DNA from: Beijerinckiaceae bacterium
Lineage (GTDB): Bacteria; Pseudomonadota; Alphaproteobacteria; Rhizobiales; Beijerinckiaceae
NCBI GenBank assembly: GCA_024304885.1
Contig: JALJOM010000003.1
Coordinates: 468,110-532,109, forward strand
Direction of reading: 5' to 3'
Length of the DNA: 64,000 nucleotides
Translations under genes and position numbers: made by a program
Notes under the pieces: generated by a model
The model's input: the letters and a program-made list of their open reading frames with translations, nothing else
The model's database searches: none
Told to the model about the DNA's origin: nothing
Shown: in pieces, positions 1 through 64,000 of the stretch
Position numbering within the stretch: position 1 is the first letter of the stretch
Layout: every line of letters begins with the position of its first letter

Positions 1-710
1 GCGATGATCTCGTCCTCGGCGGCCGGGGAGACGACGTCGCCTTGCTCAGCCACGGCGACGACACCTTCGTGTGGAATCCGGGCGACGGCAGCGACGTGGT
101 CGAGGGCGAGGCCGGCTTCGACACGTTGGTCTTCAACGGTGCCGGCGTCGGCGAGACGATCGCGATCGCGGCCAACGGCGAGCGCATCGATCTCAACCGC
201 GACGTGGGCAATATCGCGATGGATCTCGCCGGCATCGAGGCGATCGAGCTCGCCGCGCTCGGCGGTGAGGACACGATCACGATCGGCGACCTGACCGGCA
301 CCGATGTCACCAATGTCTCGCTCGATCTCGCCGGTGCGCTCGGCGGGACGACGGGCGACGGCTTCGAGGACGCGATCACCATCGATGCGACCGACGGCGA
401 CGACGTCATCTCCGTCGTCGGCGACGCGAGCGGGATCAAAATCCTCGGCCTCGCCGCGGAGATCGAACTCTTCAACTTCGATGCCTTCGATCGCCTCGTC
501 ATCAACGGCCTCGGCGGCAACGACGTGATCGACGCGTCGGGCCTCGACGGGATCCTCTTCTTCGCGAACGGCGGAGACGGCGACGATATTCTCCTTGCCA
601 GCGCCGGAGCCGATAGCTTGACCGGTGGCCCTGGGGACGACCTTCTCGTCGGCAGCGCAACGGACGTGCTCGACGCCGCCCCCGGCGCCGACATCGTCCT
701 CGTCGTTTGA
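1..710 (+). CDS. RTX-type calcium-binding repeat protein, C-terminal part
   Basis: The gene enters from outside the window; its frame is open from base 3 and ends at a TGA at 708-710, giving about 235 visible residues. Glycine/aspartate nonapeptide repeats of the RTX kind are visible at both ends of this part (LGGRGDD, GGDGDDIL, GGPGDDLLVG), separated by a beta-rich, Asp-rich stretch. Such repeats bind calcium and fold outside the cell after export by a type I secretion system. The next gene is the matching membrane-fusion protein, so this is probably its substrate; the ABC ATPase would have to lie upstream, outside the window. The enzymatic part, if there is one, is not visible, so the activity is unknown. 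Confidence 0.8.
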   Translation, partial: DDLVLGGRGDDVALLSHGDDTFVWNPGDGSDVVEGEAGFDTLVFNGAGVGETIAIAANGERIDLNRDVGNIAMDLAGIEAIELAALGGEDTITIGDLTGTDVTNVSLDLAGALGGTTGDGFEDAITIDATDGDDVISVVGDASGIKILGLAAEIELFNFDAFDRLVINGLGGNDVIDASGLDGILFFANGGDGDDILLASAGADSLTGGPGDDLLVGSATDVLDAAPGADIVLVV

Positions 711-863
711 CACGTGCGGCCCGGGCTCGACCCCAACCACTTATCGCGGGCGATGCGCGTGCGACGCCTCGCCCGCCACCTCATGGTGTTTCGCGCCGAT
801 CCCTTTTCGGTATAGGTTCGCCCGACGACGCGCACCTTCTCGAACGCGCGGAGACCCTATGCC

Positions 864-2171
864 ATGACCAACGAGACCAATCCCGCGACGAGCTCCATCC
901 GCAAGCACATGATGCTCGGGGCCGCCCTTGCAGCCGTCGTCGTCTTCGGCGTCGGTGGCTGGGCCTATGCCACGAAGCTCGGCGGCGCCGTGATCGGCAG
1001 CGGCCAGCTCGTCGTCGAATCGAATGTCAAGAAGGTCCAGCATCCGACCGGCGGGGTCGTCGGCGAGCTCTTCGTGCGTAACGGCGACCATGTCGAGGCG
1101 GGCCAGGTCGTCCTGCGGCTCGACGAGACCCTGACGCGGGCGAACCTCGCGGTCATCGCGAGCCAGATCGACGAGCTCCTCGCCCGTCGCGCCCGCGCCG
1201 AGGCCGAGCGCGACAGCGCCGCGACCATCACCTTTCCGGAGGAGCTCCTCGCGCGCCGCGACGACCCGACGATCATGCATCTCATCGGCGGCGAGGAGAA
1301 GTTCTTCGCCTTCCGCGTCGCCTCCGCCGCCGGCAAGAAGGCTCGGCTGCGCGAGCGCATCGGCCAGCTCGAGACCGAGACGAGAGGGCTCGAGGCTCAG
1401 GAGGTCGCCAAGGGCAAGGAGCTGCAATGGATCGCAAAGGAGCTCGAAGGGGTTCACGAGCTCTGGAAGAAGCAGATGGTCCAGTTCTCCCGCGTCACAG
1501 CGCTCGAGCGCGACAGGGCGCGGCTCGAGGGCGAGCGCGGCCGCCTCGTCGCCGCAATCGCCGAGGCGCGCGGCAAGATCACCGAGACCGAGCTCGAGAT
1601 TCTCCAGGTGGATCAGGATATCCGCAGCGAGGTCGGCAAGGAGCTCGCCGATATCCGCGGCAAGCTCTCCGAGCTTTCGGAGCGCCGGGTCGCCGCCGAG
1701 GATCAGTTGCGGCGGGTCGATCTCCGCGCGCCGCAAAGCGGGACGGTGCATCAGCTCGAGGTCCATACCGTCGGCGGCGTGATCACGCAGGGCCAGCCCG
1801 TCATGCTCGTCGTCCCGGACGACGATACGCTGAGGGTCGAGGCCAAGATTTCCCCGACCGATATCGACCAAGTGCATCTCGGCCAGGCCGCTCACCTGCG
1901 CTTCGTCGCCTTCAACCAGGAGACCACCCCGGAGCTCGACGGCAAGGTCGCGGTCATCGGCGCCGACGCGGTCCATGACGACAAGACCAACGCGACATAT
2001 TTCGTGGTCCGGATCGCGATCGACGACGGCGAGCTCGCACGCCTGCGCGGGCTCAAGCTCGTGCCCGGCATGCCCGTCGAGTGCTTCATCGAGACCGAGC
2101 CGCGCACCGTTCTCTCCTATCTGCTCCGGCCCATCGAGAACCAGATCCGCCGCGCCTTCCGGGAGAGCTGA
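864..2171 (+). CDS. Type I secretion membrane-fusion (adaptor) protein, HlyD family
   Basis: This 435-residue protein links an inner-membrane ABC exporter to a TolC-like outer-membrane channel. A single N-terminal membrane segment lies at about residues 15-35. It is followed by a lipoyl-like half-motif, a long charged coiled coil (about 95-290, rich in Glu and Arg), the second lipoyl half, and a beta-barrel region. The C-terminal pattern GMPVECFIET...RTVLSYLLRP is characteristic of type I secretion HlyD proteins rather than RND adaptors. It starts 153 bp after the RTX gene on the same strand, which supports a shared secretion unit. The ATG at 864 fits the usual short cytoplasmic N-terminus. 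Confidence 0.9.
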   Translation: MTNETNPATSSIRKHMMLGAALAAVVVFGVGGWAYATKLGGAVIGSGQLVVESNVKKVQHPTGGVVGELFVRNGDHVEAGQVVLRLDETLTRANLAVIASQIDELLARRARAEAERDSAATITFPEELLARRDDPTIMHLIGGEEKFFAFRVASAAGKKARLRERIGQLETETRGLEAQEVAKGKELQWIAKELEGVHELWKKQMVQFSRVTALERDRARLEGERGRLVAAIAEARGKITETELEILQVDQDIRSEVGKELADIRGKLSELSERRVAAEDQLRRVDLRAPQSGTVHQLEVHTVGGVITQGQPVMLVVPDDDTLRVEAKISPTDIDQVHLGQAAHLRFVAFNQETTPELDGKVAVIGADAVHDDKTNATYFVVRIAIDDGELARLRGLKLVPGMPVECFIETEPRTVLSYLLRPIENQIRRAFRES

Positions 2172-2303
2172 GCGCGAGCCCGCGTCTTTCTGTCCCGGCG
2201 CTCTCGAAGGTCGCTCACGAAACGCTTGCGGCTGTGTGAGCGCGCGCGCTAAGCCTGAGCAAGACCGCTCGTTCACGAACGAGCGCGCCAACGGGGGCCT
2301 CGC

Positions 2304-3545
2304 ATGGAGGAAGTCGGCGCGACCAACCTGATCTATGTCGGCGTCGCGATCGCGATCGCCGCCGCGATCCCCGCGGTGCTGCCGCGCCTGCTGCTTCCCG
2401 GCGCCGTGCTCGAGATCGTCCTCGGCATTCTCATCGGGCCTCAGGTCCTCGGCCTCGCCAGGCCGGATTTCGTCCTGCACTTCCTCTCGGATTTCGGCCT
2501 CGGCGTTCTCTTCCTCATGGCCGGGTTCGAGATGAGCCCTGTCGAGCTGCGCGGCCGGCCGATCCGCAACGCGATGCTCGGCTGGATGATCTCGGTGGCC
2601 ATCGCGGCCTGCGCCGTCTTCGTCCTCGCTGTCGGCGGGCTCGCCGCGGCACCGGCACTCACCGCGCTCGCCCTGTGCACGACCTCGATCGGCTTGCTGC
2701 TCCCTGTGCTCCGCGATGCCGGCCTCATGGGGCCACCTTACGGGCCCAACGTGCTCGCCGCCGGAGCCTTGGGGGAAGGAGCGCCCTTGTTCGTCCTGCC
2801 GATCCTGCTCGCCCATCAGGGGGGCGCGGGCGCGCAGGCCCTGGTCATGGTGGCTTTCGCGGCCTGCGCGGTCGTCGCCGTCGCGCTCGCCTCGCGAGCG
2901 AGCCACGGCGCCTTCGCCGCAGTCCTGGAGCGGACGATGGGAACCTCGGGGCAGCTGCCGATGCGCCTCGCGCTTTGCCTGCTCATTCTCCTGATCATGG
3001 TCTCGGAGCGCTTCGAGATCGATTTCGTGCTCGGGGCCTTCGTCGCGGGCGCCGTCGTCCGGGCGGCGGTGCCCGATGACGAGCACGAGGCCATGGCGGT
3101 CCGCCTCGACGGGATCGGCTCAGCGTTCCTGGTACCGGTGTTCTTCGTGATCTCCGGCATGAGCCTCGATATCAGCGCGCTGCTGGGCGACAGGGGAGCG
3201 CTCGCTATGGTCGCGGTCTATGCCCTGCTCATGCTCGTCGTCCGCGGGGCGCCGGCGCTGCTTCTCTACGGACGCGACCTGCGCGCCGAGCAGGCCGCAG
3301 CCTTGGCGCTCCATTCGGGAACCCAACTGGCGCTCGTCGTCGCCATCTCCGGCCTCGCCGTCGGGCGCGAGCTCATGCCGAGCGTGCAAGCCGCCTCGCT
3401 CGTCGCCGCCGCGACCGTGACCGTGCTCCTCTACCCGGCGCTCGCCGCGCGGGCGCTGCGGTCCGTCCCAGCGGCTTCGCCGGCAAAGGAGCGCCCCGCG
3501 CTCGACATGTCGCTCCTCGCCACGAAGCCCCGCGAAGCCGAATGA
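2304..3545 (+). CDS. Monovalent cation:proton antiporter, CPA2 (KefB-like) membrane domain
   Basis: The protein has 413 residues that are almost entirely hydrophobic segments, about 11-13 in number, with the CPA2 pattern near the N-terminus (GAVLEIVLGILIGPQVLG, then FGLGVLFLMAGFEM). It should exchange K+ or Na+ for H+ across the inner membrane. There is no C-terminal TrkA-N/RCK nucleotide-binding domain; the chain ends about 30 residues after the last hydrophobic stretch, so it is the short form of the family. The substrate cannot be deduced. It stands alone between the secretion gene and the sugar-nucleotide pair. Confidence 0.85.
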   Translation: MEEVGATNLIYVGVAIAIAAAIPAVLPRLLLPGAVLEIVLGILIGPQVLGLARPDFVLHFLSDFGLGVLFLMAGFEMSPVELRGRPIRNAMLGWMISVAIAACAVFVLAVGGLAAAPALTALALCTTSIGLLLPVLRDAGLMGPPYGPNVLAAGALGEGAPLFVLPILLAHQGGAGAQALVMVAFAACAVVAVALASRASHGAFAAVLERTMGTSGQLPMRLALCLLILLIMVSERFEIDFVLGAFVAGAVVRAAVPDDEHEAMAVRLDGIGSAFLVPVFFVISGMSLDISALLGDRGALAMVAVYALLMLVVRGAPALLLYGRDLRAEQAAALALHSGTQLALVVAISGLAVGRELMPSVQAASLVAAATVTVLLYPALAARALRSVPAASPAKERPALDMSLLATKPREAE

Positions 3546-3646
3546 GCCGTGGACTCGCGCCGCCGCCGCGGCATTTTTCGGGTGCAGGCGCCCGCGCTCG
3601 TGCTAGAAGCGCAGACAAGTCCACGACGAGCGGAGGTCCGAGACAA

Positions 3647-4351
3647 GTGAAGGTCGTGATCCTGGCAGGCGGACGGGGGATGCGCGCGTCGCCCTTCACC
3701 GAATATATGCCGAAGCCGATGATGCCTGTCTGCGGCAAGCCCATCGTGCTGCACGTGATGGAAATCTTCGCGCGGCAGGGCCTGACCGACTTCGTCCTCT
3801 CGGTCGGCTACCGCAAGGAGAACATCATCGATTATTTCGGGACCCGCCGGCCGGACTGGAACGTGACGATCGTCGATACCGGCGAGGAGACCGATACCGC
3901 GGGGCGCGTCGAGCGCTGCAAGCATCTTCTCGACGACACCTTCATGGTCACCTACTCGGACGGGCTCTGCGACGTCGGCCTTGCCGATCTCCTCGCGTTC
4001 CACGCTGCGCATGACGGGCTCGTCACGGTGACGAGCGTGCCGCTCGAATCGCAATACGGGACGATCGAGGCCGACGCTTCCGGAAAGGTGCTGGCGTTCC
4101 GCGAGAAGCCGATTCTCGCCGGCCATTGGATCAATGCGGGATTCATGGTGCTCGACCCGCGCGTCTTCGAGAGCTGGCAGGGCGAGAACCTCGAGCGCGA
4201 GGTCCTGCCCGCCCTGCAGGCGCAGGGCGCGCTCTATGCCTACCGCCACAACGGATTTTTCAAGTCGATGGATACTCACAAGGATCAGCAGGAGCTGGAG
4301 CGCATCTACGACGAGGGGCGGATTCCCTGGCTGCAGCCCGCCGCCGCGTGA
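3647..4351 (+). CDS. rfbF: Glucose-1-phosphate cytidylyltransferase-like nucleotidyltransferase
   Basis: This enzyme would make CDP-glucose from CTP and glucose 1-phosphate. The N-terminal nucleotide-binding loop AGGRGMR is followed by KPMMPVCGKPI, then by the cytidylyltransferase-like patterns DTGEETDTAGRVER and YSDGLCDV, and near the end NAGFMVLDPRVF and FFKSMDTHKDQQELE. I chose the GTG at 3647 because GGAGG lies 10 bases upstream and the preceding in-frame codons look non-coding. This gives 234 residues, slightly short of the usual 257 or so. The next gene encodes a CDP-glucose 4,6-dehydratase-like enzyme, which supports cytidylyl rather than thymidylyl specificity. Confidence 0.78.
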   Translation: MKVVILAGGRGMRASPFTEYMPKPMMPVCGKPIVLHVMEIFARQGLTDFVLSVGYRKENIIDYFGTRRPDWNVTIVDTGEETDTAGRVERCKHLLDDTFMVTYSDGLCDVGLADLLAFHAAHDGLVTVTSVPLESQYGTIEADASGKVLAFREKPILAGHWINAGFMVLDPRVFESWQGENLEREVLPALQAQGALYAYRHNGFFKSMDTHKDQQELERIYDEGRIPWLQPAAA

Positions 4352-4387
4352 ACTTTCCGGGGCTATGCGCAACATGCGAGCCGATGC

Positions 4388-5389
4388 ATGACCATGGCTG
4401 ACACGGGCGGGTTCTGGCGCGGCCGCAACGTCCTCGTGACCGGATCGAGCGGCTTTCTCGGGTCCTGGACCGTGAAGGAGCTTTCCGCACGAGGCGCCTT
4501 CGTCGTGGGACTCCTGCGCGACCGGCCCGGCCGCGCCATCACCGCGATGCATCTCGATGCCGAGCCCGACTTCGTGGTCCACGGGCGGCTCGAGGACTAC
4601 GAGTGCCTGCTGCGGGCCGTCAACGAGTACGAGATCGATTGCGTGCTGCATCTCGCCGCGCAACCGATCGTCGGCACCGCCTACCGTGACCCGCGCGCGA
4701 CCTTCGAGGCCAATATTCGCGGCACCTGGAACTTGCTCGAGGCCTGCCGCCAGGTCTCGACCGTGAAGCGGATCGTCGTCGCCTCGAGCGACAAGGCCTA
4801 TGGCACGGCCGAGCGGCTGCCCTACGACGAGTCCATGCCGCTCCTCGGCCGCCACCCCTACGACGTGTCGAAGAGCTGCGCCGACATGATCGCGCAGGCC
4901 TATCATGCGACCTATCGCCTGCCGATCGCGATCACCCGCGCGGCGAATTTCTACGGCGGCGGCGATCTCAACTTCAACCGCATCGTCCCGGGCACGATCC
5001 GCGCGGTGCTCTCCGGCAAGTCGCCGCTCTTGCGCAGCGACGGAACGATGGTGCGCGACTACATCTACGTGCGCGATGTCGTCGACGCCTACCTGCAGCT
5101 CGCCGAGGCGATGGACGACGAGAGGTTCTGGGGCGAGGCCTACAACTTCAGCGTCGAGAAGCCGCTGACCGTGCTCCAGATCACGCGGAAGGTGCTCGAG
5201 GCGATGGGCCGGACCGACGTCGAGCCCGTCATCCTCGACGAGGTCAAGGGCGAGATCCCGGCGCAGCATCTTTCCGCCGCGAAGGCGCGCCGCGAGCTCG
5301 GCTGGACCCCACGCTACACGATGGAGGAGAGCCTGCGCGAGACCGTCGCGTGGTACGAGGCCTATCTCGGGACTGCGGGCACGCGGTAG
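4388..5389 (+). CDS. rfbG: CDP-glucose 4,6-dehydratase-like short-chain dehydrogenase
   Basis: This is an extended SDR-fold enzyme of 333 residues. It has the Rossmann motif TGSSGFLGS near residue 20, HLAAQP after the fourth strand, and the catalytic YDVSK (Tyr-x3-Lys) near residue 157. ANFYGGGDLNFNRIVP is close to the version seen in CDP-glucose dehydratases. It would form CDP-4-keto-6-deoxyglucose, the entry point to 3,6-dideoxyhexoses or branched sugars of O-antigen or exopolysaccharide. It follows the cytidylyltransferase after 36 bp, but no later pathway enzyme is nearby. A related NAD-dependent sugar epimerase/dehydratase cannot be excluded. ATG codons at 4388 and 4394 are both usable. 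Confidence 0.75.
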   Translation: MTMADTGGFWRGRNVLVTGSSGFLGSWTVKELSARGAFVVGLLRDRPGRAITAMHLDAEPDFVVHGRLEDYECLLRAVNEYEIDCVLHLAAQPIVGTAYRDPRATFEANIRGTWNLLEACRQVSTVKRIVVASSDKAYGTAERLPYDESMPLLGRHPYDVSKSCADMIAQAYHATYRLPIAITRAANFYGGGDLNFNRIVPGTIRAVLSGKSPLLRSDGTMVRDYIYVRDVVDAYLQLAEAMDDERFWGEAYNFSVEKPLTVLQITRKVLEAMGRTDVEPVILDEVKGEIPAQHLSAAKARRELGWTPRYTMEESLRETVAWYEAYLGTAGTR

Positions 5390-5400
5390 AGCGGAGCGCA

Positions 5401-5418
5401 TCCCCCGAAATCGGGGGA
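5401..5418. terminator. Perfect GC-rich hairpin after rfbG
   Basis: An 8-bp perfect inverted repeat (TCCCCCGA / TCGGGGGA) with a 2-base loop lies 12 bp after the rfbG stop. There is no T-run behind it, so it may be a rho-dependent or structural end signal rather than a classical intrinsic terminator. Confidence 0.35.
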
Positions 5419-5550
5419 GGGATCGCGCACCTCGAGAGCAGTTCCAAAGTCTTGTCGATTCCGCTAGGCTCTGATCTGGGCGCAGGCCTCGCGCCGCGAG
5501 GCGAGGTTCTTGCATAGTTCCTGGGCAGCGTGGACAGGCAAGGTGGAGAA

Positions 5551-6120
5551 ATGGCCGCAGACTTGGCCCCGGACTCGGCCGAGGAGACGAAGCGCGCGGC
5601 CCGGATCGGCGTCGTGACCATCTCCGACCGCGCCAGCGCCGGGCTCTACGAGGACCAGAGCGGTCCGGCCATCATCGCCTATCTGGAGAAGGTGCTCACG
5701 AGCCCGTTCCAGGTCGTGCGCAAGATCATTCCCGACGGGTTCGAGTCGGTGCGCGACTGCATCATCGACCTGGCCGATGCCGAGCATTGCGATCTCGTGC
5801 TCACGACGGGCGGCACCGGCCCCGCCCCGCGCGACCTGACCCCCGAGGCGACCGAGGCCGCCGCGCCGCGGGTCCTGCCGGGCTTCGGCGAGCTGATGCG
5901 CAAGGTGAGCCTCGAGCAGGTTCCGACGGCGATCCTCTCGCGCCAGATCGCCGCGCACAGGGGGCCTTGCCTCGTGATCAACCTGCCCGGCAAGCCGGCC
6001 TCGATCGAGCTGTGCCTCGATGCCGTCTTCCCGGCAGTTCCCTATTGCCTCGATCTCATCGGTGCAGCCACTCTCGAGACCGACGCAACCGTCCTGAAAT
6101 CGTTCCGGCCGAAGGCTTAG
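5551..6120 (+). CDS. mogA: Molybdopterin adenylyltransferase
   Basis: The product adenylylates molybdopterin before molybdenum insertion. The N-terminus IGVVTISDRASAGLYEDQSGP and the nucleotide-binding TTGGTGPAPRDLTPEAT identify the MogA/MoaB fold. The later INLPGKPASI corresponds to the conserved NLPGKP loop. An upstream in-frame GTG at 5530 exists, but the ATG at 5551 has AGGTGGAG just ahead of it and gives 189 residues, the usual size. The stop codon is directly followed by the ATG of the next gene (zero spacing), so the three genes to 9515 probably form one transcript, although a link between molybdenum cofactor and the next two genes is not known to me. Confidence 0.88.
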   Translation: MAADLAPDSAEETKRAARIGVVTISDRASAGLYEDQSGPAIIAYLEKVLTSPFQVVRKIIPDGFESVRDCIIDLADAEHCDLVLTTGGTGPAPRDLTPEATEAAAPRVLPGFGELMRKVSLEQVPTAILSRQIAAHRGPCLVINLPGKPASIELCLDAVFPAVPYCLDLIGAATLETDATVLKSFRPKA

Positions 6121-8640
6121 ATGACGGTCTCGAGCGCCAGTCCCGCCAAGAAGAGCCTCGACGCCGGCCAAAGGCTCGCCTCGCTCGTCGCGGGCTACGA
6201 GCCGCTTCCCGGAATTCCCGACGAGTTCATCGGCCCGGACGGGCGACCGCGCGCGCATTGGGTCCGCTTCCTCGAATCGCTCACCGATCTCGGCAGCGCC
6301 GACATGGGACGCCGCTTCGCCAATGCCGACAAGCATATTCGCGATTCGGGCGTGTCCTATCGCGTCTATGGCGACACCAGCGAGCGGGCCTGGCCGCTCT
6401 CGCACGTTCCCCTTCTGCTCGAGCCAGGCGAGTGGAAGGAGATCGCCCAAGGCGTCGCGCAGCGCGCGCAGCTTCTCGAGATGATCGTCGCCGACATCTA
6501 CGGGGCCGGCAAGCTCATGGCCGCCGGCGACATTCCCGCCGCGGCGGTGACCGGCAGCCCGGATTTTCTCCACCCGCTCCACGGCGTGAAGCCTGCGGGC
6601 GGCAGGTACCTGCACCTCTATGCGGCCGACCTCGGGCGCGGCCCAGACGGGCGCTGGTGGGTGCTCGGCGACCGCACCCAGGCGCCGTCGGGCGCCGGCT
6701 ATGCCCTCGCCAACCGGCTCGTGCTCTCGCGTGCCTTTCCCGCGCTCTACCGCGACATGAACGTCGAGCGGCTGGCTCCCTTCTTCCAGGCTTTCCGCTC
6801 GGGCCTCGGCGCGATGGCGCAGCAGTCCGACCCGCGCATCTGCCTCCTGACCCCCGGGCCCTACAACGAGACCTATTTCGAGCACGCCTATCTCGCCCGC
6901 TATCTCGGCTTCCTCCTCGTCGAGGGCGGCGACCTCACGATGCGCGACGGCAAGGTCCATGTGCGCACCATCGCCGGGCTGAAGCGCGCCGACGTGATCT
7001 GGCGGCGGATCGACAGCGATTTCGCCGACCCGCTCGAGCTCAATGCCAAGTCGCGGCTCGGCGTGCCGGGGCTCGTCGAGGCGCTGCGGGCAGGCGGAAT
7101 CGTCATCGCCAATGCGCTCGGCGCCGGCGTGCTCGAGGCCCCGGCACTGATGAGCTTCATCCCCAAGCTCAGCCTCAAGCTTCTCGGCGAGCAGCTGCTC
7201 CTGCCCAATATCGCGACCTGGTGGTGCGGCCAGGGTCACGCGCGCGACGACGTCGTTTCCGACCTCTCCGAGCTCGCGATCTCCGGTGCCTTCGGCAATG
7301 CGGTGCTCGACTTCCCCCGCAACCAGCCGGTCGTCGGCGCGACTCTCGCCGACGCCGATCGGGCGCGGCTCGCGGCGGCGATCGCCGAGCGCGGGGTCGA
7401 TTTCGTCGGCCAGGAGGTCGTGAAGCTCTCGACCACGCCGGTCTGGAACGACGGCAAGCTCGTCCCGCGGCCCTTCGTCCTGCGGGTCTACGCGGCGCGG
7501 ACGCCGGACGGCTGGCAGGTCATGCCGGGCGGTTTTTGCCGAATTTCCGGACGCACCGACGCCCGCGCCGTCTCCATGGGGGAAGGGGTGCAATCCGCGG
7601 ACGTCTGGGTCCTCGCCGAGCGGCCGGTCGAGATGGTCACCCTTCTGCCGACCGAGGAGACCGCGCGCATCCGCCGCGTGATGGGGGTGCTGCCGAGCCG
7701 CGCCGCCGACAATCTCTTCTGGCTCGGGCGCTATCTCGAGCGCGCGGAGGCGACGCTGCGCCTCATCCGCTGCCTCGCCGGCCGGGTGATCGACACGGAT
7801 GCGAGGACCGCGCTCGGCGGCTGGTCGGTCGGCAAGCTCGCCAATCTCCTCGTCTCCTGGCATGCCGCGCCGCTCGCCGCCACCGCCGATCGCATGGAGC
7901 TCGCCGCGAGCGCTCTGCACGGCGAGCAGAACTACGGCTCGGCGCTGTCGCTCGTGCGCGACGCGCGCCGCGCCGCCTCCTTCATTCGCGAGCGTCTTTC
8001 CGCCGACACCTGGCGGCTCCTCGGCGATCTCGACCAGGCCCTCGACCTCGACGCCAAGACCTTGCCGACCGAGGCCGAGGCCTTCGAGCGCGCCGACGCG
8101 GCGCTGCGCACGATCTCGGCGATCTCCGGCCTCGCCCAAGAGAACATGAACCGCGGCGCCGGCTGGCGCATGCTGGAAACCGGTCGTCGCATCGAGCGCG
8201 GCATCAACACCTGCCGCTTCGCGCGCTATTTCGCGAGCAAGGAGGCGCCGGCCGACGATCTCGACATCCTGCTCGACCTCGTCGATTCCCAGATCACCTA
8301 CAGGTCGCGCTACCTGATGGGCCTCGCGCTCAACACCGTGCGCGACATGGTCTTGCTCGACCCGTTCAACCCGCGCTCCGTCGCCTTCCAGATCGAGCGG
8401 CTCGACGAGCATCTCGAAAACCTGCCGCTGCTTTCCGACGACGGCATGCTCGAGGCGCCGCGCCGGCTGATCCTGAAGCTCGCGGCGGACGTCGCGACCG
8501 CCGTGGCGGCGACCCTCGACGACGCCAAGATTTTCGGCCTCGAGCAAAATCTCCTCGGTCTCGCCGACGCCGTAGCCGAGCGCTATTTCCTGCAGGGTCC
8601 CCATGTCGCCTGGGCGGACCAATCGAGCGGGCTCGCGTGA
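6121..8640 (+). CDS. Fused circularly permuted ATP-grasp (type 2) / alpha-E domain protein
   Basis: This protein has 839 residues and two domains that are often separate proteins. Residues about 1-510 are the circularly permuted ATP-grasp domain (formerly DUF404/DUF407), with GDRTQAPSGAGYALANRLV and NIATWWCGQ. From about residue 520 the helical alpha-E domain (formerly DUF403) begins at the typical SRAADNLFWLGRYLERAE. ATP-grasp enzymes join a carboxylate to an amine; family context points to ligation of an amino acid or peptide, but the substrate is not established. The stop overlaps the GTG start of a transglutaminase-like gene, the standard partner of this family. I see no proteasome-like Anbu gene in the window, another common neighbour. 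Confidence 0.88.
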   Translation: MTVSSASPAKKSLDAGQRLASLVAGYEPLPGIPDEFIGPDGRPRAHWVRFLESLTDLGSADMGRRFANADKHIRDSGVSYRVYGDTSERAWPLSHVPLLLEPGEWKEIAQGVAQRAQLLEMIVADIYGAGKLMAAGDIPAAAVTGSPDFLHPLHGVKPAGGRYLHLYAADLGRGPDGRWWVLGDRTQAPSGAGYALANRLVLSRAFPALYRDMNVERLAPFFQAFRSGLGAMAQQSDPRICLLTPGPYNETYFEHAYLARYLGFLLVEGGDLTMRDGKVHVRTIAGLKRADVIWRRIDSDFADPLELNAKSRLGVPGLVEALRAGGIVIANALGAGVLEAPALMSFIPKLSLKLLGEQLLLPNIATWWCGQGHARDDVVSDLSELAISGAFGNAVLDFPRNQPVVGATLADADRARLAAAIAERGVDFVGQEVVKLSTTPVWNDGKLVPRPFVLRVYAARTPDGWQVMPGGFCRISGRTDARAVSMGEGVQSADVWVLAERPVEMVTLLPTEETARIRRVMGVLPSRAADNLFWLGRYLERAEATLRLIRCLAGRVIDTDARTALGGWSVGKLANLLVSWHAAPLAATADRMELAASALHGEQNYGSALSLVRDARRAASFIRERLSADTWRLLGDLDQALDLDAKTLPTEAEAFERADAALRTISAISGLAQENMNRGAGWRMLETGRRIERGINTCRFARYFASKEAPADDLDILLDLVDSQITYRSRYLMGLALNTVRDMVLLDPFNPRSVAFQIERLDEHLENLPLLSDDGMLEAPRRLILKLAADVATAVAATLDDAKIFGLEQNLLGLADAVAERYFLQGPHVAWADQSSGLA

Positions 8641-9515
8641 TCTACGACATCCGTCATGTGACGGCCTACGAGTACGGCTCGACGGTGACGTTTGCGCATT
8701 GCGCGCTGCGCTTGCTGCCGATCGACGGGCCCGGCCAGAAGGTCGAGGCCGTCTCGCTCACGATCGATCCGAAGCCGGCCCAGATCGTCGAGCGGACCTG
8801 CTTCTTCGGCAATCGCGTCACCGCCGTCACGATCGAGACGGCGCATCGCGAGCTCGAGGTCGAGGTGCAGACCGCGATCGCGATCGACCGGCCGGCTCCG
8901 CCCCCCGCGGCGGACACACCTGCCTTCGAGGCTGTCCGCGCAGCGGCATACGCGAGCCGCTCGCTCGACAAGGACTCGCCCGTCCATTTCCTGCATCCGA
9001 GCCGCTTCGTGCCGAGCTTCGAGCCCGCGACCGACTATGCGCGGAGGAGCTTCCCCGCGGGGCGGCCCATCCTCGAGGGCGCGGCCGAGCTGATGCGCCG
9101 CATGAAGGCCGACTTCAAGTACGACACCAAGGCGACCGCGGTCTCGACGCCGGTGTCGGAAGCCTTCGAGAAGCGCCACGGCGTCTGCCAGGACTTCGTG
9201 CATATCATGATCGCGGGCCTGCGCGGCCTCGGCCTGCCGGCGGCCTATATCAGCGGCTATATCCGCACGATCCCGCCGCCGGGCAAGAAGCGGCTCGAGG
9301 GGGCCGACGCCATGCATGCCTGGGCCTCGGTCTGGTGCGGCGAGGACTTCGGCTGGGTCGGGCTCGACCCGACCAACGCGATGATGATCGGCAACGACCA
9401 TATCGTGCTCGCCAAGGGCCGCGACTATGCGGATATTTCCCCTGTCTCCGGGCTCATCCTCGGCTCGCGCGAGCAGGATGTCGAGGTGAAGGTCGATGTC
9501 GTGCCGCGAGAGTGA
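8637..9515 (+). CDS. Transglutaminase-like cysteine protease with bacterial N-terminal domain
   Basis: The 292-residue protein starts at a GTG overlapping the preceding TGA (GTGA), indicating translational coupling. Residues 1-80 form the bacterial transglutaminase N-terminal beta domain (YDIRHVTAYEY). The transglutaminase core follows, with the catalytic Cys in HGVCQDFVHIM, the His in DAMHAWASVW and the Asp in GLDPTN. No signal peptide is seen, so it is probably cytoplasmic. In the ATP-grasp/alpha-E/transglutaminase association the likely role is hydrolysing or transferring the amide bond that the ATP-grasp enzyme makes; this is inference from genome context, not demonstrated chemistry. Confidence 0.88.
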   Translation: MIYDIRHVTAYEYGSTVTFAHCALRLLPIDGPGQKVEAVSLTIDPKPAQIVERTCFFGNRVTAVTIETAHRELEVEVQTAIAIDRPAPPPAADTPAFEAVRAAAYASRSLDKDSPVHFLHPSRFVPSFEPATDYARRSFPAGRPILEGAAELMRRMKADFKYDTKATAVSTPVSEAFEKRHGVCQDFVHIMIAGLRGLGLPAAYISGYIRTIPPPGKKRLEGADAMHAWASVWCGEDFGWVGLDPTNAMMIGNDHIVLAKGRDYADISPVSGLILGSREQDVEVKVDVVPRE

Positions 9516-9594
9516 GACAAGGCCCTTGCGGCCGTGTCGGACCATCCTGTTAATTGCCGAATGACAGGTTTCATCAAGCAGAGAAAGCCTTGTC

Positions 9595-10551
9595 ATGCTC
9601 GGCAGTACGCTGATCGATGTCGCTATCGGGCTGATCATTTCCTTTCTCGGCGTAAGTCTCGCGGCGAGCGCCATCACCGAGGCGATCAGCTCCGCCCTGT
9701 CGTGGCGTGAGCGGAACTTGCTCCAGGGCATCCAGTCCCTGCTCAACGACAGGGCCTTCGCAGGCCTCGCCCTCGACCTCTACAATCATGCGCTGGTCAA
9801 CCCGCTGACCTCGGGAACCGCGAAGAAATTGCAGGACCTCGAGCACACGCCTGCCTATATCGATTCTCGGCAGTTCGCGCTCGCCTTCTACGAGACGCTG
9901 GTTTCCAAGGCCGAGAAGAGGTCTCGAGCCGACGAGGCGACCAAGGGACCCGGCGACGTGATCGCCGGGATCGAGGACAAGCAACTCAAGGCCGCCATGG
10001 AGTGCCTTTGGGCGGCGTCCTCCGGGACTGTCGAGGACTTCAAGAAGAACATTGCGGTGTGGTTCGACAATTCGATGGATCGAGTGAGTGGGTGTTACAA
10101 AAAGAAGACGCAGGTGGTCACCTTTGCGGTCGCGTTTGCGATCGCCGCGCTCGCGAACGTGAACGTGCTCTACCAAAGCGCCGAGATTTGGAGCCGGCCG
10201 AGCGTCATTGCGGCCATCGAGACGAGCAAGCTCTCGAAGCCACTCGAAAGGTCGGACGAAACGCAGCAATCGGCCGTCGCAGAGCCGTCGCGGATCGCGA
10301 CGAGCCCGTCGGGTGTGGACGCGGCACAAGTGCTGCAAGCGCTCGAGCAGGCCGCTCTCATCGGCTGGACCGACGGGCCGAGGCCCCGCGACCTGGAATC
10401 TTGGTGGACAGCGCTGATGAGCTGGCTGCTGGTCGCCGTGGCCTCCCTGTTCGGCTCGGCGTTCTGGTTCGATATCCTGCAAAATGTCACACGTCTCAAG
10501 AGCACTGGCAATGCCCCTGCCAAGGTCGAGACGCAAAAAACCGCTTCGTGA
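9595..10551 (+). CDS. Membrane protein of unknown function with three hydrophobic segments
   Basis: I do not recognise a named domain. The 318-residue protein has a hydrophobic segment at about residues 4-28 (DVAIGLIISFLGVSLAASAI), followed by the amphipathic LSWRERNLLQGIQSLL. A second segment lies near 172-193 and a third near 268-292, ending in GSAFWFDILQNVTRLKSTG. The layout (SALSWRERNLLQGI near the start, FWFDIL near the end) recalls a widespread uncharacterised bacterial membrane family in which the loop between the first two segments is cytoplasmic or periplasmic and variable. It starts 79 bp after the transglutaminase on the same strand and may or may not share its transcript. Confidence 0.7.
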   Translation: MLGSTLIDVAIGLIISFLGVSLAASAITEAISSALSWRERNLLQGIQSLLNDRAFAGLALDLYNHALVNPLTSGTAKKLQDLEHTPAYIDSRQFALAFYETLVSKAEKRSRADEATKGPGDVIAGIEDKQLKAAMECLWAASSGTVEDFKKNIAVWFDNSMDRVSGCYKKKTQVVTFAVAFAIAALANVNVLYQSAEIWSRPSVIAAIETSKLSKPLERSDETQQSAVAEPSRIATSPSGVDAAQVLQALEQAALIGWTDGPRPRDLESWWTALMSWLLVAVASLFGSAFWFDILQNVTRLKSTGNAPAKVETQKTAS

Positions 10552-10659
10552 TTTACCCTCGTTGATCGGCGCATCGGAAAGGCGCGCTCAGACGTAGCTC
10601 GGTCTTGAATCAATAGAGCCGGCGAAGCTTGCACGTCGCTCGGCTCGTACCGGCCGGCG

Positions 10660-10700
10660 ATTTACACATAATGATAATGTATTTATTATAAAAAGGCTCG
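10660..10700 (+). promoter_or_regulatory. AT-rich promoter region of the sulfate-assimilation operon
   Basis: A sharply AT-rich tract (TTTACACATAATGATAATG, then TATTTATTATAAAAAG) interrupts GC-rich DNA about 65-100 bp before the first gene of the cys operon. It is the best promoter/operator candidate in this gap. I cannot assign a specific -35/-10 pair or regulator. Confidence 0.35.
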
Positions 10701-10762
10701 CCATGTCCTGTTGAATGTCCTATATACGGGTCACGGCTCTCGCGGCCGCGCAACGGAACGCC

Positions 10763-11089
10763 ATGCCCAAGATCGTCTCTGCCAATCGCCTCTCCGACGG
10801 GATCGTCGTCTATCTCGGTGCCGACGGCGCTTGGCTTTCGGCCTTGGACAAGGCCCGCCTTTTTGGCGACGATTCCGCGGCGAATGCCGGGCTGGCCGCG
10901 GCGCGCGAGGATGCGCGGAAGAACCTCGTCGTCGATCCCTTCGTCGTCGAGGTCGAGCACGGCGGGGAGGGCCTGCGCGCGATCACCTTGCGCAACGCGA
11001 TCCGGTCGCGCGGGCCGACCGTCGATTATGCCCCGAAGCCGCTGCCGGGGACGGCGCGAGAGGATCGGAGCCCCCATGTATCGCTATGA
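10763..11089 (+). CDS. DUF2849 protein of the sulfite reductase operon
   Basis: The small protein has 108 residues from the ATG at 10763 (KIVSANRLSDGIVVYLGADGAW at its start; an in-frame ATG at 10715 is less likely). It matches the DUF2849 family, which in alphaproteobacteria sits directly before the sulfite/nitrite reductase gene. Its function is unknown; a role as assembly or electron-transfer helper is only suggested by location. It overlaps the start of cysI by 14 bp, so the two are co-translated. Confidence 0.8.
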   Translation: MPKIVSANRLSDGIVVYLGADGAWLSALDKARLFGDDSAANAGLAAAREDARKNLVVDPFVVEVEHGGEGLRAITLRNAIRSRGPTVDYAPKPLPGTAREDRSPHVSL

Positions 11090-12731
11090 CGAGTTCGACA
11101 GGGAGTTCGTGGCGGGCCGGGTGGAGCAGTTCCGCGACCAGGTCGCGCGCCGACTTTCCGGGGAATTGGACGAGGAGCAGTTCAAGCCGCTGCGTCTCAT
11201 GAACGGCGTCTATCTTCAATTGCACGCCTATATGCTGCGGATCGCGATTCCCTACGGCACCTTGTCTTCGCGCCAGCTGCGCAAGCTCGCCCATATCGCG
11301 CGGCGCTACGACAGAGGCTACGGCCATTTCACGACGCGCCAGAATATCCAGTTCAACTGGCCGGCGCTCGCGGATTGCCCTGCGATCCTCGCCGAGCTCG
11401 CCGAGGTCGAGATGCACGCGATCCAGACCTCGGGCAATTGCATCCGCAATGTCACCGCGGACCAGTTCGCGGGCGCGGCAGCCGACGAGATCGAGGACCC
11501 GCGCCCCTATGCCGAGATCCTGCGGCAATGGTCCTCGCTCCATCCGGAATTCTCGTTCCTGCCGCGCAAGTTCAAGATCGCCGTCAACGGCGCCGCGAAG
11601 GATCGTGCGGCGATCCAGGTCCACGACATCGGCTACCAGATCGTGAGGAACGAGGCGGGCGAGATCGGCTTTGCCGTCTATGTGGGCGGCGGCATGGGAC
11701 GGACGCCCTTGGTCGCCCACAAGATCCGCGACTTCCTGCCGAAGCCGGATCTGCTCGCCTATACCCACGCGATCTTGCGAATCTACAATCTCGAAGGGCG
11801 ACGCGACAACAAGTTCAAGGCACGGATCAAGATCCTCGTCGCCGAGAAGGGCGCCGCCGAGATCCGCGCGGCCGTCGAGGAGGAATTCGCCCGGCATCGG
11901 GAGGAGGCCTTGACCCTGCCGGCGGCGGAGATCGAACGCATAAGGGATTATTTCGCGCCGCCGCCGCTCGCCGCGCGCGCTGGCCGCTCGGAACCTTTCG
12001 AGCGGCGCAAGGCTGCCGATGAAGGATTTCGCCGCTTCGCGGAGCAAAACGTCGCGCGCCACAAGAAGCCGGGCTATGGGATCGTCACCATCTCGCTGAA
12101 GCCGATCGGTGGAATCCCGGGCGATGCCAGCGCCGACCAGATGGACGGCGTCGCCGACCTGGCCGAACGCTACTCGCACGACGAGATCAGGGTCGCGCAC
12201 GAGCAGAACCTCGTGTTGCCTCATGTCGCGCAAGACGACCTGCCCGAGGTCTACGACCGCCTCGCGAGCCTCGGCCTCGCCACCGCCAATACGGGGCTCG
12301 TGACCGACATCATCGCATGCCCCGGCCTCGATTATTGCGCGCTCGCCACCGCCCGCTCGATCCCGATCGCCCAGCGCATCTCGGAGCGGTTCGGCGCGGG
12401 AGATCGCGCAACCGACATCGGCGAGCTCAAGATCAACATCTCGGGGTGCATCAACGCCTGCGGCCATCATCATGTCGGCCACATCGGAATCTTGGGGCTC
12501 GAGAAGGCCGGAGCCGAAGCCTACCAGATCACCCTCGGCGGTTCGGCCGACGAGACCTGCAGCCTCGGCGACATCACAGGACACGCATTCTCGTCCGAGG
12601 AGGTCGTCGACGCGATCGAGACGATCGTCGAGACCTATCGCAGGCTCAGGGTCGATGCGTCGGAGGATTTCCTCACCGCGTTTCGGCGGGTCGGCATGGA
12701 ACCGTTCAAGGACGCGCTCTATGGCCCATGA
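11076..12731 (+). CDS. cysI: Assimilatory sulfite reductase hemoprotein (nitrite/sulfite reductase family)
   Basis: The enzyme reduces sulfite to sulfide with six electrons at a coupled siroheme-[4Fe-4S] centre. In its 551 residues both ferredoxin-like halves are visible (NCIRNVTADQF early, KINISGCINACGHH late). The cluster ligands are CPGLDYC (Cys-x5-Cys) and CINAC (Cys-x3-Cys). The assignment to sulfite rather than nitrite rests on the neighbours: an APS reductase gene overlaps the end, and DUF2849 and DUF934 flank the unit. No flavoprotein CysJ is present, so electrons probably come from ferredoxin, as in other alphaproteobacteria. Confidence 0.92.
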   Translation: MYRYDEFDREFVAGRVEQFRDQVARRLSGELDEEQFKPLRLMNGVYLQLHAYMLRIAIPYGTLSSRQLRKLAHIARRYDRGYGHFTTRQNIQFNWPALADCPAILAELAEVEMHAIQTSGNCIRNVTADQFAGAAADEIEDPRPYAEILRQWSSLHPEFSFLPRKFKIAVNGAAKDRAAIQVHDIGYQIVRNEAGEIGFAVYVGGGMGRTPLVAHKIRDFLPKPDLLAYTHAILRIYNLEGRRDNKFKARIKILVAEKGAAEIRAAVEEEFARHREEALTLPAAEIERIRDYFAPPPLAARAGRSEPFERRKAADEGFRRFAEQNVARHKKPGYGIVTISLKPIGGIPGDASADQMDGVADLAERYSHDEIRVAHEQNLVLPHVAQDDLPEVYDRLASLGLATANTGLVTDIIACPGLDYCALATARSIPIAQRISERFGAGDRATDIGELKINISGCINACGHHHVGHIGILGLEKAGAEAYQITLGGSADETCSLGDITGHAFSSEEVVDAIETIVETYRRLRVDASEDFLTAFRRVGMEPFKDALYGP

Positions 12732-13461
12732 CCGCGCGGCTCTGTTCGGCGACGCCGATGTCGCGGCACGTGTCGCGACGAAGCTCGCCGCGCTCGAGAC
12801 GACGAGATTCCTGAGGCTCGTCGTCGAGGATATTTTCCCGGGCCGGATCGCGCTCGTCTCGAGCTTCGGCGCGGATTCGGCCGTGATGCTGCACATGATC
12901 GCCGGGATCGACAAGGCCTTGCCCGTCCTCTTCATCGACACGGGCGTGCTGTTTCCCGAGACGCTCGCCTATCGCGACACCTTAGTCTCCGGTCTCGGGC
13001 TTTCGAACGTGATCACGCTCGGCCCGAACCGGGATCGGCTGGCGGAGGAAGACCCGGAAAGCTTCCTCTGGGCCAGCGATCCCGACCGTTGCTGCCACAT
13101 CCGCAAGGTTCTGCCGCTGGCCGAGGCACTCGAGGGCTTCGATGCCTGGATCACCGGCCGCAAGCGGTTTCAGTCGGGAACTCGCGCGAGCCTTCCTCTG
13201 CTCGAGACCGACGGGGACCGGATCAAGGTCAACCCGCTCGCCGATTGGACCATGCAGGAGATCGATGCCTATCTCGCGACGCATGGGATTCCCCGCCATC
13301 CGCTCGTCGCGAAGAACTACCTGTCGATCGGCTGCATTCCCTGCACCACACCGGTGAGGCCCGGCGAGGACCCACGGTCGGGACGCTGGCGCGACAAGGG
13401 GAAGGTCGAATGTGGGCTCCACACGCAGGCCCTCGACGGCGTGCCGCTCGAGACGAGCTGA
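12721..13461 (+). CDS. cysH: Adenylylsulfate (APS) reductase
   Basis: The protein of 246 residues reduces activated sulfate to sulfite. The N-terminal P-loop-like SSFGADSAVMLHM and FIDTGVLFPET belong to the PAPS/APS reductase fold. A Cys-Cys pair (DRCCHIRK) and Cys-x2-Cys (GCIPCTTP) supply four ligands for a [4Fe-4S] cluster, which marks the APS-type, thioredoxin-dependent enzyme rather than the enterobacterial PAPS type. The C-terminal ECGLH carries the catalytic cysteine. The start at 12721 overlaps the end of cysI by 11 bp, so the two are translationally coupled. Confidence 0.92.
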   Translation: MAHDRAALFGDADVAARVATKLAALETTRFLRLVVEDIFPGRIALVSSFGADSAVMLHMIAGIDKALPVLFIDTGVLFPETLAYRDTLVSGLGLSNVITLGPNRDRLAEEDPESFLWASDPDRCCHIRKVLPLAEALEGFDAWITGRKRFQSGTRASLPLLETDGDRIKVNPLADWTMQEIDAYLATHGIPRHPLVAKNYLSIGCIPCTTPVRPGEDPRSGRWRDKGKVECGLHTQALDGVPLETS

Positions 13462-13478
13462 TCTTAGTCGAGGATCCG

Positions 13479-13994
13479 ATGGCTTTGTTCAAGGACGATC
13501 GCTTCGTACCGGACGAGTGGCAGCGCCTGCCTCGGGGCGCAGCCCTGCCCGCCGACGGCAAGTACATCCTCACGCTGTCGCAGTGTCAGGACCACCGCGA
13601 GCAGCTCGCCACGACCAACCTACCGCTGGGCCTCTTGCTTGAGCCGGCGAGCAACCCGCGTGACCTCGGTCCCGAGATCACGCGCTTCTCGCTGATCGCT
13701 GTGGACTTCCCCAAGTTCAGCGATGGTCGTGGCTATTCGCAGGCGCGGAGGCTCCGCGACGAGCTCGGCTTTTCCGGCGAGCTCCGCGCGGTCGGCGATA
13801 TTCTCTACGATCAGCTGCAGCTCCTCGCCCGATGCGGGTTCGACGCCTTCGAGATTACCAACGGGGCGACACTCGTGCTGCTCGAATCGGGTCGCCGGCC
13901 GGGCCTCGGTCTCTTCTACCAACCATCTGCTGCCTCCGAGGGTCCCGAGCCGACACGCTCCTGGGCGCGGCGCGCGGCCCTGCGAGCAGGTTGA
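13479..13994 (+). CDS. DUF934 protein, last gene of the sulfate-assimilation operon
   Basis: The 171-residue protein starts 17 bp after cysH. It belongs to DUF934, a family almost always found at the end of alpha- and betaproteobacterial cysI-cysH units. The core is conserved: FPKFSDGRGYSQARRLRDEL and GELRAVGDILYDQLQLLARCGFDAFE are family-typical, cited here as separate short motifs. The function is unknown; a role in sulfite reduction or its electron supply is inferred from location. The C-terminus (SWARRAALRAG) looks slightly extended. Confidence 0.82.
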   Translation: MALFKDDRFVPDEWQRLPRGAALPADGKYILTLSQCQDHREQLATTNLPLGLLLEPASNPRDLGPEITRFSLIAVDFPKFSDGRGYSQARRLRDELGFSGELRAVGDILYDQLQLLARCGFDAFEITNGATLVLLESGRRPGLGLFYQPSAASEGPEPTRSWARRAALRAG

Positions 13995-14068
13995 GCAGAG
14001 GTCACGCGGGAGCGACACAGCTCCACAGCGGACACTCGATGTCGACCGCTCGGATCGGCGATGCCACT

Positions 14069-15886
14069 TTATGGCTCGGATGCTTGCGCCGTATTGGATG
14101 GCAGGTTGGGTGCCTCACGCATCTGCCGGTATTCGTGATAGGGTCCGACCGGTACCTTGCTACGCCCGATGGGGCGGACAATCCTCTCCCAGGTCCGAGA
14201 AACGAGTGAGCCGCGGGACAGGAAGGCGCAGAGCCGAATGGTCCGGGTCGACCAGCGGATGGGCAGGAACGGTAGCACGGCATCGAGGAGCACCACCAAT
14301 ACAGGCAACGGGATGCAGTGCCCGCGACGCAGGGCTCGATGGTCTTTGCATGCTTTCCTCATCGCAGGTGTCGAATGTGGCCGCAATCCCACAGAAAAAG
14401 CACGCTTTACCGTCACCTCGAGGATGTCTTGGTAATCGCGGGACCATTGCGGCACGAACAAGGACCAAATTTCATGAATCGCCGGCGGCGTGCGGATCGG
14501 CGCTAGTGCCGTCAGGATGCCGTGCGTTCGGGGCAGGGACTTTACAGCCGATTCGAGATGCGCTTTCCAGCCTGCACCGCAATGATGTCGCATGATCGAG
14601 TCGCGCACCTTGCTGCCGAGGGCCACACGCTTGTCTACGCTCAGGCAGAAGTCCCTTATCGTCGCTTGATATTCCCGTATGGTGCTCGGCCGTTGCAAGA
14701 CATCGTCGAGCGCAATGCCATCGGTTGCATAGGGGGGTGGGGATTGGGCCGGCGCGAGCGCGACCGGGAGGCCCTTGAGGCCTGCTTCCAGCAATGACGT
14801 CGTCGTGCCGAACGGAAACGCTTCGACATAGAGGTCGGCTGCGTCCATCACCTCGAGCAACTGCGAATGTGGCATGGCGCCGAGGGTTCGCATCCGGTTG
14901 CCGACTTGTGCGGAAGCATCCTTCCAACGCTGGTCGCCGTGAAAGCCGATCGCGAGCAGCACTGCTGTTGGTACCGCTTCGAGGATCTCTTTCCAGACCT
15001 CGGTGAAGTCCAAGCCGGCGATGGGAAGGTACTTGAACCGCGAACCCACCGTCAGGATCACGACCGCGTCGGACGCGATGCCGAGCGCTTGCCGGGCTCG
15101 GATCTTGCCGTCGACGGTCGCCGTTCCCTTCCCTTCCCGAGAAGGTGGAACCTCCAATGGTATCGGAACGATCGTGCACCTTTCCGAGCCGACCCCGCGG
15201 TAGGTCGCCGACCAGAAGACCTCGAGCTCCGATCCGCGGCAGTTCACCACCTGATCGGTCGTCGATGCGCCGTTCCAATATACGTGCGCTTCGTGGTTGA
15301 TGAGCATAACCGGCGGGCCGCCGGCAATTCCGAAGGCCACTCCGCATGTCACGTCGTCGCACGAGAGGTGCAGAATGACAAAATTGGCCTCCTCGACGGC
15401 GAGCTGGCGCAGCCACGCTGCTTGTTGCACCGCAGAGGATGCAGGGTCGGCTCTATAAATCTGGCCGCCGGAGCTTTCGACCGCCTGACGCAGCGAGGTG
15501 GGAACGGGCACTTCCTGTGCCAGCAAGACCAAGCTATGGACTCGCTCTCTGTCGAGCCTCATCCACCGCGTCACCATCGCCGTGAGTCCACCGGCAGGCA
15601 ACGCTTCGTTGACGACGTGCAAGCATTGCTGTGGTGATTTGGTCCTCAGTGGTGGGCTTCGATGAAGCACCCCTCGTTCCGCGAGCCGGTCGGCTATGAG
15701 ACGAAGGTTCGCCTCCACTCGTACCGAAACCAGGTCACGATTCTGAAATTGAAGCGCGTAGCTGGCAATGCGATTGTATTCGAGAGCCTCTTCGAGGTTG
15801 CCTCGACGAATTTGTTCGTCACCCAGATCCAGGAACCAATCCGCGACGGCTTGGACGTAGTCGAGCTTGCACTGGATATCAGCCAT
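14069..15886 (-). CDS. Glycosyltransferase with a short N-terminal helical (TPR-like) region
   Basis: The predicted 605-residue protein begins with about 60 helical residues that could be one TPR pair (DLGDEQIRRGNLEEALEYNRIASYAL). It continues into a GT-B-like glycosyltransferase, with HLSCDDVTCG and LINHEAHVYW in the first half, then VILTVGSRFKYL and the C-terminal donor-site region AFPFGTTTSLLEAGLKGLPVAL (shown as AFPFGTTTSLLE and GLKGLPVAL). The arrangement resembles large TPR/GT41-like or GT4-like enzymes used for protein or surface-polysaccharide glycosylation. The acceptor is unknown. After about residue 500 the chain is Arg-rich with one hydrophobic stretch and matches nothing I know. 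It converges on the cys operon and stands alone. Confidence 0.65.
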   Translation of the reverse strand: MADIQCKLDYVQAVADWFLDLGDEQIRRGNLEEALEYNRIASYALQFQNRDLVSVRVEANLRLIADRLAERGVLHRSPPLRTKSPQQCLHVVNEALPAGGLTAMVTRWMRLDRERVHSLVLLAQEVPVPTSLRQAVESSGGQIYRADPASSAVQQAAWLRQLAVEEANFVILHLSCDDVTCGVAFGIAGGPPVMLINHEAHVYWNGASTTDQVVNCRGSELEVFWSATYRGVGSERCTIVPIPLEVPPSREGKGTATVDGKIRARQALGIASDAVVILTVGSRFKYLPIAGLDFTEVWKEILEAVPTAVLLAIGFHGDQRWKDASAQVGNRMRTLGAMPHSQLLEVMDAADLYVEAFPFGTTTSLLEAGLKGLPVALAPAQSPPPYATDGIALDDVLQRPSTIREYQATIRDFCLSVDKRVALGSKVRDSIMRHHCGAGWKAHLESAVKSLPRTHGILTALAPIRTPPAIHEIWSLFVPQWSRDYQDILEVTVKRAFSVGLRPHSTPAMRKACKDHRALRRGHCIPLPVLVVLLDAVLPFLPIRWSTRTIRLCAFLSRGSLVSRTWERIVRPIGRSKVPVGPYHEYRQMREAPNLPSNTAQASEP

Positions 15887-16589
15887 GTGTTTTCAGCCTG
15901 GAACCGAGTGGTTGATGGGCACGTCGCATCGTATTTCGAAAGCCGATAAGCGAATTGAAATTGTACCGCGAGCTCTTTACCGGAGTGCGCCCTCTCGACG
16001 CCCGACCGGATCATGAGCCGGTGCCGGCCGTTCCGGTCGCCGCGCATTCGCCGGCACTGCGACCTCGATCAATCCCGCGCGCGGCGTTCGTCGGCATTCC
16101 TAATGGAGGCCGAAGCGCCGGAATGCCGCCCCTTCAGGTTGATGAGAGGCCTCGTCATTCCATAGCGCCCCTGCAGCATGCCACGAATACGTCAACTGAA
16201 ATCATTTCGATTCCCTCCGAAGATGGACCGTCGTGCTTGTGGCGCTAGTCATTCTTCATCAAAGGTGGGAGTCGTGGAGGAGCCCGGGAGCAGTTCAGAG
16301 AAAACGCGACTAGGTTTTTCGGGGACCATCGTCACGATGGCACTTGCCGTGGAGGATCCGAGTGCCGACAACCCTGATCGATCCAAGCCTTTTCGATAGG
16401 TTCACTCGGCGTCGCAAGGTGGTTGCCTGTGCAACGAAGAATTGTAGCACAATTCTTGACGATTTCCGAACTTCCCCCGAAATAGGGGCGATCGACGAGT
16501 CGACTGCAAAGCATCTCTTCGACAAATGCCACAAAAAGACATAGGCATCGCTCGGGTGACAAGCCCACTCGATGGACTGTCCGCCTCGC
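15887..16589. other. Gene-poor stretch upstream of the glycosyltransferase
   Basis: About 0.7 kb with only short open frames on both strands. None has alphaproteobacterial codon bias, a ribosome-binding site and a recognisable product together. It should contain the promoter of the minus-strand glycosyltransferase. I see no other structure in it. Confidence 0.5.
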
Positions 16590-16709
16590 CTAGATCACGA
16601 TGACTTTGGATCGAATCGATTCAAAGTCATGAAACGTGATCGATTCCAAAAAGTTTAGAGCGCGATGCGGGTGGCAAGCCGCTGTACACTTTTCCTCATC
16701 CCGCTCTAG
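16590..16709 (+). repeat. Type A palindromic repeat, copy 1
   Basis: The repeat runs from CTAGATCACG to CCGCTCTAG. The first stem-loop is GACTTTGGATCGA a TCGATTCAAAGTC, with one G-T wobble in 13 pairs. The second stem is formed by GAGCGCGATG and CATCCCGCTC. It stands in a gene-poor region. Confidence 0.85.
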
Positions 16710-17162
16710 GCTTTCGAGCTTCGCCTCCTAATGCCGCCTCAATCCCCGGTCAAGGCGAATCTTCGAGACAATCTCGCCTAACCCTCGTCTATGTCGCGAG
16801 GTCCAAGATGCGGGGCCGTAGCCCCGCAGGCCGACCAAGCTTCCCACGCGAAGATCCTGGAAAAAAGAGTCCAGACCTTTGGCGGCAGGAGACAATCGTC
16901 CCGCGCACGAGGAGAGCACGGGCACGCTCGGAGCCGGCCAAGGCAGCATGGCATTCCTCGCGACACGATAAGGTGTCGACCTTCCTCCGCGTTCGCGAGG
17001 CTGTACGCGACTGGGCCTCTAGACGTTCGTGACTTCTATCGACGACGAGAAAAGTCGTTCTGGGACCGTAACGGCGACTCCGGTGCTCATGCCGGGGGCC
17101 CGGCATTCACGGGCGAGGGCGAGCGGATGGCGTCATGTGCGCGATGGAGCGGCGGCGGACTA
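16710..17162. other. Region between repeats, no supported gene
   Basis: Open frames here (for example 16791-17330 on the plus strand) run into the next repeat, lack a start signal and have no recognisable product. I see no RNA gene or mobile-element end. Confidence 0.45.
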
Positions 17163-17265
17163 GCGCCATTTCGCGATGCGAACCGGTGCCCACCTCGCTG
17201 GAAATTGCGACAAAACAAGAATGTAGAGCGGGTTTCCGATTCCACCGGATCGGAAACTGCTCTAG
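17163..17265 (+). repeat. Type B palindromic repeat, copy 1
   Basis: The 5' half is imperfect here. The 3' stem-loop GTTTCCGAT ... ATCGGAAAC is clear and is enclosed by AGAGC and GCTCTAG, the same end pattern as in type A repeats. Confidence 0.7.
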
Positions 17266-17562
17266 CTCGATCACGGAGCTCGTGTCGGTGTAGTGGGCGG
17301 CGCCCGATTCCGGTTCGAGCTCATGGGTGATCTTGCAAAGGACCGGCGGCCATGCAGCGACGGCTTCCCCGACGAACCTTTATTCACGTCGCAGGAAGCT
17401 ATAGGCCGGACTTCGGCAAGAAACCTGCTTTCCACGCCGGACGCCGGCCGGCTCGCCTCGCCGATCGAGGCCCGGGCGTCGAGGCCGGCCTCGGAAGACC
17501 GAGAGCGTCGCGAGGATGCAGCGTCGCCTGCCGGCCGGGGGAGCGCATCACCAGGGGCGGTC

Positions 17563-17859
17563 ATGCGGCAGCTGAAGAAGCAGTTCTCTTGCTACGACGA
17601 TCTGCCGGCGACGCTCCGGGCCGTCCTCGCCGATGCCGCGTTCGACTGGGATGCGACGCTCGTCGCGGAGGCGCTCGGCCTCGGCGCTGCCGCGGAGGGG
17701 ATCGCAGCCCGCATCCTCGAGGACGAGCGGCGCCGCCTCCCGATCGACAATTACGTCATGTACGGACCCGACCATCCGGGGGCCGCGCGCAATGTCCAGG
17801 CGGTGTGGCTCCGGCATTACCATTATCCGGTCAAGACGGGCTATTGGTGGGGCCGTTGA
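17563..17859 (+). CDS. Small protein of unknown function (98 aa)
   Basis: I do not recognise it. From the ATG at 17563 it encodes 98 residues with normal high-GC codon use. It begins MRQLKKQFSCYDDLPATL, is helical and acidic in the middle, and has a distinctive tail rich in His, Tyr and Trp (WLRHYHYPVKTGYWWGR). There is no signal peptide or membrane segment. A longer in-frame start at 17293 exists, but that part looks non-coding. It precedes another small gene on the same strand by 136 bp. Confidence 0.55.
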   Translation: MRQLKKQFSCYDDLPATLRAVLADAAFDWDATLVAEALGLGAAAEGIAARILEDERRRLPIDNYVMYGPDHPGAARNVQAVWLRHYHYPVKTGYWWGR

Positions 17860-17995
17860 CTGCCTGGACTCTGCGGGTCGAAGCGGCACTGATCTTGCTG
17901 AGGCACGTGGGAGAGATCGACGCGGCAAACGACGCCGAAGCGACAGGAACGCCGAGACCACGGACCTCCGAAAGCGATCAAACGGGAAGCACGAT

Positions 17996-18232
17996 ATGTT
18001 CGAAGGCTGGCTGATTCAGGTGACGACGGGCAACCCCGCCGAGGGCGAGCAAGAGGTGCAGCTCTACGCGTCCTGGCTGCCCAAGGAGGACGACGCGGTC
18101 ATGAACGTCATCAAGACGTTCAATCTCGGCGAAGATCACATCGTCTCGATGGTGATCGACCTGCCGAAGGAGACCTTCGAGAAGCTCGGCCTCAAGCCGG
18201 GCGAGGCCGGACCCTATGTCGAGCCCGACTGA
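17996..18232 (+). CDS. Small acidic protein of unknown function (78 aa)
   Basis: The product is not recognised. The 78-residue soluble, acidic protein (MFEGWLIQVTTGNPAEGEQE at the start, GLKPGEAGPYVEPD at the end) has mixed alpha/beta character and no cysteines, signal peptide or membrane segment. Codon use matches the genome. It converges with another small gene, with a hairpin between them. Confidence 0.6.
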   Translation: MFEGWLIQVTTGNPAEGEQEVQLYASWLPKEDDAVMNVIKTFNLGEDHIVSMVIDLPKETFEKLGLKPGEAGPYVEPD

Positions 18233-18262
18233 GCCGAAAGGGGGCGCTCCGGCCGGACGAGC

Positions 18263-18286
18263 CCGCGGCGGTGCCTTGCGCCGCGG
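18263..18286. terminator. Hairpin between two convergent small genes
   Basis: A perfect 8-bp stem CCGCGGCG / CGCCGCGG with an 8-base loop lies between the convergent small genes ending at 18232 and 18376. It could stop transcription from either side. No T-run follows. Confidence 0.4.
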
Positions 18287-18375
18287 CGAGCCGGCGTTCC
18301 GATCGGAGCGGACCAGGAGGGCAGAGCGCGCGATGTCACGAGTGACCGCGCGACTCGCCCACGAGACGATGGCTC

Positions 18376-18606
18376 TCACCCGTTGACGGTCTTGAACTCC
18401 GACACGGCGAAATCGAAGAATTTCGTGATATCGTATTTGTGACCCTTGTCTTTGAACTTCATGTTCTGAACGGTATAGCTCGCGAGGTTTTTCTGCGTCG
18501 CCTTGTCGATGAACATCACCTCGTAGCTGCCGTTGCTGAGATCGTCGAGCGTGAAGGCCTCGATGTCCAGGCCGCCGCACTGAAATTCTACACGCGGTAA
18601 GATCAC
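18376..18606 (-). CDS. Small protein of unknown function (76 aa)
   Basis: The 76-residue product starts at a GTG (18606) with GGAG seven bases upstream on the minus strand. It is a compact alpha/beta sequence with strands such as VEFQCGGLDIEAF and GSYEVMFIDK, ending in FFDFAVSEFKTVNG. No signal peptide or membrane segment is present and I recognise no family. Codon choice is less GC-rich than in the neighbours (many AAA/AAG Lys codons and AT-ending codons), which may mark a recent arrival or a specialised gene. Confidence 0.6.
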   Translation of the reverse strand: MILPRVEFQCGGLDIEAFTLDDLSNGSYEVMFIDKATQKNLASYTVQNMKFKDKGHKYDITKFFDFAVSEFKTVNG

Positions 18607-18803
18607 GTATCGTCTCCAGACATGGGATGAGGTTGGGGGAGATTGCACGGTACGACCGGCGGCGAGCCGATCGCGACGGGTGCCGGCTCGGGTCCGACGA
18701 AGATGCGCTGCGCGCGACACGTTGCAGAGCCGTGTCGAGAACGCGACGCGGCGTCCGCGGTCACGGACGCCATTTCACGAGCGGGCGGGAAGATCCGGCC
18801 CGA

Positions 18804-19148
18804 TCAGACCGAGAAGCTCGAGCCGCAGCCGCACGACGCCGTCGCCGCGGGATTGGTGATCTTGAACATCCGGCCCATCAGGTCGTCGATGAAGTCGATC
18901 CGGCAGCCGCGCAGAAATTCGAGGGAAACCTGGTCCACGAGCACGGTGGCACCGTCACGCTCGAGCACGACATCGTCGTCCGCGCGCTCGGTCGTGACAT
19001 TGTAGGTATAGGTGAAGCCCGAGCAGCCCCCACCGTCGACCCCGACGCGCAGGCAGGACCCGGGGGGCTCGGTCTTCATGATCTCCGCCACGCGCCGCGC
19101 CGCTGCCTCGGTGAGCTCCACCGGCGCCTCTGTGGAAACTTCGCTCAT
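18804..19148 (-). CDS. erpA: Iron-sulfur cluster insertion protein (A-type carrier)
   Basis: The A-type carrier of 114 residues delivers Fe-S clusters to target enzymes. The three ligand cysteines are in the expected places: GGGCSGF in the first half and SCGCGSSFSV at the C-terminus (Cys-x-Cys). I chose the ATG at 19148 because GAGG lies 9 bases before it, whereas an ATG at 19157 would touch that site. The gene diverges from dgt, the usual alphaproteobacterial arrangement. Confidence 0.93.
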   Translation of the reverse strand: MSEVSTEAPVELTEAAARRVAEIMKTEPPGSCLRVGVDGGGCSGFTYTYNVTTERADDDVVLERDGATVLVDQVSLEFLRGCRIDFIDDLMGRMFKITNPAATASCGCGSSFSV

Positions 19149-19325
19149 TGTCGACATCCTCGAACATGGAGACATCACTCGGCGTGGCCGAAGCAATTAA
19201 TATGCCTCTTGTAGTGTCGCGAACCGAACGTCGGGCCGGGTCCATAGCTTGCCTCGGCGCCGAATAAGGAAGATAGGTCGCGCGATGCTCCGCCGCAAAG
19301 GGCCGGGCGACGGAACCGACAGCTC

Positions 19326-20543
19326 ATGCAGTCCTTTACATTCGCGCCCGCCCGCGCGCCCTATGCGGCCGATGCGGCGCGGAGCCGCGGCCGGTTGATC
19401 GACGAGCCCAAATCCGCCTCCCGGTCGGAGTTCCAGCGCGATCGCGACCGTATCATCCATTCCGCGGCGTTTCGGCGGCTCGCCCACAAGACCCAGGTCT
19501 TCGTGCCGCACGAGGGCGATCACTTTCGCACGAGGCTCACGCATTCGCTCGAGGTCGGCCAGATCGCACGCTCGCTCGCCCGTGCCCTCGGCCTCGACGA
19601 CGATCTCGCCGAGGCCTTGGCGCTCGCCCATGATCTCGGCCACACGCCCTTCGGCCATATCGGCGAGGATGTCCTCGACGAGCTGATGCTGCCCTACGGC
19701 GGCTTCGACCACAATGCGCAGGCGCTGCGGATCGTGACGAAGCTCGAGCGCCGCTATGCCGCTTTCGACGGGCTGAACCTCACCTACGAGGCGCTCGAGG
19801 GGCTCGTGAAACACAATGGGCCGCTGCTCGAGGCGGACGGCTCGCCGGTGCCGCGCTATGCGAAGCGCGGCCTTCCGGCCGTGCTCGTCGCGTTCGGTGC
19901 CCACCAGGACCTCGCGCTCGCGAGCTATGCCAGCGCCGAGGCCCAGGCGGCGGCGCTCGCCGATGACATCGCCTATATCGGCCACGACATCGACGACGGG
20001 CTCCGCGCAGGGATCCTCGATTTCTCGCAAGTGGGAGAGGTGGATTTCCTACGCGACATCGGCAGCGAGATCGAGTCGCTCCACCCGGGGCTCGAGCCGG
20101 CGCGCATGATCCACGAGCTGGTTCGCTGCCTCCTCACCCATTTTATCGAGGACGCGATCGCCGAGAGCCGGCGCCGGATCGTCGTGGCCAAGGTCGAGAG
20201 CCTCGACGACGTCCGCGCGCAGCCGCACGCGCTCGTCGGCTTCTCGGAGGCGACGACGAGCGCGGAACGGATGATCAAGAGCTTCCTGTTCCAGCACATG
20301 TACCGGCATCAGCGCCTGACCCGTGTGCGCGACCAGGCCGGGGAGGTGATCGGGAACCTGTTCCCGCGCTTCTTCGAAGCGCCGGACCTCATGCCGCAGG
20401 AATGGGCCGCGGCCGCGAGAAAGATCGGCGCGGACGAGGCCCGCCGCGCGCGGCTCGTCTGCGACTATATCGCCGGCATGACCGACCGCTATGCGATCGC
20501 CGAGCACAGGCGGCTTTTCGACAAGGCGCCCGATCTCGGCTGA
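19326..20543 (+). CDS. dgt: Deoxyguanosinetriphosphate triphosphohydrolase-like protein
   Basis: This HD-domain phosphohydrolase (405 residues) releases triphosphate from dNTPs. The metal-binding HD signature is visible: [17 protein letters not shown] supplies the first His, and [12 protein letters not shown] supplies the His-Asp pair. An N-terminal [11 protein letters not shown] is family-typical. The length matches the type 2 dGTPase-like subfamily common in alphaproteobacteria. It is divergent from erpA and is followed after 41 bp by argS on the same strand. Confidence 0.92.
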
Positions 20544-20584
20544 TCCCTCCGCGGACCGCCGGATTTCACGCACAGTGGAGTAAA

Positions 20585-22363
20585 ATGAACATATTCGCCG
20601 AGTTCCACGGACGCATCGCGAAGATCCTCGCCAAGATCGCCGCGAGCGGCCGCTTGCCCGAAGACCTCGACCTCGGACGCTTCGTCGTCGAGCCGCCGCG
20701 CGATGTATCCCACGGCGACCTCGCCTCGAACGCGGCCATGGTCCTCGCCAAGGAAGCCAAGCCCTCCTTCGCCAGCCCGCGCGCGCTCGCGGTCGAGATC
20801 GCGGCCGCGCTCGCCGAGGACGAGGACGTCGAGACGGCCGAGGTCGCTGGACCCGGATTCATCAATATCCGGCTCCGGCCTTCGGTCTTCGCGCGCGTGC
20901 TTCGCGCGGCCCTGGCGCAGGGCAGGGACTTCGGGCGGCCGGCGCCGGGCCGGATCGTGCCGCGCAAGATCGATGTCGAGTTCGTCTCGGCCAATCCGAC
21001 CGGGCCGATGCATGTCGGCCACGGCCGCGGCGCCGTGTTCGGCGATGCGCTCGCCAATCTCCTGGCCTTCGCCGGCCACGAGGTCACCCGCGAATATTAC
21101 ATCAACGATGCCGGCGCCCAGGTCGATGTCCTCGCCCGCTCCGCCTATCTACGCTACCTCGAAGCGCTCGGCGAGCCGATCGGCGAGATTCCCGAGGGGC
21201 TCTATCCCGGAGCCTATCTGCAGGGCGTCGGGGTCGGGCTCGTCGATACCCATGGTGAGAAGTTCGCCGGGCGGCCCGAGGCCGAATGGCTGGCGCCCGT
21301 CCGCGCCTTCGCGATCGACGCGATGATGGCGATGATCCGCGCCGATCTCGCCGCCCTGCGCATCACCCACGACGTCTTCTTCTCCGAGCAATTCCTCACC
21401 AGGGGCGGGGAGGGCGATCTCGTCGCCGCGGCGATCGCCGAGCTCGAGCGCCGCGGCCTCGTCCATCGCGGCCGCCTGCCGCCACCCAAGGGCCAGCCGA
21501 TCGAGGATTGGGAGGATCGCGAGCAGCTTCTCTTCCGCTCGACCGATTTCGGCGACGACGTCGATCGGCCATTGATGAAGTCGGACGGATCCTACACCTA
21601 TTTCGCCGCCGACATCGCCTATCACAAGACCAAGATCGACCGCGGCTACGGCGTCTTGATCGATGTCTGGGGCGCCGATCACGGCGGCTACGTGAAGCGC
21701 ATGCGTGCCGCCGTCGAGGCCTTGTCGGATGCGCGGACCGAGCTCGACGTCAAGCTCTGCCAGCTCGTGAAGCTGATGCGGGGCGGCGAGCCGGTCAAGA
21801 TGTCGAAGCGGGCCGGCGAGTTCGTCACCTTGCGCGACGTGGTCGACGAGGTCGGGGTCGATGCCGTCCGCTTCATCATGCTGTTTCGCAAGAACGATGC
21901 GACGCTCGAGTTCGATCTCGGCAAGGTCATCGAGCAGTCGAAGGACAACCCGGTCTTCTACGTCCAATATGCCTACGCCCGGACGCAATCGGTGCTGCGC
22001 CAGGCCGCGCTGGCGTTCCCCGATATGGATCTCTCGGCCGACGCGTTCGCACGCGCCGATCTCGGCCTGCTCGAGGACGAAGGAGAGGCCGAGCTCATCA
22101 AGATCGTCGCGCAGTTTCCGCGAGTCGTCGAAGCCGCAGCAGAGGCGCACGAGCCGCACAGGATCGCATTCTACTTGCACGACCTGGCGTCGAGCTTCCA
22201 TGCCCATTGGAATCGGGGCAAAGATCGGCCACAATTACGGTTTGTTAATGAAGAACGCGCAAGTTTCACCATCGCGAGACTTGCCTTGGTGACGGCGCTC
22301 GCGACGGTGCTCGGTGCGGGGCTCGCGATCTTGGGGGTCGAGGCGCCCGACGAGATGCGGTGA
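20585..22363 (+). CDS. argS: Arginyl-tRNA synthetase
   Basis: This class I synthetase of 592 residues has the HIGH-type motif [14 protein letters not shown] near residue 140 and the KMSKR loop ([10 protein letters not shown]) near residue 405. An N-terminal Arg-tRNA synthetase additional domain (from [11 protein letters not shown]) and a C-terminal DALR anticodon-binding domain ([12 protein letters not shown] onward) are also present. GGAG precedes the ATG at a normal distance. It lies between dgt and the SPOR-domain gene as in other Hyphomicrobiales, but two palindromic repeats separate it from the latter. Confidence 0.96.
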
Positions 22364-22421
22364 GCCGCCCGGTCGGGCAACGACGGAATATGCGGGGCCT
22401 CGTCGGTGCGACGCGGGCCTT

Positions 22422-22534
22422 CGATCACGATGAAGCTGGATCGAATCGATCCGGCTTCATCGTGATCGATACTAGAAGTTCAGAGCGGGATGTGGGCGGA
22501 AAACCGGCGTCCACTTTTCCTCATCCCGCTCTAG
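22422..22534 (+). repeat. Type A palindromic repeat, copy 2
   Basis: In this copy the first stem reads GAAGCTGGATCGA a TCGATCCGGCTTC. The arms differ from the consensus but still pair, with one G-T wobble, so the change is compensated. The 3' part ends CATCCCGCTCTAG as usual. Confidence 0.85.
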
Positions 22535-22569
22535 GGTCCGGCACAGCTTGCTCGGGTCGCTCATGGCGC

Positions 22570-22687
22570 AGTAGATCGCATTGAATTCGGACCGGTTCGA
22601 TCCGAATTCATGAATGCGATCGAAGAAAATGTTCAGAGCGGGGTGCGGGCGGAAAGCCGGTGTGCACCTTACCTCGTCTCTCTCCAG
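22570..22687 (+). repeat. Type A palindromic repeat, copy 3 (divergent)
   Basis: The stem is GAATTCGGACCGG t TCGATCCGAATTC. Its outer eight pairs are completely different from the consensus yet still complementary. The 3' half (TTCAGAGCGGGGTGCGGGCGG, shown in part) is recognisable. It follows copy 2 by 35 bp, so the 494-bp argS-SPOR gap is mostly repeat. Confidence 0.75.
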
Positions 22688-22857
22688 GGTGCCGGTCGAA
22701 AACGTGAAAACGTGAATGACGCCATCGACTTCGGGCGTTGCCGCTGCCTCGGGGACCGGGGACGGGGCGTGGGTCGGCGAGTTCCGGCAAGAAGTTTCTC
22801 ATCGCAGTGACGCGGGCGGGACCAGCCGACCTGCGTGAACCCGGAAAGGGGTGGGGC

Positions 22858-24210
22858 ATGAGCGAGCCTATTGCGAAGCGGCGCCCGATGATCGATCTCG
22901 ACGAGTTCGAGCGGCGCTTGCGTCATCCGGCAGCCGCGAGCAAGTCGGTGGAGGACGATCCGCTCGCCGAGCTCGCGCGGCTCGTGGGCGGCCAGGACGA
23001 TCCCTACAAGGCGATGTTCGGGGCGGAGCGGCAAGGTCAGCCCGCCGCACGCGCGCCGGACTCCGGCATGGAGCTCGACGACGCGGCTCGGACGCCGCGC
23101 GAGCCCGTCGCGCCGATCGGGGATCCCTCTCCCATGATCTTCGATGCCGTGGCGCCTCGGGACCGCCGCAGCGCCGAGATCGGCGTCACGCCCGCCGATT
23201 GGCCCGCGGAGGACTACGGCGACGCCGCCTATGCGTCCGATTTCGCGGACGAGGAGCCTCGCTCGCGCCGTCCGCTCTATCTCATGGCGGCCATCATCGT
23301 CGTCGGCATGGCAGGGATTGGCGCGAGCTTCGTGATGAAAGGCGCGCGCACCGGCACGGACGAGATCGCGACGATCAAGGCTCCCGAGGGTCCGGCGAAG
23401 GTCGCGGTCGAGTCTCCCGCCGCCTCGAGCACGACCGGTGGCGAGGTGAGCGTCCTCGAGCGAGGACAGCAGGCGCAGCGCGTCGGCCTCGTCGATACGC
23501 GGGAGCAGCCGGTCGACTTGTCGCATGTCCAGGACCGTGCGCCGCGGGTGATCGCGATCGACGGCTCCAGAGCCGATTCCGGCAAGTTCGCGAGCGGTGC
23601 CGCGCACGTGCCCGTGCCTGCTCCGCCCTCCCAGGTCCACGCGCCTCGACCTCAGGATCCATCGGCCGGCAGCGTCGTGCCGATCGAGCCGCGGAAGGTC
23701 AAGACCGTGTCGGTGCGCCCGGACGGCACGCTCGTGGCGAATCCGTCGCCGCCCAAGCCGGCCGTGGACGTGCCGACTCCGGCACGCCGTCCCGTGGCCT
23801 CGGCCGCTCCGGCTGCTCCGGCCGCGAAGCCCACGACCCCGAAGATCGCCGAGCGCGCAGCGACGACCCCGAAGCCGGTCGCGCCTGCGCCTTCCGCCGT
23901 CGGGCCTCAAGTGGCGACGCTCGCCCCCGAGGGGATCGCTGCCGCGCCCGTTGCCGCTGCGGCGAAGGGAACCTATGCCGTGCAGCTCGCGGCGCCCCAG
24001 TCCGAGGAGGAAGCACGCGCGATCCAGGTGAAGATGATGAAGAAGCACGGCAGCGACCTGACCGGCTTCCATACCTCGATCCGCAAGGCCGTCGTCGGCG
24101 ACAAGACCGTCTACCGTGTCCGGGTCGGCGACCTGTCGCGCGAGCAAGCCGCCGCCTTGTGCCAAAGGATTCAGAGCAGCGGCACGGCGTGCTTCGTCGC
24201 CAAGAACTGA
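22858..24210 (+). CDS. SPOR-domain cell-envelope protein
   Basis: The 450-residue protein has a cytoplasmic acidic N-terminus, one membrane segment at about residues 141-160 (PLYLMAAIIVVGMAGIGASF), and a long Pro/Ala-rich periplasmic linker. The C-terminal SPOR domain (from TYAVQLAAPQSEEEARAIQV to GTACFVAKN) binds denuded septal peptidoglycan, so a division-site role is likely. The ATG at 22858 follows a GGGG-rich site. In related genomes a beta-N-acetylhexosaminidase (nagZ) follows; here scpA comes next. Confidence 0.85.
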   Translation: MSEPIAKRRPMIDLDEFERRLRHPAAASKSVEDDPLAELARLVGGQDDPYKAMFGAERQGQPAARAPDSGMELDDAARTPREPVAPIGDPSPMIFDAVAPRDRRSAEIGVTPADWPAEDYGDAAYASDFADEEPRSRRPLYLMAAIIVVGMAGIGASFVMKGARTGTDEIATIKAPEGPAKVAVESPAASSTTGGEVSVLERGQQAQRVGLVDTREQPVDLSHVQDRAPRVIAIDGSRADSGKFASGAAHVPVPAPPSQVHAPRPQDPSAGSVVPIEPRKVKTVSVRPDGTLVANPSPPKPAVDVPTPARRPVASAAPAAPAAKPTTPKIAERAATTPKPVAPAPSAVGPQVATLAPEGIAAAPVAAAAKGTYAVQLAAPQSEEEARAIQVKMMKKHGSDLTGFHTSIRKAVVGDKTVYRVRVGDLSREQAAALCQRIQSSGTACFVAKN

Positions 24211-24356
24211 CGGGCGAGGTGGGGCGCGGAGACCGACTAGGGAAGGCCCCTGCGGCCTCGGCGCGGTGCGCACCTGTGCTATCATAGGTGCGAATCGCGT
24301 GGGGGGCCTTGCCCGGGACCGGCCCGCGCGCGGCGGTGCGAAGGGAGCACGAGTCG

Positions 24357-25142
24357 TTGCAATCCGAGGAGGAGGTCTCAGCGCTCGAGGAAAGCGGTTC
24401 TGCCTTCGTGGTCGATGTCGACGGCTTCGAGGGGCCGCTCGACCTGCTTCTCGATCTGGCGCGCCGGCAGAAGGTGGATCTCGCGAGGATTTCCGTCCTC
24501 GCGCTCGCCGAGCAATATCTCGCTTTCATCGAGGCGGCGCGCAACCTGCGGCTCGAGCTCGCCGGCGACTATCTCGTCATGGCGGCGTGGCTCGCCTTCC
24601 TGAAATCTCGGCTGCTTCTGCCGCGCGCCGAGCCCGACGAGGTTCCGCCTGCGGCCGAGCTCGCCGAAGCCTTGCAGGCGCGGTTGCGCCGCTTGGAGGC
24701 CATTCGCGCTGCCGCCGAGGCGCTGGAGGCACGGCCGCGCCTCGGACGGGAGCTTTTCGCCCGCGGCCGGGCGGAGGCGGTCCCGGTGGAGGGCACGCCG
24801 CAATGGCACGCGAGCCTCTACGAGCTTCTTTCCGCCTACACGGCGCGCCGCCAGAAGCAGTCGCGGACCCATGTCACCGTGAAGCCGCGCTCGGTCTGGT
24901 CGCTCGCGCGCGCGCGCCACGAGCTCGAACGGCTCGCCGGCCAAGCGATGGATTGGACGCTGCTCGATCCCTACCTCGTCGCCTTCTGCACGAGCCCCGA
25001 CCTGGCGCGGACGGTTCGCGCCTCGACGCTTTCGGCATCGCTCGAGATGGTGCGGGAGGGCGTGATCACGCTGCGCCAGGACGAGCACTTCGGACCCCTG
25101 TCGATCAAGCGCAGGCCTCAGCCGCGCCTCGTCGTCGGGTGA
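24357..25142 (+). CDS. scpA: Segregation and condensation protein A
   Basis: The kleisin subunit of the SMC-ScpAB condensin bridges SMC heads. The N-terminal family signature FVVDVDGFEGPLDLLLDLAR is followed by QKVDLARISVLALAEQYLAF. The C-terminal winged helix ends near RPQPRLVVG. The start is uncertain. TTG at 24357 has AAGGGAG nine bases upstream and gives 261 residues, whereas the GTG codons at 24336 and 24288 lack such a site. A TATCAT element just before 24288 may be the -10 region of its own promoter. scpB follows after a degenerate repeat. Confidence 0.88.
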   Translation: MQSEEEVSALEESGSAFVVDVDGFEGPLDLLLDLARRQKVDLARISVLALAEQYLAFIEAARNLRLELAGDYLVMAAWLAFLKSRLLLPRAEPDEVPPAAELAEALQARLRRLEAIRAAAEALEARPRLGRELFARGRAEAVPVEGTPQWHASLYELLSAYTARRQKQSRTHVTVKPRSVWSLARARHELERLAGQAMDWTLLDPYLVAFCTSPDLARTVRASTLSASLEMVREGVITLRQDEHFGPLSIKRRPQPRLVVG

Positions 25143-25143
25143 C

Positions 25144-25336
25144 GCAGAGCAGGATGTGGAAAAGTGGACCGCTGCGCGGGGTGTCCGGCGCAACCGAGCT
25201 TGCACTGCTCGCGTACACCTATCTGCTGTACCCGCTCTGTATTTTGAAATCGATCACGCTTCTGACCTCGATGGCTGTCTTTCGAAGCATCGAGGCCGAA
25301 CGGATCCCGTCGATCCAAGGTGATCGTGATCTAGAG
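25144..25336 (-). repeat. Degenerate type A repeat between scpA and scpB
   Basis: On the minus strand three blocks of the type A consensus appear in order, separated by two insertions. They are CTAGATCACGATCACCTTGG at the right end, a block around 25235-25272 (ATTTTGAAATCGATCACGC on the plus strand), and CAGAGCAGGATGTGGAAAAG at the left end. Stem complementarity is mostly lost. It includes the candidate ATG of scpB. Confidence 0.55.
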
Positions 25337-26125
25337 CGAGACCCCACATTGGCCGATATCGCCGAGCTCTTTCCCGAATTCGATCCGCAGGCCGGCGGAC
25401 CCAGTCCGACGTCCGCGGGCGATGCCCTGACGGCCGAGGCGATCCGCATCGCGGAAGCGCTGCTCTTCGCGGCGACCGAGCCGCTTTCCGAGGCCGAGAT
25501 CGAGAAGCGGCTTCCCCGCGGGCTCGTCGTCGCCGAGGTTCTGGAAAGCCTGTCGGACCATTATGCCACGAGAGGCGTCAATCTCGTGCGCGTCGCGGGA
25601 AAATGGATGTTCCGGACCGCGCCGGACCTCGCTTGGGCCTTCGGTGACGGCAGCGTCGAGCCGAAGCGACTGTCCCGGGCCGCGCTCGAGACGCTCGCGA
25701 TCGTCGCCTATCACCAGCCGGTCACGCGCGCCGAGATCGAGGACATTCGCGGGGTCGCCATCTCGAAAGGGACGCTCGACATCCTGCTCGAGACCGGATG
25801 GATCCGGCTGCGCGGCCGCAGGCGGGCGCCGGGTCGCCCGGTGACCTACGGCACGACCGAGGCCTTCCTCGTTCAGTTCGGGCTCGACGCGATCGGGGAT
25901 CTGCCCGGGTTCGAGGAGCTGAGGGGCGCCGGGCTGTTCGACGGGGGCTTGCCGCAAGGCTTCGCGGTCCCGCGGCCGACCGACGATCCCGCGCTCGGTC
26001 CCGACGAGGATCCTTTCGACGAGCCGTCGGGCGACGGCGAGACGGTCGAATGCGAAGCAGGCACGCCAGCCGACGCCGGCGAGACCGCGCCGCGCAGCGA
26101 TGTCGATCTACCCTCGGCCTCGTAG
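25271..26125 (+). CDS. scpB: Segregation and condensation protein B
   Basis: The winged-helix dimer partner of the SMC-ScpAB complex. The family core starts at about residue 57 (AIRIAEALLFAATEPLSEAE as read from IRIAEALLFA), and GTLDILLETGWIRLRGRR with PGRPVTYGTTEAFL is typical. The ATG at 25271 lies inside a degenerate palindromic repeat, so its first 20 or so residues may be repeat-derived; a TTG near 25349 (LADIAELFPEFD) is a good alternative start. The C-terminus carries an acidic tail of about 55 residues beyond the conserved part. Confidence 0.88.
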   Translation: MAVFRSIEAERIPSIQGDRDLERDPTLADIAELFPEFDPQAGGPSPTSAGDALTAEAIRIAEALLFAATEPLSEAEIEKRLPRGLVVAEVLESLSDHYATRGVNLVRVAGKWMFRTAPDLAWAFGDGSVEPKRLSRAALETLAIVAYHQPVTRAEIEDIRGVAISKGTLDILLETGWIRLRGRRRAPGRPVTYGTTEAFLVQFGLDAIGDLPGFEELRGAGLFDGGLPQGFAVPRPTDDPALGPDEDPFDEPSGDGETVECEAGTPADAGETAPRSDVDLPSAS

Positions 26126-26233
26126 GCTTCCGCGCCCGTCCTTCCGTTCCGAAAGCACGGAGGGACGAGTCCTTGCGGAGCCATATTCGCGCTTTTCTTT
26201 CTCCCCTTCGGGCGAAAAGCGCTCGGAGAAGGG

Positions 26234-26293
26234 TCTCGCGCAACATCGAGATCGATATGCGGACCGGTGCCCGGTTCGCTGGAAAATGCACTA
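26234..26293 (-). repeat. Type B repeat fragment at the end of the FmdB-like gene
   Basis: On the minus strand it reads TAGTGCATTTTCCAGCGAAC followed by CGGGCACCGGTCCGC, the 5' half of a type B repeat. Its first TAG is the stop codon of the FmdB-like gene. Confidence 0.55.
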
Positions 26294-26530
26294 GCTCTTC
26301 TTTTTGGCGGTCACTTCCTGCTGCGAGAAATTGCACGTGTGACCTTCCGCCGCGGCGGCGCGGCGCCAGGATTTCGCAATCGCGGGATACTTGATCTCGA
26401 CACAGATTTTCGCGACCTGCTGCTGCAGCTTCTCGCTGCCGCACGCCGGGCAGGCAGGCACGTCGGAGGCCCGCACGAGCTGCTCGAAATCAGCGTTGCA
26501 GTCCAGGCAATGATAGGCATAGAGCGGCAT
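26291..26530 (-). CDS. FmdB-family zinc-ribbon protein
   Basis: The 79-residue protein carries two zinc-ribbon pairs, YHCLDCNADFE and CPACGSEKL, characteristic of the FmdB regulatory protein family. Its function is not established; members are proposed to be small DNA- or protein-binding regulators. The stop codon TAG is supplied by a palindromic repeat lying directly behind it. It converges on scpB and diverges from tatA. Confidence 0.85.
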   Translation of the reverse strand: MPLYAYHCLDCNADFEQLVRASDVPACPACGSEKLQQQVAKICVEIKYPAIAKSWRRAAAAEGHTCNFSQQEVTAKKKS

Positions 26531-26781
26531 CGATTCCTCGCCTCCAAGGTCGTTCCGGCCCTGCGGCGAAGGGCCGGCGCCGACCTGCCTAGCAGAATCC
26601 GCGCCGGATTTGGAAGTTCCGGTTTAGCTCGGGTCGGTCGGGCACCGCGGCCGGCGCCGCGAAAAGGCGCGCGGACCGAGCAAACGCACGCTGCCTCCTT
26701 GTTTTCGAGGCCCGCGGATCATAGTTTGCGGATGCTTCGCGATTTCGGCACCGTCACGCATTCGGCAAAGGACCAAGCGGC

Positions 26782-27027
26782 ATGGGCAGCTTCTCGATCT
26801 GGCATTGGCTCATCGTCGGTGCGGTGGCCTTGCTCCTGTTCGGCGGCAAGGGGAAGATTTCAGAGATTATGGGCGACGTCGCCAAGGGTATCAAATCCTT
26901 CAAAAAAGGCATGGCCGAGGAAGAGGACAAGCCCGAGTCGCCGCCCCCGGCCGAGCCATTGCGCAAGCTCGACCATCAGCCCCTGAAGGATTCGGCCAAG
27001 GTCTCAGATCCGCAAAAGTTCGGCTGA
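26782..27027 (+). CDS. tatA: Sec-independent protein translocase subunit TatA
   Basis: The 81-residue pore-forming subunit of the twin-arginine translocase has an N-terminal membrane helix ([20 protein letters not shown]), an amphipathic helix ([19 protein letters not shown]) and a charged tail. The family's FG motif before the hinge is present as LFGGKGK. tatB follows only after 283 bp of repeats, so the operon is interrupted. Confidence 0.94.
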
Positions 27028-27070
27028 GCCGATCCGCGTCCACGCTCGGGCGCAGTCGCTACGGTGCTCT

Positions 27071-27190
27071 CTAGTTCACGACGACGTTGGATCGAATCGA
27101 TCCAAAGTCATGAAACATGATCGATTCCAAAACTTCGAGAGTGGGATGCGGACGGAAAACCGCTGTACACATTTCCTCATCCCGCTCTAG
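27071..27190 (+). repeat. Type A palindromic repeat, copy 4
   Basis: The 5' stem is GACGTTGGATCGA a TCGATCCAAAGTC with one mismatch. The 3' stem pairs GTGGGATG with CATCCCGC imperfectly. It ends in CCGCTCTAG and is joined directly to a type B repeat. Confidence 0.85.
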
Positions 27191-27290
27191 AGCGATTTCC
27201 AGCGAAGTGGAGACCGCTTCGCCTCGCGAAAGTGCGATAAGGCAAGAAGTAGAGCCGGTTTCCGATTCCATCGGAACGGAAAGCGCTCCA
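27189..27290 (+). repeat. Type B palindromic repeat, copy 2 (joined to a type A copy)
   Basis: The element begins AGAGCGATTTCCAGCGAAG and contains CGAAGTGG...CCGCTTCG. It ends with the stem GTTTCCGATTCCATCGGAAC and GCGCTCC. Together with the adjacent type A copy it fills nearly the whole tatA-tatB gap. Confidence 0.75.
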
Positions 27291-27310
27291 GCGCCGGCTG
27301 AAAGGTGTCC

Positions 27311-27775
27311 ATGTTCGAGTTCGACGCTGGAAAGCTCGTCATCATCGGGATCGTGGCTCTGATCGTTATCGGCCCGAAGGAGCTGCCGCGCGTGCTGCGG
27401 CAAGTGGGACAGGCATTGGCGAAGCTGCGCCATATGGCGGCGGAATTCCAGAGCCAGTTCATGGACGCGATGCGCGAGGCCGAGCTCGCCGACATCAAGA
27501 ACGAGGCCGAGAAGCTCGCGGCGAGCGCCAGGATCGACATGGGGCTGGACCCGATCGCCGAGCTGAAAGGCGAGCTGACCCGGGCCATCGACGGAACCGG
27601 CCCGGCAGGGGCAGCATTGCCCGCGGGCGAGGGCGGGGCGGCGCTCCCGCCTCCGGCACAGGAAGCGGGAGATTCGATCCTCGCACCCGACGGAGTGGAC
27701 GCGGCCGGCGTCGCGGCGGCGCCACTCGGGCCGGACCCGCTGCATGCCGAGGCGCAGCCGGTCAGCCGAACTTGA
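27311..27775 (+). CDS. tatB: Sec-independent protein translocase subunit TatB
   Basis: The 154-residue protein has the TatB pattern: FEFDAGKLVIIGIVALIVIG forms the membrane helix, then GPKELPRVLRQVG, followed by an amphipathic helix (KLRHMAAEFQSQFMDAMREAE) and an Ala/Pro-rich tail. It recognises twin-arginine substrates together with TatC. No tatC follows; instead the minus-strand BamE-like gene overlaps the last 14 bp. Confidence 0.92.
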   Translation: MFEFDAGKLVIIGIVALIVIGPKELPRVLRQVGQALAKLRHMAAEFQSQFMDAMREAELADIKNEAEKLAASARIDMGLDPIAELKGELTRAIDGTGPAGAALPAGEGGAALPPPAQEAGDSILAPDGVDAAGVAAAPLGPDPLHAEAQPVSRT

Positions 27776-28247
27776 GCAGGTTCAGGAGCATGCCTTTGAG
27801 CATGTTCGACTCGGCACCCGCGGTCGGGGTCGTCCGCGACACGAAGTCGAAGACCTTGCCATCCTCGAGACCGTAATTGGCGACGCGTTCCACCTTCTTC
27901 GCCTTGTCGAAATAGATCGCGAAGACCTTTTGATCGACAACCTTGGGAGGCATGAACTTGACCGGACGACTGGTGGTCTGGCTGATATAGTACCAGGCAT
28001 CGCCCCCGACCGTGGACGTCGTCGTCGGAGTCCCCATGAGCACGAGGATCTGCTCCGCCGAGGAGCCGATCTTGACTTGCTCGACGGTCTTCGAATTCAG
28101 CTGATACCCGTGCACGATCTGATCCTGGGTGCCCAGGCAACCGCCGAGGCCGACCATCGCGACGATTGCGGCAAGGACCATGTGCTTGCGGGCAGCACGC
28201 CGGCGGGGCCACATCGGTTCACCGACGTTTCCGACTTCGAACCTCAT
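27762..28247 (-). CDS. bamE: Outer-membrane assembly lipoprotein BamE/OmlA-like
   Basis: The 161-residue lipoprotein has an N-terminal hydrophobic segment ending in the lipobox LGGC (Cys at about residue 37). It carries the SmpA/OmlA fold signature VEQVKIGSSAEQILVLMGTP and DAWYYISQ. As part of the BAM complex it helps insert outer-membrane barrels. GGAGG lies eight bases before the ATG at 28247 on the minus strand, which fixes the start. It diverges from the ubiquinol-cytochrome c chaperone gene, the typical alphaproteobacterial arrangement. Confidence 0.88.
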   Translation of the reverse strand: MRFEVGNVGEPMWPRRRAARKHMVLAAIVAMVGLGGCLGTQDQIVHGYQLNSKTVEQVKIGSSAEQILVLMGTPTTTSTVGGDAWYYISQTTSRPVKFMPPKVVDQKVFAIYFDKAKKVERVANYGLEDGKVFDFVSRTTPTAGAESNMLKGMLLNLLKFG

Positions 28248-28439
28248 TCCTCGAGCCTCCTGACTCGGCTATTGCTACGACGACCGGCCGCCAGCCGATA
28301 CGTGGTCGCGCGCAGCTCGGCGCATGTTCGGCGATCCGGACAAGGGCTCGCGCGGCGAGAATGTGGCCGGAGACCATCGATCGGAGCGTCGTACCCGTCC
28401 GGCCAGACCGGAATGCGCTCCAGCGGGAACCGAACCCTC

Positions 28440-29123
28440 ATGCTCTCCTGGCTGCTCGGTCGTGCCCCGAACAGGACCATCATAGAGCGGCTTCACGCCG
28501 AGATCGTGGCAGCCGCACGTGATCCTGCCTTTTTCACGACCTACGGAATCGCCGATTCTTTCGAGGGCCGCTTCGAGGTCGTCACGCTTCATGCGTGGCT
28601 TGCCTTGCGCCGACTTTCCGCCTTGCCGCCGCCCGCGCCCGAGATCGCGCAGGACCTGACCGATCTCTTGTTTCGGCACTTCGACCTCGCCCTGCGCGAG
28701 CTGGGCGTCGGGGACACGAGCGTGCCGAAGCATATGCGCCGCCTCGCCGAGGCTTTCCTCGGGCGCTGTGCGGCCTATGATGCGGCGCTGAAGGCGGGCC
28801 GCACGACCCTGGATCACGATGACCCCGGATCGAACCCATCCAAGGTCATGAACGTGATCTATCCCTCGAGTCCAGAGCGGGATGCGGGAGGAAAGCCGGT
28901 GCCCGCTTTTCTTCGTCCCGCTCTAGCGGCGGCCCTGGCGCGCAATGTCTATGTCGGGGCGGGCGATCCCGGACTCCTCGCCGCTTTCGTCGAGGCGGCC
29001 GATGCGGCCCTGGCTCGCACGCCGCTCGAGGCTTTCGTGATCGGGCCGCTGCGGTTTCCCGATCCCGCGAGTATCGAGGAACCACGCGACGTGGACGTCG
29101 CTGGGCGAGCGAAGCTTTCCTGA
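28440..29123 (+). CDS. Ubiquinol-cytochrome c chaperone family protein with an in-frame repeat insertion
   Basis: The protein helps mature the cytochrome bc1 complex; the family pattern is clear (FEVVTLHAWLALRRLS, LTDLLFRHFDLALRELGVGD, KHMRRLAEAFLGRCAAYDAAL). The chain has 227 residues, longer than I expect for the family. About 39 extra residues (LDHDDPGSNPSKVMNV...VPAFLRPAL) coincide exactly with a type A palindromic repeat at 28809-28926. The reading frame stays open through the repeat and the family sequence resumes as AAALARNVYVG. The ordinary protein would be about 188 residues. The inserted segment lies between two predicted helices, so the product may still fold. Confidence 0.85.
   Translation: MLSWLLGRAPNRTIIERLHAEIVAAARDPAFFTTYGIADSFEGRFEVVTLHAWLALRRLSALPPPAPEIAQDLTDLLFRHFDLALRELGVGDTSVPKHMRRLAEAFLGRCAAYDAALKAGRTTLDHDDPGSNPSKVMNVIYPSSPERDAGGKPVPAFLRPALAAALARNVYVGAGDPGLLAAFVEAADAALARTPLEAFVIGPLRFPDPASIEEPRDVDVAGRAKLS
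28809..28926 (+). repeat. Type A palindromic repeat inside a coding sequence
   Basis: It runs from CTGGATCACGATGACCCCGG to CGTCCCGCTCTAG within the chaperone gene, in the sense direction. The 5' stem has decayed (GACCCCGGATCGA / CCCATCCAAGGTC) while the reading frame stays open, consistent with selection on the protein rather than the palindrome. Confidence 0.85.
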
Positions 29124-29138
29124 ACGGAGGCGCCGGCA

Positions 29139-29762
29139 ATGAAACCCGAGACGACCACGAAGCCCAAAGGCCACGGCGACCAGCCGGTGCGGACGCGCCG
29201 TGAAGCTGCTGAATTCTCGCGCCTGGTCGAGGTCGCCGAGCTCCCCGCCAAAGGGGTCGAATTGTCGATTCGCGCGGAGCCCACGGAATGCGCGGCGTTG
29301 GCACGCCGGGGCGGCCTCGTCGCGGTCGAAAGCCTCGCCGCGGATTTCCGCCTGAGGAAGGCCGAGGCGTCCAAGGTCGAGGTCAAAGGGACGCTTCGTG
29401 CCCGGGTCGTGCAGACCTGCGTCATCAGCCTCGAGCCTTTCGAGAGCGACATCGAAAGCGAGATCGAGGCCGAGTTCGCGGGTGACCTCGCCCCGGACCT
29501 CGTGCCGGCGCGGTTCCGGAACGAGCGCGCCGGCTCGTCCCCGATGCGGAACGCGGAACTCGAAGCTCCCGATCCGATCATCGACGGGCGCATCGACCTC
29601 GGCGCCTTGGCCGCCGAATTCCTGATGCTCGCCCTCGATCCCTACCCGAGGAAGCCCGGGGTCTCGTTCGATGCGACCGGATGTCGTGCGTCCGAGGCCG
29701 AGACCGTCTCCCCCTTCGCCGCGCTGCGGACGCCGCGGGGACCGGCACGCGAAAACGACTGA
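29139..29762 (+). CDS. DUF177 (YceD-like) protein
   Basis: The 207-residue protein has GGAGG eight bases before its ATG. It contains the DUF177 pattern VKGTLRARVVQTCVISLEPFE with one conserved cysteine, and the acidic PIIDGRIDLGALAAEFLMLAL, followed by the family tail DPYPRKPGV. YceD proteins are linked to 23S rRNA and ribosome function. It follows the chaperone gene by 15 bp. In related genomes plsX and fabH come next, but here a convergent gene follows, so the block is broken at this point. Confidence 0.88.
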   Translation: MKPETTTKPKGHGDQPVRTRREAAEFSRLVEVAELPAKGVELSIRAEPTECAALARRGGLVAVESLAADFRLRKAEASKVEVKGTLRARVVQTCVISLEPFESDIESEIEAEFAGDLAPDLVPARFRNERAGSSPMRNAELEAPDPIIDGRIDLGALAAEFLMLALDPYPRKPGVSFDATGCRASEAETVSPFAALRTPRGPAREND

Positions 29763-29790
29763 ACCTTCGGCGCATGCCGGCCGCGCGGAT

Positions 29791-30465
29791 TCACGGCATC
29801 GAAAAGGAGAGCCTCGCGTAGAGGTAGGCGAGCATCTCGCCGATGACCGTCCTGACGCCGGCGCTGGAGCGCCACCACAGCTTTGCATCGAAACGCCGGT
29901 CGACGATGGCAATGACACCGACCTCGAAATCCTCGCCGAGCGCCTTCTCGTAGAGGAGACGCGATCGCCGCGCATGTGGACCGAGGCTGACGAGGTCGAT
30001 CGCCGCATTTCGTATCCCTCGGTCTTGAAGCCAGCGCCTGACCGCGATCGCGCCGTGCAGGGTCCGATCTCTCTCGACCCTGTCCAGCGACGGCATTGCA
30101 ATGGAATGACCGGGCACACCGGATTCTGTCAAGATTCGCCTGCCGAAATGCTCGCGGACCCCGCAGGTCGATTCCCATTCGTCCGCGTCGACGGTCGCGG
30201 CGACAATCATCCGATAATGACCTTCGACGAAAATCGACGCGGCTTCACGATAGGCATATGCGGGCATCCATCCTTCGACGACGAGGACTTCTCCCCCTAC
30301 CGGGCTGCTCACTGCGAGAAAGGTACACAGGTCGCGCCCGACAGCGATCGTCAACGTCGTGGCACAGGCCAACAAGATCAGCCAACTGGTCCAGGTCAAA
30401 GTCCAGCGCTCGCGGCGCACCAGAAGCGCGGGCACCCAGCCGATCCTCCGCTCGGACGACTTCAT
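29791..30465 (-). CDS. YdcF/ElyC-like (DUF218) membrane-anchored protein
   Basis: The 224-residue protein has one membrane segment at about residues 27-47 (LTWTSWLILLACATTLTIAV), then a DUF218-like domain: VLVVEGWMPAYAYREAA, ESTCGVREHFGRRIL and SLGPHARRSRLLYEKALG. The family acts in envelope polysaccharide metabolism; its exact reaction is unknown. I prefer the ATG at 30465; an in-frame TTG at 30501 would add 12 residues. It opens a stretch of envelope/polysaccharide-type genes with a lower GC content than the preceding block. Confidence 0.7.
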   Translation of the reverse strand: MKSSERRIGWVPALLVRRERWTLTWTSWLILLACATTLTIAVGRDLCTFLAVSSPVGGEVLVVEGWMPAYAYREAASIFVEGHYRMIVAATVDADEWESTCGVREHFGRRILTESGVPGHSIAMPSLDRVERDRTLHGAIAVRRWLQDRGIRNAAIDLVSLGPHARRSRLLYEKALGEDFEVGVIAIVDRRFDAKLWWRSSAGVRTVIGEMLAYLYARLSFSMP

Positions 30466-30883
30466 AGTATCGATGATCGCAGTTGCGGAGCTGTAAATCA
30501 AAGGGATTCATCGACCCGCAAAACGGAAACCCGCCGCGTGTCGGGCCGGAGATCGCCGCAAGCCCCGGCTCACGCATGATCGCGCTCGGGGCCTGCCGTC
30601 GCAACGACGTATTGCACCATGCCAATCGACCTCACCTCGCGTTCCCTCGCTACCATCGGCCGATCAAGAGACGAAACAGATGCGACGTCATCGGCCAGCC
30701 GCCTATATGTCGGCCGGCCGATGACGCCAGGGCACCCCACGTCGGACCTCGTCCCTATCGGGACCTCCTCGACCATCGTTGCCTCGCCTGCACCAGGCTC
30801 GCCGCAATGGCTTGGAGAGCCATGATCGATACAACCCGGGATCGGGTCGATCGATCATGATCCTCTGGGCGCGGTGCTGAAAG
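30466..30883. other. Intergenic region between the YdcF-like and beta-helix genes
   Basis: About 0.4 kb that should contain the promoter of the YdcF-like gene. It also holds a long hairpin close to the end of the beta-helix gene. I see no gene in it. Confidence 0.4.
30821..30859 (-). terminator. Long hairpin behind the beta-helix gene
   Basis: A perfect 10-bp stem CATGATCGAT / ATCGATCATG encloses an inner ACCCG/CGGGT pair. It begins 25 bp after the stop codon of the minus-strand beta-helix gene and may end its transcript. No T-run is seen on the minus strand. Confidence 0.38.
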
Positions 30884-32965
30884 TCACTCCGAGAACAAGA
30901 CGTCTACCCAGTAGTTCGACCCATTGTAGCTCTTGGATGGGAACAGCGCGCCCGTGCCGTAGGTATAGACGCCCGCGTTTGATTGAGTGGCCAAGGGCGG
31001 CTTAGAGTAGGGTTGGCTGAAGAAGCCTTCCGTCACGGAGTAATAGCCGGCAGCAGTGCGATAGGAGGCCACGTAAATCTTGTTGGCCTCGATCGGTACC
31101 GGCGTATTGAAGGTGGCTGTCTGCCATCCGCTCGCAGTCTCGTTGACGAAGGTCGCCCCGGCAAGAAACGCTCCGGACCCGGTCCAGAGATGCGCTCCAT
31201 GAGTGCCGGTGTTCTTCGGCCCTTTGTAGAAGCGAATCCCCCTTACCTTCCCCGGCTTGGCACTGTAGAACCTGACGCCGAGCTCCACGGAGCTAGGGTC
31301 CGGTTCCGTCAGGACAGCCGGTGTGTTGCTCGTCGAGAAGAGGCTGGAACCGGAGGTCTTGGCACTGATCGTGATGACCAGCGTGGCGGAGCCAGTTCCG
31401 CTGCCATTGGACGCCCTGATCGTGGCATTGAAGGAACCGAGCGTGGTCGGCGTTCCGGAGATCACGCCAGTTGCGGTATTGACCGACAGCCCCGGGGGCA
31501 ATCCCGTCGCGCTGAAGCTCGTCGGGCTATAGGTCGCGGTAATCATGTAGGTGAAGGCGCTCCCGACGACCCCCGAGGCGCTAGTCGCGCTTGTGATCGA
31601 AGGGGCGGGGAGAGGTTGCGGAGCAGGAGCTGGCACAGGAGCGGTGGTCCCTCCAGCCGTCTGCAAGGGATGTGGATATGTATAAGGGGTATAGCCGGGC
31701 TTCGGTGTCGAACCATTCAGCACATAGTCCACCTCGCCATTGGGATGCGGCGTAGCTTTGACATAGGGTGGATTGTCCTGGACCCCGAAGCTGTTGACGC
31801 AAGACCCGCCAGTCGAGCATCCGACTTGAGTCCCGTTGTTCCATAGATAGATAGGTGCCGAGACTTGCTTGCTCCCGGACCTGATCTGCGAAATCGATTT
31901 GCCGGGGGCGCGCCCGATCTGTCCCAGACATGGCCAACCCGGAGCCGTAGAATCCCCGGCATTGCCGTCCCAGGATTTGCTTCCGTCGCAAGAGCCGAGG
32001 GTGCCGCTCGCTTCTCCATAGCCACTCTTGGCCCCACGGCGCTCGTCGAACCACGCAAAGTTGCTTGCCATTTGCATCGTATTGTTGAAAATAACTCCCG
32101 TCCCGGCCTCCAGCCTTATCGGCCATTGATTGTAGGCGGAGTTTCCGATGAATTGGTTGTTGTATATCTCGTGCAAGATCCCTCCGATTTCCCCGTTCCT
32201 CGTCCAGTGGCTATAGTACATGCAGCCCGTCAAAACATTGTGGCGGAATACGACTCGTCCGCCTCCGTTCGATGTATCGTATGCCGCGCAGCCATTGGGT
32301 GCCGTCGACGTAAACTTGTTGTCTTCGACATAAAGGGCGTTTGCAGTACCCAGATCCAAAGGTTGAGCGGCGAGGTACGCGCCCTGCAGATTGTCGATAG
32401 TTGGAGGGGACTCGTTGGACATCTGCGCGGACACGAGGATGGCCATGCCGTTGCCCCAATTGAAATCGTTGTGATCGATCAGCCCATACGTTGCGCCGCC
32501 GACGAAAATGCCATAGCCGCCCCCGGAGCCGGGCTTGTCGAACTTCACATGATCGATGCGCCAACCGGTATGAGCGGAGCCGTTGTTGTCCCAAATCTGG
32601 AAGGTAACACCTGACGGGGCAGAGGCCTTCAGCGACAAGCCAGAAACGCGCCATTGCGAATAGGCGCTGGTTGTCGCAGTGGATTCGACGCTGAAGCAAA
32701 GGCCGCAGGAGATGTTCGTCACATCCTTTCCCGCCCCGATGATCTTGACGTTCTTGTTCCTCCACGCGACGGGACTCGACCAGGAACAATTGCCCGCCGG
32801 GATCGATATGGTGTCGTTGACGCCAGCCGAATTGACCGCGGCCTGAACGGCCGATTGGGAACAGCTGGAGGATTGAATTGTCGCCGCTTTCGCGATAGAG
32901 CCAGTGCTGAAGAGCGCGAAGATGCAAACTGCGGCAGCCACCGCGGCAGCTTTGGACTTTTTCAT
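30884..32965 (-). CDS. Secreted beta-helix protein with putative Ig (He_PIG) and DUF4082 domains
   Basis: The 693-residue protein starts at 32965, with GGAG eight bases upstream, and has a signal peptide (KKSKAAAVAAAVCIFALFS...AKA). Residues about 30-430 look like a right-handed parallel beta-helix of the pectate-lyase type (VKIIGAGKDVTNISC, WRIDHVKFDKPG, YGLIDHNDFNWGNG, RLEAGTGVIFNNTM). A Pro-rich linker follows, then a putative Ig domain (FSATGLPPGLSVNTATGVISG) and a C-terminal DUF4082 domain (GVRFYSAKPGKVRGIRFYKG). This architecture fits an extracellular polysaccharide-binding or degrading enzyme; no catalytic residues can be assigned. The codon mix is less GC-rich than in the surroundings. 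Confidence 0.75.
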   Translation of the reverse strand: MKKSKAAAVAAAVCIFALFSTGSIAKAATIQSSSCSQSAVQAAVNSAGVNDTISIPAGNCSWSSPVAWRNKNVKIIGAGKDVTNISCGLCFSVESTATTSAYSQWRVSGLSLKASAPSGVTFQIWDNNGSAHTGWRIDHVKFDKPGSGGGYGIFVGGATYGLIDHNDFNWGNGMAILVSAQMSNESPPTIDNLQGAYLAAQPLDLGTANALYVEDNKFTSTAPNGCAAYDTSNGGGRVVFRHNVLTGCMYYSHWTRNGEIGGILHEIYNNQFIGNSAYNQWPIRLEAGTGVIFNNTMQMASNFAWFDERRGAKSGYGEASGTLGSCDGSKSWDGNAGDSTAPGWPCLGQIGRAPGKSISQIRSGSKQVSAPIYLWNNGTQVGCSTGGSCVNSFGVQDNPPYVKATPHPNGEVDYVLNGSTPKPGYTPYTYPHPLQTAGGTTAPVPAPAPQPLPAPSITSATSASGVVGSAFTYMITATYSPTSFSATGLPPGLSVNTATGVISGTPTTLGSFNATIRASNGSGTGSATLVITISAKTSGSSLFSTSNTPAVLTEPDPSSVELGVRFYSAKPGKVRGIRFYKGPKNTGTHGAHLWTGSGAFLAGATFVNETASGWQTATFNTPVPIEANKIYVASYRTAAGYYSVTEGFFSQPYSKPPLATQSNAGVYTYGTGALFPSKSYNGSNYWVDVLFSE

Positions 32966-34250
32966 TAGGGCGACTCCTTCGGTGTCGCTGCGGTATTCCG
33001 GCGTCGTATGCAAAATCCGGTATCCTCTCTTGGTCATGGTTGCACTGGCATCTCCCGCAGCCGAAGCCGCAGCACCTTGTTGCAAGCAATGGGATTGCTC
33101 CGTATCGGAGCAGCAAGGCCGCACGCCGGGGTGTGGGAGACGTGGGTAGAAGGGTTCCGTGAGCGTGATAGGAGTGCCTGGCCCCAGGCATTGCCTATGC
33201 AGGCCTCAACGGCCATCATACGATCCTGATTAACCTTAATAGTTTGGCTTTAGTTGGTTCCGAATATGGCATCGACGGGGTATTTCGTGGGTCGACACTC
33301 CTCGTTGCGGGCACAGCATACCGCTACCATCGCCCGGCTAACGTAGGATGATGGGCCCTGAAGTAATTTGACAGTTGGCGTTGTTGGGCGCCTTGGAGAA
33401 ATGGGACCCCCGAATTGTCCGATTTCTGTTCTGCTCGACATCGGTCGAGCCCGGCGACATCCGTCGTCTCGACGAACGAACGGACGATCTGTGGTGTTCT
33501 TTTGATCGAGACGAGCCGGGCAGATCCCTCGGCCCGTATCATGGATACCGGGGCGAGCGGCATTGTGGCTTGCCCGCTCGGTGGGTGACATATCCAAGTG
33601 CAAGACGAAGCTGGCACTCATGTTCGCAACTCGAAAGGCTTGCGAGAGTCAACCCGATGGCACGTAGCGTTCCGACCGGACTTCAGAGCGAGGCCTAAAT
33701 AGATATTGAATGATACACGACGTATGAACATATAGCAAATAATTTAGTTCAATGGCAGCAACAATAATAGGTTGTAGAATTTAAGTACGTGTATCTGGAG
33801 TTTTATTCCGGGCCTCGTCGTCCGCGTCGACTTTTTTTCATGATTGAGGACGCAGGCTGCAAGCAGGTTCGAAGAGGAGGTCCGCGCTGGCCCACGCTAT
33901 GCTAATTCGACCAAGGGCCTGTTCGATCGAGATGATCGAGCGATTGCTCTCCGCCCTGTTTCGCGGGAGCGCAATCGTGAGAGAGCTCGAACGAGGTTGG
34001 CTCATCGTGGCGAGGGCGGACACGAGATGGAGCGGCGGTTTGCGCCGCGAGGTCTTATCCCGAGCCTCGGCAAGGCTCATGGGGCGGCTCCCGAATCGAT
34101 CCCCAGCCGCCAAAGCGAATCGCACTTCCGAGTGCCTCGCCCTGAGGTGTTTAGGCACCTCAGTTTGTAGGCGCCTCAGCTTGACCTCCCTCCGGGAGAA
34201 TAGTAATTTTTCGGGTACATTCAGCTCACGTAATCCAGGAAATACCGAGA
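32966..34250. other. 1.3-kb gene-poor, partly AT-rich region
   Basis: Upstream of the beta-helix gene lie about 1.3 kb with no convincing gene. The part at 33700-33840 is strikingly AT-rich and leads into the AT-rich glycosyltransferase gene. Short open frames on both strands (for example 33250-33621 and 33838-34338 on the minus strand) have no recognisable product. It probably contains the junctions of acquired DNA and decayed sequence. Confidence 0.45.
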
Positions 34251-35159
34251 ATGAAGATCGCCTATCTCGTATTAGCTCACAGAAACCCACGACTTCTTGT
34301 AAAAATGATTGAGCGTCTTGCTTGCGAAAAGTCTGCATTTTTCATACATCTTGACAAGAAAAGTAACATTGAAAATTTTCGATTAGCTAAAGGCGGGAAT
34401 GTATTCTTTAGTGAGGAGCGAATTCCAGTCTATTGGGCCGAATACTCAATGGTAGAGGCGATTTTAATATTGATAAAGCAAGCGCTGAATGACGTCAATA
34501 ATTATGAATACTTTGTTTTGCTGAGCGGAAGCGATTATCCTCTAAGAGGTAAGGAGTACATCAGCAACTTCCTGGATGAGCGGAAAGGTGCCGAGTTCAT
34601 AGCTCTAGCGAAAGTGCCCAGCGTCGAAGCCGGTGTGCCGCTATCGAAAATAAGCACCTTCAGCATCCCGTCCGACAGGCCGATTTTGCAGTTTATCGGT
34701 AAGGCTTGTGCCAAGATAGGGTTTACGAGAAGAGACTACAGAAAATTCTTGGGTGATCTACAGCCATATGCAGGTAGCACGTGGTGGGCACTCTCGAGGG
34801 ACGCTTGCCAATATATACTGAATTTTGTACAAGAAAATGATAAAGTATGCAAATTTTTTTCTAAGACAATTACTTCAGATGAAATGCTATTTCATACTAT
34901 AATAGGAAATTCACCGTTTAAGCAAAATATTCGAAGGAATATAATGTTTGAAAAATGGTCTCAAGATCATGTGCATCCAGAGATGATAAACGAAAATCAC
35001 ATTTTCGAGTTTGAATCTCAGAAAGAAGTAAATCTCAAAGATCCTTTCGGGCCCGGTGAAGCGCTATTTGCGCGAAAGTTTTCTGATAAGACGCTGGACC
35101 TGACGAAAAGAATCGATAAAATGATAATAGATAAAGAACGTGCGTCGAGTAAACATTAG
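34251..35159 (+). CDS. GT14-type beta-1,6-N-acetylglucosaminyltransferase-like protein
   Basis: The 302-residue protein belongs to the core-2/I-branching enzyme family: IAYLVLAHRNPRLLVKMIERL at the start, FFIHLDKKSN, then YFVLLSGSDYPLRGKEYI and STWWALSRDACQYIL. These bacterial members transfer GlcNAc or xylose during surface polysaccharide synthesis. The gene is far more AT-rich than all its neighbours (only 15 G/C in the 60 bases from 34801) and uses AT-ending codons, a strong sign of horizontal transfer. Its stop codon TAG is the first trinucleotide of a type B repeat. Confidence 0.85.
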   Translation: MKIAYLVLAHRNPRLLVKMIERLACEKSAFFIHLDKKSNIENFRLAKGGNVFFSEERIPVYWAEYSMVEAILILIKQALNDVNNYEYFVLLSGSDYPLRGKEYISNFLDERKGAEFIALAKVPSVEAGVPLSKISTFSIPSDRPILQFIGKACAKIGFTRRDYRKFLGDLQPYAGSTWWALSRDACQYILNFVQENDKVCKFFSKTITSDEMLFHTIIGNSPFKQNIRRNIMFEKWSQDHVHPEMINENHIFEFESQKEVNLKDPFGPGEALFARKFSDKTLDLTKRIDKMIIDKERASSKH

Positions 35160-35261
35160 AGCACTTTCTAGCGAAGTGGGCGCCGGTTCGCGTCGTGAAA
35201 TCGCGACAAAACAAGAATGCAGAGCTGGTTTCCGATTCCGCCAGATCGGAAACCGCTCTAA
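35157..35261 (+). repeat. Type B palindromic repeat, copy 3
   Basis: It begins TAGAGCACTTTCTAGCGAAG. The 3' stem is GGTTTCCGAT ... ATCGGAAACC within AGAGC...GCTCT. The repeat is GC-normal and directly abuts the AT-rich glycosyltransferase gene, whose stop codon it provides. Confidence 0.8.
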
Positions 35262-35356
35262 GTCATAATCAATTCATATGGCCTATATACGTTTGCTATA
35301 GTTATGTCGAGTAATTGCTCGGGTCCTCTTTGGACCCCTCGTGTCAATTGATGAGC

Positions 35357-35377
35357 CCTTCTCCCAATGGGAGAAGG
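35357..35377 (-). terminator. Hairpin after tgt
   Basis: A perfect 9-bp stem CCTTCTCCC / GGGAGAAGG with a 3-base loop lies 11 bp beyond the tgt stop on the minus strand. This sequence type is also a common dispersed repeat in Hyphomicrobiales, so it may be both. Confidence 0.42.
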
Positions 35378-35388
35378 AAATGCACGCA

Positions 35389-36558
35389 TCAGCAACGTCC
35401 TTCGCCCTGCTTCCACGCTTCCTTGGTCTCGACGCGGAAATCCGCGAAACGGCCCGCCGCGATCGCACTGCGAATCCCCTCCATCAGATCCTGGTAATAG
35501 GCGAGGTTGATCTCGGTCAGGAGCATCATGCCGAGGATCTCCTTGCATTTCACGAGATGATGCAGATAAGCGCGGGAGTAGGTCCGCGCGGCGGCGCACG
35601 ACGAGTCCACATCCACGGGCGCGGCATCGGCGGCGTGGCACGCGTTGCGCAAGTTGAGCTTGCCGAGCCGCGTATAAGCGAGGCCGTGGCGACCGGCCCG
35701 GGTGGGCATCACGCAATCGAACATGTCGATCCCACGCCGCACGCTCTCGAGCAGATCATCGGGCGTACCCACCCCCATGAGGTAGCGCGGCTTGTCCGCC
35801 GGCAGCCGCGGCACGGTGCAGTCCAGCATGGCGAGCATGACGTCTTGCGGCTCCCCGACCGCGAGGCCACCGACCGCATAGCCGTCGAAGCCGGTCGCCA
35901 CGACTTGCTTCGCGCTTTCGATCCTGAGCGCCTCGTCGGCGCCGCCCTGGACGATCCCGAAGATCGCCCGCCCCGGGCGTGCCGCAAAGGCCGCCTTCGA
36001 GCGCTCGCCCCAGCGCAGCGACAAGAGCATGGCGCGCCGCGCTTCTTCCTCCGAGCACGGCAGCCTCACGCATTCGTCGAGCTGCATCTCTATATCCGAG
36101 CCGAGAAGGGCCTGGATTTCCATCGAGCGCTCGGGCGTCAGCACGTGGCGCGACCCGTCGATATGGGATTGGAAGGTCACACCTTTCTCGTCGAGCTTGC
36201 GGAGCTTCGCGAGCGACATGACCTGGAACCCTCCGGAATCGGTCAGGATCGGCCAGGGCCAATTCATGAACTCGTGCAGCCCGCCGAGCTCGGCGATCCG
36301 CTCCGCTCCCGGGCGCAGCATCAGATGATAGGTATTGGCGAGCACGATATCGGCGCCGAGTGCCTTCACGGCCTCGGGATGCATGGCCTTGACGGTCCCC
36401 GCGGTTCCGACCGGCATGAAGGCCGGAGTCCGGATCCTTCCGTGCGCGGACGATACAATCCCGGTCCGCGCCTCTCCGCTGGTCGCGGTCACGCGGAACG
36501 AGAAAGCCTCGGCTCGATCCGCCCGCTCCGTCCCTGCGTCGCTCGGTGCCGAGATCAA
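35389..36558 (-). CDS. tgt: Queuine (preQ1) tRNA-ribosyltransferase lacking most zinc ligands
   Basis: The 389-residue enzyme exchanges guanine-34 of Asp, Asn, His and Tyr tRNAs for preQ1. The substrate-binding and catalytic motifs are intact: [19 protein letters not shown], and [13 protein letters not shown] with the nucleophilic Asp. The C-terminal zinc site is not: where bacterial enzymes have Cys-x-Cys-x2-Cys before YSRAYLHH, this one reads [12 protein letters not shown], with only one Cys. The later ligand His (usually TxHN) is Ile in LTEINLAYY. Its ATG overlaps the stop of the upstream dedA gene (ATGA), so the two are co-translated. Confidence 0.92.
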
Positions 36559-37256
36559 GGCCAGCGCTGCAATCTCCGAGGCGGCGTCTTCTCCAAGGCC
36601 GCCGCGAGCTTCTTCTCCTCCCGATGGACCATATAGGCGAAGCCGATCACGCCACCGACGATGCCGACGAGCGCCAATATGCCGATCGGGCCGCTGACTC
36701 GATGCAGCGCTTCCCCGAAAAGATAGGACCCGACGCCCATGACGGTCGCCCAGACGATCCCGCCTGCGGCATTATAGAAGAGGAACGGCCCCCAACGGTA
36801 CTTGTTGACGCCCGCCAGGACCGCCGCGAGGACCCGCAGGAAAGCGACGAACCGGCCGAAGAAGACGATCTTGGCGCCGTGCCTCTCGAAGAGATATTGG
36901 CCGAGCCGGATGCGGCCTTCGTCCATCAGGACGAATTTCCCGTGCCGCCGCAACAGCTCGGCCCCCCATTTGCGGCCGATCCAGAACCCGATGTTGTCGC
37001 CGACGATCGCACCCGCCGCCGCGGAGGCGATGACGAGCGGTAGATCGAGCTCGCCCGTGGCCCCGGCATAGCCCGCCGCGAGAAGGAGGGCCGTCTCGCC
37101 CGGAAGCGGCAGGCCGGCGCTCTCGAGCATCACGATGAGGAAGACCGCCGCACAGCCGTACTGGGCGATCAGCGGCTGGATTTCGGTGAGGAACACGAGG
37201 ACCCCGGGGCTAGAGCGCGATGTCCGACGAGGTACGGGAACCGCGGATAAGATCAC
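36555..37256 (-). CDS. DedA-family membrane protein
   Basis: This is a lipid-scramblase-like membrane protein of up to 233 residues with the DedA signature: [21 protein letters not shown] (shown as [10 protein letters not shown]) and the GRF segment [19 protein letters not shown]. There are four to five hydrophobic segments. The ATG at 37256 is preceded by sequence resembling a repeat end and is followed in frame by a low-complexity stretch. The GTG at 37196 ([14 protein letters not shown]) is an equally likely start, giving 213 residues. It overlaps tgt by 4 bp. Confidence 0.88.
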
Positions 37257-37270
37257 TCATTGTGCCGAAG

Positions 37271-38422
37271 TCAAGGCGAGCCGATGGGTGGCTCGATGGA
37301 GCGCGGTCCCTTGCGCGCGTCGAACCGACCCGTCGCCCAGACGACCTCGTAGGTGGTCCAGGCGCGCAGCCAGGCGGCGAGGGCGAGGATTTCGCGGCCG
37401 AGGAAAGCGACGGGCGCGAAAGGCGAGACCTCCCAGCCTTTCACCGCGGCGAATCCGGCCTCGGCGCAGAACCAGACGAGAAGCGTGCCGGCGAAGCCGA
37501 TCCATGCCGGCAGATCGGCGAGCGGCGCGGCGCCGAGGGCGGCGAGAGCCGCGGGAAGCGGGCTCGCGAGCGGCTCCAGCGGAAACGAGAATTTCTCGTT
37601 GGCCCGACGGATCACGGCCCAGCGGACCTGCCGCTCGTAGATGTCGCGAAAGCTGCGGACGCCGATCTCCTGCGCGACCGTCTCGTGCGAGAAGACGGTG
37701 GCGAGCGCATGCCGGGCGAGCGTGCGCGAGAGCGCCGTATCCTCGGCGAGGGTGCAGCCGAGCGCCCCAATGCCCCCGATAGACGCGAGGTCGCTCCGCT
37801 TGAAGAGCATCACCTTGCCCACGCCGAACCCGATTCCCGCGGCCGAGGCCGAGAGCAGGAGGCGGGCATGGCCGTTGAGGAGCCATGCCTCGATCCGCCC
37901 CGCGAGGCTTTCCGGCCGCACGGCGACCGGCACGGCGACGACGAGCCCGACCCCTTCGGAAAGGCACTCCATCATGGCGGCCAGCGAGCCGCGGTCGAGC
38001 GTGATGTTCGAATCCTTGGTGAGCACGAAATCATGCTCGGCGGCAGCGAGTGGAGCTGCCAGGACGTCGAGCTTCGGGCTCACCGCCCCGAATCCAGGCG
38101 AATGGAGGATCCGGCTCGCCCGCTCGGGATGGCGGCGAGCCAGATCCCGCGCTGCGGCGAGCGCAGGTGACTCCTTCTCCGTGGCGCTGAAGAGGACCTC
38201 GTAGTCCGGGTAGGCTTGCGAGAAGATCGACTCCTCCGCGCGCAGGAAGCCCTGGTCCAGCGACTTCACCGGAAGAATCGCGGAAACAGGCGGCTGATGG
38301 CGTCGCGTCGCGCGGCGCCGCTGCACCGCGGGCTGCATCAACCCACCGAGCAGGCTCAGGCCGAGAAGCGCCATGGCGGCGCCCCACCAGATCAGGCAGG
38401 CGAGGGTAAGAAGGGACGACAT
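37271..38422 (-). CDS. hpnI: Ceramide-glucosyltransferase-like (HpnI type) glycosyltransferase
   Basis: The 383-residue GT21-like enzyme has an N-terminal membrane helix (SLLTLACLIWWGAAMALLG), the GT-A domain start PPVSAILPVKSLD, the metal-binding Asp region LTKDSNITLDRGSL, and GCTLAEDTALSRTLARHALA. The processive-type ERQVRWAVIRR (Q/R-x-x-RW) precedes C-terminal membrane segments. HpnI adds N-acetylglucosamine to bacteriohopanetetrol; the alternative is a glucosylceramide synthase. No other hopanoid gene lies nearby, so the specific assignment is tentative. It sits 14 bp from dedA and 8 bp from the CNNM gene on the same strand. Confidence 0.72.
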   Translation of the reverse strand: MSSLLTLACLIWWGAAMALLGLSLLGGLMQPAVQRRRATRRHQPPVSAILPVKSLDQGFLRAEESIFSQAYPDYEVLFSATEKESPALAAARDLARRHPERASRILHSPGFGAVSPKLDVLAAPLAAAEHDFVLTKDSNITLDRGSLAAMMECLSEGVGLVVAVPVAVRPESLAGRIEAWLLNGHARLLLSASAAGIGFGVGKVMLFKRSDLASIGGIGALGCTLAEDTALSRTLARHALATVFSHETVAQEIGVRSFRDIYERQVRWAVIRRANEKFSFPLEPLASPLPAALAALGAAPLADLPAWIGFAGTLLVWFCAEAGFAAVKGWEVSPFAPVAFLGREILALAAWLRAWTTYEVVWATGRFDARKGPRSIEPPIGSP

Positions 38423-38430
38423 GGGCTCCG

Positions 38431-39768
38431 TCAAGGTGACAACTCGGGAGTATCCTCCCTCGTCACCAGGAGCTTGTCGATTCGATGGCCGTCCATATCG
38501 ACGATCTCGAACCGCCAGCCCTCCCAGCTGAAGGTCTCGCCGACATCGGGCAGATGGCCGAGCTGCGACAAGACGAAGCCGGCGGCGGTGTGAAAGTCGC
38601 CCGTGACCTTGCGATCGCGGATGCCGAGCCGATCGAACGCCTCGGGCGCCGCCATCATGCCGTCGATGAGGAGCGACCCGTCCTCCCGTACCACGACGTC
38701 GGGCTCCTCGTCGGCGGACGCCGGCAGGTTGCCGGCGATCGCTTCCAAGAGATCGGTCTGGGTCACGATCCCTTCGAGAATGCCGTATTCGTCGACGATG
38801 ATCGCCAAGCGGACCGGCGAGCGCTTGAACTGGTCGAGGACCTTGAAGATCGTCGTGGATTCGTGAACGACGAGCGGCTGCCGGATCGCGGCGACGGGGT
38901 CCGGCGCTTTCCCGTCGAGGACCTGATCGAAGAGATCTTGCTTGACCACCATGCCGAGCGGCTCGTCGATGCTGCCGCGCCCGGCCAGCAATTGCTCGTG
39001 CCGGCAAGCCCGGATGGTGCCGAGGACCTCCTCGGGCGGGTCGTCGACGTCGAACCATTCGACCTCGGGTCGCGGCGTCATGATGTCGCTGATGCGGCGC
39101 TCGGCGATGTCGAACACCCGCTCGACGACTTCCTGCTGGACCTGATGCAGGAGGCCCGCTTCCTGGCTCGCGGCGACGAGCATCTTCAGCTCCTCGGGCG
39201 AGTGGAGGGCCCCTTCACCGCCCCCGCCGGGCAGCCCGAACAACCGGAGCACGAGGTTGCCGAGCGCGTTGAGGAACAGGATCGCCGGCTGGAAGACGAA
39301 CCAGAACAGCTGGAGCGGTCGGACCACGAACAGTGCCGTCGTCTCGCTGCGTTGCAGGGCCAGGCTCTTCGGCGCGAGCTCGCCGAGGACGATATGGAGG
39401 GCGGTGATGAGCACGAAGGCGATCGCGACCGCGATCGCGTGCGATCCCGCCGCGGCGATCCCGCCTGGCAAGCCTGCGAGCAGAGGCTCGATCAGATGGG
39501 CGAGAGCAGGCTCGCCGATCCAGCCCAGGGCGAGAGAGGAGATCGTGATCCCGAGCTGGGTCGCGGCGAGATAGGAGTCCAGGCGCTCGACGGCGCGCTG
39601 CAAAGCTTTGGCGTTGGCGCGTCCGGCGGCCACCAGCTCGGCAACCCGGCTGCGACGGACCGCGACGAGGGAAAATTCGGCGGCGACGAAAAAGCCGTTA
39701 GCGAAAACCAAGGCAAATACCGCGAGAAACTTGGCAACGGCGATCATACTGCCGTCTTCGCTAGGCAT
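38431..39768 (-). CDS. CNNM/CorC-type hemolysin-family membrane protein
   Basis: The 445-residue protein has an N-terminal DUF21 (CNNM) membrane domain (FANGFFVAAEFSLVAVRRSR; QLGITISSLALGWIGEP; HIVLGELAPKSLALQ). Next come two CBS domains (IMTPRPEVEWFDV and RLAIIVDEYGILEGIVTQTDL) and a C-terminal CorC/HlyC transporter-associated domain (GMMAAPEAFDRLGI). Such proteins act in Mg2+/Co2+ efflux or membrane homeostasis rather than as hemolysins. The ATG at 39768 follows AGGAG closely; longer in-frame sequence upstream looks non-coding. Confidence 0.9.
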   Translation of the reverse strand: MPSEDGSMIAVAKFLAVFALVFANGFFVAAEFSLVAVRRSRVAELVAAGRANAKALQRAVERLDSYLAATQLGITISSLALGWIGEPALAHLIEPLLAGLPGGIAAAGSHAIAVAIAFVLITALHIVLGELAPKSLALQRSETTALFVVRPLQLFWFVFQPAILFLNALGNLVLRLFGLPGGGGEGALHSPEELKMLVAASQEAGLLHQVQQEVVERVFDIAERRISDIMTPRPEVEWFDVDDPPEEVLGTIRACRHEQLLAGRGSIDEPLGMVVKQDLFDQVLDGKAPDPVAAIRQPLVVHESTTIFKVLDQFKRSPVRLAIIVDEYGILEGIVTQTDLLEAIAGNLPASADEEPDVVVREDGSLLIDGMMAAPEAFDRLGIRDRKVTGDFHTAAGFVLSQLGHLPDVGETFSWEGWRFEIVDMDGHRIDKLLVTREDTPELSP

Positions 39769-39981
39769 GGTCTCCTCGTGAGCTGGGCCGGCACAGTGCG
39801 GCAAGACCCGGTCCTGTCGCCTGCCGATCGATGCGGCCACGCGAACGGAACGCCTCTGTCCGTCGATGATCTATGCTAGCCGATTTTCGAATGGCTTTGG
39901 TCCTCGTGGCACGGACTCGAGCGTCGATCGGCCGACATTCCGTGCGCGCGGCCCTCTGGCCTGCGGGTCGCCTCGCCCGCG

Positions 39982-40100
39982 CTAGAGCGGGACGAGGAAA
40001 AGTGGACACCGGTTTTCCGCCCGCATCTCGCTCTAAACTTTTGGAATCGATCATGTTTCATGACTTTGGATCGATTCGATCCAAAGTCATCGTGATCTAG
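39982..40100 (-). repeat. Type A palindromic repeat, copy 6
   Basis: On the minus strand the 5' stem is perfect and extends to GATCACGATGACTTTGG... over 22 bp. The other end pairs AGAGCGAGATG and CGTCCCGCTCT imperfectly. Its CTAG at 40097-40100 supplies the TAG stop of the nickel/cobalt transporter gene. It fills a third of the 328-bp gap between two minus-strand genes. Confidence 0.9.
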
Positions 40101-41149
40101 CCGGGGGACCGAGGCAGGTTCTCGTAGCGCCGCCGCCGAAAAATCGCAAAGGAAACGATCCAAGCCATGGTGAGGATCGCCACGAAAGCCATGGCCATGT
40201 TCCCGAGCGCGCCCGCGGGCGTCGTGACGAAGGTCCAGACCGGTCCGACGATGTCGAGCCGGTCCCGGACGAGGTGGACGACCTCGACCGCTCCGATCGT
40301 GACGGCCATCGCGACCGACACCGCCGTGATCGCGAGATTGTACCAGAGCTTGCGCTCGGGATGAACGAAGGCGAAGCCGTAGGTTCCGGTCATGAGCACG
40401 CTGTCGAGCGTGTCCATGAGCGTCATGCCGGCCGTGAACAGGACCGGAAACATCATGATCTGCCAGACCGAGAGGGTCTGGCACGCCTGCGCTGCGGAAA
40501 TCCCCAGAAGCCCGATCTCGGTGGCGGTATCGAAGCCGAGCCCGAACAGGAACCCGATCGGGTAGAGGTGCCACGACCGCGATACCACGCGAAGCAATGG
40601 ACCGAGGAGCCGCGCCGCGAACCCTCTCTTGTCGGGAGCTCCGTCGAAGGCCGCGGGATCCGGCGCGCGCGGGCGACCCAGCGAGCGCCAAAGGTCGCGG
40701 AGCACGATCAGGTTGACGATACCGATCACCAAGAGGAAGGACGCCGAAACGATCGTGCCGATCGGACCCGAGACGGACCGCAAGAGCGCGAGCTCGCCCG
40801 GCATGGCCGCCGCCGTCGCGGCGAAGCCGAGCGTCGCGAGCACGACGACCGTGGCATGCCCGAGCGCGAAGAAGAATCCCGTGGCGAGCGGCCGCTTGCC
40901 GTCCTGGACGAGCTTGCGGACGACGTTGTCGATGGCCGCGATATGGTCCACGTCGAAGGCATGCCGCAGCCCCAGGACATAGGCGAGCACGGCCGTGCCG
41001 AGAAGGATCGAGCTCTCCGCGAAGGTCGCCACGGCGACGCTCCATGCCGCCGCATTGGCGAGGAGAAGCGAGGCGAGAAGCGTGACGGTCTTGGCCTCGC
41101 GCGCCTCGGCGCAGTCGTCGAACGGGTTCGAAAGACGCAAGAAAGTCAC
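40097..41149 (-). CDS. Nickel/cobalt transporter, NiCoT family
   Basis: About 350 residues with eight hydrophobic segments. The NiCoT signature RHAFDVDHIAAIDN lies in the second helix, with further family motifs ALGHATVVVLATLG, GLGFDTATEIGLL and PVLFTAGMTLMDTLD. It imports Ni2+ or Co2+ with high affinity for hydrogenase, urease or cobalamin enzymes; which metal cannot be told. The start is uncertain: GTG at 41149 is the best I see, though no strong ribosome-binding site precedes it. The upstream gap contains type B fragments. Its TAG stop comes from a type A repeat. Confidence 0.88.
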   Translation of the reverse strand: MTFLRLSNPFDDCAEAREAKTVTLLASLLLANAAAWSVAVATFAESSILLGTAVLAYVLGLRHAFDVDHIAAIDNVVRKLVQDGKRPLATGFFFALGHATVVVLATLGFAATAAAMPGELALLRSVSGPIGTIVSASFLLVIGIVNLIVLRDLWRSLGRPRAPDPAAFDGAPDKRGFAARLLGPLLRVVSRSWHLYPIGFLFGLGFDTATEIGLLGISAAQACQTLSVWQIMMFPVLFTAGMTLMDTLDSVLMTGTYGFAFVHPERKLWYNLAITAVSVAMAVTIGAVEVVHLVRDRLDIVGPVWTFVTTPAGALGNMAMAFVAILTMAWIVSFAIFRRRRYENLPRSPG

Positions 41150-41671
41150 CCGTACGCTGGTCCGTGCGCTCGACCTCGGCAATTCCCGGCGCCGCGGAGC
41201 CCGCTTCGCATTTCGATCTCGATGTTTCGATAGATCGACATCGATGGAAATTGCGACGAAACAAGTGCGGAGAGCGGTTTCCGATGCGGGATAAAAAACC
41301 GCTCCGAGGTCGAGCATGGCATAGCTTCCGGCCGGCGTGAAGCGACATTTCTCGCGGGGTCGCTTCCCGCGCCGATCCGAGTCCTCGCGCAGTTTCGGGC
41401 GAACCGGTGCCCGGTTCGTGTCGCGAAAACGCGACAAGACGAGCTCGAAGTGTTGATTTCCGATTCGAATGGATCGCGAGTCGCGCTACGCGCTGGGAAA
41501 TCCGGCCTCACCGTCACCCGAGAGATCCATGCCCCGGATCCCGGCCGCGCGGGATGCTCGAGCCGATCTCGGCCCGCGCTCGACCGCCTCGGCTGGCGGG
41601 CTTATAGTGTTCTCAACGGCGTGAGCACTCGTTGCCTCTTCCCGCGCCGGCCCCGATCTCGGCCCTCCCCC
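41150..41671. repeat. Intergenic region with two decayed type B repeats
   Basis: Between the divergent transporter and pcs genes lie two decayed type B copies. One at about 41208-41292 contains GGAAATTGCGACGAAACAAG and AGAGCGGTTTCCGAT. One at about 41397-41490 contains GAACCGGTGCCCGGTTCGTG and GATTTCCGATTCGAATGG. Both have lost one of the two stems. I see no gene here. Confidence 0.5.
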
Positions 41672-42355
41672 ATGCCCGCGCGTTTCCCCGGCTTCCTCGT
41701 TCATTGCCTGACGGCCAGCGGCGCCGGGGTCGGGATTGCGGCGCTTCTCGCCGCCGCGGACGGGCGCTTCGCCGAGGCATTCGCCTGGCTCGGCGTGGCG
41801 CTCGTGATCGACGCCGTCGACGGCCCCTTGGCCAGGCGCTTGGAGATCGCGCGAACCGTGCCGCATATCGATGGCGTCGCTCTCGACCTCGTCGTCGATT
41901 TTCTCACCTATGTCGTCGTTCCGCTCGTCGCTTTGTGGCGCTCGGGCCTGCTCCTGCCCCCGTTTTCCGTTTTCCTTCCCTGCCTCGTCGGCGCCGCCTC
42001 CGCCCTTTATTTCGCCGACCGGCGCATGAAGACCGCGGATTATTGGTTTCGCGGCTTTCCCGCGGTCTGGAACGTTCCCGTCTTCTATCTGCTCGTCCTG
42101 CGGCCGGATCCGCTCGTCTGCGCGCTCGTCGTCATCCTGGCGACCTGCCTGATGTTCACGCCCTTGGTGTTCGTGCATCCGCTGCGGGTCCAACGGCTGC
42201 GACCGGTCACGCTGGCAGCGACAGCAGTCTGGAGCGCCGCCGCGATCGCCGCGGTATATCAGGGGCTTTCACAGGTAGATGTCATGACCAAAGGCGTGCT
42301 CGTTGCGATCGGCGGCTACTTCCTGCTCTTGCCCCTGTTTCGTAGAAGTCCGTAA
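41672..42355 (+). CDS. pcs: Phosphatidylcholine synthase (CDP-alcohol phosphatidyltransferase)
   Basis: The 227-residue inner-membrane enzyme has eight hydrophobic segments and the CDP-alcohol phosphotransferase motif: DGPLAR, then GVALDLVVD (D-G-x2-A-R...G-x3-D-x3-D). FADRRMKTADYWFRGFP and AVWNVPVFYL are typical of Pcs, which joins choline to CDP-diacylglycerol. This route to phosphatidylcholine is widespread in Hyphomicrobiales. The ATG at 41672 is the first that gives a family-typical N-terminus (FPGFLVHCLTASGAG). Confidence 0.88.
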   Translation: MPARFPGFLVHCLTASGAGVGIAALLAAADGRFAEAFAWLGVALVIDAVDGPLARRLEIARTVPHIDGVALDLVVDFLTYVVVPLVALWRSGLLLPPFSVFLPCLVGAASALYFADRRMKTADYWFRGFPAVWNVPVFYLLVLRPDPLVCALVVILATCLMFTPLVFVHPLRVQRLRPVTLAATAVWSAAAIAAVYQGLSQVDVMTKGVLVAIGGYFLLLPLFRRSP

Positions 42356-42446
42356 AGCGGATTGCGGTCGGGTCGGGCCCCCGCGCGGCGCGGTCGTTGC
42401 TCTCGCTCGACCGGACCATTCGAGCACGGGCTGAAAGGATTGCGCG

Positions 42447-43328
42447 GTGCCGGAGCTCCCCGAAGTCGAGACGGTGCGACGCGGCCTCGAGCCCGCCCTT
42501 GTCGGCGCGCGTCTCGTCGATATCGATCAGCGGCGCCCCGACCTGCGCTTTCCGTTCCCCGAGAATTTCTCCGCACGGCTGCAAGGACGGCGTGTGGAAG
42601 CGCTCGGGCGGCGCGCGAAATATCTCCTCGCCGATCTCGACGACTCGAACGTGCTCGTCATGCACCTCGGGATGTCCGGGTCGTTTCGGATCGAGGATCC
42701 CGCGCGGGAGCCGAACGGCGCCGCTGCGCCCGGCTTCCCCGTAAAAGACTCGGCCCACGACCATGTCTCTTTCGCGCTCTCGACCGGCACGAAGATCACC
42801 TACAACGATCCGCGCCGCTTCGGCTTCATGCTGCTGATTCCGAGGCACGACCTCGCCGATCACGCGCTATTCCGCAAGGTCGGCGTCGAGCCGCTCGGCA
42901 ACGAGCTCGACGGCGCTCGGCTCGCGGCGCTCCTCGCCGGCAAGACGACGTCGCTCAAGGCTGCGCTGCTCGACCAGACGCTCGTCGCGGGCCTCGGCAA
43001 TATCTATGTCTGCGAGGCCCTGCATCGGGCCGGCCTGTCGCCGCGCCGCGCCGCTGGTAGCCTCGCGCGCAAGGACGGCGGCCCGACGCAGCGCGCGGAT
43101 CGGCTCGCCGGGGCGATCCGCGAGGTCTTGCTCGAAGCGATCGCGGCCGGTGGATCGTCGCTGCGCGATCATCGCCAGGCCGATGGCGCGCTCGGCTATT
43201 TCCAGCACAGCTTTCGCGTCTACGATCGCGAGGATTTTCCCTGCCCGCGGCCGGGCTGCGGCGGGACGGTCGAGCGGATCGCGCAGAACGGCCGCGCCTC
43301 GTTCTTCTGCAACACCTGCCAAAGGTAG
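42447..43328 (+). CDS. mutM: Formamidopyrimidine-DNA glycosylase
   Basis: The DNA repair enzyme of 293 residues removes 8-oxoguanine and formamidopyrimidines. After a GTG start the N-terminus is the invariant [13 protein letters not shown] with catalytic Pro-1 and Glu-2. The C-terminal zinc finger is complete (CPRPGCGG ... CNTCQR). The helix-two-turn-helix region [21 protein letters not shown] is present (quoted in part). It lies 91 bp after pcs on the same strand and is probably a separate unit. Confidence 0.95.
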
Positions 43329-43401
43329 GTTGGCAGGCGGGCTGATCGTCGCAAAATCCGCGGGAGACCGAGGTCTCGGCACCCGGAGCCGGAAGCGGGC
43401 G

Positions 43402-43785
43402 ATGACCCCATCTTGCGCCGATCAGGCCGTCCTTGCGCGCCACAAGATCGATGTCGGCGTCTATTACCGCATGGCCGAGGCCGGCATCCTCGGGCCTCGC
43501 GATCGTGTCGAGTTGATCGACGGAGAGATCATCGACATGGTCCCGATCGGGAGCATGCACGCCGGAAAAACCATGCGGCTGACGTCGCTCTTTGCGCGCG
43601 CGGTCGCCGACGTGCTCCTCCTGGTCGAGGTCCCAGACAGCTCGCTCGACTATGATCGCACCGTGAAGGTCCCGCTCTTTGCCCGCTTCGGTATTCCCGA
43701 GCTGTGGATCGTGAACCTCGCCGACAGGGCCGTGGAGGTCTTCGCCGACCCGAGCGGCGGCGCGTACGCCGTCCAACTACGATAA
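43402..43785 (+). pseudogene. Uma2-family (DUF820) protein with an internal deletion
   Basis: The frame of 127 residues starts like a Uma2 protein (ARHKIDVGVYYRMAEAGILG, then RVELIDGEIIDMVPIGS) and ends like one (VADVLLLVEVPDSSLDYDRT and GIPELWIVNLADRAVEVFADP). The middle part with the catalytic PD-(D/E)xK Asp region (normally around SEPQPDLAL) is missing: FARAV joins directly to ADVLLLVEV. Complete members have about 185-190 residues. The frame is kept, but the nuclease centre is gone, so I treat it as a remnant. Confidence 0.75.
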
Positions 43786-43891
43786 ACGAGCGGGGCTCTG
43801 ACGCCACGGCTCGTTCCCGCCGTCACGGATCGATGTGGCTGCACTTCTGGCGTAGGCCCCGCACCTACGCCGCGGCAGGCCCGCGCGCTGC

Positions 43892-44647
43892 CTATATCCC
43901 CGCGACCTTGGCCGGCCTCGGGCTGGCTGTGCCGAGCACGACGACCTTCGTGCCGACCGGAGCCTTGGCATAGAGGTCGATCGCGTCCTGGTTGATCATG
44001 CGGATGCAGCCCGACGACATGCTTTTGCCGATGGTCCATGGCTCGTTGGTGCCGTGGATGCGGAAATAAGTGTCCTGGTTGCCCTGCCAGAGATACATGC
44101 CGCGCGCGCCGATCGGGTTCGACGGCCCACCGGCCATGCCGATCCCGCTCTGCAGCTGCTTCAGTTGCGGCTTGAGGTCGGGCCGGCGCGCCAGCATCTC
44201 CTTCGGCGGATACCAATCCGGCCATTCCTGCTTGCTGTGGATCGTGGCCTTGCCCGACCAGACGAAACCCTCGCGTCCGACGCCGACGCCGTAGCGGGTG
44301 GCCCTGCCTCCAGCCTGGACGTAGTAGAGGTAATGCTCCGCGGGATCGATGACGATCGTGCCTGCTGGCTCCTCGGTGACGTAGTCCACCTCCTTGCGCA
44401 GGAACTGCGGCTCGATCTGCGAGAGGTTGACGGCAGCAACCGGGAACTTCTCCGTCGTCACGGGACCATAGATTTCATGGTAGCTCGGCTCGGCGACGCC
44501 TGAAACTTTCGTCGGCTTGGGTTCCGACGGCGGCACCCCGTAGGATTGCGCGACGGGGGCAGGGGTCGTCGTGGTGCATCCCGCAAGGCCGCAAGCCGCG
44601 GCGGCGGCTGTAGCAGTGATCAGGGACCTTCTGTCGAGCTTGGTCAT
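43892..44647 (-). CDS. L,D-transpeptidase lipoprotein (YkuD domain)
   Basis: The 251-residue envelope protein has an N-terminal signal (RRSLITATAAAAACGLAGC) with lipobox LAGC. The YkuD domain runs from about residue 95 (GTIVIDPAEHYLYYVQ) to the C-terminus. The catalytic pattern is intact: HGTNEP with the His and SSGCIRM with the nucleophilic Cys. It forms 3-3 peptidoglycan crosslinks or attaches proteins to peptidoglycan. The insert KQEWPDWYPPKEMLARRPDL is typical of alphaproteobacterial members. Confidence 0.93.
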   Translation of the reverse strand: MTKLDRRSLITATAAAAACGLAGCTTTTPAPVAQSYGVPPSEPKPTKVSGVAEPSYHEIYGPVTTEKFPVAAVNLSQIEPQFLRKEVDYVTEEPAGTIVIDPAEHYLYYVQAGGRATRYGVGVGREGFVWSGKATIHSKQEWPDWYPPKEMLARRPDLKPQLKQLQSGIGMAGGPSNPIGARGMYLWQGNQDTYFRIHGTNEPWTIGKSMSSGCIRMINQDAIDLYAKAPVGTKVVVLGTASPRPAKVAGI

Positions 44648-44782
44648 GGCCGAATCGTTCGCTCTGGTGGAAACCCGACGACCATAGCGAAGGAAACGCC
44701 CCGCCGATATTGCAGGAATGCCACACTGCGTGTCATTATGCGGCGAAACCTGGGCAGGATCGGGTTTCCACGCAACGGCACG

Positions 44783-46603
44783 TCAGGCGCTCTCCTTGGC
44801 CCGCACCGCCCGTTTCCGCTCGTTCGGGTCTAGCAACGCCTTGCGCAGCCGGATCGACTTCGGCGTCACCTCGACGAGCTCGTCGTCCTCGATATAGGCG
44901 AGCGCTTTTTCCAGCGTCATCTTGATCGGCGGGGTGAGGCGGACCGCCTCGTCCTTGCCGGCGGCGCGGATATTGGTCAGCTGCTTGCCCTTCAGGACAT
45001 TGATCTCGAGGTCGTTCTCGCGGGTATGCTCGCCCACGATCATGCCGCGATAGACCTTCCAGCCGGGCTCGATCATCATCGGCCCGCGATCCTCGAGCTT
45101 CCACATCGCATAGGCGACGGATTCGCCGTCGTCGTTCGAGATCAGAACGCCGTTGCGCCGGCCCGCGACCTCGCCCTTCCACGGCGCATAGGCGTGGAAC
45201 AGCCGGTTCATGATCGCAGTGCCGCGCGTGTCCGTCAGCAGCTCGCCCTGATAGCCGATGAGGCCGCGGGTCGGGGCATGGAACACGAGGCGCAGCCGAT
45301 TGCCGCCGGAGGGGCGCATCTCGATCATCTCGGCCTTGCGCTCGGCCATCTTCTGCACGACGACGCCGGAATAGTCCTCGTCGACGTCGATCACGACCTC
45401 CTCGATCGGCTCGAGTAGCTGACCCGTCGTCTCGTCCTTCTGGTACACGACCTTCGGCCGCGACACGCCGAGCTCGAAGCCTTCGCGCCGCATGGTCTCG
45501 ATCAGGATCGCGAGCTGAAGCTCGCCGCGGCCCGACACGATGAAGGAATCCGAGCCCGGCGAATCCTCGACCCGGAGCGCGACATTGCCTTCCGCCTCCT
45601 TGTAGAGCCGGGCGCGAATGACGCGGCTCGTGACCTTGTCGCCCTCGGTGCCGGCAAGCGGCGAATCGTTGACGAGGAAGGTCATGGAGAGCGTCGGCGG
45701 ATCGATCGGCTGCGCCTGCAAGGGTTCGGTCACATCGGGCGCGCAGAGCGTATCGGCGACGTTGAACTTCTCGAGGCCCGCGATCGCGACGATGTCGCCG
45801 GCCTCGGCCTCCTCGATCGGCGCCCGCTCGATCCCGCGAAAGGCGAGGATCTTCGAGACCCGGCCCTGCTCGACGACATTGCCGTTGCGATCGAGCACCT
45901 TCACCGCCTGGTTGGGCTTGACCGACCCCGAGAAGACGCGGCCGGTGATCAAGCGGCCGAGATAGGGATTGGCCTCGAGCAGCGTGCCGAGCATGCGAAA
46001 CCCGCCCTCGCCCGTCTGCGGCGCCGGCACGTGCTCCAGGACGAGATCGAACAGAGGCGCCATGCCGTCCTTCGGGCCGTCGGGGCTATCGGCCATCCAA
46101 CCCTGCTTCGCCGATCCGTAGAGGATCGGGAAGTCGAGCTGCTCGTCGGTCGCGTCGAGCGCGGCGAAGAGATCGAACACCTCGTTGACGACCTCGGTGA
46201 CCCGCGCATCGGGCTTGTCGACCTTGTTGATCGCGACGATCGGCCGAAGCCCGATCTTCAAGGCCTTGCCGACCACGAACTTCGTCTGCGGCATCGGCCC
46301 TTCCGAGGCATCGACGAGCACGATCGCGCCATCGACCATGGAGAGGATTCGCTCCACCTCGCCGCCGAAATCGGCGTGGCCGGGCGTATCGACGATGTTG
46401 ATCCGGGAGTCCTTCCAGGCGATCGAGGTCGCCTTGGCCATGATCGTGATCCCGCGCTCCTTCTCGAGATCGTTGGAATCCATGACGCGCTCGGCGACGC
46501 GCTGATTCTCGCGAAAGGCGCCGGATTGCTGGAGCAGACGATCGACGAGCGTGGTCTTGCCGTGATCGACATGGGCGATGATCGCGATATTGCGCAGCTT
46601 CAT
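44783..46603 (-). CDS. typA: Translational GTPase TypA/BipA
   Basis: The 606-residue ribosome-associated GTPase acts in stress adaptation and 50S assembly. G1 AHVDHGKTTLVDRLL, G2 RGITI, G3 DTPGHADF and G4 NKVDKPDA are all present. The EF-G-like domains III and V follow (GELQLAILIETMRREGFE), and the TypA-specific C-terminal domain is present (VLKGKQLTNIRAAGKDEAVR). Length and motifs are normal. The 776-bp upstream region up to aspA contains no convincing gene. Confidence 0.96.
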   Translation of the reverse strand: MKLRNIAIIAHVDHGKTTLVDRLLQQSGAFRENQRVAERVMDSNDLEKERGITIMAKATSIAWKDSRINIVDTPGHADFGGEVERILSMVDGAIVLVDASEGPMPQTKFVVGKALKIGLRPIVAINKVDKPDARVTEVVNEVFDLFAALDATDEQLDFPILYGSAKQGWMADSPDGPKDGMAPLFDLVLEHVPAPQTGEGGFRMLGTLLEANPYLGRLITGRVFSGSVKPNQAVKVLDRNGNVVEQGRVSKILAFRGIERAPIEEAEAGDIVAIAGLEKFNVADTLCAPDVTEPLQAQPIDPPTLSMTFLVNDSPLAGTEGDKVTSRVIRARLYKEAEGNVALRVEDSPGSDSFIVSGRGELQLAILIETMRREGFELGVSRPKVVYQKDETTGQLLEPIEEVVIDVDEDYSGVVVQKMAERKAEMIEMRPSGGNRLRLVFHAPTRGLIGYQGELLTDTRGTAIMNRLFHAYAPWKGEVAGRRNGVLISNDDGESVAYAMWKLEDRGPMMIEPGWKVYRGMIVGEHTRENDLEINVLKGKQLTNIRAAGKDEAVRLTPPIKMTLEKALAYIEDDELVEVTPKSIRLRKALLDPNERKRAVRAKESA

Positions 46604-47379
46604 TATCTCGGCCCGAGTTCGTGGAAATCGTCAGGGGACGCCCGGGCTCCCGGGTTCCCGGACAATTCCGGGCCTCGGGCTCGCAAGACGCGTGTGCCGG
46701 CGCCGGCGCGGCTTTCATAGCTTTGCCAGGCTACGGTTTCAGGACGATTCTTCGCAGTTGCAGCACGACATATAGGAAGCGAATCGATTTGGGAACCGTT
46801 TCGATCGGAGACGAAATCTTTCGGGGCTCGCTTTCGTACAGGGTCACGTAAGTGCGAAGCCGAGCCTTGGATCATCGCGCGGGCTCGGAAAGGACGGACC
46901 TCCGATACCCCCGCCCGGCCGGTCCGGCGGGACGAGCCGCCTCGCACGCCGATGCGGAAAAGGCGACGGTCGGTGTTCGAGGGAACGTCGGATCGGGAAG
47001 CGATTTCATCCACGGCCTGCAACGACGAGGGAAGGGCCTCGTAAGGCGCCTCGCCGCGGACGCGGGAGTGATGGGCCGTGCGCGGGGAGCAGGTCACCCG
47101 CACCGGAGGTTTCGGCGCTTCGCACGATGTCTCGAGGTGCAGTCGGCCGTCTGCAATGGCCATGACCGAAAATTCGGCTCCCGCCGTCGAGCCCGGACGG
47201 CATTCGATGCCTATATCTCTGTCGAGGATGCGAAAATCGGCGGCGTGCCTCGCCTCCCCGAGACCACGCCGAAAGGCAATGCCCACATCCTCGGCCTGGA
47301 GCACTTTCCGACGCGAGCCGGCGGCCACTGCGCTGGAAATTGCGACAAAACTACAGTGCAGAGCACAAGGATTTTCGTC
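46604..47379. other. Intergenic region between typA and aspA
   Basis: About 0.78 kb with the divergent promoters of typA and aspA. A type B fragment at about 47328-47365 (GGAAATTGCGACAAAAC, then GCAGAGCAC) lies just before the aspA start. The open frame on the minus strand up to 47328 has no start signal or recognisable product. Confidence 0.45.
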
Positions 47380-48903
47380 ATGTCCAGCTCGAGCTTCGCA
47401 CCGGCCTTTACCCAGGCTTCGGACGGCTCCGTCACCTTGGCGCTCGCCTCGACCCGATCAATCGAGCTCGCCCGCATCGCGACGCGGACCGAGCACGACC
47501 TCCTCGGCGAGGCGGAAATCCCCGTCGATGCCTATTGGGGCGTGCACACGTTTCGAGCGATCGAGAACTTTCCCATTACGGGTGTCCCGATCGGGCATTT
47601 TCCCGAGCTGGTGCGCGCCCTGGCTCTGGTGAAGCAAGCGGCAGCGCGCGCAAACAAGCGTCTCGGCCAGCTGGCCCCCGAGAAAGCCGACGCCATCGAT
47701 CGCGCCTGTCACCTCATCGCCCATGATCGGACGTTCCTCGATCAATTCGTCGTGGACGTCGTGCAAGGGGGCGCCGGCACCTCGACCAACATGAACGCGA
47801 ACGAGGTCGTCGCCAATGTCGCGCTCGAGCTGATGGGCAAGACCCGCGGTGACTATGCCGCGATTCACCCGAACGACGACGTGAACATGGCGCAGTCCAC
47901 CAACGACGCCTATCCGACTGCGTTGCGGCTGTCCGTAATCTTCGCCACTTCTCCCCTCGTTGCTGCGCTCCAAGAGCTCGCCTTCGCCTTCAAGGCCAAG
48001 GCCGTCGAGTTCGCGGACGTTCTGAAGATCGGTCGCACCCAGATGCAGGACGCCGTGCCGATGACGCTCGGCCAGGAGTTCGACGCCTTCTATACGACGG
48101 TCAAGGAGGACATCGCCCGGCTCGAGGAGGCCTCGGCCTTGTTCCGCGAGGTGAACCTCGGCGCGACCGCGATCGGGACCGGGATCAACGCGGACCCGCG
48201 CTATGCCTCGCTCGCCGTCGAGGAGCTGGCCCGCCTCTCCGACGAGCCGCTCGAGCTCGCCGCAAACCTCATCGAGGCGACCTCCGACATGGGCGCCTTC
48301 GTGTTGTTCTCCGGCGTCCTCAAGCGGGTCGCCGTGAAGCTGTCGAAGATTTGCAACGACCTGCGCCTGCTCTCCTCCGGGCCGCGCGCCGGCTTCGGCG
48401 AGATCAGGCTGCCAGCCGTCCAAGCCGGCTCCTCGATCATGCCCGGGAAGGTCAACCCCGTCATTCCGGAAGTCGTGAGCCAGGTCGCCTATCTCGTGAT
48501 CGGCCACGACCTCACGGTGACCATGTGCGCCGAAGGGGGCCAGCTACAGCTCAATGCCTTCGAGCCGACGATCGGCTATTGCATCCTGACCTCGCTCAGG
48601 ACGCTGACCGCGGCGATCGACACGTTGACGAAACGCTGCATCACCGGAATCGAGGCCGATCGTGAGCGGTGCCGCGGCCTGGTCGAGAACAGCATCGGCC
48701 TCGTGACCGCGCTCGGCCCGGTGCTCGGATACGAGACCTGCTCGCGAATCGCGCGCCGCGCTCTCGACGAAGGGCGCCAAGTCGCCGAGATCATTCGTGA
48801 GGAACGTCTCCTGACCGACGCCCAGCTCGCGCAGCTCCTCGCGGCCGAGACCATGACTCGTCCGACGCGGATCATGCGCGCAGCCGGGAAGGCGACAGGC
48901 TAA
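47380..48903 (+). CDS. aspA: Aspartate ammonia-lyase
   Basis: This enzyme of the fumarase/aspartase superfamily converts L-aspartate to fumarate and ammonia. It has 507 residues from the ATG at 47380 (AAGGA eight bases upstream). Superfamily motifs: GAGTSTNMNANEV, HPNDDVNMAQSTNDAYPT, and the signature GSSIMPGKVNPVIPEV with the catalytic Ser on the loop. The early RTEHDLLGEAEIPVDAYWGV and the overall pattern favour aspartase over class II fumarase. There is an extra N-terminal stretch of about 35 residues rich in Ser and Ala that may be non-conserved. Confidence 0.92.
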   Translation: MSSSSFAPAFTQASDGSVTLALASTRSIELARIATRTEHDLLGEAEIPVDAYWGVHTFRAIENFPITGVPIGHFPELVRALALVKQAAARANKRLGQLAPEKADAIDRACHLIAHDRTFLDQFVVDVVQGGAGTSTNMNANEVVANVALELMGKTRGDYAAIHPNDDVNMAQSTNDAYPTALRLSVIFATSPLVAALQELAFAFKAKAVEFADVLKIGRTQMQDAVPMTLGQEFDAFYTTVKEDIARLEEASALFREVNLGATAIGTGINADPRYASLAVEELARLSDEPLELAANLIEATSDMGAFVLFSGVLKRVAVKLSKICNDLRLLSSGPRAGFGEIRLPAVQAGSSIMPGKVNPVIPEVVSQVAYLVIGHDLTVTMCAEGGQLQLNAFEPTIGYCILTSLRTLTAAIDTLTKRCITGIEADRERCRGLVENSIGLVTALGPVLGYETCSRIARRALDEGRQVAEIIREERLLTDAQLAQLLAAETMTRPTRIMRAAGKATG

Positions 48904-49157
48904 TCCTGCGCGATGGCGATCCTGAGAAGCCGCTCCTTGACGCAATCGAGCCCGCCGATCATGCCGTAGCTCGCGACCGCACCGGCGTAGGAATAGGTCA
49001 CGACCTTGTCCTTGTGGACATAGGTGCCCGCGAGGCCGACGATATCTCCCGCCTTCGCAGCCAGGAGGAGACGCTCGAGCTCCTCGACGACGGTGCGGTT
49101 CGGCTGCGCGGGCGGCGTCGCGGCGTTGCCTCGCAGGCTGATGACATTATCGGTCAT
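48900..49157 (-). CDS. Small conserved-looking protein of unknown function (85 aa)
   Basis: The 85-residue protein begins MTDNVISLRGNAATPP and contains VVEELERLLLAAKAGDIVGL and a Ser/Tyr-rich strand pair VHKDKVVTYSYAGAVASYG. It ends GLDCVKERLLRIAIAQD. I recall similar short phage- or chromosome-encoded alphaproteobacterial proteins but no named domain. Its stop overlaps the end of aspA tail-to-tail. Confidence 0.6.
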   Translation of the reverse strand: MTDNVISLRGNAATPPAQPNRTVVEELERLLLAAKAGDIVGLAGTYVHKDKVVTYSYAGAVASYGMIGGLDCVKERLLRIAIAQD

Positions 49158-49367
49158 GGTCAGGCTTGCCCTCGATTTCACGCCTGTTGCGCGATCGTCG
49201 TTCCGGCGTAAAGCACGCTTTGTGCCATCGCGCGTCCGACGGGCCGATTCTCGCCATCCGGATCGACCCGGTCCTACATCGTGAAGCTCCCGCGGGCCCA
49301 GCTGCCTCGCCGGCGTGTTTTTCCGTTCGCCTCCCGTGATTCTTTCGCAACACAAAGCACGATTCGC

Positions 49368-50369
49368 ATGAGCCATCGCTGTTCGAGCTTGCGGCACCAG
49401 CCGTTCGCGGGCTCTATAGGTACAGGTTCGATTCAACGATGGTGGTGGCAATTGTCTCTCTTCGATCACCTTTGGCTGCCCGGAGCCGCAGGCCGGACCA
49501 CCCACGAGAGGCGCGCCTCGTCCCTTTGTGGAATCTCACGAATCTCCGCGGTAGCCGTCACCCTCGCCGCCGCGACAGGATTTGCCCACGCCGCGGACCT
49601 TCCGAGCGCGGCGGTCGCGCCTCCACCCGTCCCGGTCAGCCCGCCTGTGCAACCCGCGGCATTCGACTGGACAGGGTTCTACATCGGAGCGCATGGCGGC
49701 GTCGGATACGACCATTACGCCTTCAAATATGCCATCGATGTCCCCGGGGCGTCCTTCACGGGCACGGACGGGATCGACGGATTCGGGCCGCTCCTCGGGT
49801 TGCAGGTCGGCTACAACTACCAAATTCCCCTGAGCGCCCTGCCGGTCGTCAACAAGCTTCCGGGCGGCCTCGTTCTCGGCGTCGAGGTCGACAACAGCTG
49901 GACCGGCATCTACGGCGACACGACCGGCAGCGGAATTCCTGCCACGACCCAGGGTCTCGTGACCTTCGGCGGTCGCTTCGTCAATGTGGGAACCGCACGG
50001 CTTCGAATCGGCTATGCGCTCGACCGTTTTCTCTTCTACGTGACCGGCGGCTTCGCCTATGGGGTCACGAAGACCTATTACCGCCTCCAAACGGCGACCG
50101 GCTTCCAGGCTTCCGGCGTCAGCACCGACGTGCGTTCAGGCGTCGTTCCCCACGTCGGGTCCCTCGGCTTCGGCGTGGAATACGCGATCGATCGGAACTG
50201 GACCGTGCGCGGCGAGTATATGTACGACGGTATCAATGCCCATTACGAAGTGTTCAACCCCGTGGCCGGGGCGAACGTCGGCTTCGGGACGCGGACGATG
50301 TATCATCTCGCCCGCCTCGGCGTGAACTACAAGTTCGACTGGGTGCAGCCCGCGGCCGTGTTCAAGTGA
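49368..50369 (+). CDS. Outer-membrane beta-barrel protein (Omp25/31-like), copy 1
   Basis: The protein has a signal-like stretch (SAVAVTLAAATGFAHAADL) and the Hyphomicrobiales barrel motif FDWTGFYIGAHGGVGYD, followed by paired amphipathic strands and the C-terminal GFGTRTMYHLARLGVNYKFDW. It is an eight-stranded OmpA-like barrel of unknown substrate. The start is uncertain: the ATG at 49368 gives 333 residues with an unusually long leader, and a TTG at 49452 gives 305. A paralogue follows after a palindromic repeat. Confidence 0.8.
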   Translation: MSHRCSSLRHQPFAGSIGTGSIQRWWWQLSLFDHLWLPGAAGRTTHERRASSLCGISRISAVAVTLAAATGFAHAADLPSAAVAPPPVPVSPPVQPAAFDWTGFYIGAHGGVGYDHYAFKYAIDVPGASFTGTDGIDGFGPLLGLQVGYNYQIPLSALPVVNKLPGGLVLGVEVDNSWTGIYGDTTGSGIPATTQGLVTFGGRFVNVGTARLRIGYALDRFLFYVTGGFAYGVTKTYYRLQTATGFQASGVSTDVRSGVVPHVGSLGFGVEYAIDRNWTVRGEYMYDGINAHYEVFNPVAGANVGFGTRTMYHLARLGVNYKFDWVQPAAVFK

Positions 50370-50621
50370 CGGCGCGGCGCGCTCACCACACAGGCGCGCC
50401 TCGAAGGTTGCGGATGTGGGCTCGGGGGCGCGCGCGAAGGGTAGGGGCTCCCGGTCCTCTTCGCGTCGGCATGGCTCTCCTTCCGCCCGAGGAGATGTGC
50501 AGCCCGCTGCAGATGATGGATCCGACGCCGGCCTCGGCGAGTGCGTGCCCATTGCGCAACAGCGAGCGCGAATCGCGCAGATGGCCATAGCACCCGCTCG
50601 AACAATTCACCCGGCAAAGCT

Positions 50622-50740
50622 CTAGAGCGGGACGAGGAAAAGCGTACCGCGGTTTTCCGCCCAGAGCCCGCTCTAAACTATTGGAATCGAACACGCTTCA
50701 TGACCTTGGATCGATTCGATCCAAGGTCCTCGTGATCTAG
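50622..50740 (-). repeat. Type A palindromic repeat, copy 7
   Basis: The stem is GACCTTGGATCGA a TCGATCCAAGGTC on the minus strand: perfect, with a consensus T-A pair replaced by C-G on both sides, a clean compensatory change. It lies between the two paralogous barrel genes and makes up much of the 407-bp gap. Confidence 0.9.
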
Positions 50741-50776
50741 TACCTTCGAGACCCTCCGGACGAAGGATCGCCGGCT

Positions 50777-51607
50777 TTGACAGCATCCCCCTTGCTTCAT
50801 TGTTGCAGAACCTCCCTCGCCGGCAGGGTGGCCTCTTTCTTCGTCGCGCTCTTCTCCTGCCTCGGAGCCGCTCGCGGCGCGGATGTGCCCGAGCCCATGC
50901 TGCGCTCGGCGCCAGCCGAGGCGACGCTCGACAATTTCAATTGGACCGGCGTCCATGTCGGGATCCACGGTGGTTTCGGGGTCGATCATTTCGGCTTCAA
51001 ATACGGCGTGGTCTCGCCCGCCACGGCATTCTCGGGAACCGACGGGATCACCGGTGTCGGGCCGATCGGCGGCATCCAAGCCGGGTTCACCTATCAGTTT
51101 CCCTTCAAGCTCCTCGTCCCTTACGATTTCGTCGCCGGTCTCGAGTTCGATGCGAGCTGGTCCGGCATTGCGGGCGAGACCACCGCCGTCAGCGCCGCGC
51201 CCGCGGGTCAAGGTACCGCCACATTCGGCAGCAAGTTCGCGAGCTTCGGAACGGGGCGGATACGTCTCGGCTGTGCGCTCGGCCGGTTCTTTCCCTATAT
51301 CACCGGTGGATTCACCTACGGCATCGTCGAGAGCCACGGAAGCGCCGCCACGAACGGTGGATTTTTCGTCTCCGGATCGACCACGGCTCTGCGCTCCGGG
51401 GTCTTGCCCCATGTCGGGAACGTCGGCATCGGTGTCGAATATGCCATGACAACCAATTGGACCGTGAAGGCTGAATATCTCTACGAGTTCATCAACGCTC
51501 GCCGCGTGGAGTTCCAGTCTCCCGACGGCACCAGCCTCGGCTTCGGCACACGAACCATGTATCATATCGGTCGCGTCGGCCTGAACTACAGGTTCGATTG
51601 GCTATAG
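50777..51607 (+). CDS. Outer-membrane beta-barrel protein (Omp25/31-like), copy 2
   Basis: The 276-residue paralogue of the preceding barrel carries the motifs FNWTGVHVGIHGGFGVDHFG and GFGTRTMYHIGRVGLNYRFDW (last 20 cited in part), with a signal peptide (ASFFVALFSCLGAARGA). It probably starts at TTG 50777, since no ATG or GTG precedes the signal peptide in frame. The stop TAG is the beginning of a type B repeat. The pair looks like a tandem duplication later separated by a type A repeat. Confidence 0.8.
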   Translation: MTASPLLHCCRTSLAGRVASFFVALFSCLGAARGADVPEPMLRSAPAEATLDNFNWTGVHVGIHGGFGVDHFGFKYGVVSPATAFSGTDGITGVGPIGGIQAGFTYQFPFKLLVPYDFVAGLEFDASWSGIAGETTAVSAAPAGQGTATFGSKFASFGTGRIRLGCALGRFFPYITGGFTYGIVESHGSAATNGGFFVSGSTTALRSGVLPHVGNVGIGVEYAMTTNWTVKAEYLYEFINARRVEFQSPDGTSLGFGTRTMYHIGRVGLNYRFDWL

Positions 51608-51700
51608 AGCATTTTCCGGCGAAGCGGGCACCGCTTCGCGTCGAGAAAATGCGACAGGGCAAGAATGGAGATTTACGTTCCGATTCGATTTCGACGGTCT
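51605..51700 (+). repeat. Type B palindromic repeat, copy 4
   Basis: The 5' half is the clearest in the window: GCATTTTC ... GAAAATGC encloses CGAAGCGG gca CCGCTTCG. The 3' stem is decayed. Its TAG provides the stop codon of the second barrel gene. Confidence 0.75.
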
Positions 51701-51751
51701 GCCGCCTCTTAGCCGCGCCGTAGCGACGGCGCGCCGTCACGACGCTCGGTC

Positions 51752-53962
51752 TCACGCGACCTGCTTCTCCCTTGTCGCAAATCGTCCGTAGAACGTGTCG
51801 CCCGTCCTCGCGAGCTCGCCGAGGAGACGCGGCGGCGTGAAGCGAGCGCCATGCGTCTGCGCCAAGTCATTGCACAGTGACACGAAATTTCCCACACCGA
51901 TCCCGTCGATATAGCTCAGTGTCCCGCCGGTGAAAGGCGCGAAGCCGAAGCCGATGATCGAGCCGACGTCGGCCTCCCGCGGATCCGTCACGACGCCCTC
52001 CTCGAAAGTGCGCGCCGCCTCGAGCGCCTGCACCGCGAGCAAACGCTGCTTCAGGGTGTGAACGTCGATCGTTTCCGCATCGAGGCGCGCGGGACGAAGC
52101 TCGTCGAGGCCCTGCCACAGCGCCTTCGCGCCGATCGCGGGATAGTCGTAGAACCCCTTGCCGTTCTTGCGGCCCTGACGTCCGTGCGCGACCACCATGG
52201 ATTCCAGCAAGCGGAGCTGCGCCGGATCGATGCTCGCTTCGCCCTCGTCCTGTCGTGTCGTCTGCAGGATCTTCAAGACGAGATCGAGCGCGACCTCGTC
52301 GTTGAGCGCGAGCGGGCCGACCGGCATTCCGGCCATCCGCGCCGCGTTCTCGATCAGCGCCGGCGGCACCCCCTCGATCAGCATGAGGTGACCTTCGCGT
52401 ATGTAGCTGCCGACACAACGATTGGCGTAGAAGCCGCGCGAATCGTTGACGACGATCGGTGTCTTCTTGATCGCCCGGACATAGTCCATGGCCGTCGCGA
52501 GGGCGCGCTCCCCGGACTTGGCGCCGAGAATCACCTCGACGAGCAGCATCTTCTCGACCGGCGAGAAGAAATGAATGCCGATGAAGCTTTCCGGCTTGGT
52601 ATGGGCATGTGCGAGCGAGCCGATCGGCAGGGTCGAGGTGTTGGAGGCGAAGATCACGTCGGGACCGAGCACGGCCTCGGCCTTGCGCGTCGCCTCCGCC
52701 TTCACCTCGCGGTCCTCGAAGACCGCCTCGATCACGAGGTCCGAGCCTGCGAGATCGGCATAATCCGCCGTGGCGGTGATGTGGGCAAGAAGCGCCTCCT
52801 TGTCGGTGCCCTTGGCACGACCTTTGAGGACCTGCGACGAGATCATCTTGTCGCAGGTGCCCTTGCCCCTGTCGGCAGCGGCCTGGTCGCGGTCGATCAA
52901 CACCACATCCATGCCCGCCCCGGCCGTCACATAGGCGATGCCGGCACCCATGAATCCCGCGCCGAGAACGCCGACCTTCCTGATCGTGGTGCGAGGGATC
53001 TGCGCCGGCCGCCGTGCGCCCTTGTTGAGCTCGCCCATGGAGAGGAACAGGGTCCTGATCATCGCCGCCGCCTCGGGCGAGCGCAGGATCTTGGCGAACC
53101 AGCGCGACTCCACACGCAGCGCGAGATCCATCGGCAGCTGCAATCCCTCGTAGACCGCGTGCAGGATCGCTTTCGCTGCGGGGTAGTTGTCATAGGTCTC
53201 GCGGCGGTAGATCGCGTTGGCGGCAGGCCAGACCATCATGCCCTGCGGCGAGTAGACGCGTCCGGACTGCGGCTTGAAGCCCGGCTCGTCCCAGGGCGCG
53301 ACGGCCTTGCCGCCGCCCGCGATCCAGGCCTTGGCTCTCGCGCCGATCTCGTCCGCCGGAGCCAGATCGTGCACGAGGTTCATGGATTTCGCGGCCTTGG
53401 CGCGGATTTGCTCGCCCTTGAAGAGCATCTGCAGGGCGTCGGCCGTCTGCATCAGGCGGGCTACCCTCTGCGTCCCGCCGGCTCCCGGAAACAGGCCGAC
53501 CTTGATCTCGGGGAGACCCACACGTGTGGTGTCGTCGTCCGCGGCCACGCGGTAGTGGCAGGCGAGCGCGAGCTCGAAGGCGCCGCCGAGGCAGGTCCCC
53601 TTGATCGCGATGGCGAAAGGCTTGCCGCAGATCTCGAGCTTGCGGTAGACGATGGACAGCCGCCGCGCCCCTTCGAAGAAGAGCTCGATCGCCGCCTCCT
53701 CGCCCTTCTCGCGGCGCGCCGTCTCGTAGTCGGCGGAAGCCGCCTGCAGCATGGTGAGATCGGCGCCGCCGGAAAATGTCTCCTTGCCGGAGGCGATCAC
53801 GCAGCCCTTGATCGCTGCCTGGCCCGCGACATGATCGACCACGCGCTCGAGCTCGTCGATGACCTCGGGCGTGATGATGTTCATCGAGCGGTCCGGCATG
53901 TCCCACGTCAAGAGCGCGATGCCGTCGGCGTCGGTCTCGAAGCGAAAGCTCGTAAGTTCCAT
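51752..53962 (-). CDS. fadB: Multifunctional fatty-acid oxidation protein (enoyl-CoA hydratase / 3-hydroxyacyl-CoA dehydrogenase)
   Basis: The 736-residue protein has an N-terminal crotonase domain ([45 protein letters not shown]) and a C-terminal 3-hydroxyacyl-CoA dehydrogenase. The latter has the NAD-binding [20 protein letters not shown] and the catalytic region [16 protein letters not shown]. It performs hydration and NAD-dependent oxidation in beta-oxidation. It is the last gene of the minus-strand unit acyl-CoA dehydrogenase-thiolase-fadB, 17 bp after the thiolase. Confidence 0.94.
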
Positions 53963-53979
53963 TGGTCGGTCCTCGCGTC

Positions 53980-55188
53980 TCAGACCCGCTCGATGATCGT
54001 GGCGGTGCCCATGCCGGCCCCGATGCACAAGGTGACGAGCGCAATTGCCTTGCCCGTGCGCTCGAGCTCGTCGAGAGCGGTGCCGAGCAGCATGGCGCCG
54101 GTCGCGCCGAGCGGGTGGCCCATGGCGATCGCCCCTCCATTGACGTTGAGCTTGTCGGGGTCGACGTCGAGCGCCTGCAGGTAGCGCAGCACCACGGCCG
54201 CGAAAGCCTCGTTGACCTCGAAAAGATCGATGTCGGCGAGCGTCATCCTCGCCCGCGCGAGGACCTTCCTCGTGACGTCGATCGGCCCGGTGAGCATGAG
54301 CGCCGGCTCCGATCCTATGTTGGCGAAGGCGCGAATCTTCGCCCTGGGCATCAGGCCCGCCTTCACGCCGGCCTCGGCCGAGCCGACGAGGACCGCGGCG
54401 GCGCCGTCCACGATGCCCGACGAGTTGCCGGCATGGTGGACGTGAAGGACGCGCTCGACCTCCGGATGCGCCTGGACGGCGACCGCATCGAACCCGCCCT
54501 GCTCGCCCATCATGACGAAGGAAGGCTTCAGCGCCGCGAGCGACTGCATGTCGGTCGAAGGCCGCATATGCTCGTCGCGATGGAGCAGGGTGATGCCGTT
54601 GATGTCGCGCACCGGAACGACGGATCTCGCGAAACGTCCCTCGTCCCAGGCCGCGGCAGCCCGCTTCTGGGAGGAAATCGCGTAGGCATCCACATCGTCG
54701 CGCGAGAATCCATATTTCGTCGCGATGAGATCGGCCGAGATGCCTTGCGGCATGAAATAGGACTTGATTGCGATCGCTGGGTCTACCGGCCAGGCCCCAC
54801 CGGAGGCGCCAATTCCCACACGGCTCATCGATTCGACACCGCCGCCGATCGCGAGATCCTGCTGGCCGGCCATGACCTGCGCCGCGGCGAAGTTCACCGC
54901 ATCGAGGCCCGAGGCGCAGAAGCGGTTGATCTGGACTCCCGGCACATGGTCGCCGTAGTCGGCGGTGAGCGCGGCCGCACGGGCGATATCGCCGCCGGCC
55001 TCACCCACGGGATCCACGCAGCCGAGCACCACATCATCGACGAGATGCGTGTCGAGCTTGTTGCGCTCCTTGATCGCGGCGAGCGCGGTCGTCGCCAGCG
55101 CGAGGCTCGACACCTCGTGGAGCGCCCCGTCGGGCTTGCCGCGCCCGCGCGGGGTGCGGACATGATCGTAGATGTAGGCGTCGGGCAC
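53980..55188 (-). CDS. fadA: Acetyl-CoA C-acyltransferase (3-ketoacyl-CoA thiolase)
   Basis: This 402-residue thiolase has all catalytic elements: the acyl-accepting Cys in [12 protein letters not shown], the His in [15 protein letters not shown], and the second Cys in [10 protein letters not shown]. It cleaves 3-ketoacyl-CoA to acetyl-CoA. Its position between an acyl-CoA dehydrogenase and fadB shows a role in beta-oxidation rather than polyhydroxybutyrate synthesis. The spacing of 34 bp to the dehydrogenase gene suggests one transcript. Confidence 0.94.
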
Positions 55189-55222
55189 GCTCGCTCTCCC
55201 GTTTCGGCTCAGGCCGCGTGAC

Positions 55223-57004
55223 TCAGAAAAGCTCGGCGGGCAAGGCCATCATCGTATCGGCACCGGCCGTGATCCGGGCGAGGCGCAAGCCTGTCTCCGG
55301 CAGCACGTGGTCGAGAAAGAATCGCCCGGTCAGGAGCCTCGCCTTCGCGGCCGGCTCCCCTGTCCCTCGCGCAACTGTCGCCTCCGCCATCCTCGCCCAC
55401 ATATAGGCGAGCGCGACGAGGCCGAGAAGGTGCATGTAGTCATAGGACCCGGCGCCCGCGTTGTCGGGCTTCGCCATGGCGTTCTGCATGAACCACATCG
55501 TGGCTTGCTCGAGGTGGCTCGTCGCCTGCTTCAGCCCGGCGATGTAGGGGGTGATGTCCGCATCGGCTTCGTGCGCCGCGACGTAGGATTTCAGCTCGGC
55601 GAAGAGCGCCATGATCGCTCGCCCGCCGTCCTTGGCGAGCTTGCGGCCGACGAGGTCGAGTGCCTGGATGCCGTTCGCGCCCTCGTAGATCATGGCGATC
55701 CGCGCGTCGCGCACGAATTGCTCCATCCCCCATTCCTCGATATAGCCGTGGCCGCCGAAGACCTGCTGCGCCTTGACGGTATTCTCGAAGCCGCGATCGG
55801 TGAGCACGCCCTTGAGGACCGGAGTCAGGAGCCCGAGGAGATCGGCGGCGGCCTCTGCCTCTGCCTTGTCGGGCGAGCGATGCGCGATGTCGCTCTGCAA
55901 GGCCGCCCAGACGACGAAAGCGCGCGCAGCACTGTCGAAGGCGCGGATTTCGAGCAGGTTCCGCCGCACGTCGGGATGCACGATGATCGGATCGGCAGGC
56001 TTCTCGGGGCTCGCAGGACCGGAGAGCGCGCGCCCCTGCAGCCGCTCCTTGGCGTAGGCCGCGGCATTCTGATAGGCGACCTCGGACTGCGCGAGCCCCT
56101 GGATCGCGACGCCGAGCCTCGCCTCGTTCATCATCACGAACATGGCGGCGAGGCCGCGATGGGGCTCACCCACGAGCCAGCCCTTGGCGCCGTCGTAGTT
56201 CATGACGCAGGTGGCATTGGCGTGAATGCCCATCTTGCGCTCGATCGCCCCGCACGAGACCTTGTTGCGCGCGCCGAGCGTGCCGTCGGGCTCTATCAGG
56301 ATTTTCGGCACCACGAAGAGCGAGATGCCCCTGACGCCGGCCGGCGCGCCCTCGATCCGGGCGAGCACGAGATGGATGATGTTCTCGGCGAGGTCGTGCT
56401 CGCCGGCGGAGATGAAAATCTTCTCGCCCGTGATCGCGTAGGATCCGTCCGGCTGCGGGACGGCCTTGGTCTTCAAAAGCCCGAGATCGGTCCCTGCATG
56501 GGACTCGGTCAGGTTCATCGTGCCCGACCATTCGCCGCTGATCAGCTTCGGCGCGTAGGTTTTTTTCTGCTCTTCGCTCCCGTGCACGACGAGTGCGGCC
56601 AAGGCGCCTTGGCTGAGGCCCGGATACATCGCGAAGGCCATGTTTGCCGACGACGCGAACTCGTTGACGATCGCCGCCAATGTATAGGGCAGCCCCTGGC
56701 CGCCGAGGTCGGGGTCCGCGGCGAGCCCGTTCCAGCCGCCGGACACGAAGGTGCGATAGGCTTGCTTGAAGCCTGGCGGTGTCTCGACCGTGCCGTCCTC
56801 GCTGCGCGTGCAGCCCGCGCGATCTCCGGCGAGGTTCAAGGGAGCCAGGACCTCCTCGCAGAACTTGCCGGCTTCCGTCAGGATCGCTTCCACGAGGTCC
56901 GGCGTCGCGTCGGCAAAGCCCGGAAGATGCTGGAACTTCTCGACGTGAAAGACATCGTTCAGGAGAAACAGAGCCTCGTCCACCGGCGCCTTGTAGGTCG
57001 GCAT
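55223..57004 (-). CDS. Acyl-CoA dehydrogenase (long form) of the beta-oxidation operon
   Basis: The flavoprotein of 593 residues starts at 57004, with GGGAGG ahead of it. It belongs to the long acyl-CoA dehydrogenase type found in fad operons of alphaproteobacteria: GLPYTLAAIVNEFASSANMA, GTMNLTESHAGTDLGLL, EKIFISAGEHDL, and YEGANGIQALDLVGRKL near the C-terminal helical extension. It oxidises acyl-CoA to enoyl-CoA and heads the operon. The MerR gene usually next to it lies 2.6 kb further upstream, with a broken TIR gene in between. Confidence 0.93.
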   Translation of the reverse strand: MPTYKAPVDEALFLLNDVFHVEKFQHLPGFADATPDLVEAILTEAGKFCEEVLAPLNLAGDRAGCTRSEDGTVETPPGFKQAYRTFVSGGWNGLAADPDLGGQGLPYTLAAIVNEFASSANMAFAMYPGLSQGALAALVVHGSEEQKKTYAPKLISGEWSGTMNLTESHAGTDLGLLKTKAVPQPDGSYAITGEKIFISAGEHDLAENIIHLVLARIEGAPAGVRGISLFVVPKILIEPDGTLGARNKVSCGAIERKMGIHANATCVMNYDGAKGWLVGEPHRGLAAMFVMMNEARLGVAIQGLAQSEVAYQNAAAYAKERLQGRALSGPASPEKPADPIIVHPDVRRNLLEIRAFDSAARAFVVWAALQSDIAHRSPDKAEAEAAADLLGLLTPVLKGVLTDRGFENTVKAQQVFGGHGYIEEWGMEQFVRDARIAMIYEGANGIQALDLVGRKLAKDGGRAIMALFAELKSYVAAHEADADITPYIAGLKQATSHLEQATMWFMQNAMAKPDNAGAGSYDYMHLLGLVALAYMWARMAEATVARGTGEPAAKARLLTGRFFLDHVLPETGLRLARITAGADTMMALPAELF

Positions 57005-57543
57005 CCTGGTCCTCCCTCTCGTGATCGCCGCGACGGCCCCCGCGCGCCGGCGGGCGCGCGGAAGGGCTCGAAAGCAGTGCCCGAGCGATAGATAGGACCT
57101 CGGCCGGGAAAACCAAGCGTCGGGGCGCGGGCAGCTCGGCTTTCGCTTCGCGGAAACCACAGGTTCTTCGGCTCGGCGAGAGGTCTGTCGGGTATTGGGC
57201 GCTACTCCTGCGCGAGTGAGAGCGGATTTCGCCTTGCTGGGGAAAATCCTTCCCCTTCGGGGGGAACATCCCTCCCCGGCTCGGGGAGGGTGGCTCGCCA
57301 TAGGGCGTCCGCAAGGACGCCCGTCGCAAGCGACAGGCTATGGCGAGACGGGCGGGGTAGCATGGAGCCGTCCCGCCCCCACCCGTCGCCTTCGCCGACA
57401 CCCTCCCCCGTGCCAGTGGCGCGGGGGAGGGATCGCGCGCGCCTTGCGGAATCAGGCCGAGAGTGCGAGCGTAGCGGTACAGGCAAAGGCGGGAGGCACC
57501 GCTGGTCGATTTTCAGAACCGAGACGATTTCGAGAAATGGCTC
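57005..57543. other. Promoter region of the beta-oxidation operon and flank of the TIR insertion
   Basis: About 0.54 kb between the divergent acyl-CoA dehydrogenase and TIR genes. It contains the fad promoter near the left end and the compound palindrome at 57257-57440. I see no gene. Confidence 0.45.
57257..57440. repeat. Compound palindromic repeat with a cloverleaf-like fold
   Basis: Three structures follow each other. CCCTCCCC/GGGGAGGG forms a hairpin at 57270-57290. An outer stem CTCGCCATAG/CTATGGCGAG (57294-57303 and 57338-57347) encloses two smaller hairpins (GGGCGTCC gcaa GGACGCCC and GTCG caag CGAC). A third hairpin, CCCTCCCCC/GGGGGAGGG, lies at about 57403-57435. This looks like a dispersed Hyphomicrobiales intergenic element. 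It has no tRNA anticodon arm or T-loop sequence. Confidence 0.6.
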
Positions 57544-58584
57544 GTGAGCAAGCCGCGGGAGGTGGCTATCACGCTTGCGGCGAGAGCGGCCCTCCGAGTT
57601 TTGCCTATCCTATGGTTCGCACGGCAAGAGAAGCCTGAAAGCGATCTCCTTTCCCACGTAGTCTTGCCAGTCTACCGTGCTGCAAGCGTCGTCTGGTCTG
57701 CCGCCAAATGTCCAGTCCAGGTAACGGGGCTTATTACCGCCGCCCGGTCCGCCGCCCGAGCCGCCGACACTAGAGCCGCCGCCGTACCCGCCGGCGCATC
57801 CCTAGCCGCTGACGCCGCCCGGTCCGCCGTCATGGCCGCCACCCGAGCTGCCACCCGAGCCGCCGCCCCAGCCGCCGCCCTTGCCGCCGGCGCCGGCCTA
57901 GCTGTCGACATCATCGCCGCCACCCAACGGGCCGGCGCCAGAGCCGTCGCCGTTTGCTGGTCGGCACTTTCCGCCGATGCGACACGCATCGACCAAGAAC
58001 GAGCAAAGCCTTTTGAGATCGCCGGTGCACCTCTTTGGTCGGTGAGCCAGCCTTCTGAGATCGCGGAGCTGTGCCAGGAGATGAAGCGCGACCTCCTCGC
58101 CACAGGCGAGGACTGGGAGGTTTGGACGGAGTGGTACGAAGCGCGGCTTCGGGGTGATCCGGCGATCGAGGAGCTCGAGATCGCCCGCGCCACGATCCCA
58201 GACGAGATCTGGAAGCAGGGTCCGGCGGTCGTCAATGCCGAGATCAAGCGTCTCATCGCGCAATATACTTATGTCGGATCTCAACCCGATCCAACACCAC
58301 GACAGAAGCAATTCGTCGGTTTCTTTTCCTACGCTCATAGCGATGCGAGGGTCGATCCGAGCCTCGTCGTGGCCTTCTCGTCGGAGCTGGAGAAGCGTGT
58401 CGATGCAAAGATCGTCAACGCGACCTTCGAGATGTGGCGGGACAACAAAAAGCTACGAAGCGGGGACTATTGGGACGACACCATTGAGAGAGCAATCCGC
58501 TTGGCAGATATCATGGTCGTGTTGCTGACGCCGAAGTGGATCTCGTCCGAGTATTGTCGCAAGGAGTTCAACTCGTTCAGGTAG
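57544..58584 (+). CDS. TIR-domain protein with an unrecognised N-terminal module (first part, ends at an in-frame TAG)
   Basis: The 346-residue frame starts at GTG 57544. Residues 1-140 are unusual and Ala-rich (AARSAARAADTRAAAV and similar short repeats). Residues 150-245 form a compact acidic domain (EDWEVWTEWYEARLRGDP; IARATIPDEIWKQGPAVVNAE). From residue 258 a TIR domain begins (FVGFFSYAHSDARVD; FEMWRDNKKLRSGDYW; MVVLLTPKWISSEYCRKEF). It stops at TAG 58582-58584, before the end of the TIR fold. The frame after this TAG continues with matching sequence, so a nonsense mutation (CAG to TAG, for example) is likely. Bacterial TIR proteins often act in anti-phage defence as NADases or signal generators; here that is inference. 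Confidence 0.75.
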   Translation: MSKPREVAITLAARAALRVLPILWFARQEKPESDLLSHVVLPVYRAASVVWSAAKCPVQVTGLITAARSAARAADTRAAAVPAGASLAADAARSAVMAATRAATRAAAPAAALAAGAGLAVDIIAATQRAGARAVAVCWSALSADATRIDQERAKPFEIAGAPLWSVSQPSEIAELCQEMKRDLLATGEDWEVWTEWYEARLRGDPAIEELEIARATIPDEIWKQGPAVVNAEIKRLIAQYTYVGSQPDPTPRQKQFVGFFSYAHSDARVDPSLVVAFSSELEKRVDAKIVNATFEMWRDNKKLRSGDYWDDTIERAIRLADIMVVLLTPKWISSEYCRKEFNSFR

Positions 58585-59994
58585 CTGGAAGCCGGTCGCG
58601 GCGATGGAAGCTTCGTCATCCCGATCTACGCCAGGATCATCGACCGCCAAGTACATGACCTCACCCCCGACCAAAAGGCGATCTATGACGACCTCATGCG
58701 CCGGCAGCACAAGAGGATCAGCCCCACGGAGTTCGGGCTCCTTTCCGACGGCCAAAGGACGGCTCTGATCGAAGGTATCGCCGACGACATCGCCCTGCTC
58801 CTGACCCGGCCCAGCGCAGGGGAGCCGGCGTGGCCGAGGCCGGTGCCAGGCGTCGTGTCCCCGACCTCGTTCGACTGGACGCCGAAGGACACGATCTCGG
58901 TCGGCGCGGGACCTGCGAATTGGCCCACGTTCCCGTTTCCCAACAGCGACGAAGACCACGCAAATCGGCTCGAGGCGAGCCGGGTGAAAGCAAACGACAT
59001 TATCAAGGTACTGAAAAAACAACGCTGGAACGCACGGCCGGACTATCTCGAGACACTCGAAAATTACGTCGAACGCCTGCCTGCCGAGCCGCGGAAAGGC
59101 AATTTCCTCCTTGCGGAGAACGAGTATCAGGTCATTTTCGCGCTGCTTACGTCTGAAGTGGGATTTCTGCAGGAGGGATTGGCTGCCCAGCTCGGCATGT
59201 TCGTGACCAACCACAGAGCGTTGCGCCCGTATTATCCCGATGCAGCCGAATTCATCGAGTCTGCGCAGCGCGGCAGCTTGGAGCCGACGCTCCCCCTCGA
59301 AGCTTTCGCGGGTCTTGCCAAGGTCCTGCAGAAGCACACGCCGACGAGGTTCGAGCCCGAGGTCGGCGAGAGCTTGGGCGCCACGGTGCAGCCCGTTCCT
59401 GTGATCGCACGGCCTCGAGCTGACGGCCGCAGCTCCGAGCCCGGTCCTCTCGTGCCGCCGCCCGATCCCATCGGCGAGACCGATCCCGAGAAGTCGCACC
59501 GCCTCACGATGGCGAGCTGGGTCAACGAGCTCGTCAAGGTCGTGGAATCCGGCGACAACGTGAAGAAGGGTGCCGAAGGCTGGCGCGGCCCCGATCATCC
59601 AGTTCTTGCGACATCTCCGCGGAGGCTGACAGGACGTGACACCGCATTGCCGCGACCCGGGCCGCAATCACGTGCGACGCGGCGATCATGCACCTCGCGC
59701 AGGACTTGGATCGCGTCGTCGAGAGCCTTGCGCTGGCGCTCGAGATGGGCGATCTGCGCGGCGATCTGCTCGGGCCGCAAGGCCATGGCCCAATCCGCCG
59801 TCATGGCATCGAAATCCTCGTGCTGCTCGGCAGCCGCGCCGAGGTCCGTCCCCACGAGATCGGAGGCCGTGACAGCCCGCGCGTCGTCCTCCGCGTCCTT
59901 GGCGGCGAGGATGTCGCGGATTTCTGACAAGGTGAACCCCAGCGCCTTCCCCTTGAGGATCATCTTCAGATGGAGCCGCTCTCTCGGGCCGTAG
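58585..59994 (+). pseudogene. Continuation of the TIR-domain gene after the stop codon, 3' end truncated
   Basis: The same reading frame stays open. It completes the TIR fold (GSFVIPIYARIIDRQ; LIEGIADDIALLLTRP) and adds a helical C-terminal region (WTPKDTISVGAGPANWPTFP; LPAEPRKGNFLLAENEYQV; SWVNELVKVVESGDNVKKG). After about 59590 the frame runs antisense through the merR gene and is not credible as protein. The original 3' end therefore seems to have been lost where it joined the merR flank. An internal ATG at 58696 could start a separate protein, but no ribosome-binding site is obvious. Together with the preceding part it is best seen as one decayed gene. Confidence 0.6.
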
Positions 59995-60242
59995 GCGCAA
60001 GAGCTCGCGCCCGGCAGCGGCCGCAGCAGGCCATTGTCCTCATAGACCTTGATCTCTTGTATGGTGACCCCGAACTCCCGGGCCATGCTTGCGATGGTAT
60101 AACCGGCCGCGGCTCCATCACTCGGCTCGGCACGCCCGAGAGGCGCGTCCTCGCGGAGCGCGCGAGTATCCCAGGCGCGACCGTTCAGGCTGGACAGCTC
60201 GGGTCGCGCTGCTGCTATGCCATGCGCAAGCTTCGAATCCAT
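59595..60242 (-). CDS. MerR-family regulator, probably of the beta-oxidation genes
   Basis: The 215-residue regulator has a long non-conserved N-terminus. The MerR winged helix starts at about residue 48 (YTIASMAREFGVTIQEIKVYEDNGLL, cited in two parts: YTIASMAREFGVT and KVYEDNGLLRP). A typical LKMILKGKALGFTLSEIRDIL and a C-terminal coiled coil follow (AQIAHLERQRKALDDAIQVL). No metal-binding cysteines are present in the effector region. This subtype normally lies beside the alphaproteobacterial acyl-CoA dehydrogenase-thiolase-fadB genes, which here start 2.6 kb away. The recognition region (TIQEIKVYE, SSCAYGPRER) differs from the usual RxLRFYE / RLYSRRDR. Confidence 0.85.
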   Translation of the reverse strand: MDSKLAHGIAAARPELSSLNGRAWDTRALREDAPLGRAEPSDGAAAGYTIASMAREFGVTIQEIKVYEDNGLLRPLPGASSCAYGPRERLHLKMILKGKALGFTLSEIRDILAAKDAEDDARAVTASDLVGTDLGAAAEQHEDFDAMTADWAMALRPEQIAAQIAHLERQRKALDDAIQVLREVHDRRVARDCGPGRGNAVSRPVSLRGDVARTG

Positions 60243-60586
60243 TGCATTAACCTTGTGACGTCATGTCTCCAATCAAAGCATACATAATCGAAGATTGACG
60301 ATCTTGCAACTAACAAGCGCTTATTATCGACATGCAACTATGTTGCGAGCTCTGCCGTCCGCAACGCCCAGGAATTAACATTTTTTTTACCTCCGGCCCG
60401 GAGAGTTGCGGCACCGGCTTCCCAGCGGCCCGCAAGGGCGCGGGCCGCATGCCGGCGGCTCGAGCACCTCGAGTGCGCGCACCGCGAGCACGGCAGGCCG
60501 CCGGAGCTGCGCGAGGTCTCCGGCATGCCGCCTGGCCGGAGCCTGTGGATACATGCCGCGATATCTTGCCGGGGTCTCCGGCCTCG
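60243..60586. other. Upstream region of the MerR gene
   Basis: The first 120 bp (60243-60360) are AT-rich for this genome and probably hold the merR promoter. The rest is GC-rich without a supported gene. Confidence 0.4.
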
Positions 60587-60688
60587 GAGCAATTTCCGGC
60601 GAAGTGGACTCCAGCCGCGTCGATAAATTGCGATAAAACAATAATGTAGAGCTCGTTTCCGATTCAGTCGGATCGGAAACCGCTCTAG
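60587..60688 (+). repeat. Type B palindromic repeat, copy 5
   Basis: The 5' outer stem is GCAATTT / AAATTGC, a compensated variant of GCATTTT / AAAATGC at 51609. The 3' stem is GTTTCCGAT ... ATCGGAAAC within AGAGC...GCTCTAG. It is followed after 12 bp by a type A copy. Confidence 0.8.
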
Positions 60689-60700
60689 AACGCGCAGCGC

Positions 60701-60816
60701 CTAGATCACGATGACTTTGGATCGAATCGATCCAAAGTCATCGTGATCGATTCCATAAAGCTTAGAGCGGGATGCGGGCGGAAAATCGCTGTACGCTTTT
60801 CCTCGTCGCGCTCTAG
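60701..60816 (+). repeat. Type A palindromic repeat, copy 8 (best-preserved 5' stem)
   Basis: GATCACGATGACTTTGGATC... forms a perfect 22-bp stem with a single-base loop at 60704-60748. The 3' element reads TTAGAGCGGGATGCGGGCGG to CTCGTCGCGCTCTAG. Confidence 0.9.
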
Positions 60817-61056
60817 GGCTGCGGTGATCCCCTCCAAGGTGCAGTCGGCATGCTCGAGATTCTGCACGGGCCGGGACCGAGACCAGCGCAAGGCAAGGAT
60901 CCCGCGCTAAAGCTATTCTCCCGAAGATAATCAGGAGGCCGGGCGGATCGGGTGCCTCGAACATTCGCGTTGCCACAGCATTGGGCCGGAGACAGCGCGC
61001 GCACCGGATGCATCGCCCTCGACGCGGCCTGTCGCGAGGATCACGGCACGACGAGC

Positions 61057-62943
61057 ATGACGGCGCGCTCTTCCGACACCGACACCGAAGCGGCCGCGGC
61101 GCCTCGCGGAAGCTCGAGCTATTCCGGCGCGCCGAGCTCTCTCGGCGCCCAGGGCGGCGCAGCTCGGGCGTTCCAGGGCATGGCGCCGGAGACGCTGGAA
61201 TCGAGTTCGGACGCGCCGGGGCATCTTGCCGCGGACGCGCTGAGTACCCTCGCCGAACTGGTCTCCGCCAGCACCGACGCGGCGGCGGGGAAAGGGCAGG
61301 GTTTCACCGGGCTCGCGCGCCAGCTCGAGCAGCTCGAGGCGCAGCTGCACAGCCTCGGCAGGACCGGCGATGCTGTCGCGGTGAAGCGAGCCATGGGTCG
61401 AATTGTGGCGCAGCTCGACGATTCGGCCGCGGTCCACGCCGGTCGAGAGGGACCCACGGCCGAGTCGAGCGAGGGCGGTCCGGAGCGTGTCCGCGATCCG
61501 GCCGGGAGCGGCAGGGCGTGCGGCGCCGAGGATGCATCGGCTCCGCGATCGTCGGTCGAGCAGACCGGGGAAGGAGGCGCGGCCCGTGAGCAGAGCGGTG
61601 CAGCCGGCGAATCGGTGCGCGGGATCGGTGGAGAGCCCCTCGAAACGGATCCGTCGCCGCCTCACGACAACGATGCCCGGATTCGGGACTTGACGATTCG
61701 CATGGCCGCCGTCCACAGGGACGCGCTGCGCCGCTGCGCCTCGGAGGCCGGTGGGGACCGGATAAGGCGCGCAGACGCGAGCCTCGCCGAACCTTCGGCG
61801 CGCAAATGGCCGGTGCCGACGCTCGGCCCGGGCGCCGAGGGTCTCGGCAAGCCGACCGCGCCTTCGACGGAGCCGCCATATGCGACGCGGTCCGGCTCGA
61901 GGGGCTTGTTGCGCCGGCTCGAAGCGAAGCTCGAAACCTTGGTGCGCAAGGCCGAAGCGGAAACGTCATCGGGCGCCGAGCGGCACCAGATCGAGCTTCT
62001 CGCACGCCGGATCGAATCGGCCGAGCTGCAGCTCACCAAACGGCTCGACGCCGGCTTCGCAGCAGCAGCGGTCGAGACGCGAGCCGTCGAGGACATGCTG
62101 CGTGCCTCTCTCGCGCGATGGGAAGCCCAGGGCGACCTCGGCGGAGCCCTCGCGAGGCTCGAGCGATCGGTCGATTCGGTCCGCGAGCGTTTGGATCGGC
62201 TCGAGCAGCATGTCGTATCGAGGCCGCGCGCCGAGAACGCGAGCCATCCCGGCGACGCCCGCGGTACCGCCGCGCTCGCTGTCACGAGCGTGGCAGAGGA
62301 CGGGGTGCCGGGGACCGGTCCTCGGTCGGCGCGAGCCCTGGATGTCATCGCCGACCCTCGGCCCGCGATTCGAGAGCCGGCGAGCCCATGTTCGGCTCAG
62401 GGCGAGACCGGCCGGAAAGCGGCCGCCGATCCCACGCGGGATGCCCTCGCGCGGATTGCCGAGCGCTTGCGGACCATCGAAGCTCACCTCTCGAATACGT
62501 GCGCCGGGTTTGCTGGCGCACCTGCGGCGGCGCGCACGGGCTCGCCTGTCCTGCCTTGGTTCGGCGGGCGGACGAAGTACGGGCACGACACGGCAAAAGG
62601 GCGCGCTGCCTGCCCCGAGGCGGCTTTCGCCCGGGATGACGACAAGACCCGCCGCGCCGACCCCGATCCCGGGGCCGGAGCGGACGTCCTGATCGAGCCA
62701 GGGAGCGGGTTCACGCCGCCCCTCGACGCGCATGCCGTGCAAAGGGGTCTCGACGGCGACGAAGGCGGCAGCGACCGTACCGACTTCATCGAGGCCGCAC
62801 GCCGCGCCTCGCGTGCCGCTCAGGGACCAATCGAGCCTCGGCCGAACGAGGACGCTCACATGCCGCGAAGAGCGCGGGACATCCTGGGCGCCAAGGCGCG
62901 ACGTTTCGTGCAGATCGTCGAGGACGCGATTCGGCGCGGCTGA
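61057..62943 (+). CDS. Coiled-coil protein resembling the N-terminal part of PodJ-like polarity factors
   Basis: The 628-residue soluble protein is rich in Ala, Arg, Glu and Gly, with predicted coiled coils at about residues 75-120 (FTGLARQLEQLEAQLHSLGR) and 290-400 (LLRRLEAKLETLVRKAEAE; RIESAELQLTKRLDAGF; LDRLEQHV). Near the C-terminus SDRTDFIEAARRASRAAQ recalls a motif that precedes the membrane segment in Hyphomicrobiales PodJ-like proteins. Here no membrane helix, SEL1 repeats or peptidoglycan-binding domain follow; the chain ends 50 residues later. It may be a shortened relative or a separate polar scaffold. The ATG at 61057 is chosen; an in-frame start at 60952 would add 35 residues. 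Confidence 0.55.
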   Translation: MTARSSDTDTEAAAAPRGSSSYSGAPSSLGAQGGAARAFQGMAPETLESSSDAPGHLAADALSTLAELVSASTDAAAGKGQGFTGLARQLEQLEAQLHSLGRTGDAVAVKRAMGRIVAQLDDSAAVHAGREGPTAESSEGGPERVRDPAGSGRACGAEDASAPRSSVEQTGEGGAAREQSGAAGESVRGIGGEPLETDPSPPHDNDARIRDLTIRMAAVHRDALRRCASEAGGDRIRRADASLAEPSARKWPVPTLGPGAEGLGKPTAPSTEPPYATRSGSRGLLRRLEAKLETLVRKAEAETSSGAERHQIELLARRIESAELQLTKRLDAGFAAAAVETRAVEDMLRASLARWEAQGDLGGALARLERSVDSVRERLDRLEQHVVSRPRAENASHPGDARGTAALAVTSVAEDGVPGTGPRSARALDVIADPRPAIREPASPCSAQGETGRKAAADPTRDALARIAERLRTIEAHLSNTCAGFAGAPAAARTGSPVLPWFGGRTKYGHDTAKGRAACPEAAFARDDDKTRRADPDPGAGADVLIEPGSGFTPPLDAHAVQRGLDGDEGGSDRTDFIEAARRASRAAQGPIEPRPNEDAHMPRRARDILGAKARRFVQIVEDAIRRG

Positions 62944-63150
62944 GGCTGCCGGTTCAAAATGCCGGGTTCGATGCCGCGCCTCGACCCGTCCCTCGTTGCC
63001 GAAAGGGTGCCGTTTCGCACGTCGGCATGCGACACGAGCGGCTAATCGACATAAGATCGGTCGACGAGCCTCGCGTGAGCGGGCTCACGGGCGCTTCTTC
63101 GCGAGGCCGGAGGAAGCCACGTTTCCGGCTCGGAGGGACAGGAGAATTTC

Positions 63151-63648
63151 ATGGGACGGCCCGCGGCGAGAATTACGGATCCGGTCGTTCACCCGTTGCC
63201 TCCGGTGCTTACCCCGGGCCCCGGCAGCGCCAACGTGCTCATCGGTTCCCTGCCGGCATGGCGAGGCGTGGGGGGCGCCGCGGCGGCAGCGATCCAGGGC
63301 GCCAAGAAAGTTTCCGACGCGGCGATCCGGGCCGCCGAGATGGCGACGGTCGCGGCAGCCGGCACGCCGGGTGCCCCCGCCGCGAAGGCCGCCGAGGAAG
63401 CGACCAAGTCTGCCGCCGCCGCGTCCATGGGCTCGATGATCACCAGCGCCGCGGGTGGCGCCGACATCCATCAATGCGCGACGCCGCTCCCGATCCCGCC
63501 GCATGGGCCGGGCGTGATCGTCGACGGTTCCGCAACCGTGCTCATCAACAACCTACCGGCCTGCCGCCAAGGCGATACGATCGTCGAGGCGGTGGGTCCG
63601 CCCAACAAGGTCGCGATGGGCCTGCCGACGGTGCTCATCGGGGGATAG
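63151..63648 (+). CDS. PAAR-domain spike protein with an alanine-rich insertion
   Basis: The 165-residue protein has a split PAAR domain. The N-terminal GRPAARITDPVVHPLPPVL and the C-terminal part (HQCATPLPIPPHGPGVIVDG; VLINNLPACRQGDTIVE) form the conical tip that sharpens VgrG spikes of type VI secretion or contractile injection systems. Between them, residues about 45-105 are an Ala-rich helical insert (AAAAAIQGAKKVSDAAIRAA; KAAEEATKSAAAASMGSM). No toxin domain is fused and no other secretion gene lies in the window, so the system it serves is unknown. Confidence 0.85.
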   Translation: MGRPAARITDPVVHPLPPVLTPGPGSANVLIGSLPAWRGVGGAAAAAIQGAKKVSDAAIRAAEMATVAAAGTPGAPAAKAAEEATKSAAAASMGSMITSAAGGADIHQCATPLPIPPHGPGVIVDGSATVLINNLPACRQGDTIVEAVGPPNKVAMGLPTVLIGG

Positions 63649-63690
63649 GGCATGTCCCGGCGGAAGCGGTCCGCATGGAGTCGAGCAGGC

Positions 63691-64000
63691 TCACGTTCCT
63701 CCGGGTGCGACCGTGACGACAACGAGGCCGGGCACGTCCACGCCGGCCTCCCGTCGCTTTGCCGCCTGCTCGAGCATTGCGATCTCGAGGCCCTCCGCCA
63801 GCGCGACCGCCCGCACATAGGCCTCCCCGTGGGCATAGCGGAGGTCGGTTCCGACACGATAGGTCCCCGCCTCGGCGAGTTGAAGCGTGAATGCGAAACG
63901 TCCGCCCGGCGCGAGCGTTTGCCGGACCGCTGACAGGATCGGCGCGAGATCGCCGGTGTAGACGAGGACATCCGCGGCGAGGACGAGGCTCACGCTGCCT
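63691..64000 (-). CDS. SAM-dependent methyltransferase, C-terminal part (cut by window end)
   Basis: The minus-strand frame enters from beyond the window end. The visible part carries the post-motif region of a class I methyltransferase: SLVLAADVLVYTGDLAPILS, then LAPGGRFAFTLQL, GTYRVGTDLRYAHGEAYV and VPGLVVVTVAPGGT. The ADVLVYTGDL pattern is typical of alphaproteobacterial TPR-methyltransferase proteins, in which TPR repeats precede this domain. The SAM-binding motif I and the N-terminus lie outside, so the substrate is unknown. Confidence 0.75.
   Translation of the reverse strand, partial: GSVSLVLAADVLVYTGDLAPILSAVRQTLAPGGRFAFTLQLAEAGTYRVGTDLRYAHGEAYVRAVALAEGLEIAMLEQAAKRREAGVDVPGLVVVTVAPGGT

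Follow-up and report, generated by a model that had tools for sequence, protein, structure and literature searches.

A dispersed RIME-like repeat lies in frame within a ubiquinol-cytochrome c chaperone gene of a Beijerinckiaceae bacterium

The chaperone gene and the repeat family

The window, by which we mean the whole 64-kb stretch of DNA that was analysed, carries a ubiquinol-cytochrome c chaperone gene whose open frame runs from an ATG at 28440 to a stop codon at 29121–29123 and encloses a copy of a repeat at 28809–28926. The first-pass annotation had matched this segment to repeats elsewhere in the window, and we found that it aligns with seven other window copies.

28440–29123, + strand: ubiquinol-cytochrome c chaperone gene (PF03981), 227 codons plus stop, split in frame by the repeat
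28809–28926, + strand: RIME-like element, 118 nt; net 114 nt, which is 38 codons (residues 124–161)
16590–16709, + strand: related copy, 120 nt, without an open frame across it
22420–22534, + strand: related copy, 115 nt, flanks score as non-coding
22571–22687, + strand: related copy, 117 nt, aligned with the chaperone copy
27071–27190, + strand: related copy, 120 nt, without an open frame across it
39982–40100, − strand: related copy, 119 nt, highest covariance-model score among the genome matches listed
50622–50740, − strand: related copy, 119 nt, without an open frame across it
60701–60816, + strand: related copy, 116 nt, covariance-model match

In a family search the 227-residue product matched PF03981 with an E value of 4.7e-34, and the coordinates and frame originally given for the 118-nt segment were right. 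A gain of about 39 residues had been proposed; the in-frame gain stood, but its net size is 38 residues, as the 118-nt repeat makes a 114-nt net insertion when its four terminal bases are counted once. By tblastn, 56 of 60 genomes (the organism's own counted) matched the chaperone, and the matches of congeners stopped at residues 118–125 and restarted at 159–161, so that homology to the host gene lies on both sides. An alignment with family members, which had been named as a test, comprised 29 relatives from the genus, family and order out of the 55 other genomes with a tblastn match. It showed a gap at the insert, and the segment was present in 0 of the 29 orthologs. The net gain over these orthologs was 38 residues in 17, 37 in 3, 36 in 2, 35 in 5 and 33 in 1; it was 8 against one ortholog (L033, genome G017), in which the site carries separate insertions. 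The chaperone segment is an in-frame insertion of a dispersed repeat, and chance is excluded.

The solved homolog 6rwt matched chaperone residues 10–120, and its residues 126–136 paired with chaperone residues 161–171 in a sub-threshold stretch. An AlphaFold2 model built with six sequences had a mean pLDDT of 75.9, with blocks across residues 11–110 at 89–94 and blocks across 121–160 at 46–55. The low-pLDDT insert sits between predicted helices at 95–122 and 158–169, and the inserted peptide is predicted to form a disordered loop between them. On sequence grounds, the gene is presumably translated through the insert.

The organism's own genome (G000; 3.82 Mb, 8 contigs) contains at least 41 near-full copies of the repeat, the chaperone one included, as scored by blastn for 40 of the 185 first-look candidates. 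Searching with a covariance model derived from 36 copies gave at least 150 matches, all with E ≤ 1.6e-15, from 150 scored candidates out of 2503. The main sizes in this genome are 118, 119 and 155 nt, of which 119 and 155 are commoner than 118. The 118-nt form adds 114 nt, or 38 whole codons, and its consensus is open in one of six frames, whereas the 119- and 155-nt forms shift the frame; among the own-genome entries scanned, none of these two forms lies in frame with coding support. The consensus folds as two adjacent hairpins. The palindrome of the chaperone copy had been described as decayed, a view that our results do not support: 42 of 48 consensus pairs are kept, within a range of 41–47 across 11 copies of the 118-nt form, and its minimum free energy is −53.8, where 46 copies of the 119-nt form average −50.5. 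Peptide-level matches to the repeat occurred in 11 of 59 relatives at E ≤ 1e-6 and, in an order-wide sample with at most 25 candidates scored per genome, in at least 3 of 296 other genomes at E ≤ 1e-9. Rfam gave no match in the 64-kb window at gathering scores, and phage sequences gave no match to the repeat. In genome G035 we observed tandem arrays of the repeat with 114-nt spacing (L178, L188 and L271), and copies of this kind stand at the ends of several contigs in that assembly.

We also observed that the loop of hairpin 1 (28832–28836 in the chaperone copy) reads GANTC in most copies. GANTC stands at element position 24 in 106 of the 150 own-genome entries listed, and the stem covaries around the loop (GGATC-GAATC-GATCC in G000, GGATT-GACTC-AATCC in congener G011); the chaperone copy lacks the loop GANTC and has one GANTC at element position 60. 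PMC2229807 gives GANTC as the motif of the CcrM methyltransferase. A second palindromic repeat, perhaps of the same kind as the 118-nt family, occurs in the window at 17193–17264, 27249–27292, 35189–35260, 41417–41488 and 60616–60687. Most of its copies read GTTTCCGATTCC...GGAAACCGCTCTA, and it carries GATTC, a form of GANTC, and TAGAGC-like ends.

Element ends and the proposed links to IS630 and RIME

Across 152 own-genome entries, the left end of the element reads C (0.89), T (0.87), A (0.90), G (0.99) and the right end C (0.98), T (0.89), A (0.81), G (0.89), and the four bases beyond the ends reach only 0.32–0.54. The ends read YTAG...CTAR, with TA at both. In congener G011 the outermost bases vary among 34 entries, at least one of which is an opposite-strand artefact (TTAG/CTAG in 7, CTAG/CTAA in 6), and TA with the inner G and C stands at 0.88–1.00; the inner G reaches 0.99–1.00 in element ends. 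Copies arranged head to tail overlap by 4 nt. Insertion at TA with duplication of TA, mostly within CTAG, would give such variable outer bases around a constant TA. One duplication of TA would account for the 114-nt net gain, and duplications of TA and of CTAG are indistinguishable at a CTAG site. IS630 elements favour CTAG. Another repeat (AGCAATTTCCAGCGAAG or its complement, with variants) often adjoins the elements, with CTAG or TCTAG at the junction, as in the right flanks of L013, L016, L022, L025 and L026 and the left flanks of L019 and L029; CTAG sites thus seem to be shared meeting points for several repeat types.

In congener G011 the IS630 family (PF13358) is represented by one element of 1,050 bp (L273:1381–2430) with TAGAGCGGGATGA at both ends. 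This sequence is the consensus right end of the repeat at 13 of 13 bases, the chaperone copy agreeing at 12 of 13, and the left end of the repeat, TAGATCACGATGA, agrees with the end of this element at 10 of 13 with three differences. Among 24 loci with related transposases, only the G011 element has the TAGAGCGGGATGA end; four other transposase loci with detectable ends have only TAGAGC in common. The ends of the repeat are not long inverted repeats. Taken together, the end sequences suggest an IS630-type non-autonomous element. A search of the organism's own genome found no IS630 element with the repeat's end, and the IS630 copies that it has were rejected as parents since their ends do not match. 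An IS630 remnant beside an element at G000:C3:1352621 was likewise rejected, as it looks like another IS630 that borders on a truncated element. The G011 transposase itself is split over two frames that overlap around a T run, possibly reflecting programmed frameshifting.

The repeat is not a new family: judged by its similarity to Sinorhizobium copies, one of them at the chvI–chvG locus, it is related to a known rhizobial repeat. The RIME (Rhizobium-specific intergenic mosaic elements) were reportedly described by Osteras et al. in 1995 in the chvI–chvG two-component locus and are said to consist of two adjacent large palindromes. By blastn the 118-nt element matched 92 plasmid records, 90 of them from Sinorhizobium or Ensifer; the best 20 of the 92 matched at 72.5–75% identity over 98–100% of the query. 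For S. meliloti CP090106.1 (labelled plasmid pSymB, 3.72 Mb), 90 model matches are listed, some of which are opposite-strand pairs at one place, and the copy at 51811–51923 lies between chvG (49818–51551) and chvI (51986–52708). Because of this similarity and this copy we call the element RIME-like, a likeness known from Sinorhizobium genome copies rather than from the published RIME sequence. The wording also reflects that intergenic location characterises the copies described so far rather than the sequence itself. The two are alike in their two adjacent palindromes and in the copy between chvI and chvG of S. meliloti; they differ in that RIME is described as intergenic, whereas copies here lie inside the chaperone gene, moeA, hdaA and gcvPB. 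The best 30 S. meliloti copies have lengths of 0, 1 and 2 mod 3 in 12, 6 and 12 cases, and the peptide is read through in 0 of 11 translated S. meliloti copies. Twenty records had a peptide-level match; in 16 of them no gene is listed where the best match falls, and 4 had no annotation. One DNA match among the plasmid records overlaps the 3' end of a ccmF-like gene.

In-frame copies in other genes

The genome search for further in-frame copies, suggested at the outset, found them in moeA, hdaA and gcvPB; own-genome cases came from a coding-potential scan over 157 entries combined with family searches. The 118-nt copy in moeA of G000 is spanned by a MoeA_N match in one stretch. Net gain there was 38 in 4 of 8 orthologs and 39, 35, 35 and 32 in the others, five of 13 congeners being left out of the alignment as their best match was a 35–36% paralog. 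The 118-nt copy in hdaA of G000 corresponds to a 38-column gap in 12 of 13 orthologs; the other locus (L352) was unaligned at the insert site. HdaA had no Pfam match and matched NF006571 below cut-off in two stretches, and both in-frame HdaA and MoeA fall under the NCBIfam cut-offs for their names. In gcvPB an 82-nt truncated copy lies in frame, and NF003346 was matched over cut-off in one stretch. A 115-nt in-frame copy probably lies in a gene for methylmalonyl-CoA mutase: the side before the insert was unmatched in family searches, and we take its sequence to resemble mutase N-termini. Copies of 118 and 112 nt lie in frame near the starts of glyQ and hisI, where the start codon is uncertain and may lie downstream of the element, since the family match begins after the insert. 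For glyQ the net gain ranged from −6 to 23 against 11 orthologs, the region before the conserved domain start being too variable to measure. In congener G011, in-frame copies lie in acr3 (ACR3 arsenite transporter, TIGR00832) and dnaE2 (error-prone DNA polymerase, NF004225), both over cut-off. Weaker in-frame cases are a methyltransferase, a nickel/cobalt exporter-like protein and the MiaB N-terminus in G023, and PBP1C in G008.

Several candidates were set aside. L004 (118 nt) lies in a long frame that leads into a hydrolase domain and was excluded, since the gene probably starts downstream of it. The long open frames that surround L029, L090 and L098 were dropped for want of a Pfam match, a weak ground given that HdaA had none either; for L092 and L096 the coding score decided against them. 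L127:4865 and L210:1550 were rejected as out-of-frame genic copies, as each lies between neighbouring same-strand genes with the upstream frame ending at the element. At these two places (L127:4865–5019 and L210:1550–1665) we observed that the terminal TAG of the element closes the upstream frames of an apparent tssM-like and a pdhA-like gene (names assigned by eye), so that the repeat appears to supply the stop codon.

The seven G000 in-frame cases measure 118, 118, 118 and 82 nt (homology on both sides), 115 nt (probable), and 118 and 112 nt (N-terminal). All seven are 1 mod 3 in length, compared with 39 of 152 entries, or 38 of 149 without three that are low-scoring opposite-strand or doubtful (hypergeometric p of 9e-4 for five cases and 5e-5 for seven). 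This test is partly circular and by itself proves nothing on selection, because an in-frame insertion must consist of whole codons. Only a frame-blind test, which required coding flanks on both sides, bears on selection, and its sample is small: 7 of 238 entries passed, 5 in frame and 2 shifted. The two shifted entries lie between neighbouring genes, and all 5 entries inside one gene are in frame; for G000 only, the figure was 3 of 3 (p = 0.016, background 38 of 149 at 1 mod 3). We drew no length statistics from G011, G023, G033 and G035, whose copies came mostly from the peptide search and are therefore biased towards open, codon-neutral ones. Loss by selection of frame-shifting insertions in needed genes is the likely, plain explanation for the absence of genic 119- and 155-nt copies.

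Interpretation and comparison with known systems

We consider, with a probability of roughly 0.9, that the chaperone segment is a non-autonomous mobile element, RIME-like and of the IS630 type, which inserted at TA and left an unbroken, longer protein with a probably tolerated peptide. The element would insert at TA, usually within CTAG, inside the chaperone gene; an IS630-family transposase would move it in trans, and TA would be duplicated on insertion. The 118-nt form, in the right orientation and phase, would give a longer, unbroken protein, and 119- or 155-nt insertions into needed genes would be lost by selection.

An alternative is that the insert has been kept because its peptide serves the host proteins (domestication), and one comparison, made over 11 of 12 copies of the 118-nt form after the one with a stop was dropped, points that way. 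Changes fell most often at third codon positions (27 of 66 in the four genic copies, 57 of 109 in the seven others), and the synonymous fraction of codon changes (22 of 56 and 38 of 92, respectively) exceeded the 27% expected; in the G000 118-nt set, codon positions 1–3 had 57, 42 and 87 changes. However, genic and non-genic copies show the same pattern, and there is little position bias in the G011 118-nt and G000 115-nt sets. Frames were open in 11 of 12, 22 of 22 and 7 of 8 copies, compared with 9.8, 20.05 and 6.4 in neutral simulation (P = 0.32, 0.14 and 0.52), and selection on the peptide or the frame was rejected for giving no signal above that simulation. The insert is also predicted to be disordered, and the host genes are unrelated. 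We regard such a service to the host as very unlikely; the added chaperone peptide is probably tolerated rather than useful.

Still less probable is that the chaperone gene is a decaying pseudogene that remains open by chance. Decay of a conserved gene commonly begins with an insertion into its middle. But no second chaperone gene was seen in the organism's own genome, where the other tblastn rows listed cover the repeat part of the query; the gene has no stop or frameshift, its coding scores are +32.9 for the 100 codons before the insert and +18.0 for the 64 codons after, and its C-terminal part past the insert is 44–61% identical to those of 13 congeners by tblastn. An ancestral segment lost in relatives, with dispersed copies that merely resemble it, can practically be dismissed, as none of the 29 aligned orthologs has the segment, about 150 further listed copies share its architecture and the same peptide occurs at unrelated sites of unrelated proteins.

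Annotation is affected, in that the 38-residue segment would be taken for a lineage-specific extension, and the several size forms in one genome make the idea of frame neutrality testable. A bolder proposal, which we hold to be unlikely, is that the 118-nt form is a lineage of the rhizobial intergenic element that lives in genes too and, owing to its length and open frame, spreads through Beijerinckiaceae coding sequence, the 119- and 155-nt forms being separate intergenic lineages; an intergenic repeat would then have become a recurrent donor of one 38-residue peptide to unrelated proteins. A full-text literature search, weak in that most subscription papers lie outside its coverage, returned no report of in-frame RIME copies or of such elements in Beijerinckiaceae.

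In-frame palindromic elements are known in Wolbachia too. Intragenic palindromic repeats outside Rickettsia are already in print (PMC2759123, PMC3733652). The ERIC/RU-1, RU-2 and RU-3 repeats of enterobacteria are presented in PMC2759123 as small mobile repeats whose open frames are joined in frame to genes; they belong to another class of bacteria and are compared here by description only. Intragenic REPs (GTAG, CGTC) are palindromic repeats inside genes, also outside Rickettsia (PMC3733652), and differ from the present element in having units of 20–40 bp with other ends. The CIR of Caulobacter and Brucella have two separate stem-loops, TA ends and GANTC sites, and are reported in PMC2229807 to be absent from genes and to have stops in all six frames. 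By description they are alike in the stem-loops, the TA ends and GANTC, which here falls in the hairpin-1 loop of most copies; they are unlike in that the present repeat has in-frame genic copies with one open frame.

There is a parallel in behaviour with the Rickettsia palindromic elements (RPE), which PMC2229807 and PMC10969869 describe as palindromic repeats of 105–146 bp in frame in conserved genes. The first-pass annotation had drawn this parallel, and it holds in the sense that the two work alike, being inserted in frame in conserved genes with one reading frame; the likeness is one of behaviour. Rickettsia are obligate intracellular bacteria, and their reduced genomes and weak selection offer an easy explanation for in-frame palindromic elements. 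Here the same outcome is found in Hyphomicrobiales with genomes of 3–5 Mb, in genes such as hdaA, moeA and dnaE2, and from a repeat family known as intergenic in rhizobia.
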